A stretch of DNA of 42,023 nt from Candidatus Gastranaerophilales bacterium (GTDB lineage: Bacteria > Cyanobacteriota > Vampirovibrionia > Gastranaerophilales > Gastranaerophilaceae): positions 1 through 42,023 of the forward strand of contig CANQAL010000004.1 of NCBI GenBank assembly GCA_947589255.1, written 5' to 3'. Below, one piece after another: positions 1 to 42,023 of this stretch; the first letter of the stretch is position 1; every line of letters starts with the position of its first letter. Both the position numbers and the translations under genes were made by a program. Under the pieces are notes generated by a model. The model did not search any database and was not told the DNA's origin. It was given only the letters and a program-made list of their open reading frames with translations.

Positions 1-54
1 TCGGGCATGGTGGCTATTACAAGAGAAAATCAATTTATAAATTTGCATAAATAA
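1..54 (+). CDS. 3' end of an unidentified gene cut by the window edge
   Basis: An open frame enters from the left edge and ends at TAA (52-54), giving the tail SGMVAITRENQFINLHK. The frame is supported only by its position: the stop codon lies within the left foot of a strong hairpin terminator (50-83), as expected for the last gene of a transcription unit. Seventeen residues are too few to name a family. The short length means the frame could also be chance. Confidence 0.4.
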   Translation, partial: SGMVAITRENQFINLHK

Positions 55-83
55 AAAGACTTACATTTGTAAGTCTTTTTATT
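50..83. terminator. Bidirectional rho-independent terminator
   Basis: Arms 50-64 and 69-83 are perfectly complementary (15 bp, core AAAAAGACTTAC / GTAAGTCTTTTT) around the loop ATTT. The stem has A-runs on one side and T-runs on the other, so it can terminate in both directions. It sits between the stop codon of the left-edge gene and the stop codon of the leftward gene ending at 101, so it serves two converging units. Confidence 0.8.
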
Positions 84-100
84 AAGTCTTTTAGTTTTTA

Positions 101-1057
101 TCAGTTAAATGGATTAAATCCTGTCTCTAGGCTATTTGATATTATATTTTGTATTTCAAGGTATTTTTCTTCCAGTTCGCTATCTGTCATATTATCAATT
201 TCAGCAGTGTTTCCCGGAAAACGTAATTTTAGATATAATCTCATATCTTCAGTGGACATAATGCGTGTCATTCTTTCATCTTTTTCATTTACGTTGTAAT
301 TATAGTTAAAATCTATTCTATGTTTTGCGTGTCGGGGGTTTTCGTTTCCTGTTATACTTTTGAATGAAAAATCTATTGAGTCTGTAATTGCTTGTTTAAC
401 TTCAGCTGATTTTTCTTCTTGAACTTCGTCAAGGTGTGCCAGCATTTCTTCATTAATTTTATCCAATTCTTGCTGCATTTTATTTTGTGTTTCGCTATAA
501 GCAGCAGAAGAGCTGCTACTTGGAGTGTAAATTGGTCTGGGCTTTTCAATTTGGGCTTTTAGTATTTCTTCATAAGTTATTTGATTATTTTTTTCTGTTG
601 CTTCAGTTGGTTGTGGTACTATTCTGGGAACAGCCATCTCTATTGTAGATTCTTTTAACTCTACTTGCTCTATTTCTTTATTTATAAGCTCCATTTGATT
701 ATCTGCTTCAATGACTTTTTTTAGCACTTCCATTTGAGAATTGAGTTCTTGGGCAAGTTTTTTTTGGCTTTCGTAAACTGCTGCATATCCTGATTTTGGA
801 GTTTCAGCTTTTTTTGTTTCGGGTGTTGTTTCTTTTTTCGCAGGTGTTGATGCCGGAGTATTTGTATTAGTCGGTTGTTCTTTTCCGGCTGCAGGTGTTT
901 GTGTTTTTTTTGGAGTAGCCTTATCTATTGGCTCATTTTGTGCTAATTTAAGTGCAGCTTTTTTTGTTGTTTTATCATTCTTTGAACTTTTTCCTGCTTT
1001 ATTTACGGAAGCATTTCCGTCAAGAGCGGTATAAAAAAACGATGAATTAATTTTCAT
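101..1057 (-). CDS. Lys/Thr/Pro-rich protein of unknown function with coiled-coil segments
   Basis: 318 aa. I do not recognise a family. Residues 1-90 are a low-complexity stretch rich in Lys, Thr, Pro and Ala, likely disordered, with no signal peptide or membrane segment. Residues 91-140 and 185-225 look like coiled coils. They begin with related segments, YAAVYESQKKLAQELNSQME (91-110) and SAAYSETQNKMQQELDKINE (184-203), so the protein contains an imperfect internal duplication. Residues 140-180 are Pro-rich, and the C-terminal third is charged and more globular. The ATG has a good Shine-Dalgarno site (GAAAGGGAC at 1064-1072). It is a single-gene unit: a terminator follows, and the neighbour across the 170-base intergenic region is divergent. 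That region carries a G9/C9 tract 43 bases upstream of this start, so its expression may be affected by tract length (inference). Confidence 0.75.
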   Translation of the reverse strand: MKINSSFFYTALDGNASVNKAGKSSKNDKTTKKAALKLAQNEPIDKATPKKTQTPAAGKEQPTNTNTPASTPAKKETTPETKKAETPKSGYAAVYESQKKLAQELNSQMEVLKKVIEADNQMELINKEIEQVELKESTIEMAVPRIVPQPTEATEKNNQITYEEILKAQIEKPRPIYTPSSSSSAAYSETQNKMQQELDKINEEMLAHLDEVQEEKSAEVKQAITDSIDFSFKSITGNENPRHAKHRIDFNYNYNVNEKDERMTRIMSTEDMRLYLKLRFPGNTAEIDNMTDSELEEKYLEIQNIISNSLETGFNPFN

Positions 1058-1100
1058 TTTTTAGTCCCTTTCGATTATTTGACATAGTTAATATCGGCAC

Positions 1101-1109
1101 GGGGGGGGG
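1101..1109. repeat. Intergenic G9 homopolymer tract
   Basis: Nine consecutive G (C on the minus strand) in otherwise very AT-rich intergenic DNA, between divergent genes starting at 1057 (-) and 1228 (+). It lies 43 bases upstream of the minus-strand start and 118 bases upstream of the plus-strand start. Long poly-G/C tracts are known hot spots for slipped-strand mispairing. One in a promoter region could change spacing and expression of the minus-strand gene. I could not define convincing -35/-10 boxes around it. Confidence 0.9.
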
Positions 1110-1194
1110 AACTTTAGAAAATTTTTTGAAATATTAAGAAAAGTTTACATTTAGATTAGCTTATTGATTATGGATTTTTTAAAAATTTTATGAT

Positions 1195-1200
1195 TATACT
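1195..1200 (+). promoter_or_regulatory. Candidate -10 box of the parvulin gene
   Basis: TATACT, followed by AAAAAGGAG about 11 bases later and the ATG at 1228. An overlapping alternative -10 is TATGAT (1189-1194), paired with TTGATT (1164-1169) at 19 bases. Either gives a leader of roughly 20-27 bases. No strong -35 sits exactly 17 bases upstream of TATACT. The rest of the 1058-1227 gap holds the G9 tract and nothing else I can support. Confidence 0.45.
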
Positions 1201-1227
1201 TGTTTGTGTAATAAAAAGGAGTTATTT

Positions 1228-1629
1228 ATGAAAAAATTATTTTCTTTATTAATGTTTGTTGCGGCATTTTTCTGCTTTGCATTTATGAATGAAAATTCAT
1301 TCAATCCCGTATTATCAAGAGCAGAAGCTGCCATAAGACAGGTTCAGGCTGCACATATTCTTGTTCCGACAGAAGATGAGGCTGTTAAAATAAGAGAAGA
1401 AGTTATGACGGGAAATCCTGATGAAACATTTAACAGATTTATGGAAGCTGCTAAAAAATATTCAAAATGTCCTTCTGGTAAATCAGGCGGTATATTAGGC
1501 TGGTTTTCAAGTGGCGATATGGTGCCTGAATTTGAAAATGCTGCATTTAATCTTCCCTCGGGTGTTGTATCAGAACCTGTCAAAACACAGTTCGGCTGGC
1601 ATTTAATTTATGTTATTTCAAAGAAATAG
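1228..1629 (+). CDS. Exported parvulin-type peptidyl-prolyl isomerase (PpiC/rotamase family)
   Basis: 133 aa. Residues 1-35 are a signal peptide: MKK, a hydrophobic core LFSLLMFVAAFFCFAF, then a polar stretch to a possible AEAA cleavage site. The rest is one parvulin domain. It starts with QAAHILVPTEDEA, has the central GGILGWFSSGDMVPEFE block and ends with the family hallmark FGWHLIYV. Parvulins catalyse cis-trans isomerisation of Xaa-Pro bonds; with a signal peptide this one should act in the periplasm or at the cell surface as a folding helper. The small size (one domain, no SurA-like chaperone region) matches single-domain parvulins. I chose ATG 1228 because AAAAAGGAG lies 8 bases upstream; a TTG at 1204 would extend the frame through the ribosome-binding site. 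The gene overlaps the converging phosphopantetheinyl transferase gene by 17 bases. Confidence 0.88.
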   Translation: MKKLFSLLMFVAAFFCFAFMNENSFNPVLSRAEAAIRQVQAAHILVPTEDEAVKIREEVMTGNPDETFNRFMEAAKKYSKCPSGKSGGILGWFSSGDMVPEFENAAFNLPSGVVSEPVKTQFGWHLIYVISKK

Positions 1630-2116
1630 TACCGTTTTTCGTAATTTCATAAATTTTTAAATTTTTTTCAATCTCCGCTTGCTCACTCGTGACGGCGGAG
1701 ATTATATATTCTTTATTAAAATTAAATGTATATCTGCTTTTCGCCGATTTTTGAAGTTTGTATTCCGCTTCATATAATGTCCAATATTTATAAAATTCTT
1801 CAGGTGTATGATTTTTTAATTTAAAATTCATTCTTTTTGCTATCATTTCAAAATCTCTGTTTTGGAGTTTTTCAATATCAACTCCGACTGGATTTTTATC
1901 AAACAGAACAATAACAATATATCCTTTATGTGAAATACTGAATTCTATATTTGAATATTTATATTTTGGTTTTCCGTTAATAACTTCAACTTCGGTATTT
2001 TTAATATTATAAAAATTTTTTCCCGCCTGCTCTAGAATAAACCGACCCGCATTATGTTCTTTTTCTCTGTGGGTTTGTCCTTCAATATCGGAAAAATAAT
2101 AATAAAATAAATCCAT
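1613..2116 (-). CDS. 4'-phosphopantetheinyl transferase superfamily protein (Sfp-type)
   Basis: 167 aa. Transfers the phosphopantetheine arm of CoA to a serine of a carrier protein, making holo-ACP or a holo peptidyl/acyl carrier domain. Visible motifs are FSISHK (the FSxSHS-like CoA-binding segment, about residue 57), GVDIE (about 77-81, Mg-binding Asp/Glu) and the signature WTLYEAEYKLQKS (WxxxEAxxK, about 114). It is shorter than classical Sfp (about 220 aa) and the N-terminal half is compact. Whether it serves fatty-acid ACP, in place of AcpS, or a secondary pathway cannot be told here. It starts one base after the stop of the endonuclease IV-like gene with only a weak ribosome-binding site, so translational coupling is likely. 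It is last in a three-gene leftward operon. Confidence 0.8.
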   Translation of the reverse strand: MDLFYYYFSDIEGQTHREKEHNAGRFILEQAGKNFYNIKNTEVEVINGKPKYKYSNIEFSISHKGYIVIVLFDKNPVGVDIEKLQNRDFEMIAKRMNFKLKNHTPEEFYKYWTLYEAEYKLQKSAKSRYTFNFNKEYIISAVTSEQAEIEKNLKIYEITKNGTISLK

Positions 2117-2117
2117 T

Positions 2118-2948
2118 TTATAAGCTCATATAATAATCTTTTAAAAGTTTTGTATCGGTTTCAATATTAGGGCTTTCGCACACCAGTGCACCCTTAACAT
2201 CAAAATTTTTAAATGCTTTAAGTAAGTCCTTATAATTCATATCGCTTTCTTCAAAAATAAGGTGATTTTTTTCGCCCTTAGCTCCGTATTCAATACCTGC
2301 AAGGTGAGCATGGAAGTTATCAAAAACTTCCTTCCCAAGTTCTTTTCCAATATATTCAAGAATTTGCGAAAATTCATCGTAGGTATTATAAATTCCGTTA
2401 TATCTGGCATGAATATGCGAAAAATCTATGCAAGGCAGGACATATTTAAATTCTTTGGATAATTTTACAATCTCTTCAAAAGTCCCCCATTGAGTGCCTT
2501 TACCTGTTGTTTCAGGTCTTATCCAGATTTTATTATCTTCGCTTTCTAATATGGAACATATTTGTTCCATAGATTTATAAACTGTTTTATATACTTCATC
2601 GGGATTTTTTTTCATATAAAAAGCGGCATGAAAGGTAATACTGTATGCACCGATATTTTTGCCAACTCTTGCCGTTTCAAGTATTCTTTGAATACTTGCT
2701 TCAATTTTATCTTCTTCAAGTGAGTTAAGGTTAATGTAAAAAGGTCCATGACAGGTAATTATTAAGTTGTTTTCTTGCGTAAATTCTTTTACAAACTTTT
2801 GAGTTTGTTCATTCATCTTTACACCATGAACAAATTCAACTTCCATACCGTCTAAATCCATTTCCTTAATTATTTTAAGACCTTCATTATAACCTTTGCC
2901 CTCAGAAGCCATAGGAAGCCCGGGTGTTAAGAAATTAAGTTTATTCAC
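2118..2948 (-). CDS. Endonuclease IV-like (AP endonuclease 2 family) TIM-barrel protein
   Basis: 276 aa TIM barrel of the Nfo / xylose-isomerase-like superfamily. Residues that match the endonuclease IV metal ligands are present in order: His in TCHGPF (about 67), His in TFHAAF, Glu in RPETTGK, Asp and His in IDFSHIHAR, His in FHAHLAG, His in GEKNHL and Glu in VCESP. Endonuclease IV cleaves DNA at abasic sites using three zinc ions. The spacing fits the shorter archaeal-like branch, so AP endonuclease is the best call, but a sugar-phosphate isomerase role is not excluded. The start is GTG 2948, overlapping the end of the fmt-like gene by 8 bases, with AGGGGA about 11 bases upstream. It lies in an operon between the formyltransferase and phosphopantetheinyl transferase genes, which does not clarify function. 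Confidence 0.75.
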   Translation of the reverse strand: MNKLNFLTPGLPMASEGKGYNEGLKIIKEMDLDGMEVEFVHGVKMNEQTQKFVKEFTQENNLIITCHGPFYINLNSLEEDKIEASIQRILETARVGKNIGAYSITFHAAFYMKKNPDEVYKTVYKSMEQICSILESEDNKIWIRPETTGKGTQWGTFEEIVKLSKEFKYVLPCIDFSHIHARYNGIYNTYDEFSQILEYIGKELGKEVFDNFHAHLAGIEYGAKGEKNHLIFEESDMNYKDLLKAFKNFDVKGALVCESPNIETDTKLLKDYYMSL

Positions 2949-3885
2949 TTTTTAACATTTCCCCTTTTTTTACACGAATTCTGTCTGAAAAATCTTTACC
3001 CGTAGAAAGAAAATATGCGCCGTATTGAAGTGATTCAAGTTCAAGAATTCCTTCGCCGCAAGCTATTTTTAATGTATTATTGCAGTCAAAAATACTGCCG
3101 GGCGGCATTTTATGAGATTTATTAATAACTTTTGCCGAATTAATTCTTAAAATATTATTTTTATATTTAGTTACAGCACCTATGAAAGGGTTTAAACCCC
3201 TTATAAATCTTTCTATTTCTTCTGCGGAATTATTCCAATCAATAAAGGTATTTCGTTTTTCAAAAGACAGCGAAGGCGCTTTTTTGCATCCTTTTTGTTC
3301 TTTTTGCGGAGTTCTCGGCAGTTCTTTTGTTTCATAGTAATCAAGTGCTTCATACAGCATTGTTGCACACATTTCGTTTGTTCTTACAAATAAAGTTCCC
3401 ATAGTTTCATTGTCTTTTATTTTAAAACGATATTGTGAGACTATGTCTCCCGTATCAAAGTTTTCATCCATAAAATGAAGTGTAATAGCAGATTCCTTTT
3501 CTCCGTTTATTATTACATGAGAATACGGATTTGCTCCTCTATAATCGGGCAATTTAGACGGGTGGAGATTAATAAATCCGTCTCGTGTAAGTGCTAACAA
3601 CTCCTTTGGAAATTTTTTGTTATATGATGCAACAACGGCTAAATCAGCATTTAAAACTCTTATTTTATGTAAAAAATCTTTTTCGTTTAAATTTTCATCA
3701 TATTGAATAATATTTAACCCGTATGTTTGTGCGGTATTAACCAATAATTTGTTTGTTGAATCAGTTTTTGCGGGAGGAACAACCCCTATAATGTTTATTC
3801 CTTTTTCAACAAGTTTATGCAGGCAAACTAATGCCATATCAGGCATGCCTATAAACAAAATTTTCTTTTTATAAGTTTTGTTCAC
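2941..3885 (-). CDS. Methionyl-tRNA formyltransferase-like protein
   Basis: About 314 aa. N-terminal formyltransferase Rossmann fold plus an Fmt-type C-terminal domain. The catalytic Asn-His-Asp triad is seen in FINLHPSKLPDYRG and ENFDTGDIV. The C-terminal region has DWNNSAEEIERFIRGLNP and a GILELESLQ segment typical of Fmt. Fmt formylates initiator Met-tRNA with 10-formyl-THF. One difference is notable: the usual QPDxPxGRG basic loop after the first strand is replaced by PPAKTDSTNK, so this could be a paralog acting on another substrate. I place the start at GTG 3885, 7 bases after AAAGAGGA (3893-3900); an in-frame TTG at 3915 would read through that site. First gene of the leftward operon, divergent from serS. 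Confidence 0.72.
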   Translation of the reverse strand: MNKTYKKKILFIGMPDMALVCLHKLVEKGINIIGVVPPAKTDSTNKLLVNTAQTYGLNIIQYDENLNEKDFLHKIRVLNADLAVVASYNKKFPKELLALTRDGFINLHPSKLPDYRGANPYSHVIINGEKESAITLHFMDENFDTGDIVSQYRFKIKDNETMGTLFVRTNEMCATMLYEALDYYETKELPRTPQKEQKGCKKAPSLSFEKRNTFIDWNNSAEEIERFIRGLNPFIGAVTKYKNNILRINSAKVINKSHKMPPGSIFDCNNTLKIACGEGILELESLQYGAYFLSTGKDFSDRIRVKKGEMLKSE

Positions 3886-3978
3886 ACTTAATTCCTCTTT
3901 TATATTATATAACAAAAAACTGCTTTTATTTTATGTTTGTTTTTAATAAAATAATATAGAAATTGAGAGGTATATATA

Positions 3979-5244
3979 ATGCTTGATATAAGAATTATTA
4001 GGGAAAATCCCGAAAAGGTTAATGAACTTTTAAAAAGAAGAAATCCTGAATTATCAATAGACGGAATACTTGAGATAGATGTTAAAAGAAGAAAAGTACA
4101 AACTCAGGCGGATGAGCTCAGGGCAAAGAGAAAAAACATGTCGCAGGAAATCGGCATGATGAAAAAACAAGGGCAAAATACCGATGAAATACAGGCTCAA
4201 GTTAAAGAAATGGGCGAGGAAATTAAATCGCTGGAAGAACAAGAACAGCAGCTTGATATAGAACAAAGAAATTTATTACTTTCAACTCCTAACATACCTG
4301 ATGAAACAACACCTATTGGTTCTTCGGATGCGGATAATGTTGAAATAAAAAGAGTAGGAGAACCAAGGAAAGTAAATTTTGAACAAAAGGCTCACTGGGA
4401 TATTTGTACCGATAAAGATATTGTAGACTTTGAAAGGGGTGTAAAACTTTCTCAGTCAAGGTTCTCACTATATAGAGGGAAAGGCGCTCAATTAGAAAGG
4501 GCAATTATAAACTTTTTCCTTGATACTCATACACAAGAACACGGGTATGAAGAAATATTACCGCCTGTTATGGTTAATGCCGCAGCAATGACGGGAACAG
4601 GACAATTACCTAAATTTGCTCAGGATATGTATAAGTGCGAAAATGAAGATTTATACTTAATTCCTACGGCTGAAGTGCCTGTTACAAATATATATTCGGG
4701 CGAAATATTAAATGAAGATGACCTTCCTAAGTATATGACTGCATATACTCCATGCTTTAGAAGAGAAGCAGGCTCGGCAGGTAAAGATACAAGAGGGTTA
4801 ATCCGCCAGCATCAGTTTAATAAAGTTGAACTTGTTAAACTTACTACACCTGAAACAAGTGTTGAAGAACACGAAAAACTTACAAGAAATGCGGAAAGAA
4901 TACTTGAACTATTGGAACTTCCATATAGAAGAGTTGCTCTTTCCACGGGAGATATAGGTTTTTCCGCAAGAAAATGCTATGATTTAGAAGTTTGGCTTCC
5001 TTCATACGGTACATACAAAGAAATATCAAGCTGTTCAAACTTTGGCGATTTCCAAGCAAGAAGGGCAAATATAAGATACCGTTCAAAAGAAACGGGCAAA
5101 CCCGTTTTTGTTCATACATTAAACGGGTCAGGCTTGGCTGTCGGAAGAACATTTGCCGCTATTTTGGAGAACTTCCAAAATGAAGACGGCTCTGTTACAA
5201 TTCCGAAAGTATTAAGAAAATACACGGGCTGGGATATTTTATAA
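3979..5244 (+). CDS. serS: Seryl-tRNA synthetase
   Basis: 421 aa, full length for a class II SerRS. Charges tRNA-Ser with serine in the cytoplasm. The N-terminal antiparallel coiled-coil arm that grips the tRNA-Ser long variable arm spans about residues 28-105. The catalytic core follows with TAEVPVTN, motif 2 ([20 protein letters not shown]) and motif 3 ([17 protein letters not shown]). The start is the ATG at 3979 with GAGAGG upstream at about 9 bases. It heads a tight rightward run: tmk follows after one base. The 93 bases to the divergent fmt-like gene must hold its promoter, but I see no clear box pair. Confidence 0.97.
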
Positions 5245-5245
5245 T

Positions 5246-5875
5246 ATGCAAAAAGGTTTATTTATAACTTTTGAAGGTGCAGACGGCTCGGGAAAAACTA
5301 CTCAGCTGAACTTAATGAAATCTTTTTTGGAAGAAAAAGGTTATGAGGTTGTTGTAACAAGAGAACCCGGGGCGCTTGAACTCGGGCGGAAAATAAGAGA
5401 AATACTCCTTCACTATGAAGGCAAGGTCGCAGATAAATGCGAAATGTTTTTATTTTTGGCTGATAGAGCGCAGCACGTAGAAACCTTTATAAAACCTGCA
5501 ATTAACGAAGGTAAAATAGTATTATGCGATCGTCATACGGATTCTACCGTTGCATATCAAGGTTATGGCAGAGGTCAGGATGTTAATCTGCTGAAGGAGT
5601 TAAATAAAATTGCCGTAAACGGGCTTGAGCCTGATTTAACACTTCTTTATGATGTTTCGACTGAAACCGCACAAAATCGTGTCGGCAGCGAAAAAGACAG
5701 AATGGAATCAGCAGGAATTGAATTTCATAAAAAGGTTAGAAACGGTTACCTTGAAGTTCAAAAGGAAAATCCCGAAAGGATAAAATTAATAAATGCAAAT
5801 AATTCCATAGAAAAAGTATTTGATGACTCAAAAAATATTATAATAAAATTAATACAAGAAAAGTTAGGAGAATAA
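5246..5875 (+). CDS. tmk: Thymidylate kinase
   Basis: 209 aa. Phosphorylates dTMP to dTDP for DNA synthesis. The P-loop GADGSGKTTQ (about residues 11-20), the REPGA substrate-binding segment, DRHTDSTVAYQGYGRG (Asp-Arg motif and dTMP pocket) and RMESAGIEFHKKVRNGY all match the family, and the length is typical. It begins one base after serS stops and is followed without a gap by the RWYD repeat protein, so the three are almost surely co-transcribed. Confidence 0.96.
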   Translation: MQKGLFITFEGADGSGKTTQLNLMKSFLEEKGYEVVVTREPGALELGRKIREILLHYEGKVADKCEMFLFLADRAQHVETFIKPAINEGKIVLCDRHTDSTVAYQGYGRGQDVNLLKELNKIAVNGLEPDLTLLYDVSTETAQNRVGSEKDRMESAGIEFHKKVRNGYLEVQKENPERIKLINANNSIEKVFDDSKNIIIKLIQEKLGE

Positions 5876-6217
5876 ATGCCTGAAGGTTTTAGAAGATGGT
5901 ACGATAATGACCCCATACTTAAAGAAGCACTTGAACTGTTAAAACTGCAGACGGATGATACAAAAACAGCGGCTGCGGATTTTATAATTTCTTTACAGGA
6001 ACAAGTAGCGCAGGATGTTATTGAAAGAATATATGAAATAACAAAAAAATTCAGCGGAAAAGGGAACCGCTGGTACGATTCTGACCCTGTTATGCTGAGG
6101 GCAATCGAATTATTAAGAGCTTCATCGCCTAAAACACAAAGAATAGCAGCTCTAAAACTGCTTCTTGCAATGGAAAGCAATGATATGGAGTCTTTGGAAC
6201 AAGAAGAGCATGAGTAG
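5876..6217 (+). CDS. Small protein with two RWYD helical repeats, function unknown
   Basis: 113 aa, no recognised family. It consists of two copies of a motif of about 39 residues: RRWYDNDPILKEALELLKLQ (6-25) and NRWYDSDPVMLRAIELLRAS (62-81). Each is followed by a second predicted helix (TKTAAADFIISLQEQ and PKTQRIAALKLLLAME). The conserved pattern is RWYDxDPxxxxAxxLL. The protein looks all-helical, cytoplasmic and acidic at the C-terminus. The start ATG directly follows the tmk stop and has AGGAG upstream. The last 8 bases overlap folE2. Position between tmk and folE2 points to a housekeeping role, but that is only context. Confidence 0.85.
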   Translation: MPEGFRRWYDNDPILKEALELLKLQTDDTKTAAADFIISLQEQVAQDVIERIYEITKKFSGKGNRWYDSDPVMLRAIELLRASSPKTQRIAALKLLLAMESNDMESLEQEEHE

Positions 6218-7001
6218 CGAATTAAAAGATATACAAAATCAAAGTGATATAAGGGGAATAGATATTCAAAAAGTCGGGGTAAACGGTGTTGAAGTTCCTC
6301 TTATTATTGAACGCAAAAATGCTCAAAGTCAGGTTGTTTCAGCTAAAGCAAGGTTAAGTGTTACACTCCCGCACGATTATCGAGGCACCCATATGTCCCG
6401 ATTTATTGAAATTTTAAGCGATTATTCAAATAGAAATCTTTTGGGTGTTGATATTAAAGGTCTTTTAATTGATGTTAAAGAAAAATTAAATTCTCAAAGT
6501 GCGCATGTTAAGTTTGAGTTTAAATATTTTATTAATAAAAAAGCGCCCGTGAGCGGAATGGAATTTCCCGTCGGTTATGACTGCTCGTTTCAAGGGGATT
6601 TAACGGGGGAGGATTATAAATTTATATTAGGTGTAAAAGTTCCCGTTACAACACTTTGCCCCTGCTCAAAAGAAATCTCCAAGTATTCTGCGCATAATCA
6701 AAGAACAATGGTAAAAGTTAAAGTCAGCTATGATGAAAATGATATTATCTGGATTGAAGATTTAGTTGAAAAAATAGAAGAATGCGGGTCCAGCCCTGTT
6801 TACTCAATATTAAAAAGATGTGATGAAAAGTATGTAACGGAATCCGCATACGAAAATCCGAAATTTGTGGAAGATGTATTAAGAGATGTGATAAGCTTTT
6901 TAAGGAAAGATGATAAAGTAAAATTCTACGAAGCTGAAGTTGAAGCACAAGAGAGCATTCATAATCATAATGCGTGGGCTTGGCAGTCGGAACATAAGTA
7001 A
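6210..7001 (+). CDS. folE2: GTP cyclohydrolase I, type IB (FolE2)
   Basis: 263 aa. Converts GTP to 7,8-dihydroneopterin triphosphate, the first step to tetrahydrofolate (and to queuosine precursors where present). The signature VPVTTLCPCSKEISKYSAHN with its catalytic cysteine, the HNHNAW C-terminal segment and the N-terminal DIRGIDIQKVGV block identify the zinc-independent FolE2 family rather than FolE. The frame is open back to 6165, but ATG 6210 gives the usual FolE2 N-terminus and has AAGAAGAG upstream. It overlaps the RWYD gene by 8 bases (ATG inside its stop region), suggesting coupling. The dapL-like gene follows 14 bases later. Confidence 0.93.
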   Translation: MSSELKDIQNQSDIRGIDIQKVGVNGVEVPLIIERKNAQSQVVSAKARLSVTLPHDYRGTHMSRFIEILSDYSNRNLLGVDIKGLLIDVKEKLNSQSAHVKFEFKYFINKKAPVSGMEFPVGYDCSFQGDLTGEDYKFILGVKVPVTTLCPCSKEISKYSAHNQRTMVKVKVSYDENDIIWIEDLVEKIEECGSSPVYSILKRCDEKYVTESAYENPKFVEDVLRDVISFLRKDDKVKFYEAEVEAQESIHNHNAWAWQSEHK

Positions 7002-7015
7002 AATTGGAGATAAAA

Positions 7016-8263
7016 ATGAAAGAAATATTTAACGATTATGTACAATCTTTAGAAACATATATAATGATTCAAATAAAAATGGATGCGGCAAAACTGGCGC
7101 CTGAATTAACGGCAAAAGGCAGAGCTCCGATATCACTTGCTATGGGCGCACCCGTTGAAAGACCGCCTCAATTAGTTACGGATAAAATTATTGAATATGC
7201 CCAAGCAGACGGCATGCATACATATACTTTGGTTAAGGGTGAAGCATACCTGCTTGAATCAATAGCAAAAAATATGAAAAAACGTACCGGCATTGATTTT
7301 GATGCCAAATCGGAAATTTGTGCTTTAATCGGTTCAAAAGAAGGTATTGCCAATATGATTAGGGCTTTAATAAATCCTTCAACCGATACTAAAAATAAAG
7401 ATATAGTTTTAATACCTGACCCCGGGTATGCTTCATATAAAGAAATGGTTAAAGTTTCAGGCGGATTAGGTTATGGGATTCCTTTAACTCCCGAGAATAA
7501 TTACATGCCTGACTTAGATGAAGTAATGAATAATCTTGAAAAAGACGGATTTAATAAAAATAAAGTTAAGGCTCTTGTTATAAATTATCCGAATAACCCG
7601 TTAGGTGCAATATGTACAAAAGAATATATAAAAAAGGCTGTTGATTTTTGCAGAAAACATCATATTCTGTTAATTTCGGATGCGGCATATATAGATTTAA
7701 CATTTGAAGGCGCACCAAAAGCACACAGTGTATTTGAAATTGACGGTGCAAAAGATGTTGCGGTTGAATTTTACAGTTTTTCAAAACCATATTCAATGAC
7801 GGGATGGAGAATCGGCTGGGTATGCGGTAATTCTGATGCTGTCGGAATACTGGGTAAACTTAAATCTACGATAGATACAGGCATATATAAACCTATACAA
7901 AAGGCTGCATCAGATATATTAAATTCTAAAGAAGGCGATGAATATATAGTGGAAGCCAATAAAAGATTTGAAAGAAAACAAAAAATTATAGTGGAAGGGT
8001 TTAAAGAGCTCGGCTGGCCAATGGATAAAATAAATCCGCCTAAAGCTACATTTTATTTATGGCTGCCTATTCCGCCAAGATATAAATCATCAAAAGAATT
8101 TACCGATGATGTTTTAAAAACTTCAGGAATTGTTTTAGTTCCGGGCAGCGGCTTTGGAAATAACGGTGAAGGCTGGTTCAGAATGTCCATTGTTGCAGAA
8201 GAAGCTCAAATGCATGAAGTTGTAAGAAGATTAAAAGAAGATAATTTTTATTTTAATAAATAA
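7016..8263 (+). CDS. dapL: LL-diaminopimelate aminotransferase-like PLP enzyme
   Basis: 415 aa, fold-type I aminotransferase. The combination IGSKEGIAN, IPDPGYASYKEM, NYPNNPLGA, SDAAYIDLTF and SFSKPYSMTGWRIGW (Schiff-base Lys in SFSK), plus the IDTGIYKPIQ segment, matches the DapL branch. DapL makes LL-diaminopimelate from tetrahydrodipicolinate and glutamate in one step and bypasses the succinylase/acetylase routes of lysine and peptidoglycan precursor synthesis. No other dap gene is in the window, so substrate assignment rests on motif similarity. I chose ATG 7016 with GGAGA at 7006-7010; a TTG at 7004 lies upstream of that site. In operon with folE2 before and the radical SAM gene after. 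Confidence 0.78.
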   Translation: MKEIFNDYVQSLETYIMIQIKMDAAKLAPELTAKGRAPISLAMGAPVERPPQLVTDKIIEYAQADGMHTYTLVKGEAYLLESIAKNMKKRTGIDFDAKSEICALIGSKEGIANMIRALINPSTDTKNKDIVLIPDPGYASYKEMVKVSGGLGYGIPLTPENNYMPDLDEVMNNLEKDGFNKNKVKALVINYPNNPLGAICTKEYIKKAVDFCRKHHILLISDAAYIDLTFEGAPKAHSVFEIDGAKDVAVEFYSFSKPYSMTGWRIGWVCGNSDAVGILGKLKSTIDTGIYKPIQKAASDILNSKEGDEYIVEANKRFERKQKIIVEGFKELGWPMDKINPPKATFYLWLPIPPRYKSSKEFTDDVLKTSGIVLVPGSGFGNNGEGWFRMSIVAEEAQMHEVVRRLKEDNFYFNK

Positions 8264-8273
8264 GAGGTTAAAT

Positions 8274-9323
8274 ATGTTTGAAAAAATCAAATCACTTTTT
8301 AGAAAAAAAGAAAATTTATCAAACAGATATGTAAGCTGTGAGTATATTCAACATGGTTTTAATGTTGATTATGAAGATATAAAAATGTGCTGTTTTAACT
8401 GTCATGAAGGCGGCGGACGGCAAATCTTAATTGATAATTATAAAGGTGAAATGATTAATTGGGACAAATTTTTTAAAGAAAAACGCAAAATGCGTGAACT
8501 CAATAAAAAAGGAATTATGCTTGAAAGGTGTAAGGGGTGTATATTTTTAAAAGAAAGAGAATGGGATGATGAAGACTATATAAATTATATGGTATTTAAT
8601 CATTGGACACAGTGTAACTGCAAATGCAGGTATTGTTTTACAAATGATCAATCCGATTTCTTTAATCAGAGAAAAAACTACAATATGTATCCCGTTATAA
8701 AAAAGCTGGCTGATATGGGTAAAATCAGAGGCGGAGGAGAAATAGGCTTTGGCGGAGGCGAACCCGCATTATTACCTGAGTTTGAACCTATGGTAAATAT
8801 GCTTTTAGATTGCGGATGTGATAATATCAGAGTGCATTCATCAGGTGTTAAATATTCTCAGGCTATTGAAAGAGGGGTTAGAGAGGGGAAACTTATTGTT
8901 GTTGTTTCCGTTGATTCGGGCACTCCTGAAACTTATCAAAATATAAAAAGAGTTAATCATTTTAATAAAGTATGGGAAAACCTTGCAAAATATGCTCAAG
9001 CTCAAACTTCAAACAAATACAAAGTTAAAACAAAATATATAATTTTCCCCGGTTATAATGATACAAAAGAAGAAATAGATAAATTTTTTGATTTAACTGT
9101 TAAATCGGGAATAAAAAGTGTTGTTTTGGATGTAGAATCAATGTGGTATGTTGCAAATAAACCTAATATTGATGATTTTTATTATGAATTATTGGATTAT
9201 GCCGAAAATAAAACAAAAGAATTTAATATGAAAGATGTTGAATTTTATGACAGGGCAACTCATATGAAATCTCACAGAGAAGAATATAAAAGAATAAGAG
9301 AAAATGCGCAGTCTGACTCTTAA
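8274..9323 (+). CDS. Radical SAM protein with an N-terminal cysteine cluster
   Basis: 349 aa. The radical SAM CxxxCxxC cluster is in TQCNCKCRYCF (about residues 117-125), followed by the SAM-binding GGGEP segment at about 163. Before the barrel there are extra cysteines (CCFNCH near 37 and RCKGC near 86). These could ligate an auxiliary Fe-S cluster, as in SPASM-type proteins but at the N-terminal end. The substrate is unknown. Its 3' end overlaps the MATE transporter by 20 bases, so the two are translated together. One reading is a modification enzyme plus exporter, but no precursor peptide or biosynthetic partner is visible nearby. ATG 8274 has AAGAGGTTAA just upstream. Confidence 0.82.
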   Translation: MFEKIKSLFRKKENLSNRYVSCEYIQHGFNVDYEDIKMCCFNCHEGGGRQILIDNYKGEMINWDKFFKEKRKMRELNKKGIMLERCKGCIFLKEREWDDEDYINYMVFNHWTQCNCKCRYCFTNDQSDFFNQRKNYNMYPVIKKLADMGKIRGGGEIGFGGGEPALLPEFEPMVNMLLDCGCDNIRVHSSGVKYSQAIERGVREGKLIVVVSVDSGTPETYQNIKRVNHFNKVWENLAKYAQAQTSNKYKVKTKYIIFPGYNDTKEEIDKFFDLTVKSGIKSVVLDVESMWYVANKPNIDDFYYELLDYAENKTKEFNMKDVEFYDRATHMKSHREEYKRIRENAQSDS

Positions 9324-10644
9324 TATTAGAGAGATTTTTAATCGGTATAAACATTATTATACCGAATTATTAATATTAGCATTCCCTATATTATTGGGAA
9401 ATATGGGGCATACTTTAATAGGTGCGACGGATATTTTAGTTGTTGCAAGGTATAATATTGATGCACTTGCCGCAATAACCATTGCTAACTCTATTTTCTT
9501 TACCATATTTATTTTCGGGCTCGGTATTCTGGTTTCGATATCGGTAATTCTTGCAAATTTTAGAGGAGAGAGAAAACCAACCAAAAGATATCTGTTTACG
9601 GGTATGGTTTTTTCATTGATTTTGGCATTTATATTTGCCGTTATTTCTTATTTTTCAAAATATTTAATTGATTTCGGCGGGTTTGAAAAACATCTTGTTC
9701 CTTATATAAAACAGTATATTTCAATAGTTTCTTTTTCAATTTTCGGAATGTATTTGTTTGAGGGGATTAAACAATTTTTGCAGGCGCATGAAATAGTAAA
9801 GTTCCCCAATTTACTTTTATTGTATTCCGTTGTATTAAATTTAATTTTTGATGTTATATTCGTATTCGGATTTGGCCCTATCCCATCTATGGGAGTTAAG
9901 GGTGCCGCTGTGGCAACAACTTTAGTTCGCTTGTTAATGGGACTTTTAATGCTATTATATGTTATTAAATTAATAAATTTTAAATCAAAAATTGATTTTA
10001 CATATATAAAACAAATGATAAAAATAGGTACTCCGATTGGAATAGCATTTTTACTTGAATTTTTGGCTTTTAATATAATTACAATTTTTGTCGGAAGAGA
10101 ATCAGGCTTGCTTGCTGCAACTCATAATATAATAACAACAATATCTTCGGCAACATTTATGCTGCCTTTATCAATAGCAACCGCACTTTCGGTTAAAATA
10201 GGATATTATTACGGGGCTTGCAATAAGTCAGAAATAAAAAATTATTCGATTGCGGGCATGATAATGGGTGTGGGTATTATGGCATTAGCAGGAATAATAT
10301 TGGCGCTTTTCCCTCGGCAGATAATAAGCTTATTTACAAATAATACAGAGGTAATAAAAATTGCACTGCCGATTATATCTATAGCTGCAATGTATCAGGT
10401 ATTTGACGGGTTTCAAGTGGTATCGGGCGGAATATTAAAAGGCTTTAAATTAACAAAAATTGTATCAAATTCCGTTTTAATAGGTTATTGGATGGCAGGT
10501 TTTCCCGTTGCTCTTGTTCTTGTCGGTAAATATCATATGTCTTTAAGAGGATATTGGTTTGCTCTTGCAGTTTCCTTGTGCGTAATGGGAATGGTTCAAG
10601 CCTCTGTTGCAAGATATAAATATAACAAAATTTGTCAAAAATAA
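9304..10644 (+). CDS. MATE family efflux transporter
   Basis: 446 aa integral membrane protein with about 12 hydrophobic segments in two similar halves, the MATE/MOP layout. The N-terminal half begins ELLILAFPILLGNMGHTLIGATDI and the second half starts near residue 240 with IGTPIGIAFLLEF. MATE proteins export drugs or metabolites by Na+ or H+ antiport across the cytoplasmic membrane. The ATG at 9304 lies inside the radical SAM gene, overlapping by 20 bases. The substrate cannot be deduced. It is the last gene of the run that began at serS, and an AT-rich hairpin follows. Confidence 0.87.
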   Translation: MRSLTLNIREIFNRYKHYYTELLILAFPILLGNMGHTLIGATDILVVARYNIDALAAITIANSIFFTIFIFGLGILVSISVILANFRGERKPTKRYLFTGMVFSLILAFIFAVISYFSKYLIDFGGFEKHLVPYIKQYISIVSFSIFGMYLFEGIKQFLQAHEIVKFPNLLLLYSVVLNLIFDVIFVFGFGPIPSMGVKGAAVATTLVRLLMGLLMLLYVIKLINFKSKIDFTYIKQMIKIGTPIGIAFLLEFLAFNIITIFVGRESGLLAATHNIITTISSATFMLPLSIATALSVKIGYYYGACNKSEIKNYSIAGMIMGVGIMALAGIILALFPRQIISLFTNNTEVIKIALPIISIAAMYQVFDGFQVVSGGILKGFKLTKIVSNSVLIGYWMAGFPVALVLVGKYHMSLRGYWFALAVSLCVMGMVQASVARYKYNKICQK

Positions 10645-10665
10645 TTACAATTTTGTAATTTTTGA
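10636..10665 (+). terminator. Weak AT-rich terminator-like hairpin after the MATE gene
   Basis: AATTACAA (10643-10650) pairs with TTGTAATT (10653-10660). The stem extends outward through CAAAAAT / TTTTTG with a bulge, and the 3' side is a T-run. There are no GC pairs in the core, so it would be inefficient. The right arm overlaps the candidate -35 of pyrH. Confidence 0.4.
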
Positions 10666-10692
10666 ACAAATATATGCAATTTAAGATATAAT
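10662..10692 (+). promoter_or_regulatory. Candidate pyrH operon promoter
   Basis: TTGAAC (10662-10667), a 19-base spacer, then a perfect TATAAT (10687-10692). The predicted start near 10699 gives a leader of about 30 bases to the pyrH ATG, which contains only a weak AGGG ribosome-binding site. The spacer is two bases longer than ideal. Confidence 0.5.
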
Positions 10693-10728
10693 AAACTTAT
10701 ATTTATCAGATTTACGAATAGGGTTTAT

Positions 10729-11454
10729 ATGGGAGAACAGTTAAAATATAAAAGAATTCTGCTTAAACTTAGCGGAGAAGCTTTACTTGGGAAGCAGGAA
10801 TTCGGAATAGATCAAAGTCCTTTGGAAATGATAGCAAACGAAGTAAAAGAAGCCTATGAAACAGGCGCTCAAATTGCAATTGTTGTAGGCGGAGGGAATA
10901 TTTTTAGAGGCGTTAAAAATTCCGCTAAATACGGAATGGATCAGGCAACGGGTGATTATATAGGAATGCTTGCCACTGTTATGAATGCTTTAGCACTTCA
11001 AAGTGCATTAAGGAAGATAAATGTTCCTTGCCGGGTTCAAAGCGCAATAGATATGAATAAAATAGCAGAACCGTATATAAGATTTAAAGCAATAAGACAT
11101 TTGGAAAAAGAAAGAGTAGTTATATTTGCGGCAGGGACAGGGAATCCTTTCTTTACAACAGATACCGCAGCAGCACTAAGAGCATCTGAAATAGGTGCTG
11201 AAGCTATGCTTATGGCTAAAAACGGTGTGGACGGAGTATACTCGGATGATCCGAGGACTAACCCCGGTGCTAAAAAATACAGCAATATAACTTACGATGA
11301 TATCATTGTAAAGGGTTTAAAAGTTATGGATACTGCTTCTTGCGCACTATGTAAACAAAATTCTATACCCATTGTGGTATTTGATTTTGCCGCAAAAGGC
11401 AGCATTATTAAAATATTAAAAGGCGAAAATATAGGAACATATGTAGGAGGTTAA
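10729..11454 (+). CDS. pyrH: UMP kinase
   Basis: 241 aa, hexameric amino-acid-kinase fold. Makes UDP from UMP in pyrimidine nucleotide synthesis. KLSGEALLG (about 14-22), [34 protein letters not shown] and [14 protein letters not shown] are all family hallmarks. It heads the classic pyrH-frr-cdsA block. frr starts one base after its stop. Confidence 0.97.
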
Positions 11455-11455
11455 T

Positions 11456-12016
11456 ATGACATTGGATTCAATGTTTTCTTCGGGAACAGAAAAAATGGAA
11501 AAAACAATAGCTCAAATGAAAAAGGAATTTGCATCTATCCGCACGGGCAGAGCAAATCCTATGATTTTAGATAAAGTTTTGGTTGAATATTACGGAGCTC
11601 CAACTCCGTTAAGACAATTATCACAGGTAAGTGTACAAGACGGTACTACTCTTGTTATAGCTCCTTATGATAAAACAATACTAAAAGATGTTGAAAAAGC
11701 GCTTGTTAAAGCAGATTTAGGAATTAATCCGAACTCTGACGGTATTGTTGTTCGTCTTATTTTTCCGCCTTTAACTACGGATAAAAGAAAAGAAATCTGC
11801 AAGGATGTTAAAAAAGTTTGTGAAGAGTCTAAAGTTGCAATCAGAAATATCAGAAGAGATTTGGCTGATGAACTTAAAAAACTTGAAAAATCTGAAAATC
11901 TTTCTGAAGATATGGTAAAAGATAATCAGGATAAAATTCAAAAATTAACCGATAAATATATTAAAATAGCTGATGATGTTTCTGCGGAAAAAGAAAAAGA
12001 GGTCTTAACCGTATAG
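11456..12016 (+). CDS. frr: Ribosome recycling factor
   Basis: 186 aa, the standard length. With EF-G it splits the post-termination ribosome. The family segments IRTGRANPMILDKVLVEYYG, VSVQDGTTLVIAPYD and the C-terminal long-helix region are all present. Spacing to pyrH is one base with the Shine-Dalgarno AGGAGG inside the pyrH tail. The TAG stop overlaps the cdsA GTG start by one base. The uppS gene often found between frr and cdsA is absent here. Confidence 0.97.
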   Translation: MTLDSMFSSGTEKMEKTIAQMKKEFASIRTGRANPMILDKVLVEYYGAPTPLRQLSQVSVQDGTTLVIAPYDKTILKDVEKALVKADLGINPNSDGIVVRLIFPPLTTDKRKEICKDVKKVCEESKVAIRNIRRDLADELKKLEKSENLSEDMVKDNQDKIQKLTDKYIKIADDVSAEKEKEVLTV

Positions 12017-12918
12017 TGGCTGTACTTAATAATTTATTAAAAAACAGATTAATTACGGGATTTATCGTAGCTTCCTTCGTCTTTGGATGTATTCTTGCGG
12101 GCGGAAAGTTTTTGCTTGCTCTATTGCTTATTTTTATAATTACTGCAAGCAAGGAATATACCGATATATTGAGGCATAAAGGTTTTTTGCCCTTTTTTAA
12201 AGTTATATTTATAACATCAGTAATTATGATACTTGTAACAGCCAGCGGGTATGATAAATTGATACCGCTTGTGCTTATAACAGGTACTATAGGGTCATTT
12301 CTGGCGGTTTTATTTCGGGGGCGGCAGCCCTACATTGCAAATGTCGCTACTACGATATTAGGATTTTTAATAGCTTGGATGCCATGCCATGTTTATACAA
12401 TAAGACATATCGGACCTGAAGTTTCTTTATTCGGGTTAAGATTTTCTCAGGGACTTTATTTCCTTTTAATGCTGTTTTTTGTTATTATGGTGACGGATAT
12501 TGCGGCATACTTTTTCGGGGTTAGATACGGAAAACATCAGCTTTCCCCTGTTATCAGCCCTAAAAAAACAGTGGAAGGCGCTGTTGCCGGGACTATATGT
12601 GCTATTTTTACAGGTCTTATTATCGGTAAACTCATCGGAATTACTCTTTATCACAGTTTTGTGTTAAGCATAATAATTACGATTATGGCACAGCTTGGCG
12701 ATTTATCCGAATCTCTTATAAAAAGAGATGCCGGGGTTAAAGATTCAGGCACGTCACTGCCCGGGCATGGCGGGTTTCTTGATAGAGCAGACAGCTACCT
12801 GTTTTCAGTCCCCGCAGCATACTATTATATTAAATATTTTATCCTGACGGGTGTAATATTCCCCATGCCAATGATTATTGAATTTATGAAGAAAGTGCTT
12901 GATGTTATCTGCAGTTAG
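12016..12918 (+). CDS. cdsA: Phosphatidate cytidylyltransferase (CDP-diglyceride synthase)
   Basis: 300 aa polytopic membrane protein with about 8 hydrophobic segments. Makes CDP-diacylglycerol from CTP and phosphatidate, the branch point of phospholipid synthesis. The full C-terminal signature is intact: SLIKRDAGVKDSGTSLPGHG followed by GFLDRADS, with both catalytic aspartates (KD and DRxD). The start is a GTG overlapping the frr stop as TAGTG. The 3' end overlaps rnc by 17 bases. A second, divergent CdsA lies at 30835-31662; this copy is the one expected to be functional. Confidence 0.95.
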   Translation: MAVLNNLLKNRLITGFIVASFVFGCILAGGKFLLALLLIFIITASKEYTDILRHKGFLPFFKVIFITSVIMILVTASGYDKLIPLVLITGTIGSFLAVLFRGRQPYIANVATTILGFLIAWMPCHVYTIRHIGPEVSLFGLRFSQGLYFLLMLFFVIMVTDIAAYFFGVRYGKHQLSPVISPKKTVEGAVAGTICAIFTGLIIGKLIGITLYHSFVLSIIITIMAQLGDLSESLIKRDAGVKDSGTSLPGHGGFLDRADSYLFSVPAAYYYIKYFILTGVIFPMPMIIEFMKKVLDVICS

Positions 12919-13630
12919 AAAAAGACAATTAAATAAATTTAAAAAGCTGTTAAATATTTCCGATTTGGATATAGAATTATTAAATACAGCCCTGACACAT
13001 TCATCTTATAATTATGAATCTGATAATGCCGATTTGCCCGACTATGAAAGGCTTGAATTTCTGGGCGATTCTGTTTTAAGAATTTGTGTAAGCGAATATT
13101 TATTTGATAAATATCCTGATTACAATGAAGGAAAACTTACGAAAATAAGAAGTACACTTGTAAGCGACAGATTTATATCAACTCTGGCAGATAAAATTAA
13201 CTTAAAAAATTACTTAAATATGGGTATTCATGAAGAAAAAGACGGCGGAAGAGAAAAAGAATCCATAAATGCCTGCGCATTTGAAGCTGTGTTAGGTGCT
13301 GTATATAAGACTGCAGGATTTGAAGAAGCTAAAAATTTTATATATAGAATGTATGCTGATACGGATACGAACTTTGATGAAATTATGCTGAATTTTAATA
13401 CAAAAGAACTTCTACAACAGTATACGCAAGGATTAAATAAAGATTTACCCGAATATAAAATTATAAATGAATCGGGAAAAGCTCATAATAAAACATTCGA
13501 GGTTAGTGTTATCTACCAAAATAAAGAACTCGGACGAGGAACGGCTAAAACAAAAAAGGATGCCGAAAAAAATGCTGCTTATAATGCATTAAAAAACTTA
13601 AAGGTATTAAAGGAGTGTAAAAATGGATAA
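12902..13630 (+). CDS. rnc: Ribonuclease III
   Basis: 242 aa. Double-strand-specific endonuclease for rRNA processing and mRNA turnover. The catalytic signature YERLEFLGDSVL (about 49-60) and the second acidic cluster ACAFEAVLGAVY are intact. A double-stranded RNA binding domain covers about 163-235 (TKELLQQYTQG to AAYNALKNL). The preferred start is ATG 12902; an adjacent TTG at 12899 would add one residue. It overlaps cdsA by 17 bases and rpe by 8, so it is tightly coupled. Confidence 0.95.
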   Translation: MLSAVRKRQLNKFKKLLNISDLDIELLNTALTHSSYNYESDNADLPDYERLEFLGDSVLRICVSEYLFDKYPDYNEGKLTKIRSTLVSDRFISTLADKINLKNYLNMGIHEEKDGGREKESINACAFEAVLGAVYKTAGFEEAKNFIYRMYADTDTNFDEIMLNFNTKELLQQYTQGLNKDLPEYKIINESGKAHNKTFEVSVIYQNKELGRGTAKTKKDAEKNAAYNALKNLKVLKECKNG

Positions 13631-14267
13631 TATAATAATTGCCCCCTCAATACTGTCAAGTGACTTTGCAAATCTTGAAAATGAAATAAAAAGACTTGAA
13701 CTAAACGGTGCCGATTGGGTGCATGTTGATGTTATGGACGGGCATTTTGTACCTAATCTTACAATCGGCGCTCCTGTTGTCAAAGCATTAAGAAAAGTAT
13801 GTAATATTCCTTTAGATGTTCATTTAATGATAGATAATCCCGATAAATATATAAAAGACTTTGCACTTGCAGGGTCTGATATTATTACATTTCACTATGA
13901 AGCGGTAAAAGAAAGAACTCCCGAGGTTATCAGTTTAATAAAGTCTTATAATATAAAGGCGGGAATATCAATAAAACCGAATACAAAGCCTGAAGAAATA
14001 AAAGATTATGTAAATATGGCAGATTTAATCCTTATTATGACGGTAGAACCCGGGTTTGGCGGACAAAAATTCATGACAGAGTGCAGTAAAAAGGCAATTG
14101 ACATTAAATCTTATTTAAAAAAAGATATAATTATTGAAGCGGATGGCGGAATAAACTCTGAAACCGCTAAAATTTGTAAAAATTACGGGATTAATGCACT
14201 TGTGGCGGGTAATTATATTTTTTCAAGCAATAATATAAAAGAGGCAATAAATTCTTTGAGGGTATAA
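13623..14267 (+). CDS. rpe: Ribulose-phosphate 3-epimerase
   Basis: 214 aa TIM barrel. Interconverts ribulose-5-P and xylulose-5-P in the pentose phosphate pathway. APSILSSDFANL, HVDVMDGHFVPN (metal His and catalytic Asp), DVHLMI, MTVEPGFGGQKF and EADGGI (second catalytic Asp) are all in place. The AAAGGAGTG ribosome-binding site lies in the rnc tail, and the start overlaps rnc by 8 bases. The stop overlaps nagA in a TAATG. Confidence 0.96.
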   Translation: MDNIIIAPSILSSDFANLENEIKRLELNGADWVHVDVMDGHFVPNLTIGAPVVKALRKVCNIPLDVHLMIDNPDKYIKDFALAGSDIITFHYEAVKERTPEVISLIKSYNIKAGISIKPNTKPEEIKDYVNMADLILIMTVEPGFGGQKFMTECSKKAIDIKSYLKKDIIIEADGGINSETAKICKNYGINALVAGNYIFSSNNIKEAINSLRV

Positions 14268-15196
14268 TGATAGAAACACAAGGACTTATAGAACAGCATA
14301 TACATGGAGCCTTCGGCTGTGATTTTATGAATTGCAGCGAAAAGGAACTCTTTGAAACTGCCGATTTATTAGCTCAAAATGGTGTCAGTGCTTTTTTCCC
14401 TACCGTAATGACTGATGACATTGAAAAGATAAAAGACAGGATATCATTAATTAAGTCAGCAAAGGCTCAGCAAAAAGAAAAAACCGCTAAAATTGCAGGA
14501 ATTCATTTGGAAGGACCTTTTATTAACCCCGAAAAATCGGGTATACATGAAAAAAAATATATTCTGCCTCTTCAAATTGACCTGTATAAAAAATTTGAGG
14601 ATGAAATAATTAAAATAATAACACTTGCCCCGGAACTTGATAAAAACAGAGAATTTATAAAATATTTAAAATCTAAAAATGTTAAAATTTCCCTCGGACA
14701 TTCGCTTGGCACAAGTTTAGAAGGGATAAATCAGGTAACTCACTTATATAATGCAATGGGCGCTTTCTCGCATAGAGGAAATTCAACCGTTGTAAGTGTT
14801 TTATATAATAACGATATTTATATTGAAATTATAGCGGACTCAATGCACGTAAGTGATGAAGTTTTAGATATTACATTCCGCTTAAAACCAAAAGATAAGA
14901 TAATTTTAATAAGTGATGCTTTGCCTCTGGCTCACTCTATAGAAAAAGAAGGATTATTCGCAGGGCAGAAAATATATAATAAGAATGGAAAACTTGTTAA
15001 TTCTGAGGGAGTTTTTGCCGGCAGTTCAAAGCTTTTGTGTGATATTGTTAAGAACTTAGCGGATAAAAAAATATTAGCATTCTCTCAGGCAGTTAAATAC
15101 GCATCAGACAACCCTTTAAATTATCACAACCTTAAAAATAATTTAAAAGTATATTGGAATGACGATTTTACAATAAATAAAACTGAATTTATTTAA
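14267..15196 (+). CDS. nagA: N-acetylglucosamine-6-phosphate deacetylase, short form
   Basis: 309 aa. Deacetylates GlcNAc-6-P to glucosamine-6-P in amino-sugar use or cell-wall recycling. The amidohydrolase barrel is present: GLIEQHIHG at the very N-terminus, HLEGPFIN (metal Glu), SLGHSLGTSL and THLYNAMG (metal His), and LISDALP (catalytic Asp). The protein is about 70 residues shorter than usual, because the N-terminal beta-sandwich strand region before the barrel is missing and the C-terminal return is short. The start is fixed by the TAATG overlap with rpe, and no in-frame alternative extends it. Activity without the small domain is uncertain. It converges on the HTH gene with a 4-base overlap. 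Confidence 0.83.
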   Translation: MIETQGLIEQHIHGAFGCDFMNCSEKELFETADLLAQNGVSAFFPTVMTDDIEKIKDRISLIKSAKAQQKEKTAKIAGIHLEGPFINPEKSGIHEKKYILPLQIDLYKKFEDEIIKIITLAPELDKNREFIKYLKSKNVKISLGHSLGTSLEGINQVTHLYNAMGAFSHRGNSTVVSVLYNNDIYIEIIADSMHVSDEVLDITFRLKPKDKIILISDALPLAHSIEKEGLFAGQKIYNKNGKLVNSEGVFAGSSKLLCDIVKNLADKKILAFSQAVKYASDNPLNYHNLKNNLKVYWNDDFTINKTEFI

Positions 15197-15714
15197 AAAG
15201 GATTATTTCCTGTTGAAGTTTTTGCATAAAATCCGAACGGAACTTTTTTAAATGAATTAATTTCTTTTTTAAGTTTATAGTTTTCTTTATTTAATTCATT
15301 AATTTTAAATCTCATAGTTTCATTTTCGGTTTTAACTCTGATAAGTTCCATAACAACATCGTCCATACCGTCAAGTTTTTCATCAAGAACGGAAGTTATT
15401 TTAGCAGTCATAGCTTTTTCAATGTTTTTAAGAGTATCAACAAGTTGAACGATAGAAGCATTTGAAATTGAATTAGTTCCTTTATAAACAATATTTTTTA
15501 CGGGAACAGGGATAGTCATTTTAGAAGAGACTTTGCTTAAAGTATCGGCATCATCTTTAGTAAAATATGTAAGACCTCTGTTATTTTTCTTAAGTTTAAT
15601 ATCAGCTATTTTACATAATTCTTGGATACCTGAATTATCAATACCAAGCATTTCTCTAATTTCTTTTGGTGTAATTTCTTTTTCTGTAATTGTATCAATT
15701 GCTGATGCTGTCAT
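15193..15714 (-). CDS. MerR/excisionase-like HTH protein with C-terminal coiled coil
   Basis: 173 aa. Residues 14-60 (ITPKEIREMLGIDNSGIQEL to YFTKDDADTL) resemble a MerR/helix-turn-helix-17 DNA-binding domain with its short wing. A linker of about 25 residues follows. Residues 85-155 form a predicted coiled coil (IVQLVDTLKNIEKAM to KENYKLKKEINSFKK), likely for dimerisation. No effector domain or cysteine sensor is present. A DNA-binding regulator or nucleoid/partition-type adaptor is plausible, but no target is shown. Monocistronic, with its own promoter (15758-15786) and the Shine-Dalgarno AAGGGGATT before ATG 15714. Divergent from the GDP-mannose gene. Confidence 0.78.
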   Translation of the reverse strand: MTASAIDTITEKEITPKEIREMLGIDNSGIQELCKIADIKLKKNNRGLTYFTKDDADTLSKVSSKMTIPVPVKNIVYKGTNSISNASIVQLVDTLKNIEKAMTAKITSVLDEKLDGMDDVVMELIRVKTENETMRFKINELNKENYKLKKEINSFKKVPFGFYAKTSTGNNPF

Positions 15715-15757
15715 AAAAACAATCCCCTTATAATAAGCATGTAATACTGCTAAGAAT

Positions 15758-15786
15758 ATTATATATTGTTTTAAAATATTTGTCTA
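15758..15786 (-). promoter_or_regulatory. Promoter of the HTH/coiled-coil gene
   Basis: On the minus strand TAGACA (15786-15781), a 17-base spacer, then a perfect TATAAT (15763-15758). The expected start is near 15751, giving a leader of about 37 bases. Confidence 0.65.
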
Positions 15787-15819
15787 AGAAAATTAAGTAT
15801 CTTTACATAACTTTTCATT

Positions 15820-15848
15820 TTGTTTAAGAAATAATAAGATGGTACTAT
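15820..15848 (+). promoter_or_regulatory. Promoter of the GDP-mannose gene
   Basis: TTGTTT (15820-15825), a 17-base spacer, then TACTAT (15843-15848). The expected start is near 15855, followed by an A/G-rich leader with AAGGAA before ATG 15878. It is back to back with the promoter at 15758-15786, about 34 bases between the -35 boxes, so one regulator could act on both. Confidence 0.6.
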
Positions 15849-15877
15849 AAAAAAGTAGGAAAAAAAGGAAAATAATA

Positions 15878-17275
15878 ATGAAGTTTATATTGCTGGCAGG
15901 CGGTTCAGGGGAGAGATTGTGGCCATTATCAAGAACTATGGCTCCAAAATCATTATTAAAAAAGGAAGATGGAAAATCAGCACTGCAAAATGCTTATGAA
16001 ATAGCATTAGCAATTACCCGTCCAAAAAATATAATAACAGTAACAAATATAGCGCAAGAAACGGATACAAGATTACAATTAAAAGAAATATCAAATGATA
16101 CGGTAATAATTTCGGAACCTATGATAAAAAATACGGCACCTGCGGTTGCTTCAGCTCTTACTTATTTAAAAAGAACGAAAAAAGATGAAATTATTGTTAT
16201 TATGCCTGTTGATTTTGTTACAGAAGATAAGAATGATTTTATTTTAACCCTGAAAAGTATTATTAATACAGCTAAAAAGGGTTACATAGGTATAATGGGA
16301 ACTAAACCTTTAGAGCCAGAGGTCGGTTTTGGATATGTTAAAGCTTCAAAAAATTTAAAATTCGGAAAAGAAGTGGAAAAATTCATTGAAAAGCCTGACT
16401 ATAACACTGCACAAGAATTTATTAACGATGAGAATTTTTATTGGAATTGCGGAATTTATGCCGCTAAAATTTCCGTTTTAAGTGAAGAATTTAATAAATA
16501 TGCAAAAAATATTATACAGTGCTGCACAGATGATATGTTTGATGAAAATTTAAAAATTAGCTATCTGAATTATGAAAAAATGCCTGATATATCTATAGAT
16601 TATGCACTCATGGAAAAGACGGATAAACTGGTTATGACTGAATTAAATACAAAATGGAATGACATAGGTTCTTGGCATTCAATATATAAAGAAAGCGAAA
16701 AAGATAAAAACGGCAATGTAATTACGGGAAATGTAGTAACAAATAAGGTGGAAAATTCTTTAATTTATTCATCTAAAGAGCTTGTTTGTGTATCGGATAT
16801 TGAAAATATAGCAGTAGTCGAAACAGAAGATGCAGTATTGGTATGTGATAAAAATCGGGCATCTGAAATTAATAAACTTGTTAAGGTGTTGAAAAAAGAT
16901 AATAAAGAGATAACTCAAACACATAAGACTGTATTCAGACCGTGGGGATATTATACAAGATTAAACTCCGGGGATGGCTGGTTATCAAAAATTATAACCG
17001 TTCTGCCATCTCATAAATTATCACTTCAATCTCATAATCATCGGTCAGAGCATTGGGTTATTTTAGAAGGTAATGCGCTTATTATTATGGAGGATGAATC
17101 ATATAATCTTACCAAAGGTCAAAGTATTGATATTCCCGTAAATAAAAAGCATTCGCTTCAAAATCCTTATAAGGAGGTATTAAAAATACTTGAAGTCCAA
17201 AAGGGCGATTATATATCAGAAGATGATATTATAAGATATGAAGATATGTACGGACGGGTAAATTCTATTGAATAA
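15878..17275 (+). CDS. manC: Mannose-1-phosphate guanylyltransferase / mannose-6-phosphate isomerase
   Basis: 465 aa bifunctional type. The N-terminal nucleotidyltransferase (about 1-340) has LAGGSGERLWPLSR and VGFGYVKAS, EKFIEKP, NCGIY and WNDIGSW. The C-terminal cupin (about 355-455) has RPWGYYTRL and the metal-binding QSHNHRSEHWVILEG typical of type II phosphomannose isomerase. Together they make GDP-mannose for surface polysaccharide. The usual PKQF/L segment after the pyrophosphorylase signature reads APKSLL. Expression is from its own promoter. The nearest glycan genes in the window (GT2 at 21958, FkbM at 24882) could use its product downstream, but they are not in one operon with it. 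Confidence 0.93.
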   Translation: MKFILLAGGSGERLWPLSRTMAPKSLLKKEDGKSALQNAYEIALAITRPKNIITVTNIAQETDTRLQLKEISNDTVIISEPMIKNTAPAVASALTYLKRTKKDEIIVIMPVDFVTEDKNDFILTLKSIINTAKKGYIGIMGTKPLEPEVGFGYVKASKNLKFGKEVEKFIEKPDYNTAQEFINDENFYWNCGIYAAKISVLSEEFNKYAKNIIQCCTDDMFDENLKISYLNYEKMPDISIDYALMEKTDKLVMTELNTKWNDIGSWHSIYKESEKDKNGNVITGNVVTNKVENSLIYSSKELVCVSDIENIAVVETEDAVLVCDKNRASEINKLVKVLKKDNKEITQTHKTVFRPWGYYTRLNSGDGWLSKIITVLPSHKLSLQSHNHRSEHWVILEGNALIIMEDESYNLTKGQSIDIPVNKKHSLQNPYKEVLKILEVQKGDYISEDDIIRYEDMYGRVNSIE

Positions 17276-17305
17276 AATCAGATTTCTAAACGAAAAAATT
17301 AATGA

Positions 17306-17311
17306 TATAAT
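17306..17311 (+). promoter_or_regulatory. Candidate -10 box of ftsH
   Basis: TATAAT 27 bases upstream of the ftsH ATG. The matching -35 position (17283-17288, TTTCTA) is poor. The leader carries GAAGGAAAG as ribosome-binding site. Confidence 0.4.
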
Positions 17312-17338
17312 AAATATATTATTTGAAGGAAAGAAAAT

Positions 17339-19207
17339 ATGAATAAAAATCAATCATTGGGAATATGGCTTGTAGTAGGGATTTTGGTATTGGCACTTGC
17401 ATCGATGTTATTTGCAGGTCCGACAACATCTACAAAGGATTTAACATATACCGAATTTCTATCTAAAGTCAAAAATGCAGAAATAAAAGAAGTAATAATT
17501 GAAAATGACATAGTAACGGCAATTCCCGTTGAAGATGAAATAAAAACAAATGTAGAAGGAAAAGAAACAGTAACAGCCGCATTAAGATATAAAGTAACCG
17601 TTCCGCAAAACGATAACAGTTTATATAAAACATTAGAAGATAATAATGTAAATATAGATATAAAAAAAGCAAATGAAAACTCATCAATGATGGGAATAAT
17701 GGGAACGGCTTTGCCGATCTTGTTAATAATTGCGTTTTTTATAATACTTGCAAAAATTATACAAACAGGCGGTTCTCAGGCTTTATCGTTCGGTAAAAGT
17801 AAAGCAAAAATGATGCTGGACAGCAAAGTTAAAGTTACGTTTAAAGATGTTGCCGGTATTGATGAAGAAAAACAAGAACTTGAAGAAATAGTTGACTTCT
17901 TAAAAAACGGAGAAAAATATTTAAAACTGGGTGCAAAAATCCCTAAAGGAGTACTCTTGGTTGGAGCTCCCGGAACAGGTAAAACTTTGATGGCGAAAGC
18001 TGTTGCAGGCGAGGCCGGTGTTCCGTTCTTTTCAATAAGCGGTTCAGACTTTGTTGAAATGTTCGTTGGTGTTGGTGCTTCAAGAGTTAGAGATTTATTT
18101 GAACAGGCTAAAAAACACCAGCCCTGTATTGTATTTATTGATGAAATAGATGCCGTAGGCCGTCAAAGAGGAGCAGGCTTAGGCGGCGGGCATGATGAAA
18201 GAGAACAGACTTTAAATCAGTTATTGGTTGAAATGGACGGGTTTGACGGAAATACAAATATTATCATTCTTGCCGCAACCAATAGACCCGACATATTGGA
18301 TAATGCGTTATTAAGACCCGGCAGATTTGACAGACAAATTATGGTAAGCCTTCCTGATGTTAAAGGGAGAGAAGAAATATTAAAGGTTCACTCTAAAGGC
18401 AAACCCTTAGATGAAGATGTTGATTTAAAAGTTCTGGCAAAAAGAACACCGGGGTTCACGGGGGCTGATTTACAAAGCTTATTAAATGAATCGGCACTTC
18501 TTGCAGCAAGAAAAAATAAAACAAAAATAAATATGGAAGAAGTAGATGCCGCTATAGATAGAGTTCTTGCGGGTATTGAAAAGAAAAGCAGAGTTATGAC
18601 CGATGAAGATAAAGAAATTACTTCTTACCATGAGGTTGGACATGCCTTAATAGCTAAATTATTAAAAGATTGTGATGAACTTCATAAAGTTACAATTATT
18701 CCCAGAGGCTATGCTTTAGGGATTACCTGGACAAAACCCGAAGACAACAAAGTACACGTTAGTAAATCTAAACTTTTAGCTCAGATAACAATGATGCTTG
18801 GCGGCCGTGTTGCGGAAGAAATCGTATATGGTCCAGATAAAATAGGTACAGGCGCTTCTAATGATATTGAAAGGGTTACTTCTATTGCTAAAAAAATGGT
18901 AACACAATGGGGAATGTCTGAGGAATTAGGTGCTATGACTTATGGTAAATCCCAAGAACATGTATTTATGGGCAGAGATTTCGGTCAAACAAGAGATTTC
19001 TCCGAAGAAATCGCAGCTGATATCGATAAAGAAATTAAGAAAATTGTTGATTCCAGATACGAACTTGCCAAAAATCTTTTAACGGAAAATAGAGATTTAT
19101 TGGATGCTATTGCTCACGAACTGCTTGAAAAAGAAACACTTGATGACAATGACGTAACTGAAATAATTACAAGAATAAAAGGTGAAGATTTTATAGAGAA
19201 GATATAA
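17339..19207 (+). CDS. ftsH: ATP-dependent zinc metalloprotease FtsH
   Basis: 622 aa. Membrane-anchored AAA+ protease that degrades misfolded membrane proteins and regulators. It has an N-terminal membrane segment (about 9-27), a periplasmic domain and a second membrane segment (about 117-140). The AAA module follows with GAPGTGKT (Walker A, about 208-215), IVFIDEIDA (Walker B) and the arginine-finger region RPGRFDRQ. The zinc site HEVGH starts at residue 431. Full length and intact. The start follows GAAGGAAAG. A membrane protein gene begins 9 bases after its stop. Confidence 0.97.
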
Positions 19208-19216
19208 GAGGTAGAT

Positions 19217-19909
19217 ATGGCATCAATTATTAATGCAGCAAGAAATATATTCAGCGATAATTTTTGGCATTTAAAACTTATAATTTATTCTGTTCCGTTG
19301 TATTTATTTATTAATAATAGAATGAATAATTTATCTTTTTCTGTTGGATATATAATTTTAATTTGTTTATATCTTGGAGTATGTATTTTTTTAATGGATA
19401 GAAATATAAATAATAAATCACCTTTATTACCGTCATTGTTTGATATTCCCGAATTGGTGAAAAAAACGGTTTTTGGCTCAGTAATTTCACTTCCTTTTTT
19501 AATAGTATATTATTTTGTAATAAATCTTGTTTTTCAAATGTTTTCATATTCTTTCCCCGTTATGTGCATAATATTCGGATGTGTAACTATGATTTTAGCA
19601 CCGTTTATTATACTTCCTACCGTATATTATTCAGTGCGGGAAAGAGTAACAGATGCTTATAATTTAAAGTTAATTGTAGATGGTGCCGGAAATTTTGCTG
19701 TTGCACTTTTGGGATTTATTATTCAATATGTTATAATATTCGGATTTGTCGGTACTGTTATTTATATGTTGATTTACCACATGTTAAAAGATACAACAAT
19801 GTTAAGTATATTTGAAAGTTTATTTATAGTATTTTCATTTTTAACTTTATATTCTTATTGTTCTAATTTATATGCGTCAGAAATACCCGCCCTAAAAACT
19901 AAAGAATAA
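19217..19909 (+). CDS. Integral membrane protein of unknown function
   Basis: 230 aa, about six hydrophobic segments (near residues 18-33, 41-60, 83-110, 114-137, 155-185 and 195-218). No charged catalytic motif. I do not recognise the family; it resembles small DUF4013-like polytopic proteins only in layout. ATG 19217 has AAGAGGTAG upstream and follows ftsH by 9 bases, so it is probably co-transcribed. It might be an FtsH partner or simply a passenger. It converges on uvrB with 5 bases between the stop codons and no clear terminator there. Confidence 0.8.
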   Translation: MASIINAARNIFSDNFWHLKLIIYSVPLYLFINNRMNNLSFSVGYIILICLYLGVCIFLMDRNINNKSPLLPSLFDIPELVKKTVFGSVISLPFLIVYYFVINLVFQMFSYSFPVMCIIFGCVTMILAPFIILPTVYYSVRERVTDAYNLKLIVDGAGNFAVALLGFIIQYVIIFGFVGTVIYMLIYHMLKDTTMLSIFESLFIVFSFLTLYSYCSNLYASEIPALKTKE

Positions 19910-19914
19910 ATAAA

Positions 19915-21900
19915 TTATAAAGATAAACTTTTAAGCTTTTTAATTTGATTGCGAATTTCGGCTGCTCTTTCAAAATCAAGAATTGAAGCAGCTTTTTTCA
20001 TTGATTTTTCAAGGTTATCAAGGAGTTTAGGTAAATCTTTTTCAGAGATATTATTTTCAACCATTTCTTCTGCCACAATATCTTCAATGTTTCTATAGCT
20101 TGCAACTAATTGAAGCAGATTATTTTCTATCGGCTTTTTAATTGTTTGGGGTGTAATGTTATGGATTTTATTATATTCAAGCTGAAGGGTTCTTCTTCTT
20201 TCGGTTTCTTTTATAGCTTTATCCATGCTGTCAGTGATTTTATCAGCATACATAATAACTTTAGAACATACATTTCTTGCGGCTCTTCCTATTGTTTGAA
20301 TTAAACTTGTTTCAGACCTTAAAAACCCTTCTTTATCCGCATCCATAATTGCGACAAGAGAGACTTCAGGTATATCAAGCCCTTCTCTTAAAAGGTTTAC
20401 CCCTACAAGTACATCAAATACACCTAATCTTAAATCTCTAAGTATTTCAACTCTTTCAATAGAAGTTATTTCGCTATGCAGATATCTTACTCTTATGCCT
20501 AATTGGAGCAGGTAATCGCATAAATCTTCCGCCATTTTTTTTGTAAGAGTAGTGACTAAAATTCTTTCTTTTTTATCGGTTACTTTTTTAATTTCCGCAA
20601 TTAGGTCATCAACCTGATTTAGTGTCGGTTTAACAAAAATTTCAGGGTCAACAAGTCCTGTCGGGCGGATTATTTGTTCTACAATCTGTGAGGAGGTTTC
20701 TTTTTCAAAATCGGATGGGGTCGCGGATACATATATTTTCTGCCCGACTTTACCCCAAAATTCATCTATTTTTAACGGGCGGTTGTCTTTTGCACTCGGC
20801 AGTCTGAAGCCGTAATCAACAAGCACTGTTTTTCTCGCCTGATCTCCATTATACATTGCTTTTAACTGCGGAATTGATACGTGTGATTCATCTATTACAA
20901 CAAGAAAATCATCGTTGAAATAATCAAGCAATGTTGATGGCGCACTGCCTTTCGGCCGTCTTTCTATTATCCTTGAATAATTCTCAATTCCGCTGCAATA
21001 GCCCATTTCTTTTATCATTTCTATATCGTAGTTTGTTCTTTGATAAATTCTTTGGGCTTCAATTAATTTATTTTCAAATTCAAATTTTTTAACCTGCTCA
21101 CTTAATTCCTGCCGAATTAATGCAATAGTCTGTTCTTTATCATTTCCATCAGATAAGTAATGCACCGCAGGGAAAATTACCGTCGAATCAAGATTTTCTA
21201 TTATTTCACCCGAAACAGGATTAATTCGTATGATTTTTTCAACTTCATCGCCAAACAGCGAAATTCTTGTAATCATTTTTTCGTATGCGGGCATGATTTC
21301 AATAGTGTCGCCTTTGGCTCTAAAAGTTGAACGGGTTAATTCAAGGTCGTTTCTCGTATATTGGATTTTTACAAGTTCTTTTAAAAATGCGTTTCTGTCG
21401 ATTTCATCACCGACTTCTATTTTTAATGAACTGCTCAAGTACTGTTCAGGCAAACCTAAACCGTATATACAGCTGACGGAGGCTACTACTATTACGTCAT
21501 TTCTTTCATACAGGCTTCTTGTTGTATTGTGCCTTAATCTATCTATTTCATCATTAATGGTGGCAGATTTTTCAATATATGTATCGCTTCTCGGGATATA
21601 AGCTTCCGGCTGATAATAATCGTAATAGCTGATGAAGTATTCAACGGCATTATCGGGAAAAAGTTCTTTAAACTCGTTGTATAGCTGAGCAGCAAGTGTT
21701 TTATTATGTGCTATTACAAGAGTTTGCTTTTGCACTTGTTCTATTACATTGGCAATTGTATAGGTTTTACCGGAACCCGTAATTCCTAAAAGTGTTTGGC
21801 TGTCATAACCTTTATTTAATCCGTCAACGAGCTGAGATATTGCTTTTGGCTGGTCGCCCGAGGGCTTATATTTTGAACATATTTTAAATTTTTTTTCCAT
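19915..21900 (-). CDS. uvrB: Excinuclease ABC subunit B
   Basis: 661 aa. The damage-verifying helicase of nucleotide excision repair; works with UvrA and Uvr[13 protein letters not shown] (Walker A, about 38-49), the beta-hairpin region [22 protein letters not shown] (Walker B), [20 protein letters not shown] and QTIGRAARN (motif VI) are present. A C-terminal UVR domain (about 620-655) follows. The ATG at 21900 has no Shine-Dalgarno, and a TATAAA box (21914-21909 on the minus strand) lies 8 bases upstream, so the mRNA may be leaderless. Confidence 0.97.
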
Positions 21901-21936
21901 ATTGGTATTTTATATTAAATCATGTTTTTTTTCATC

Positions 21937-21945
21937 TGCTATGAT
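21937..21945 (+). promoter_or_regulatory. Extended -10 promoter of the glycosyltransferase gene
   Basis: TGCTATGAT (TGn extended -10) ends 12 bases before ATG 21958, so the transcript would have a leader of about 6 bases or fewer and no room for a ribosome-binding site. This also argues against the in-frame ATG at 21922, which lies upstream of the promoter. Confidence 0.5.
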
Positions 21946-21957
21946 AAAATTATACTT

Positions 21958-22839
21958 ATGGCGCCTTTAATATCAGTAGTAATGAGTACATATAACAGAG
22001 AAAGTATAGTTTCTGAAACAATAGAATCTATACTAAATCAAACATATCGTGATTTTGAATATATAATTATAGATGATTGTTCTTTAGATAATACATATTC
22101 AGTTATAAAAAATTTCAATGACCATAGAATAAAACTATACAGAAATAATGTAAACAGAGGCTGTACATTTAATTATCACATAGCCCATAATTTAGCAAAG
22201 GGAAAATATATTATTCATACGGATGATGATGATATATCTTCAAGTTATAGATTTGATATTCAGTTAAATTATATGAAGGAACATCCCGATATAAAAGTAT
22301 TGGGTACATTTATGGATACATTCGGAGAAACCGCATCAGACTCTTGGGTAAAGTATTGTGATGATAAAATTTTGGATTTCGTAATGAATTTATATAATCC
22401 GATGTGTCACTCATCAATTATGTATGACAAAACTTTTGCCGATGAAAATAATATAAATTATAATCTTAATTATCTCGCTTCGCAGGATTATGAATTATAT
22501 AAACAAGTTTTATTTAAAGGCGGTAAACTTGCTAATGTCGGAGAAAAATTAATTAAATACAGAATGCATAAAAAAAGAATTACGGATATAACGGAAACTC
22601 AAAAAATACAGAAAAATAATGCATTTAAAATAAAAAGGCAGTTATTATCAAGGTTTTTACAGGAAGAAGAAGTAAATAAAGTAACGGAATTGTTAATTAA
22701 TTTTCCGTATAATGATTATAAAATCAGCGATGTAGAGGAAGCCTTTAAAATAATGAAATCAAGAAATGAAGAAGTTAAAAAGTTTGACTCTAATGTTATA
22801 GATTTAGTATTTAATGATATAAAAAACCAATATAAATAA
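21958..22839 (+). CDS. Family 2 glycosyltransferase
   Basis: 293 aa from ATG 21958. GT-A fold. The N-terminal SVVMSTYNRESIVSETIESI, the DDCSLDNT nucleotide-binding segment and the DXD-like metal site HTDDDDIS (about 89-96) place it in GT2. Acceptor and sugar are unknown; the C-terminal half is the variable acceptor region. GT2 enzymes of this size usually add single sugars to surface polysaccharide, LPS or proteins on the cytoplasmic face. An upstream ATG (21922) would add MFFFICYDKIIL, a sequence unlike GT2 N-termini. It is followed by the TPR gene after 53 bases with a separate promoter. Confidence 0.88.
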   Translation: MAPLISVVMSTYNRESIVSETIESILNQTYRDFEYIIIDDCSLDNTYSVIKNFNDHRIKLYRNNVNRGCTFNYHIAHNLAKGKYIIHTDDDDISSSYRFDIQLNYMKEHPDIKVLGTFMDTFGETASDSWVKYCDDKILDFVMNLYNPMCHSSIMYDKTFADENNINYNLNYLASQDYELYKQVLFKGGKLANVGEKLIKYRMHKKRITDITETQKIQKNNAFKIKRQLLSRFLQEEEVNKVTELLINFPYNDYKISDVEEAFKIMKSRNEEVKKFDSNVIDLVFNDIKNQYK

Positions 22840-22856
22840 AATTTATTTAAAAAAAG

Positions 22857-22885
22857 TTGTTATATAGCTGAAATTTAAATATAAT
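22857..22885 (+). promoter_or_regulatory. Strong promoter giving a leaderless TPR mRNA
   Basis: TTGTTA (22857-22862), a 17-base spacer, TATAAT (22880-22885), then 7 bases to ATG 22893. The normal transcription start falls at the A of the ATG. There is no Shine-Dalgarno between the box and the start codon. Confidence 0.65.
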
Positions 22886-22892
22886 AAAATTT

Positions 22893-24683
22893 ATGGAAAG
22901 TATTACGGATTATTTAAAAAAAGCATTTGAGTATAAAAACAGATGCGATTGGGAAAATGCAATAGATTATTTTTATAAAGCTTTGGCATTAGACAATAAC
23001 AGTATAGAAATAACGGCTGAACTTGCATACATTTATACAAAACTTTGCAGGTACGATAGGGCCTGCAGTTTATATGAACAGATAATAGCTTTAGATTCAG
23101 AAAATTATAAAAGTAAATTTGATTTTGCCTGTTTATATAAAAAAATGAAAGAGTATAAAAAAGCGGATAGCCTTTATTCGGAATTATATGCAAAAGAATA
23201 TAATATTAAAGATACACTGGAAGAATGGCTCCCCATATTATTAGATAATAAGGAGTATGAAAAAGTAATAAATTTGTATAAAACCTCCGCAGAAAAATAC
23301 AGTTCTTCAAAAATATATTATTATTGTGCATTAGCATATGAACGGAACGGGAATGAAGTATTTGCGCAGGAATTGTATGAAAAAGCCTGCTTGGCAGATG
23401 ATTCAAATATAGATGCGGCATGTTCGCTTGCCCTTATTTTATTTAATAATGAACAATACCAACCTTGCGAACAATTAATTTATAAAATCTTGAAAAAAAG
23501 TGATGATGACAGGGCTTTTTATCTTCTTGCAGAAATTTTTTATAATAATAAAAATATAGATGAAGCCATAAAAAATTATTCGTATGCAATAAATATTAAT
23601 CCTAAAATTGCTGTGTATTATTATAAACTGGGTATTACTTATTCTTTAAAAGGATTTTTTAATGAAGCAGAGCAAAGTTTTTGCAAGGCTTTATATCTTG
23701 AACCTGATAATATAGATTTTAATTATACTCTGGCATATTTGTATTATACGGAAAAGAAGTATGATCTTTCTGAAAATATAACAGATTACATTTTAAGACA
23801 GGATAATAAAAACTTAAACACAACAGCATTAAAAATATTGCTTCTTATAGAAAAGAAAGAGATTACATCCGCATCAAAGTATATTGATGAGCTTAATAAA
23901 CATAAAAACAAGGATGATTTTATATGGTATGTACAGTCTAAATATTATGCGAAATTAAATATATGGAACAAAGCAATATTAGCAATTAATAAAGCGGTAG
24001 AATTGAATGAAAATTCCGTAGAATATAAGTATGAATTGGCAAATGATTATTATAATGTTGAGAATTATGTGTTAGCAATAAAAAATTGTAATGGAATTAT
24101 AGAAAAGAATAATAAATATATTCCTGCATACATACTAAAAGCAAAAATATTGTACAAAACGGCAGAATATACAAAAGCCGAAGAAATGCTTGATAACGCA
24201 TTGAAATTAGATATAAATTGTCCCGAAATATATTTTATAAAAGGCGATATCAGTTATGCATTATCAGAATATAAAAAAGCTATAGAACATTACAAAACAG
24301 GAATATCAATAAATCCGAAAGAAAAAAGATATTATGAATTAATTGCTAAAAGTTATTATATGCTGGAAAATTATGCGGATGCTTATGAATATTATAAAGA
24401 AGCGGCAGAATTTGATATATCCAATGCGGAGATAAGATATTATATGGCAAAATGTGCAATAAAAAAAGGAGATAAAGAAACCGCATTATCAAATTTTTCT
24501 TTAATGAAAAGACTTTCTCCAAATAAAACATTTTATATAGAAGAGTATGCAAATTATGTGAATGAAACAGGTAATAAAAAATCGGCACTGCAGTTATTAA
24601 ATCAATTAGAAAAATCAGTAAGCATAAAAGAAGAAAAAGCTCGAATAAAAAAATTAATAAATAAAATGAAAAAAAGCAGTTGA
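22893..24683 (+). CDS. Large tetratricopeptide-repeat protein
   Basis: 596 aa made almost entirely of TPR units of 34 residues (roughly 16-17). Clear examples are ENAIDYFYKALALDNNSIEI (20-39), AYYYKLGITYSLKGFFNEAE-like units mid-protein, and the C-terminal series AEYTKAEEMLDNALKLDINC, SEYKKAIEHYKTGISINPKE and ENYADAYEYYKEAAEFDISN. No signal peptide, membrane segment or enzymatic domain. TPR arrays are protein-binding scaffolds. Next to a GT2 gene it could be a glycan-assembly or glycosylation partner (O-GlcNAc transferase-like systems pair TPR with GT), but no transferase domain is fused. The start is fixed by the promoter just upstream. Confidence 0.88.
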   Translation: MESITDYLKKAFEYKNRCDWENAIDYFYKALALDNNSIEITAELAYIYTKLCRYDRACSLYEQIIALDSENYKSKFDFACLYKKMKEYKKADSLYSELYAKEYNIKDTLEEWLPILLDNKEYEKVINLYKTSAEKYSSSKIYYYCALAYERNGNEVFAQELYEKACLADDSNIDAACSLALILFNNEQYQPCEQLIYKILKKSDDDRAFYLLAEIFYNNKNIDEAIKNYSYAININPKIAVYYYKLGITYSLKGFFNEAEQSFCKALYLEPDNIDFNYTLAYLYYTEKKYDLSENITDYILRQDNKNLNTTALKILLLIEKKEITSASKYIDELNKHKNKDDFIWYVQSKYYAKLNIWNKAILAINKAVELNENSVEYKYELANDYYNVENYVLAIKNCNGIIEKNNKYIPAYILKAKILYKTAEYTKAEEMLDNALKLDINCPEIYFIKGDISYALSEYKKAIEHYKTGISINPKEKRYYELIAKSYYMLENYADAYEYYKEAAEFDISNAEIRYYMAKCAIKKGDKETALSNFSLMKRLSPNKTFYIEEYANYVNETGNKKSALQLLNQLEKSVSIKEEKARIKKLINKMKKSS

Positions 24684-24710
24684 TTTTTTTTTATGACATG
24701 ATAATATAAT
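24680..24710 (+). promoter_or_regulatory. Candidate tRNA-Ala promoter
   Basis: TTGATT (24680-24685), a 19-base spacer, TATAAT (24705-24710); expected start near 24717, 26 bases before the tRNA. The spacer is slightly long. Confidence 0.45.
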
Positions 24711-24742
24711 TTTGTTAATCGTAAGACTAACAAATCCTTTGC

Positions 24743-24815
24743 GGGGGATTAGCTCAATTGGTAGAGCACCTGCTTTGCACGCAGGGGGTTAGGAGTTCGA
24801 GTCTCCTATTCTCCA
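24743..24815 (+). tRNA. tRNA-Ala (anticodon TGC)
   Basis: A 73-nt cloverleaf. Acceptor GGGGGAT/ATTCTCC, D arm GCTC/GAGC, anticodon stem CCTGC/GCAGG with loop TTTGCAC (anticodon TGC at 24776-24778), T arm AGGAG/CTCCT with TTCGAGT, discriminator A at 24815. The third acceptor pair is G-U, the alanine identity element. CCA is not encoded (GTTT follows), so it must be added by nucleotidyltransferase. Confidence 0.96.
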
Positions 24816-24823
24816 GTTTTATA

Positions 24824-24857
24824 GGCTCATCAAAAATTTATCTGATGAGTCTTTATT
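24824..24857 (+). terminator. Terminator after tRNA-Ala
   Basis: GGCTCATCA (24824-24832) pairs with TGATGAGTC (24843-24851, one G-U pair), then TTTATT. Nine bases after the tRNA. Confidence 0.75.
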
Positions 24858-24881
24858 ATTAAAGATCTTATTAGGAGTTTT

Positions 24882-25838
24882 ATGAAAATTTTTTCGGTTG
24901 ATAATAATAAAAATAATAAACATAATATATATTGCTTGTTTGGTGTAAAAATAAAACTCAGAAAAGATTTTATTAAATCAAAAATTTCTCCCTTAATTTA
25001 TGGGGGGGGGGATTGCGCCTATGTGGATTTCTTTTGGCAGGATGAATTCAATGAATATTTTAAATTAAATGATATGTCTTTAAAACTTTCCCAATTAAAA
25101 AATAATTTAGATGATATATCATGCGAATATGCTGATTATTTTATGAAACTTGTTCCTTACTGGAACAGATATAAAATAGGTATATGGTCTGATTATGATA
25201 AAAAGACAATAAAAAAATATAAAGAATTTTTAAAAACATTTAATCAGCCTTTCCCTGAAATTTTAACAATTGACCCTTATTTTTATTCAAATATGTACGG
25301 GTTAACAGATTTACCCGAAGAAATATTAAGTAAAATAAACGGAAAAACTATTATAGATGGCGGCGGCGCAAACGGGGATACGGCATTGGTTTTTCATAAA
25401 TATTTTCCGCTCTCTCAAATAGATGTATTTGAACCTGTTAAAGATAATTTAGATGTAATAAATAAAATACTTTCAGTTGATAATTGCGGCGGAAAAATTA
25501 CTCCCGTTAACTATGGACTTGGTGAAAAATCCGAAACAATTAAAATAGATGATAAAGATGCAAAACTTATCTCTGTTGACGAATACTATGCAAAAAGTGA
25601 AAAAGAAATCGGTTTGATTAAATTGGATACTGAAAGCTGCGAGGCTGATATAATTAAGGGTGCCGTTAATGTTTTAAGGAAAGATAAGCCTGTACTTGCA
25701 ATTGCTATGTATCATACCCCGATTGATTTTTTTGAATTAAAAACTCAATTGGAAAATTTAAATCTCGGTTATAAATTTATGATAAGAAGAAGCCAGATGA
25801 TATTACCGCAGGCAGATTTAGTCTTAATTGCTTATTAA
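24882..25838 (+). CDS. FkbM family SAM-dependent methyltransferase, contains a G10 tract
   Basis: 318 aa. FkbM-type O-methyltransferases add methyl groups to sugars or other hydroxyls. SAM motif I is TIIDGGGANGDTALVF (156-171), followed by DVFEPVKDNL (acidic motif) and GLIKLDTESCEADIIKG (FkbM hallmark). The N-terminal segment IYCLFGVKIKLRKDF resembles the start of many capsule/LPS proteins. Codons 41-43 and the first base of codon 44 form a run of ten G (25002-25011). The window sequence is in frame (ON) with ten G; nine or eleven G would stop the protein at about 61 or 54 residues. ATG 24882 has TTAGGAGTTT upstream. It lies just after the tRNA terminator and is probably monocistronic. A surface-glycan methylation role is inference. 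Confidence 0.85.
   Translation: MKIFSVDNNKNNKHNIYCLFGVKIKLRKDFIKSKISPLIYGGGDCAYVDFFWQDEFNEYFKLNDMSLKLSQLKNNLDDISCEYADYFMKLVPYWNRYKIGIWSDYDKKTIKKYKEFLKTFNQPFPEILTIDPYFYSNMYGLTDLPEEILSKINGKTIIDGGGANGDTALVFHKYFPLSQIDVFEPVKDNLDVINKILSVDNCGGKITPVNYGLGEKSETIKIDDKDAKLISVDEYYAKSEKEIGLIKLDTESCEADIIKGAVNVLRKDKPVLAIAMYHTPIDFFELKTQLENLNLGYKFMIRRSQMILPQADLVLIAY
25002..25011. repeat. Coding G10 homopolymer tract (candidate phase-variation switch)
   Basis: Ten consecutive G in very AT-rich DNA, encoding Gly-Gly-Gly and the first base of Asp44 of the FkbM methyltransferase. The reading frame downstream is open only with 10 (or 10 plus or minus 3) G. With nine G a TAA follows after 18 codons; with eleven G a TGA follows within 12 codons of the tract. 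Confidence 0.93.
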
Positions 25839-25846
25839 GAATACTA

Positions 25847-25875
25847 TTGACTAATTTTAAGGCAAAGTCTAAAAT
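25847..25875 (+). promoter_or_regulatory. cysK promoter with inverted repeat
   Basis: TTGACT (25847-25852), a 17-base spacer, TAAAAT (25870-25875). An inverted repeat AATTTTA (25853-25859) / TAAAATT (25870-25876) with a 10-base gap covers the spacer and the -10 and could be an operator. Expected start near 25882; Shine-Dalgarno AAAGGATGA before ATG 25896. Confidence 0.65.
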
Positions 25876-25895
25876 TCTTATGAAAGGATGAGCCG

Positions 25896-26819
25896 ATGAA
25901 AATATTTGAAAAAATAACGGATTTAATAGGAAAAACTCCCCTATTGGAATTAAAAAATATAGAAAAAGAATATAATCTTGAGGCAAAAATCATTGCGAAA
26001 CTTGAATATTTTAACCCTGCAGGCAGTGTAAAGGATAGAGTTGCATATGCGATGATAGAAGATGCCGAAAATAAAGGCTTATTAAAAGAGGGTTCTGTTA
26101 TAATAGAACCTACAAGCGGAAATACGGGTATAGGTTTAGCTTCAATAGGCGCTTCAAAGGGTTATAAAGTAATTCTTACTATGCCTGAAACAATGAGCAT
26201 AGAAAGAAGAAATCTTTTAAAAGCATACGGGGCGGAAATTGTTTTAACAGAAGGCGCTAAAGGGATGAAAGGCGCTATTGAAAAAGCGGTTGAACTGGCA
26301 AAAGAAATCCCAAACAGCTTTATTCCGAGCCAGTTTGAAAATCCCGAAAACCCGAAAGCCCATGAAAATACGACAGGCCCTGAAATATGGGAAGATACGG
26401 AATGCAAAGTTGATATATTTGTTTCAGGTGTCGGCACGGGCGGAACAATTTCAGGTGTAGGCAAATATTTAAAATCTAAAAATCAAAACATTAAAATAAT
26501 AGCCGTAGAACCCTTATCATCACCTGTTTTATCGGGAGGAAAGGCAGGTGCACATAAAATACAAGGAATAGGTGCAGGCTTTATTCCTAAAACTCTTAAT
26601 ACCGAGATTTACGATGAAATAATTAAGATAAGTAACGAAGAAGCACTTGAAACAACCAAACTTCTTGCTAAAAAAGAAGGTCTGCTTGTCGGGATTTCCT
26701 CGGGGGCTGCATTAAATGCCGCGGTAAAACTTGCTCAAAGACCTGAAAATAAAGGAAAACTGATTGCGGTTTTGCTCCCTGATACAGGCGAAAGGTATTT
26801 ATCCGTAATTTCCGATTAA
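25896..26819 (+). CDS. cysK: Cysteine synthase A (O-acetylserine sulfhydrylase)
   Basis: 307 aa, fold-type II PLP enzyme. Makes cysteine from O-acetylserine and sulfide. NPAGSVKDR holds the PLP lysine (about 46), [12 protein letters not shown] binds the substrate carboxylate, [12 protein letters not shown] binds the PLP phosphate, and SSGAALNAA is near the C-terminus. Length is typical. Its own promoter with a possible operator lies upstream, and luxS and mtnN follow in the same direction (41 bases to luxS). This groups cysteine synthesis with homocysteine recycling. Confidence 0.95.
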
Positions 26820-26820
26820 T

Positions 26821-26850
26821 CCTTTTTTATTATATAATTATAAAAAAAGG
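26821..26850 (+). promoter_or_regulatory. Hairpin between cysK and luxS that covers the luxS ribosome-binding site
   Basis: CCTTTTTTAT (26821-26830) pairs with ATAAAAAAAGG (26840-26850, one bulged A). The 3' arm is followed by GTG, and AAAGGGTG is the only Shine-Dalgarno of luxS. No T-run follows, so it is not a standard terminator. TATAAT in the loop (26833-26838) could also be a -10 box for luxS, with no good -35. Confidence 0.35.
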
Positions 26851-26860
26851 GTGTTAAAAA

Positions 26861-27322
26861 ATGGAAAAAATAGCAAGTTTTAAAGTAAATCACGATGTTC
26901 TTCAAAAGGGCATGTATATTTCAAGAATAGATGATGATATTGTAACTTATGATGTCAGAATGAAAAAGCCAAATGGCGGTGACTATCTTGAAAATGCTTC
27001 TATGCATACTTTTGAACATTTATTTGCAACCTATGTAAGAAATACCGATTTAAAAGACGGAATTATTTATGTAGGGCCTATGGGCTGTCGGACGGGTTTT
27101 TATTTTATAGTAAGAGATAAAATCTCTCATAAACAGGCTTTGGATTTATTTAGAGGAAGTTTAAAGTTTATATCGGAATTTGAAGGTAAAATCCCCGGTG
27201 TGAGCAGAATTGAATGCGGTAATTACCTTGAGCATGACTTAGAGGGCGCTAAAGCAGTTGCAAGAGATATGATTCAAGTACTTGAAAATTGGACGGAAAA
27301 GGATATGTATTATGCTGAATAA
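26861..27322 (+). CDS. luxS: S-ribosylhomocysteine lyase
   Basis: 153 aa, the standard LuxS size. Cleaves S-ribosylhomocysteine to homocysteine and DPD, the precursor of autoinducer AI-2. The metal site HTFEHLFAT (about 49-57; usually HTIEHLFAT), catalytic Cys in GPMGCRTGFY and the third metal ligand Cys in RIECGNYLEHD are intact. It lies downstream of cysK and overlaps mtnN by 11 bases. With MtnN it forms the complete two-step SAH recycling route, so a metabolic role is secure; AI-2 signalling would need a receptor, and none is in the window. Confidence 0.97.
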   Translation: MEKIASFKVNHDVLQKGMYISRIDDDIVTYDVRMKKPNGGDYLENASMHTFEHLFATYVRNTDLKDGIIYVGPMGCRTGFYFIVRDKISHKQALDLFRGSLKFISEFEGKIPGVSRIECGNYLEHDLEGAKAVARDMIQVLENWTEKDMYYAE

Positions 27323-28055
27323 TAAAAAACTTGCAATAATCGGGGCAATGGACTGCGAAGTTGATATTTTAAAATCCCTTTTAAAAAATTGTAAGGAATT
27401 TAAAAATGCAAAAATGACAGTTTATACGGGAACAATTAACGGCTATGAGGTTATTGTTTCTAAAAGCGGTGTAGGCAAGGTAAATTCAGCAATTACAACT
27501 CAATATATTATAGATACTCTTCATCCTGATTTTATATTAAATACGGGGGTTGCAGGCGGAATTGCCGATAATATGTCTGTCGGCGATATTGTTATAGGAA
27601 CATCTTTAGTTCAATATGACTTTAATGTTTCGGCTTTAGGCTATGCCAGAGGCTATATGTGTACGGGAATTAATAAAGATAAGCCGACCGTATATTATTC
27701 GGATGAAAATTTAATAAACTATTATGAAAAAGCTCTTAAAGAAAGCGGATTTAAGTCTGAAATCCATAAGGGTGTTATCGCAACGGGCGATACTTTTATT
27801 TCCGATAACAATTTAAAATTTGAAATAAGAGATTTATTTAACGCATATGCCGTTGAAATGGAGGGCTGCGCTATTGCTCAATGCGCATATGTAAATAATA
27901 TTCCGTTTGTAATAGTCAGAGCAATATCAGACTTGGCAAACGGGGATTCTCCTAAATCTTTGGAAGCTTTTGAAAAAATAATGGCTGAGGTATCCGCTAA
28001 AACAGTGGAAACTATGCTTAACTATTCACTTTCAGCTACAACTGTTACTATTTGA
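27312..28055 (+). CDS. mtnN: 5'-methylthioadenosine/S-adenosylhomocysteine nucleosidase
   Basis: 247 aa. Removes adenine from SAH (giving the LuxS substrate) and from MTA. The family segments LAIIGAMDCEVDIL, SGVGKVNSA, NTGVAGGI, GVIATGDTFISD, AVEMEGCAIAQ and VRAISDLANGD (catalytic Asp) are present. ATG 27312 gives the standard N-terminus; AAAAGGAT lies upstream inside luxS, so translation is coupled (11-base overlap). An earlier in-frame ATG (27282) would add ten residues unlike the family. Its 3' end overlaps the converging small gene by 34 bases. Confidence 0.95.
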   Translation: MLNNKKLAIIGAMDCEVDILKSLLKNCKEFKNAKMTVYTGTINGYEVIVSKSGVGKVNSAITTQYIIDTLHPDFILNTGVAGGIADNMSVGDIVIGTSLVQYDFNVSALGYARGYMCTGINKDKPTVYYSDENLINYYEKALKESGFKSEIHKGVIATGDTFISDNNLKFEIRDLFNAYAVEMEGCAIAQCAYVNNIPFVIVRAISDLANGDSPKSLEAFEKIMAEVSAKTVETMLNYSLSATTVTI

Positions 28056-28225
28056 TTTCCGTAACTGTCTATGTGACCGTCGGTTTTTTCAATTATATAT
28101 CTTAAACCTTCTTTGCCTGCGATTGCTTTTTGTGCAGCTTCTAATGCTTTGTCAAAATCAGTAAATTCGCCTATTTGTTTGCGTGAAAATTCAGAGTAAT
28201 CTCTTTCCGTTATAACTTGAAACAT
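28022..28225 (-). CDS. Small conserved-looking protein of unknown function
   Basis: 67 aa: MFQVITERDYSEFSRKQIGE at the start, then a helix (FDKALEAAQKAIAG) and a two-strand-like C-terminus. No signal peptide, metal motif or known domain. The start at 28225 is chosen for the strong AAGGAG site just upstream; the frame extends to 28321, but the extra part reads as non-coding. A TATAAT (28250-28245, minus) lies about 20 bases upstream of the start. The last 34 bases overlap mtnN tail to tail. Confidence 0.72.
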   Translation of the reverse strand: MFQVITERDYSEFSRKQIGEFTDFDKALEAAQKAIAGKEGLRYIIEKTDGHIDSYGNQIVTVVAESE

Positions 28226-28270
28226 AACTTTCTCCTTTTTTGCTATTATAATACTACATAAAAATATTAA

Positions 28271-28299
28271 TTGTATAACTTCAAATAAATTGATATGAT
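28271..28299 (+). promoter_or_regulatory. Promoter of the nitroreductase/AlaRT-like operon
   Basis: TTGTAT (28271-28276), a 17-base spacer, TATGAT (28294-28299); expected start near 28306. The short leader contains AGGGG (28311-28315). Confidence 0.65.
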
Positions 28300-28322
28300 T
28301 AGTATAAAAAAGGGGTATCATG

Positions 28323-29204
28323 ATGGGAAATTTAAATTTTAAAGTTGATGAATCAAAATGTATTCATTGCGGATTGTGCGTAAATGATTGCATTGAACAC
28401 GTAATTGAATTATACGGTAATAAAGTGCCAAAAGCAGTTGATGAAAAAAATTGTATAGGTTGTATGCACTGTTTTATGATTTGTCCTGTGGGTGCAATTT
28501 CAATATTTGATAAAAATCCTGATAGCTGCGAAAAAATATTATCTCAAAGTCCTGATATGCTTTTAAATTTAATAAAATCAAGAAGAAGCGACAGAAATTA
28601 TAAACAAGAAAATCTTGATACTCAAACCTTTCAGAAGCTTAAAGACATGCTTAAATGGGTTCCGACGGGATGCAATCATCATAAATTACATTTTTCGTTT
28701 GTTGATGATATTCAGGTAATGGATGAATTAAGAGAACATGTAAATAACAAAATTATAAATGCTCTGACCTCAAAACCCATAAAAGCTGTAGCTGATAAAT
28801 TTGCGCCTTTTACAAAAGATTTCTTAAACGGAGAAGATATTATATTTAGAGGCGCTCCGCATATGCTTGTAGTTTCTAATTCCGTTACTGCGCCTTGTGC
28901 TAAAGAAGATGCGGATATTGCTTTAAGCTATTTTGAACTTTATGCTCAAAGCTTAGGTGTTGGGACTTGCTGGTGCGGGTTTGGGCAAATATGTATGATG
29001 TTATTTCCTGAACTGAGCGAATATTTAAAAATCCCTGAAGGCTATAAAAGTCAATATGTAATGCTTTTCGGTCCTAAAAATGTAAATTACGCCAGAACGT
29101 CACTTCCTTCAGAGGTTAGTATTTCAACTGCAGAAAAACAAGGATTTGAAAAATTATCCGCTATGAAAACAGCTAAAAGATATTTTTGGAACTTTATCAG
29201 ATAA
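28323..29204 (+). CDS. Ferredoxin-fused nitroreductase family protein
   Basis: 293 aa from ATG 28323 (another ATG at 28320; AGGGG is 7 bases before the second). Residues about 8-65 are a two-[4Fe-4S] ferredoxin domain with CIHCGLCVNDC and CIGCMHCFMICP. The rest is an FMN-binding nitroreductase fold starting RRSDRNYKQENL, with CNHHKLHFSFV and the GVGTCWCGFG segment. Such fusions pass electrons from ferredoxin to flavin and reduce quinones, nitro compounds or unknown substrates in anaerobes. It is the first gene of a unit with the Lrp-type regulator (21 bases later) and the aminotransferase. Confidence 0.88.
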   Translation: MGNLNFKVDESKCIHCGLCVNDCIEHVIELYGNKVPKAVDEKNCIGCMHCFMICPVGAISIFDKNPDSCEKILSQSPDMLLNLIKSRRSDRNYKQENLDTQTFQKLKDMLKWVPTGCNHHKLHFSFVDDIQVMDELREHVNNKIINALTSKPIKAVADKFAPFTKDFLNGEDIIFRGAPHMLVVSNSVTAPCAKEDADIALSYFELYAQSLGVGTCWCGFGQICMMLFPELSEYLKIPEGYKSQYVMLFGPKNVNYARTSLPSEVSISTAEKQGFEKLSAMKTAKRYFWNFIR

Positions 29205-29224
29205 ACATACTGAAAGGATTTATA

Positions 29225-29707
29225 ATGCGGGAAGAACTACTCTCACTAATAGAGAAAAACAGCAGAATAGGCTTAGATGAATTGGCTGTTCTGCTTGGTA
29301 CAAATGAAAGTGAGGTCTTAAAGGAACTTGAAACACTTGAAAAAGAAAATATAATATGCGGTTATCATACTTTAATAGATTGGGAAAAAACCTCTATTGA
29401 GAAGGTAACGGCATTAATTGAGGTCAGGGTTACTCCGCAGCGAGGTCAGGGCTTTGATAAGATTGCTCAAAGAATATATAACTACCCTGAAGTTAAAGCA
29501 GTATACCTTATATCAGGCGGGTTTGATTTACTTGTGATATTGGAAGAAAAATCTTTAAGAGAAATAGCTAATTTTGTTTCCGATAAATTATCTACACTTG
29601 AAAGTGTTTTAAGTACGGGTACTCACTTTATTCTTAAGAAATATAAGGATTTTGGTACAATTTTGGATAAAAAACATGAAGATGAAAGAGAGATAATTTC
29701 GCCGTGA
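29225..29707 (+). CDS. Lrp/AsnC family regulator (AlaR-like)
   Basis: 160 aa. N-terminal winged helix-turn-helix (about 5-55, IEKNSRIGLDELAVLLGTNE), then the RAM/ligand-binding alpha-beta domain (about 65-150, ALIEVRVTPQRGQGFDKIA, YLISGGFDLLV). ATG 29225 has GAAAGGATT upstream; the earlier ATG at 29186 is inside the nitroreductase gene. The stop overlaps the aminotransferase start by 4 bases (GTGA). The same regulator-aminotransferase pair occurs in Bacillus subtilis as alaR-alaT, so control of its own operon by an amino acid is likely. Confidence 0.88.
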   Translation: MREELLSLIEKNSRIGLDELAVLLGTNESEVLKELETLEKENIICGYHTLIDWEKTSIEKVTALIEVRVTPQRGQGFDKIAQRIYNYPEVKAVYLISGGFDLLVILEEKSLREIANFVSDKLSTLESVLSTGTHFILKKYKDFGTILDKKHEDEREIISP

Positions 29708-30873
29708 CAAAAAAATTATCCGAAAAAGTATTAAATATAAAACTTTCAGGGATTAGAAAGTTCTTTGATTTAGTCAGTGAAAGAGAAGATGTAATCTCTT
29801 TAGGGGTAGGCGAACCCGATTTTGAAACACCTTGGCATATAAGGGATGAAGGTATTTATGCGCTTGAAGGGGGCAGAACTTTTTATACCTCTAATTCAGG
29901 GCTTAAAAGCTTAAGAGTTGAAATCTCAAATTATATTAAAAGAACTCAAAATATTTTATATAACCCAGCTAATGAAATAATTGTAACAGTTGGCGGTTCT
30001 GAAGCTATTGATATTGGTTTAAGAGCCTTAGTTAATGACGGTGATGAGGTTATTATTCCGCAGCCCTCTTATGTATCTTATGAACCCTGCACATCGCTTG
30101 CAAATGCAAAACCCGTGATTATTGATTTAAAACCCGAAAATGATTTTAAATTAACACCTGATGAACTTGAACAAGCAATAACAGATAAAACAAAAGTTTT
30201 AATTCTGCCCTACCCAAATAACCCGACGGGCGCAATAATGAACAAAAAAGATTTAGAAAAAATTGCCCCAATTATCCAAAAACATGATATTTATGTAATG
30301 TCGGATGAAATATATTCGGAATTGACTTATGACGGGAAACATACTTCCATATCCTCACTTTCAGGCATGAAAGAACGAACGATATTAATTAACGGGTTTT
30401 CAAAAGCTTATGCCATGACAGGCTGGCGCTTAGGTTATGCTTGCGCTCCAAATGAAATAATAAAGCAGATGTTAAAGATACATCAGTATGCAATAATGTG
30501 CGCTCCTTCAACAAGCCAGTATGCAGCTGTCGAAGCTTTGAAAAACGGGGATAAAGATATAGAAGAAATGAGAAAATCCTATAATCAAAGAAGAAGGTTT
30601 TTAATTGATTCGTTTAAGAAAATGAATATACCCTGTTTTGAGCCCTTTGGGGCATTTTATGTGTTCCCCTGTATTAAAGAATTTGCACTTACAAGCGAAG
30701 AATTTGCAACTAAGTTTTTAAATGAACAAAATGTAGCAGCAATCCCCGGGAGTGCCTTTGGCAGAAGCGGTGAAGGATATTTAAGAATATCCTATGCATA
30801 TTCATTGGATAACCTTAAAAAAGCAATGGAAAGATTAAATAAGTTTGTCACTGATTTGAGAAATAATAAATAA
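29704..30873 (+). CDS. Class I/II aminotransferase (AlaT-like)
   Basis: 389 aa, fold-type I PLP enzyme. Key segments are GVGEPDFETP, YTSNSGLKSLR, PYPNNPTGAIM (substrate-binding Asn), SDEIYSELTY and NGFSKAYAMTGWRLGY (PLP Lys), and the C-terminal Arg in GYLRISYA. Pairing with the Lrp-type regulator suggests alanine transaminase as in B. subtilis AlaT, but aspartate or aromatic activity is possible. The start is a GTG overlapping the regulator stop. The last 39 bases overlap the converging cdsA-like gene. Confidence 0.88.
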   Translation: MTKKLSEKVLNIKLSGIRKFFDLVSEREDVISLGVGEPDFETPWHIRDEGIYALEGGRTFYTSNSGLKSLRVEISNYIKRTQNILYNPANEIIVTVGGSEAIDIGLRALVNDGDEVIIPQPSYVSYEPCTSLANAKPVIIDLKPENDFKLTPDELEQAITDKTKVLILPYPNNPTGAIMNKKDLEKIAPIIQKHDIYVMSDEIYSELTYDGKHTSISSLSGMKERTILINGFSKAYAMTGWRLGYACAPNEIIKQMLKIHQYAIMCAPSTSQYAAVEALKNGDKDIEEMRKSYNQRRRFLIDSFKKMNIPCFEPFGAFYVFPCIKEFALTSEEFATKFLNEQNVAAIPGSAFGRSGEGYLRISYAYSLDNLKKAMERLNKFVTDLRNNK

Positions 30874-31662
30874 ATAATAGTAAGCTGCAGGTGCTGAAAA
30901 TATAAAAGCATCCATTCTGTCGAGTATTCCGCCGTATTCTAAAAACAGATTTCCGCTGTGTTTTATTCCTAAATCTCTTTTAAATGTAGAAACGGTTAAA
31001 TCGCCCATTTGTGAAAATATTGAAATTATAATCCCCAGACCTATACTGGTAACTGCGGAAAAGTCTAAAAATTTTGTAAGTAACAGGCAGAATAAACAAC
31101 AAAATATTATATGTGCAATACTTCCTGTTAGTGTTTTGTTTGGGCTTATATCAGGAGTTATATATTTTTTAGGACATTTTTGTCCGAATATTGATGCAAA
31201 ATAATCTCCTGATAATACAGCGCAAAAATATATTAGTATTAAATACCAGCCGTAATTTTCTTCAAAATAATATGTAAGTTTAATTATGTATAATCCGCAA
31301 AAAATTAATAAAAATCCTGATATTGTTGTAAGGGAAGTCATTATATAAGGTTTTTTATTTTTAATAATGGTAAGAAAGAAAGATAAAATAATTCCGCCTG
31401 TCAAAATAGGAGTTATAAACGGATGAAAGTTTATTTTATCCGAAAATGTAAATATAAATGCACTTAATATTCCTATAATTTCGGGTAATAACTCATGCGG
31501 ATATATTTCTTTAACTTTAAACATATTTCTGTATTCTTTCATTGTTATAATTATAAAGAATACTGAAACAATAAATACCGCAAGCTTTGACAAATAGAAT
31601 GCCAGAGGTATCATTAAAAACATTATAAATCCGAGAATATATCGCGTATATTTTATATTCAT
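30835..31662 (-). CDS. Divergent second CdsA-like membrane protein
   Basis: 275 aa, 7-8 hydrophobic segments, same family as the cdsA at 12016. The signature is altered: TFKRDLGIKHSGNLFLEYGG then ILDRMDA. Compared with the intact copy (KDSGTSLPGHGG...DRADS), the first catalytic Asp is His, PGHGG is LEYGG and the final DS is DA; the KRD and DRMD parts remain. It could act on another nucleotide-lipid substrate or be a non-catalytic paralog. The ATG 31662 has only a weak ribosome-binding site. An extended -10 (TGCTACAAT, 31702-31694 minus) lies upstream. The 3' end overlaps the aminotransferase by 39 bases. Confidence 0.83.
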   Translation of the reverse strand: MNIKYTRYILGFIMFLMIPLAFYLSKLAVFIVSVFFIIITMKEYRNMFKVKEIYPHELLPEIIGILSAFIFTFSDKINFHPFITPILTGGIILSFFLTIIKNKKPYIMTSLTTISGFLLIFCGLYIIKLTYYFEENYGWYLILIYFCAVLSGDYFASIFGQKCPKKYITPDISPNKTLTGSIAHIIFCCLFCLLLTKFLDFSAVTSIGLGIIISIFSQMGDLTVSTFKRDLGIKHSGNLFLEYGGILDRMDAFIFSAPAAYYYLFIISQISDKLI

Positions 31663-31693
31663 ATTTTATTTATCTTGATAATGTAATATACTA

Positions 31694-31702
31694 ATTGTAG
31701 CA
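31694..31702 (-). promoter_or_regulatory. Extended -10 promoter of the CdsA-like gene
   Basis: Minus strand TGCTACAAT (31702-31694), about 31 bases before the ATG at 31662. It is nearly back to back with the TATAAT at 31711-31716 on the plus strand, so the two divergent promoters overlap. Confidence 0.45.
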
Positions 31703-31710
31703 CATTTAAC

Positions 31711-31716
31711 TATAAT
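31711..31716 (+). promoter_or_regulatory. -10 box for a leaderless radical SAM mRNA
   Basis: TATAAT ending 7 bases before ATG 31724 with no Shine-Dalgarno in between; the transcript would begin at or next to the start codon. No convincing -35 is seen at 16-18 bases. Confidence 0.5.
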
Positions 31717-31723
31717 TAATAAT

Positions 31724-33154
31724 ATGAAAAAAATAATGCTAATATATCCGCCCGGAGAAATATATCAAAGAGGAGAAGACAGGTGTCAAATTAATGTTAA
31801 TGCGTCTGTTGCAAATAGTATTCGCCCTTGTAATGATCTGGGATATGTTTCGTCGATATTAAAAAAAGAGGGGTATTATATTTTTCTTAAGGATTATTCC
31901 GTTCATAATAGTAAATTTATTGATTTAGAGACGGATATAAAAAGAGAAAATCCCGATATTGTATTTATAAGTATTACAAACGGAAGTATTTTAAATGATA
32001 TAAAAACAGCAAAAAAAATAAGAGAAATAAAAAAAGATGTAATAATAATATTTAAAGGTGCATTATTTTTTAATGCGGAGCCTGATTTATTAAAAGAACT
32101 TGATTTATCGGATATTGATTATCTTATAGGCGGAGAAGTCGAATTTATTATTAAACCGCTTTTAGAGGCTCATTATAAAAATAAAAATCAACTTTGTGAA
32201 ATTGAAGGAATTTGTTATAAAACAGAAGGAAGCTGGTTGATTAATAAAGTAAATTCATTTAACGATAATCTGGATTTAATACCTTTTCCAGACAGGGAAT
32301 TAATGGAAAATGAATTGTATAAAAATCCTTTGACAAATAGACCAATGGCAACTATTTCAACCTCAAGAGGATGCCCTTCTTCATGCATATATTGTGTATC
32401 ACCTGTAATATCAGGGAAGAAAGTCAGATTTCGTTCCGTACAATCTGTATATGAAGAATTATCAGAATGCGTAAACAAACATAAAATCAGTGATTTTTTC
32501 TTTAAATCCGATACTTTTACAATAAACAAAGAATGGGTAATATCCCTGTGCAGCTTAATTATCAACTCTCCGTTAAAGGGGAAAATAAATTGGGTTGCAA
32601 ATTCAAGGGTTAATACTATTGATGAAGAAATGCTTTTGGCAATGAAAACGGCGGGATGTTCCGTAATTGCCTTGGGACTTGAATCGGGAAGTGATGAATC
32701 GTTAGTAAAAATGAAAAAAGGTACTACCGTTGAACAAAATATTAATGCCGTTAATTTGATTAAAAAATTAGGATTTAAAACTTTCGGGTTTTATATAATA
32801 GGGTTTCCTTGGGAAACAACGGAACACTTAAATCAAACAAAAGATTTAATTTTTAAATTGAATACTGACTTTATAGAATTATCAATCGCAACTCCTTATC
32901 GGGGAAGTGAACTTTATAATATATGTAAATGTGATATAACAGGTAAAGATAGCTTTAAATATACTGCAAATGTAAGCGGATTTATTTCTTCAAAGGAACT
33001 TGAACTTTTCAGAAAAAATATAATTTTAAAATATCATTTAAGAGTTTCATATATTTTAAAAAAACTATTTAGTAAAGATTTAACATTAGTATTATTGATA
33101 AGTTATTTAAAATATGGGTTAAGAATGGTAAAGAATTGTTTTTTTGATATATAA
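31724..33154 (+). CDS. B12-binding-type radical SAM protein
   Basis: 476 aa. The N-terminal 1-165 resembles a cobalamin-binding Rossmann domain (LIYPPGEIYQRG, then NPDIVFISITNG). The radical SAM domain begins at about 205 with STSRGCPSSCIYCVSP (CxxxCxxC) and includes ALGLESGSDESL and GFYIIGFPWETTE. No DxHxxG cobalamin motif is evident, so B12 binding is by fold only. Such proteins methylate or rearrange lipids, sugars or natural products; the substrate is unknown. The C-terminal 70 residues are basic and hydrophobic and might touch the membrane. It is followed after 22 bases by a second radical SAM gene, likely in one transcript. Confidence 0.85.
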   Translation: MKKIMLIYPPGEIYQRGEDRCQINVNASVANSIRPCNDLGYVSSILKKEGYYIFLKDYSVHNSKFIDLETDIKRENPDIVFISITNGSILNDIKTAKKIREIKKDVIIIFKGALFFNAEPDLLKELDLSDIDYLIGGEVEFIIKPLLEAHYKNKNQLCEIEGICYKTEGSWLINKVNSFNDNLDLIPFPDRELMENELYKNPLTNRPMATISTSRGCPSSCIYCVSPVISGKKVRFRSVQSVYEELSECVNKHKISDFFFKSDTFTINKEWVISLCSLIINSPLKGKINWVANSRVNTIDEEMLLAMKTAGCSVIALGLESGSDESLVKMKKGTTVEQNINAVNLIKKLGFKTFGFYIIGFPWETTEHLNQTKDLIFKLNTDFIELSIATPYRGSELYNICKCDITGKDSFKYTANVSGFISSKELELFRKNIILKYHLRVSYILKKLFSKDLTLVLLISYLKYGLRMVKNCFFDI

Positions 33155-33176
33155 TTAAACTAAGGAGAGTGAAAAA

Positions 33177-34187
33177 ATGGCAAATATATTTTTAACAAGT
33201 AAATGTAATTTAAAATGTCCGTATTGTTTTGCGGATGAGTTTGTTAATAAAGGTTTTGAAGAAATTACGATGGAAAACTTTAAAAAAGTAGTTGAGTTTA
33301 TAAAACCATCGCAGGAAAGAATAGGTTTAATCGGCGGAGAACCGTTATTCCATCCTCTGTTTGGAGAATTTATTGATTTATTGAACGCAGATGAAGCCAT
33401 TAAAAATGTAGTAATTTTTACTAACGGAATAGAGCTTGATAGATGGATTGATAAATTTAATAATGAAAAATTTTCATTTTTAATTAATTGTAATTCAGAA
33501 TCAGATATTGGTCACTGCCAATATGAAAGATTAAAAAATAATTTATTATTGATGAAGGATAAAATAAAGAATTTTAATTTGGGTATAAATATATATTCTA
33601 AAGACATGGATTTTTATTATATATTTGATTTACTAAAATTGGCAGATAAACATAATTTAAGATTTTCTATCGCATTGCCGAATGAAAAAAAGGAAAAATC
33701 AAAAAATATTTTAAAAGATTTTAAAGAAATCCAACCTAAATTATTTGAGTTTTTTGATGCTTGTATTGAAAATAATATTGTACCAAACAGTGATTGTAAC
33801 AGCATTCCGGATTGTTTATTATCAGTAGAAGAAAAAAGAACATTATTAAAACTCGGAATACTTGCAGAAAAGAATAATATGCCGAAAAATACAACAATAA
33901 ATTCTTTCAGAACATGTAATCCCGTAATAGATATATTACCCGATTTAGTTGCAGTAAGATGCTTTGCTTTATCAAAATACATAAAAGTGCCTATTACACA
34001 ATTTAAATCATTAGCAAATTTAAGAAGCTATTTTTATAATAAAGTTGATTTATATGCAAGATTATCTTTTGTTAACAAAAGTTGTGAAGATTGCAACTCC
34101 AGAATGATGGAGAGGTGCGGAGTTTGTTTCGCTCATAAGCTTTCAAAAATTGAAAAATTAAAGAAAGAAGTTATAAAAAGAGCATAA
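33177..34187 (+). CDS. Radical SAM protein with C-terminal SPASM-like cysteines
   Basis: 336 aa. The cluster motif CNLKCPYCF (about 10-18) sits at the extreme N-terminus, with IGLIGGEPLFHP as the SAM-binding GGEP segment. C-terminal cysteines (FRTCNP near 243, CEDCNSRMMERCGVC near 302-316) could bind an auxiliary Fe-S cluster as in SPASM/twitch enzymes that modify peptides or proteins. The substrate is unknown. ATG 33177 follows AAGGAGAGTG. A strong terminator follows the gene. No short precursor peptide gene was found within the adjacent 300 bases. Confidence 0.85.
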   Translation: MANIFLTSKCNLKCPYCFADEFVNKGFEEITMENFKKVVEFIKPSQERIGLIGGEPLFHPLFGEFIDLLNADEAIKNVVIFTNGIELDRWIDKFNNEKFSFLINCNSESDIGHCQYERLKNNLLLMKDKIKNFNLGINIYSKDMDFYYIFDLLKLADKHNLRFSIALPNEKKEKSKNILKDFKEIQPKLFEFFDACIENNIVPNSDCNSIPDCLLSVEEKRTLLKLGILAEKNNMPKNTTINSFRTCNPVIDILPDLVAVRCFALSKYIKVPITQFKSLANLRSYFYNKVDLYARLSFVNKSCEDCNSRMMERCGVCFAHKLSKIEKLKKEVIKRA

Positions 34188-34196
34188 AGAACAATT

Positions 34197-34233
34197 AAAG
34201 GCGCTCTGCAATTTGCAGAGCGCCTTTTTTATT
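34197..34233. terminator. Strong bidirectional terminator
   Basis: AAAGGCGCTCTGCA (34197-34210) pairs perfectly with TGCAGAGCGCCTTT (34214-34227) around the loop ATT; T-run on the plus side. It separates the rightward radical SAM pair from the leftward transporter gene ending at 34241. Confidence 0.92.
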
Positions 34234-34240
34234 ATATAAA

Positions 34241-35638
34241 TTATTTTTCTTTTATTAAATTTGTGATTACAGAAGCTATAATAATAGTAACTGCGCCTAT
34301 AAAGAATGCATATTCCCAGTGATAGTTAATACCGTTAGCTACTCCGTAAGAACATTGGTAAATGAACCAAGCTAAAAGTGTGCAGACTAAAATTTGCGGA
34401 CCTGCTATAAAGATATTGAATATTCCCATAACAGAGCCTTCAGAGCCTTTTTGAATAAACTCGGATAACATTGCAAAAGGTAATGCTAAAATGCTTGCCC
34501 AGCCGATACCGGCTACAGACATACATATTAATACAAATGCAGGATTAGTGGATAACCCCATTCCTAAGAATGCAAATGTTAATGTTATTAATGATATAAA
34601 ATGAACTTTTCTGTTTCCGAATTTAGTTGATAATAAACCTATGGGAATAGATACCAAAAAGCATATTAAATTTTGTATTGCAAAACAAATGGATGAAAAA
34701 TTAGTTGCCTGATTTATAGTATTAAGGTATGAATTTTTAACTTCTTCCGTTGCCGTTGTTAAGTCAGGAACTCCATAGATTGTGTGAATTGCATATTGAG
34801 TAAAGAATATATTTAAACTCATTATCCCAATCCAGGTGAATAATTGCATAATGCAAATTTTGCTGACCTCGGGTGAGGACTTAAAAAAATCAACAACTTT
34901 TTTTACAAATGAAGGCTGATTTTGTTTATCTTCTTTTTGTTCTGTTTGGATGCAAGTTTTTTTAGACTTATGTTCTTTAATTGTTAAGCAAGTCCAAGTC
35001 ATGGCTAAAGAAAAAGCCAGTGCCGCCATAACAAATTGCGCATTAATACTCATCTGATAGTGGAAAACATATTTTAAAAACGGAGCAGTGCCTGCAGCAA
35101 CAACAGACCCCAGCCCTATAGCAAAGCTTAAATATGCATTAGCAAGCGAGTGTTGTTCCGGTGGAACCAAATCAGGAACTAAAGCCCTATAAGGTCCTTG
35201 AGCAGCATTAACGCAGGCATCTATAACCCATATCATTATTGCCGCAATAATTAATCCGCCGAATACGGGTTCAGGTATATGTAATAAATTTGATATTTTT
35301 TCTGACAGTAATGCGGAATTAGGAAATGCCCATAATGCCAAGCTGGCAAATATAGCGCCTGCGAACAAATACGGACGTCTTTTTCCGAATATTGTATGTG
35401 TTTTATCACTTAATTCTCCTATAATAGGTTGAACAAGCATTCCCGTAACCGGGCCTGCCAGCCAAATAAGCCCAAATAACAAGGGAGATGCCCCCAAGTT
35501 TTCCGTTACGGGGCCGGATAGAATTATTCTCATCTGCCAGGCAAACTGAAGCCCGAAAAATCCCAAACAAAAATTAAGTAATTGTACTGTTGAAAATCGT
35601 TTTAATTCAATTCCATCATTAGCTGCTTCACTATTCAT
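34241..35638 (-). CDS. MFS transporter of the SUT/SLC45 (sucrose transporter-like) group
   Basis: 465 aa, 12 predicted membrane segments. The segment WLAGPVTGMLVQPIIGELSD with the following FGKRRPYLF matches the loop 2-3 region of GPH/SUT-type disaccharide:cation symporters. A charged cytoplasmic loop splits the halves (about residues 220-245). The likely cargo is a disaccharide or glycoside, but the substrate is not readable from sequence. The start overlaps the etfA stop by 8 bases, so it is co-transcribed with etfBA and probably nadBC. Confidence 0.85.
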   Translation of the reverse strand: MNSEAANDGIELKRFSTVQLLNFCLGFFGLQFAWQMRIILSGPVTENLGASPLLFGLIWLAGPVTGMLVQPIIGELSDKTHTIFGKRRPYLFAGAIFASLALWAFPNSALLSEKISNLLHIPEPVFGGLIIAAIMIWVIDACVNAAQGPYRALVPDLVPPEQHSLANAYLSFAIGLGSVVAAGTAPFLKYVFHYQMSINAQFVMAALAFSLAMTWTCLTIKEHKSKKTCIQTEQKEDKQNQPSFVKKVVDFFKSSPEVSKICIMQLFTWIGIMSLNIFFTQYAIHTIYGVPDLTTATEEVKNSYLNTINQATNFSSICFAIQNLICFLVSIPIGLLSTKFGNRKVHFISLITLTFAFLGMGLSTNPAFVLICMSVAGIGWASILALPFAMLSEFIQKGSEGSVMGIFNIFIAGPQILVCTLLAWFIYQCSYGVANGINYHWEYAFFIGAVTIIIASVITNLIKEK

Positions 35639-36632
35639 CTTTTTCCTCTTTATCTAACTCTTCAATTAATTCGGGTATAATTTGAAATAAATCACCAACA
35701 AGCCCTATATCTGCATTTTTAAATATCGGGGCATTTTTATCTTTATTTATAGCTATAATTGTACCGCTGTTTTTAATTCCTGCAAGATGCTGGGCTGCTC
35801 CTGAGATGCCTATAGCTATATATAATTTAGGTGCAACCGTTTTCCCCGTCTGCCCTATTTGCTGGGATTTAATTATATAACCTTTTTCATAAGCCGCTCT
35901 TGAGCCTGCAACTGCGGCATTTAATCTTTGCGCAAGTTCATATATAAGTGTGAAACCATTATCTTTACAAGCGCTCAAACCGCCTGAAACGATTATATCC
36001 GCAGTATTTATATCTTTTGATGATATATTCTTTTTTAATACATTTATTATTTTTAGTTTATTTTCAATTTTATCAATATCAATCCAATCAAAGATTACAT
36101 TTATATGATTTTCAGTTTTAACCGCTTTAAATGTATTTTGGTGAACTGTAGCCATTTGCGGGAAGGTTTTACATAAAATATCAGCCGTTAATTTTCCGCC
36201 AAAAGTCGGTCTTGTGGATAACAGCAGACTGTTATCCGCTATATCTAAATTTGTACAGTCGGCCGTTAATCCGGTATTTAGTTTTATTGCGGTATAAGGC
36301 ATAATTTCTCTGCCTTGATTTGTTGCACCCGCAAGTATTATTCGGGGCGGGTATTTTTGTGCTAGTTGAGTAAAAATTTCGCCAAAGTACTTGTTATTAA
36401 ATTGGTTTAATCTGTCATCATTTATTATAATAACTTCATCAGCGCCGTAATCCCCGAGGGTTTGTATGATTTTTTCATAATTCATTCTTGGTCCTATTAT
36501 GCAGACCATTATTTTTTGATTCCAAATTTTTTCTTTTAGTTCTCTTGCTTTGGTAAGCAGTTCTGTCACTACAGGTGCTATGCTGCAGTTATCTTTTAAT
36601 TCGCCGTATATTAGTATTCCGTTTGGTTCCAT
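35631..36632 (-). CDS. etfA: Electron transfer flavoprotein, alpha subunit
   Basis: 333 aa. The N-terminal domain is followed by the FAD-binding domain with GSRAAYEKGYIIKSQQIGQT, YIAIGISGAAQHLAG, IIAINKDKNAPIF and ADIGLVGDLF, the classical EtfA signature. The heterodimer with EtfB carries electrons between flavoenzymes. No acyl-CoA dehydrogenase or quinone oxidoreductase is nearby. The ATG overlaps the etfB stop (TAATG). Confidence 0.95.
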   Translation of the reverse strand: MEPNGILIYGELKDNCSIAPVVTELLTKARELKEKIWNQKIMVCIIGPRMNYEKIIQTLGDYGADEVIIINDDRLNQFNNKYFGEIFTQLAQKYPPRIILAGATNQGREIMPYTAIKLNTGLTADCTNLDIADNSLLLSTRPTFGGKLTADILCKTFPQMATVHQNTFKAVKTENHINVIFDWIDIDKIENKLKIINVLKKNISSKDINTADIIVSGGLSACKDNGFTLIYELAQRLNAAVAGSRAAYEKGYIIKSQQIGQTGKTVAPKLYIAIGISGAAQHLAGIKNSGTIIAINKDKNAPIFKNADIGLVGDLFQIIPELIEELDKEEKDE

Positions 36633-37420
36633 TACTGCTTCCTGATTTCTTCTATTTTGTTTTTTATTGTTTTAGTGTAATCTTTGTTTGATGTTTCAAT
36701 AAAATTACAGTTTCTGTAATCCGAATTTCTAAATATTTTTGAAACATAAGTAGGTGAGCCTTTAACTCCCGTTGTATTTTCGCTTAGGTTTAAATCGTAT
36801 AAATTATACGATTTAACAATATAATCTTTAGCTTTTATATACCCCGATATTTTTGGGGTTCTTGGTTTTACGCAATAATTATTGATAGCGATAACGGCAG
36901 GAAGTTCTGTTTTTGTTGTTATTTTTTCGGTTTCGGTTTCAGAATACGCAGTAATACAATTATCTTCATTTACTTCTATTAACCCGTTTACGTTGGATAT
37001 ATAAGGGTAATTTAACCTTGCTGCGGTAGAAACGCTTGTTTGCGCTGTTTCTCCGTCTATTGCAGACTGCCCGAATAAAATTAAATCGGTATCGGGAAAT
37101 TTTTCGGTTATTGCCGCGGCAAGAACTTTTGAGGTTGCATTGGTATCAGAGCCTGCAAATTTAGAATCACAAAGCAGATAAGCCTCATCAACACCCATTG
37201 CTAATGCCTCTTTTAAAACAGCTTTCGCTTTACTCGGACCCATTGATACAGCGGTTACTTTTGCATTATTACTTTCCTTTAAATTAAGTGCAGCTTCTAT
37301 AGCCTGCTTATCTAAAGGATTTAAAATGCTTTCCATATTTGTACGGTCTATATTATTATTTTCAGTCCACTTAACATCATCAGTATCGGGAACTTGCTTT
37401 ATAAACACGGTAATATTCAA
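36632..37420 (-). CDS. etfB: Electron transfer flavoprotein, beta subunit
   Basis: 262 aa. KQVPDTDDVKW, LNPLDKQAIEAAL, VSMGPSKAKAVLKEALAMG, GQSAIDGETAQT and ELPAVIAIN match EtfB, including the AMP/FAD-binding stretch. The start is a TTG (37420-37418) with AAGGGG upstream, a rarer start codon than its neighbours use. It is translated with etfA. It begins 56 bases after nadC. Confidence 0.94.
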   Translation of the reverse strand: MNITVFIKQVPDTDDVKWTENNNIDRTNMESILNPLDKQAIEAALNLKESNNAKVTAVSMGPSKAKAVLKEALAMGVDEAYLLCDSKFAGSDTNATSKVLAAAITEKFPDTDLILFGQSAIDGETAQTSVSTAARLNYPYISNVNGLIEVNEDNCITAYSETETEKITTKTELPAVIAINNYCVKPRTPKISGYIKAKDYIVKSYNLYDLNLSENTTGVKGSPTYVSKIFRNSDYRNCNFIETSNKDYTKTIKNKIEEIRKQ

Positions 37421-37476
37421 TTAATAACCCCTTTATACTTTTATTTTCCTATAAAAAAGTAATTAGTGCAAATGTT

Positions 37477-38319
37477 TTACATATCGAGTGCAATATCAAG
37501 AGTTTTTGCTTTTGCTACTATAGCACTTGATGAGATAACATCAACACCTGTTTGGGCAATTTGCGAAATATTATCTAAAGTCACATTTCCGCTGGCTTCA
37601 ATTATAGCTTTATTATTTATAAGTTCTGCGGATTTTTTCATTGTCTCTATATCCATATTATCAAGCATAATAATGTCAGCGCCTGCCGTTAATGCTTCTT
37701 TTACCTGTTCAAAAGTGTCGCATTCAACTTCGATTTTATGGGTGTGTGATAAATTCAAACGGATTTTTTCAACCGCTTTTGTTATAGAACCAGCAAATTG
37801 AATGTGATTATCTTTAATCATAACGCAGTCAGAGAGGTTAAACCTATGGAGCCTTGCTCCGCCTGTTGCAACGGCATATTTTTCAAACATTCTGAAATTA
37901 GGAGTTGTTTTTCTTGTATCAGTTATTCTTGCTTTACAATTACCGATTGCTTTTTGATATTTATTTGTTTCTGTTGCAATTCCGCTTAATCTTTGAATAT
38001 AATTTAGTGCCGTTCTTTCTCCCGTTAATATTGCTCTTGCGCTTCCGTTTATTACCGCAAGAGTATCGCCTTTTTTAATTTCATCCCCGTCTTTATAGTA
38101 TTTTTCAATTCTTATATCATCACAGAGGATTTTAAATACTCTTTCAACTATATCTATTCCGCATAAAATACCGTCTTGGCGGGTATTTAATTTTGCGGTC
38201 ATTGTTTCATCGTTATCTACAATACAGTCTGTTGTAATATCTCCGAAGCCTATATCTTCTTTCAGTGCATTTTTAATGTGTTCATCTATAATGAAGTCGT
38301 GCATAAATTGTGAGGACAT
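37477..38319 (-). CDS. nadC: Nicotinate-nucleotide pyrophosphorylase (quinolinate phosphoribosyltransferase)
   Basis: 280 aa. Makes nicotinate mononucleotide from quinolinate and PRPP in de novo NAD synthesis. ALKEDIGFGDITTD, GERTALNYIQRLSGIAT, DTRKTTPNFRMFEKYAV, MIKDNHI, VECDTFEQ and IEASGNVTLDNI are present. ATG 38319 has GAAAGGAATAAT upstream and overlaps nadB by 34 bases; a second in-frame ATG at 38304 lacks a ribosome-binding site. Confidence 0.96.
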   Translation of the reverse strand: MSSQFMHDFIIDEHIKNALKEDIGFGDITTDCIVDNDETMTAKLNTRQDGILCGIDIVERVFKILCDDIRIEKYYKDGDEIKKGDTLAVINGSARAILTGERTALNYIQRLSGIATETNKYQKAIGNCKARITDTRKTTPNFRMFEKYAVATGGARLHRFNLSDCVMIKDNHIQFAGSITKAVEKIRLNLSHTHKIEVECDTFEQVKEALTAGADIIMLDNMDIETMKKSAELINNKAIIEASGNVTLDNISQIAQTGVDVISSSAIVAKAKTLDIALDM

Positions 38320-39938
38320 ATTATTCCTTTCATTTCCGTATTTTTTGATAATTCATATGAGTATGCCGTTAAATCTTTTTGAGGATAGTCATCACGGTAG
38401 TGTGCGCCTCGTGATTCTTTTCTGTTTAGTGCAAAATCAGTTATTAATTCTGCAATGGTAAGCATATTGCGGATTTCATAACTGTTTCTGTCTATACATT
38501 TATATGAGTATGGGAATTGCTCTTTTATTTTTAAAATTTCTTCTTTTGCTTTTAAAAGTTTATCGTTGTTCCTGATAATTCCCGCATTTTCCCACATAAG
38601 TTTTTTTATTTTGTCGAAAATAGGAGTAATATCCTGTTTGTCAAAGGTTATTGTATTATTTTCATAAAATCCTATGATTTTAGATATTTGTTCATCTTGG
38701 TTAAAGTTATTTTCAAGTTTTAGTGTTTTAAGCAGATTTACAAGTTCAAATGCCGTTACTGCACATTCAAGAATAGAATTTGAGGCAAGCCTGTTTGCCC
38801 CGTGAAGTCCTGTACAAGATGCTTCTCCTATTGCATAAAGTCCTTTAATTGAGGTTGCTCCGTTTACTTTTGTTTTAATTCCGCCCATAAAATAGTGTGC
38901 CGAGGGCGATACGGGTATATAGTTTTCCGAAGGATTTATATTATATTCCCTGCAGGCACCATATATTGTCGGAAATCTTTTTTCAAATTTGAGTTCATTT
39001 ATATGAGTTGCATCAAGGAATACATTTTTTACTCCCGTTAATTTCATTTCATTGTATATTGCACGGGTAACAACGTCTCTTGGCGCAAGTTCAAGTCTTT
39101 CATCATATTTTTCCATAAAGGTATTGCCGTTTTTATCAACAAGTTTTGCGCCTTCCCCTCGAACAGCTTCCGAGATTAAAAACATCGTGCCTTTATCTTT
39201 GTCGCCGAGGGCAAATGCTGTAGGGTGAAATTGTACAAATTCCATATCTTTTACGATTGCACCGGCTCTATATGCAAGTGCTATTCCGTCACCTGTTGTA
39301 ATATCGGGGTTTGTCGTATATCTGTATAACTGTCCTATACCGCCTGTCGCTAGTACTACCGCAGGTGATTCTATTATTTCATATTCATTTTCGCTGTAGT
39401 TATATGCGATTAACCCCCTGTTTATATTTTTTGAATCGGTTAAAAGTTCAACCGCAAGAGTTTGTTCGTATACTTTTACTTCTTTTTTGCTCATCAGATA
39501 TTTAACAAGGGCATTTTCTATACAAAATCCCGTTGCATCACCGCCGGCATGAAGAATTCTGTTTACACTGTGTGCCGCTTCTTTTGTAAATTTAAGCTTA
39601 TTATTTTCATCCCTGTCAAAATCAACACCCAGTTTTTGAAGTTCTGCAACAACTTCGGCGCTTCTTTTTGATATAAATTCCGCTGCGGAAATATCGGTTA
39701 ATCCCGCTCCTGCTTTTATTGTATCTTCAATATGAAGTGTACAGGAATCAAGTTTATTTTCTGGCATTACGCATACCATTCCGCCCTGAGCATATTTTGA
39801 ATTTGATTCTATTAATTGTGATTTCGTAATTATAAGAATGCCGTCAGGCAAATCGGCTTCTTTTTGAAGCTTTATTGCCGCATATAATCCTGCTATACCG
39901 CTTCCTACAATTACTGCAGAATATTTTGAATGTTTCAT
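38286..39938 (-). CDS. nadB: L-aspartate oxidase
   Basis: 550 aa flavoprotein. Oxidises aspartate to iminoaspartate, the first step of de novo NAD synthesis. The FAD Rossmann motif VGSGIAGLYAA (about 11-21), SKYAQGGM, HSVNRILHAGGD, QFHPTAF, ELAPRDVVTRAI, the active-site region SAHYFMGGI and C-terminal RGAHYRDDYP are in place. NadA, the next enzyme, is not in the window. In an anaerobe, fumarate or another acceptor rather than O2 must take the electrons. Its TATAAT (39960-39955) sits so close to the AAGGG site that the leader is at most about 10 bases. Confidence 0.96.
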   Translation of the reverse strand: MKHSKYSAVIVGSGIAGLYAAIKLQKEADLPDGILIITKSQLIESNSKYAQGGMVCVMPENKLDSCTLHIEDTIKAGAGLTDISAAEFISKRSAEVVAELQKLGVDFDRDENNKLKFTKEAAHSVNRILHAGGDATGFCIENALVKYLMSKKEVKVYEQTLAVELLTDSKNINRGLIAYNYSENEYEIIESPAVVLATGGIGQLYRYTTNPDITTGDGIALAYRAGAIVKDMEFVQFHPTAFALGDKDKGTMFLISEAVRGEGAKLVDKNGNTFMEKYDERLELAPRDVVTRAIYNEMKLTGVKNVFLDATHINELKFEKRFPTIYGACREYNINPSENYIPVSPSAHYFMGGIKTKVNGATSIKGLYAIGEASCTGLHGANRLASNSILECAVTAFELVNLLKTLKLENNFNQDEQISKIIGFYENNTITFDKQDITPIFDKIKKLMWENAGIIRNNDKLLKAKEEILKIKEQFPYSYKCIDRNSYEIRNMLTIAELITDFALNRKESRGAHYRDDYPQKDLTAYSYELSKNTEMKGIICPHNLCTTSL

Positions 39939-39977
39939 TTTAATACCCTTGTTTATTATATTTTAGTTCAAACATAA

Positions 39978-40014
39978 AAAAATATAACTTACCAATATAG
40001 TAAGTTGTATTTTT
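39978..40014 (-). terminator. Terminator of the permease/WG-repeat unit
   Basis: A 15-bp stem (39978-39992 with 40000-40014, one G-U pair) around a 7-base loop. On the minus strand it is followed by a T-run, so it ends transcription of the leftward WG-repeat gene and separates it from nadB. Confidence 0.8.
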
Positions 40015-40028
40015 ATAAGTATTAAGAA

Positions 40029-40829
40029 TTAATATAATTTTTTAATATATTTATTAACCTGCAGAGGGCCGTATACAATAGGAACTGCTTCTTCGCCCGT
40101 TGTTGTAACAGCGCCCCATTTTCCGTTATGTTTAACTTTTAAATAGTTGCCTTTTGCTGTTTCAATTTTGTCGTATTTCGGTGCGATTAAAACTTTTCCG
40201 TTTAAATCTACAACACCCCATCTGTCGTAGCTTTCAACCTTAAATAAATCACTTCCGAGTTTTTCAATATCATCATATTGAGGTTTAATTATTACTTTAC
40301 CTGCTGCGGTTATTAAACCTTTTCTGTCATTTTCTTCAATAGAGAAGTAATTTGAAGTTAATTCATCGACATCATCATATAATACTTTTACGACTACATT
40401 CCCGTTTTTATTAATAACACCGTATTTTCCGTTTAATTTAACCTTAAATAAATCGTGTTCCATTATTGAAATATCATCGTATTTAGGCTGGATTATCTGA
40501 TTTCCGTTTGTATCAATAATTCCCCATTGACCGTTAATTGCGACTTTAATGTATTCATAGTTAAGACCTTCAATTTCGGTAAACATCGGAGGGAGGTTTA
40601 TTCTTCCGTCTTTGCTGTAGAAACCCCATTTGCCGTTGGATTTGTAACCTGTAATTGTTTTATAGTGAGTATAGTATGTATCTTCATCCCCGGGTTCTAA
40701 GCCTGAAACACCTGCATTAGGATTATTAATAGGCCCGCCGTTGCCTGAAGTATTTGAGGTTGTTGTGTAAGCTAAACTTGGAAGTGCAAATACAGCTAAT
40801 GTGATAGCAAGAATTAAATTTTTCTTCAT
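40029..40829 (-). CDS. Exported WG-repeat protein
   Basis: 266 aa. Signal peptide MKKNLILAITLAVFALPSLA with likely cleavage after A20. A Gly/Asn-rich linker follows (24-50), then six WG beta repeats of about 30 residues with the cores KWGFYSKDG, QWGIIDTNG, KYGVINKNG, RKGLITAAG, RWGVVDLNG and KWGAVTTTG. WG repeat proteins form beta-propeller-like binding folds, usually outside the cytoplasm; the ligand is unknown. The ATG overlaps the permease stop by 4 bases, so it is made with the transporter. Signal sequence plus coupling suggests, but does not prove, a periplasmic or surface partner of the permease. Confidence 0.88.
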   Translation of the reverse strand: MKKNLILAITLAVFALPSLAYTTTSNTSGNGGPINNPNAGVSGLEPGDEDTYYTHYKTITGYKSNGKWGFYSKDGRINLPPMFTEIEGLNYEYIKVAINGQWGIIDTNGNQIIQPKYDDISIMEHDLFKVKLNGKYGVINKNGNVVVKVLYDDVDELTSNYFSIEENDRKGLITAAGKVIIKPQYDDIEKLGSDLFKVESYDRWGVVDLNGKVLIAPKYDKIETAKGNYLKVKHNGKWGAVTTTGEEAVPIVYGPLQVNKYIKKLY

Positions 40830-42023
40830 AAATCCTCCTTATTTCTTTTATTTTTATAGCCGTATAATATGTATATTGCAAGTCCCATTATAACCCATAG
40901 CAGAAAATAAAGTGAAGAGTCTCCGCCTGAAAGGCTTTTATATATCATAAAACAGCTGCACATTACAATGCCGAGTATCGGAAATAAAGGACAAAACGGG
41001 ACTTTAAAGGGTCTGTATCTATCAGGTTCCGTTTTTCTTAAAATTAATACTTCTATACAAATTATTACAAAAGATGCAAATGTTCCGTAATTACAAAGTT
41101 CTGCCGAAATATTCAAATCCATAAAAAGCGAGCCTAAAATAACTATTATCCCCGATAACCAAGTTATAATGTGCGGAGTTTTAAATTTTGGGTGGATTTT
41201 CATTATATTTTTCGGAAGAAAATTATCTCTTGCGATTGCGTAAAAAATTCTTGTAGTTCCAAGCTGATAAACAAGCAAAACAGAGGTTAAAGCGCATAAT
41301 GCCCCGACGGATATTGCACCTGCATACCAATTTTTGCCGATTGCACGCATTGCATGCGCTAACGGTGCCTGCGTATCAATATTTCCGAGAGGTATTACTC
41401 CCGTTAATACCAGTGCAACTGATACATATAAAACAGTGCATAATACTAAAGTTCCTATAATAGCAATAGGTAAATCTCTCTGCGGATTTTTTGTTTCCTC
41501 TGCCGCTGTTGATATTGCATCAAAACCTATATACGCAAAGAAAATAATGAATGTTCCCGCTAAAATACCTTCAAAACCGTTAGGCGCAAACGGCACCCAG
41601 TTTTCAGGCGCTACATATTTTGCCCCTACTATGATGAATGATATTATTATTGATAAATTTACAAAAACCATAATGCCTGCAACTCTTGTTGATTCTTTAA
41701 CTCCTTTAATGAGAAGAATTGTAAGCACAAGAACTATAAAAATTGCTGGAATATTAATTGCTACAGGCATTTCAATGCCAAACGGAAGGTTAATAAACGG
41801 CATTTTATCATGGACATCCCACCCGTATTTATCGCATATTGCATACATAGAGCGGAAATCATTCCTTAACCACAAAGGATAATTAACCACAAAATCGGGC
41901 AAAATATGTTTAAATCCTTTTAACAGCTGTACAAGATATCCCGTCCAGGCCGTCGCAACCGTGATATTACCTATTGCATATTCAAGCATTAAAATCCAGC
42001 CGACCATCCAAGCCATAAATTCG
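40826..42023 (-). CDS. APC family amino-acid permease (CAT-like), 5' end cut off
   Basis: At least 398 codons; the frame runs off the right edge (Glu-Phe precede the Met at 42016), so the ATG there is internal. The visible part begins at EFMAWMVGWILMLEYAIGN, typical of transmembrane segment 3 in CAT/YfnA proteins, which places about 80 residues outside the window. About 10 membrane segments remain. FFAYIGFDAISTAAEETKNP is the diagnostic cationic-amino-acid-transporter segment. Substrate is probably an amino acid taken up by proton symport. The C-terminus is basic (YKNKRNKEDL). It is coupled to the WG-repeat gene by a 4-base overlap. Confidence 0.9.
   Translation of the reverse strand, partial: EFMAWMVGWILMLEYAIGNITVATAWTGYLVQLLKGFKHILPDFVVNYPLWLRNDFRSMYAICDKYGWDVHDKMPFINLPFGIEMPVAINIPAIFIVLVLTILLIKGVKESTRVAGIMVFVNLSIIISFIIVGAKYVAPENWVPFAPNGFEGILAGTFIIFFAYIGFDAISTAAEETKNPQRDLPIAIIGTLVLCTVLYVSVALVLTGVIPLGNIDTQAPLAHAMRAIGKNWYAGAISVGALCALTSVLLVYQLGTTRIFYAIARDNFLPKNIMKIHPKFKTPHIITWLSGIIVILGSLFMDLNISAELCNYGTFASFVIICIEVLILRKTEPDRYRPFKVPFCPLFPILGIVMCSCFMIYKSLSGGDSSLYFLLWVIMGLAIYILYGYKNKRNKEDL

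Follow-up and report, generated by a model that had tools for sequence, protein, structure and literature searches.

A run of ten G within a gene for an FkbM-family methyltransferase is best explained, on the evidence of sequence comparison, as a site of slippage-based phase variation, and we regard this reading as very probable. The gene lies in a 42,023-nucleotide stretch of DNA (hereafter the window) from a Candidatus Gastranaerophilales genome (G000). By slipped-strand mispairing in replication, one G would be gained or lost at the tract, shifting the methyltransferase gene into or out of frame and making it a contingency locus. Cells with ten G (ON) would methylate a surface sugar, and cells with nine or eleven G (OFF) would make a peptide of 54-61 aa that lacks the SAM domain. 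The locus is one of about 50 poly-G tracts spread over the genome at lengths of G9-G11, most of them in surface-glycan genes. In this model, slippage is the presumed mutational step, its reversal is assumed, surface glycan is the likely target, and phage or host immunity may provide the selective force.

The FkbM gene and its G10 tract

The gene occupies positions 24882-25838 of the forward strand, on which all features of the locus lie. It is fully open with the G10 tract of this assembly and thus in the ON state, encoding 318 aa. Direct reading places an RBS-like AGGAG at 24873-24877, upstream of the ATG at 24882. A predicted tRNA-Ala (TGC) at 24743-24815, conserved in the sister species, lies directly 5′ of the gene. 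Besides this tRNA-Ala, genes for a glycosyltransferase 2 and for a TPR protein lie upstream, and the ORF downstream reads as a cysK-like gene.

The tract consists of exactly ten G at 25002-25011, forming codons 41-43 (Gly41-Gly43) and the first base of codon 44 (Asp44). It is preceded by a 40-codon head (24882-25001) that is little conserved between the sister species. Further downstream, SAM-binding motif I, IIDGGGANGDTA, is read at 25350-25385. The Gly triplet of this motif is encoded by GGC GGC GGC, in contrast to the tract. Reading of the alternative frames shows that nine G lead to a TAA 18 codons behind the tract (about 61 aa) and eleven G to a TGA 10 codons behind it (about 54 aa). A change of one base therefore abolishes the FkbM product in either direction. 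The initial annotation had described the tract as in frame, early in the gene and flanked by clean OFF states; re-reading reproduced the tract and its codons exactly, both stops were confirmed, and the claimed loss of the SAM domain holds, with motif I missing from both OFF states.

The FkbM identity, likewise proposed from the sequence alone, is borne out by two profiles over cut-off, PF05050 (26.8 bits against a cut-off of 22.7; residues 220-298, positions 25539-25775) and TIGR01444 (48.1 bits against 37.7). The sole solved relative by sequence is 2PY6, annotated 'Methyltransferase FkbM' (E 7e-4). The protein shares the domain match and SAM motif I with FkbM-family methyltransferases (PF05050, TIGR01444; PDB 2PY6), but unlike them carries a 43-residue head bearing the tract. 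A comparison with viral contigs gave one remote match only. The product is a putative methyltransferase for a surface sugar.

The window contains a second tract, a G9 at 1101-1109 (+) between the divergent ORFs 101-1057 (-) and 1204-1629 (+). This intergenic tract is a possible transcriptional switch that would act through changes in its length.

Tract length and frame in the sister species

The single true ortholog of the FkbM gene, in the sister species (G032), has a G10 at the same place, where it is out of frame and hence OFF. The glycines are not encoded by mixed codons. The frame of its start codon ends just past the tract, and the body continues in another frame over 273 codons without gaps, with 94.5% identity and a dN/dS of 0.17. 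The tract has ten G in both species, and both the tract and an altered head contribute to the OFF state of the ortholog. The stretch from the tRNA-Ala to the tract (24816-25001) is strongly diverged from its counterpart in L049, with both flanks nearly identical. The head has thus been replaced or diverges fast, and the G10 has nevertheless been kept. More distant homologs in genome G003 have neither the tract nor such glycines. Together, the gene type, the early tract, the clean OFF states and the OFF sister ortholog support the proposal of a candidate phase-variable gene.

At other orthologous tracts, the two species are one G apart. A transketolase-like gene is split by a G9 in L032 and in frame with a G10 in L107. 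The tract of a Methyltransf_24 gene consists of nine C's in L009, where the gene is out of frame, and of ten in L077, where it is in frame. Two further ortholog pairs, L026/L099 and L023/L097, have lengths of 9/10 and 10/9. Automatic classification assigned 18 tracts as in frame and 14 as splitting an ORF in G000, and 29 as in frame and 16 as split in G032, with a few assignments based on spurious ORFs. Both wrong frames are represented among the split tracts of the two genomes, as random slippage predicts.

These comparisons bear on a different use of the same sequence, namely programmed frameshifting or RNA-polymerase slippage, by which full-length protein would be made at a set rate from more than one tract length. 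A homopolymer this long can induce slippage at the ribosome or polymerase step, translational frameshifting has been described at G/C tracts in the maf genes of C. jejuni (PMC3068675), and the pilin-like genes of sister genus g2, described below, pair a uniform G10 with a single, consistent wrong frame, the pattern expected of programmed slippage. A programmed signal should preserve a single arrangement, however, and in the window's genus the in-frame, +1 and -1 arrangements are all present. The one-G shifts between orthologous tracts also argue against such a signal, and we consider it very unlikely at this locus.

Poly-G tracts exceed chance expectation

The G10 tract belongs to a distinct class of runs in its genome, which has a GC content of 31.5%. 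G/C runs counted over 502 kb of G000 number 899 at length 4, 95 at length 5, five at length 6, none at length 7 and one at length 8. The counts then rise to 27 at length 9 and 20 at length 10, with three at length 11. Lengths 6-8 thus form a gap in the spectrum, followed by a peak at 9-10. Twenty trinucleotide Markov simulations of the same size gave a mean of about 2 runs of at least 8, and no more than 9 such runs in any simulation, against 51 observed, so that the tract homopolymers are longer than the composition of the genome predicts. In 200 kb of other contigs, the longest G/C run is not above 6. The whole genome of G000 contains 50 tracts of G9 or more, and that of G032 contains 65 with the same length gap. 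In C. jejuni, opposing biases towards insertion and deletion reportedly keep tracts mostly at G9 and G10 (PMC8355987). The narrow 9-10 peak in G000 matches the outcome described there.

The tract could in principle be a stable Gly-Gly-Gly run, made of ordinary glycine codons or left by a neutral mutational accident, and its being in frame in a fully open ORF accords with this. Codon usage speaks against ordinary glycines. GGG accounts for 15% of Gly codons, but 17 of the 56 Gly-Gly-Gly triplets are GGG-GGG-GGG, roughly a hundred-fold above the codon-usage expectation. In addition, the tract-less homologs lack these glycines, the tract is kept despite the divergence of the surrounding head, and the concentration of about 50 tracts in surface genes argues against accident. 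Such an origin is quite improbable.

Classes of genes with tracts

The DNA pieces to the left and right of each tract were profile-searched separately. The majority of tract genes function in surface-glycan synthesis or modification; some of the flanking pieces had no match in this search. The glycosyltransferases belong to families 2, 8, 9, 10 and 61, DUF4422 with Gly_transf_sug, and RgpF. The methyltransferases include several FkbM members, Methyltransf_24 and Methyltransf_25, and the acyltransferases are of the GNAT, hexapeptide and MBOAT types. Tracts are also found in genes for LicD, PEP mutase, TupA-like and other ATP-grasp enzymes, UDP-galactopyranose mutase, WbqC, an AlgX-like protein, SDR, radical SAM and a DUF4910/DUF2172 protein. 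An MmeI-type restriction-modification gene contains an in-frame G10 (L029:1439-1448). By analogy with cj0031 of C. jejuni, DNA methylation itself may be phase-variable through this tract.

The DUF4910/DUF2172 protein has an N-terminal acyltransferase-like domain, and its gene carries a G9 near the start in both species (L013:13546, L095:5360, L096:6843). In the DUF2172-containing genes, this G9 lies about 14-22 codons from the start. One tract is multi-copy (L021:1-428, L022:6277-6659, L010:4009, L025:89, L035:26). In two copies with a readable gene, it lies about 120 bp 5′ of small cysteine-rich ORFs (MEFNEVENLSDEQ...). These ORFs resemble peptide precursors, and a search of NCBIfam gave no match for them.

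Tract variation at contig ends and integrity of OFF genes

Two contig ends point to variation of tract length within the sample. Once the tract was collapsed, contigs C16 and C24 could be matched over 114 bp that are identical save the tract, nine G long on one contig and eleven on the other. The exact contig overlaps in this assembly are 77 bp. The simplest reading of the sequences is that both tract lengths were present in the reads and that the graph broke there, although PCR or sequencing stutter could also be the source of the two lengths. The tracts are located at L017:5087-5097 (G11) and L014:2476-2484 (G9). A second pair, C57 and C104, shares 76 identical bp beyond the tract, with differences in and near it. 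For the end of C98, a tract-aware search found no partner. A contig end is found within 100 bp of seven of the 50 tracts, where 0.9 would be expected; because some of the seven are multi-copy sequences, this excess is weak by itself. The assembly of another genome, G087, has N gaps within poly-G tracts (L136, L142, L148, L151), suggesting longer or unresolved tracts.

The assemblies are MAGs, and with some tracts at contig ends a sequencing or assembly artefact, either from two-colour poly-G reads or from homopolymer miscalls, has to be weighed. Conserved coding sequence is present on both sides of the tracts. Runs of G and runs of C are both represented, and a MAG assembled independently has tracts at orthologous positions. 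Moreover, miscalls would not produce the length gap at 6-8, and the exact 77-bp overlaps suggest a short-read k-mer assembly, in which homopolymer miscalls are rarer than with long reads. An artefact is therefore highly improbable. Equally hard to credit is that the split genes are decaying pseudogenes with poly-G merely where frameshifts happen: nearly half of the in-gene tracts split an ORF, but the OFF bodies compared are otherwise undisrupted and show purifying selection (dN/dS 0.09-0.49), and two of them have an in-frame partner in the other species.

Distribution of tracts and mismatch repair

Long poly-G tracts are present in most sampled genomes of the window's family, which is probably Gastranaerophilaceae. 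Across 41 genomes of the window's genus, the number of tracts per genome ranges from none to over 100, and the highest count in the family is 176. The other families of the order (22 genomes) have 0-6 tracts. In the order as a whole, one or more G9 tracts are present in 235 of 286 genomes.

MutS and MutL should damp slippage. MutS1 was found in 285 of the 286 genomes of the order, in 241 of them over cut-off, and in G000 both MutS1 and MutL score over cut-off. Loss of mismatch repair was therefore rejected as an explanation of the tracts. In genera g18, g19, g22 and g24, MutS matches with E values of about 1e-120 to 1e-180, compared with 1e-270 to 1e-289 in the rest of the family. Two of these genera with low-scoring MutS, g18 and g19, are almost without poly-G tracts.

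Comparison with known phase-variable systems

The tract set resembles the phasome of Campylobacter jejuni, in which intragenic G/C tracts, mainly of G9-G10 as here, are found in genes such as those for the capsule 6-O-methyltransferase cj1426c, the type IIG RM enzyme cj0031 and the flagellin-glycan protein Cj1295 (PMC8355987, PMC6321876, PMC3068675). The list of tract genes in G000 is close to Campylobacter phasome lists (PMC6321876, PMC8355987). Both organisms have tracts in glycan-modification, methyltransferase, RM, ATP-grasp, radical SAM and DUF2172 genes (PMC8355987, PMC6321876, PMC3068675), and both have ON and OFF copies within one genome. The G tract of Cj1295 lies in the 5′ region (PMC3068675), as does the G9 of the DUF4910/DUF2172 genes in L013, L095 and L096. 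Between 18 and 39 genes are phase-variable in C. jejuni strains (PMC6321876); the 50 tracts here, and up to 176 in the family, are counts of tracts and do not imply that all are phase-variable. C. jejuni is without functional mismatch repair (PMC8355987), a deficiency that G000 does not share. Here the host is a gut bacterium of the Cyanobacteriota lineage with MutS1 and MutL, and the window gene is of the FkbM type. Helicobacter and Neisseria likewise switch surface genes ON and OFF by slipped-strand mispairing at mononucleotide runs; they differ in lineage and gene set from G000, for which switching is proposed.

The mechanism is already known; the novelty appears to lie in the lineage, in the scale and in the fact that MutS and MutL are present. 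A search of the open-access literature found no report joining Gastranaerophilales, or Melainabacteria, with phase variation. Repertoires of this kind have so far been described mainly in pathogens, e.g., Campylobacter. A 2025 review counts among the major open questions the apparent confinement of genomes rich in phase-variable loci to pathogens, for which it names database bias as a possible reason (PMC11868660). The roughly 50 tracts in a gut Cyanobacteriota-lineage bacterium without a known pathogenic role bear directly on this question. If they switch, a phase-variable system would coexist with MutS and MutL. Surface-glycan heterogeneity would then be predicted in a gut lineage that is common and mostly uncultured, and would affect its interactions with phage and the immune system. 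Tract lengths can be checked in existing metagenome reads.

Pilin-like tract genes in sister genera

We rejected glycan phase variation as the account of all tracts in the family, since a second class is present in genera g2, g3, g4 and g6. In these genera, many tracts separate a short leader from a body that resembles a type IV pilin (N_methyl, PF07963). In genome G058, the body is in the -1 frame in 23 of 24 pilin-like genes, with a nearly uniform G10 and any leader length. Five more pilin-like genes of the same -1 type are found in G115. In genus g2 in total, the body is in this same wrong frame at 28 of 31 sampled pilin tracts, again at any leader length. The candidate causes of the -1 pattern are mostly-OFF switching, programmed slippage and homopolymer undercall in some assemblies. 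We tentatively suggest, as somewhat short of an even chance, that the family has among the largest poly-G phasomes known, governing dozens of pilin-like genes per genome in several sister genera, and that the g2 pattern would reflect one-ON-of-many switching by tract length or a shared programmed slippage signal.

Dozens of tract-bearing pilin-like genes per genome were observed in L110-L129 (G058), L130-L159 (G087, G097 and G104) and L160-L189 (G115 and G156). Along the contigs of G058, the tracts form long blocks of shared orientation, as though set by replichore.
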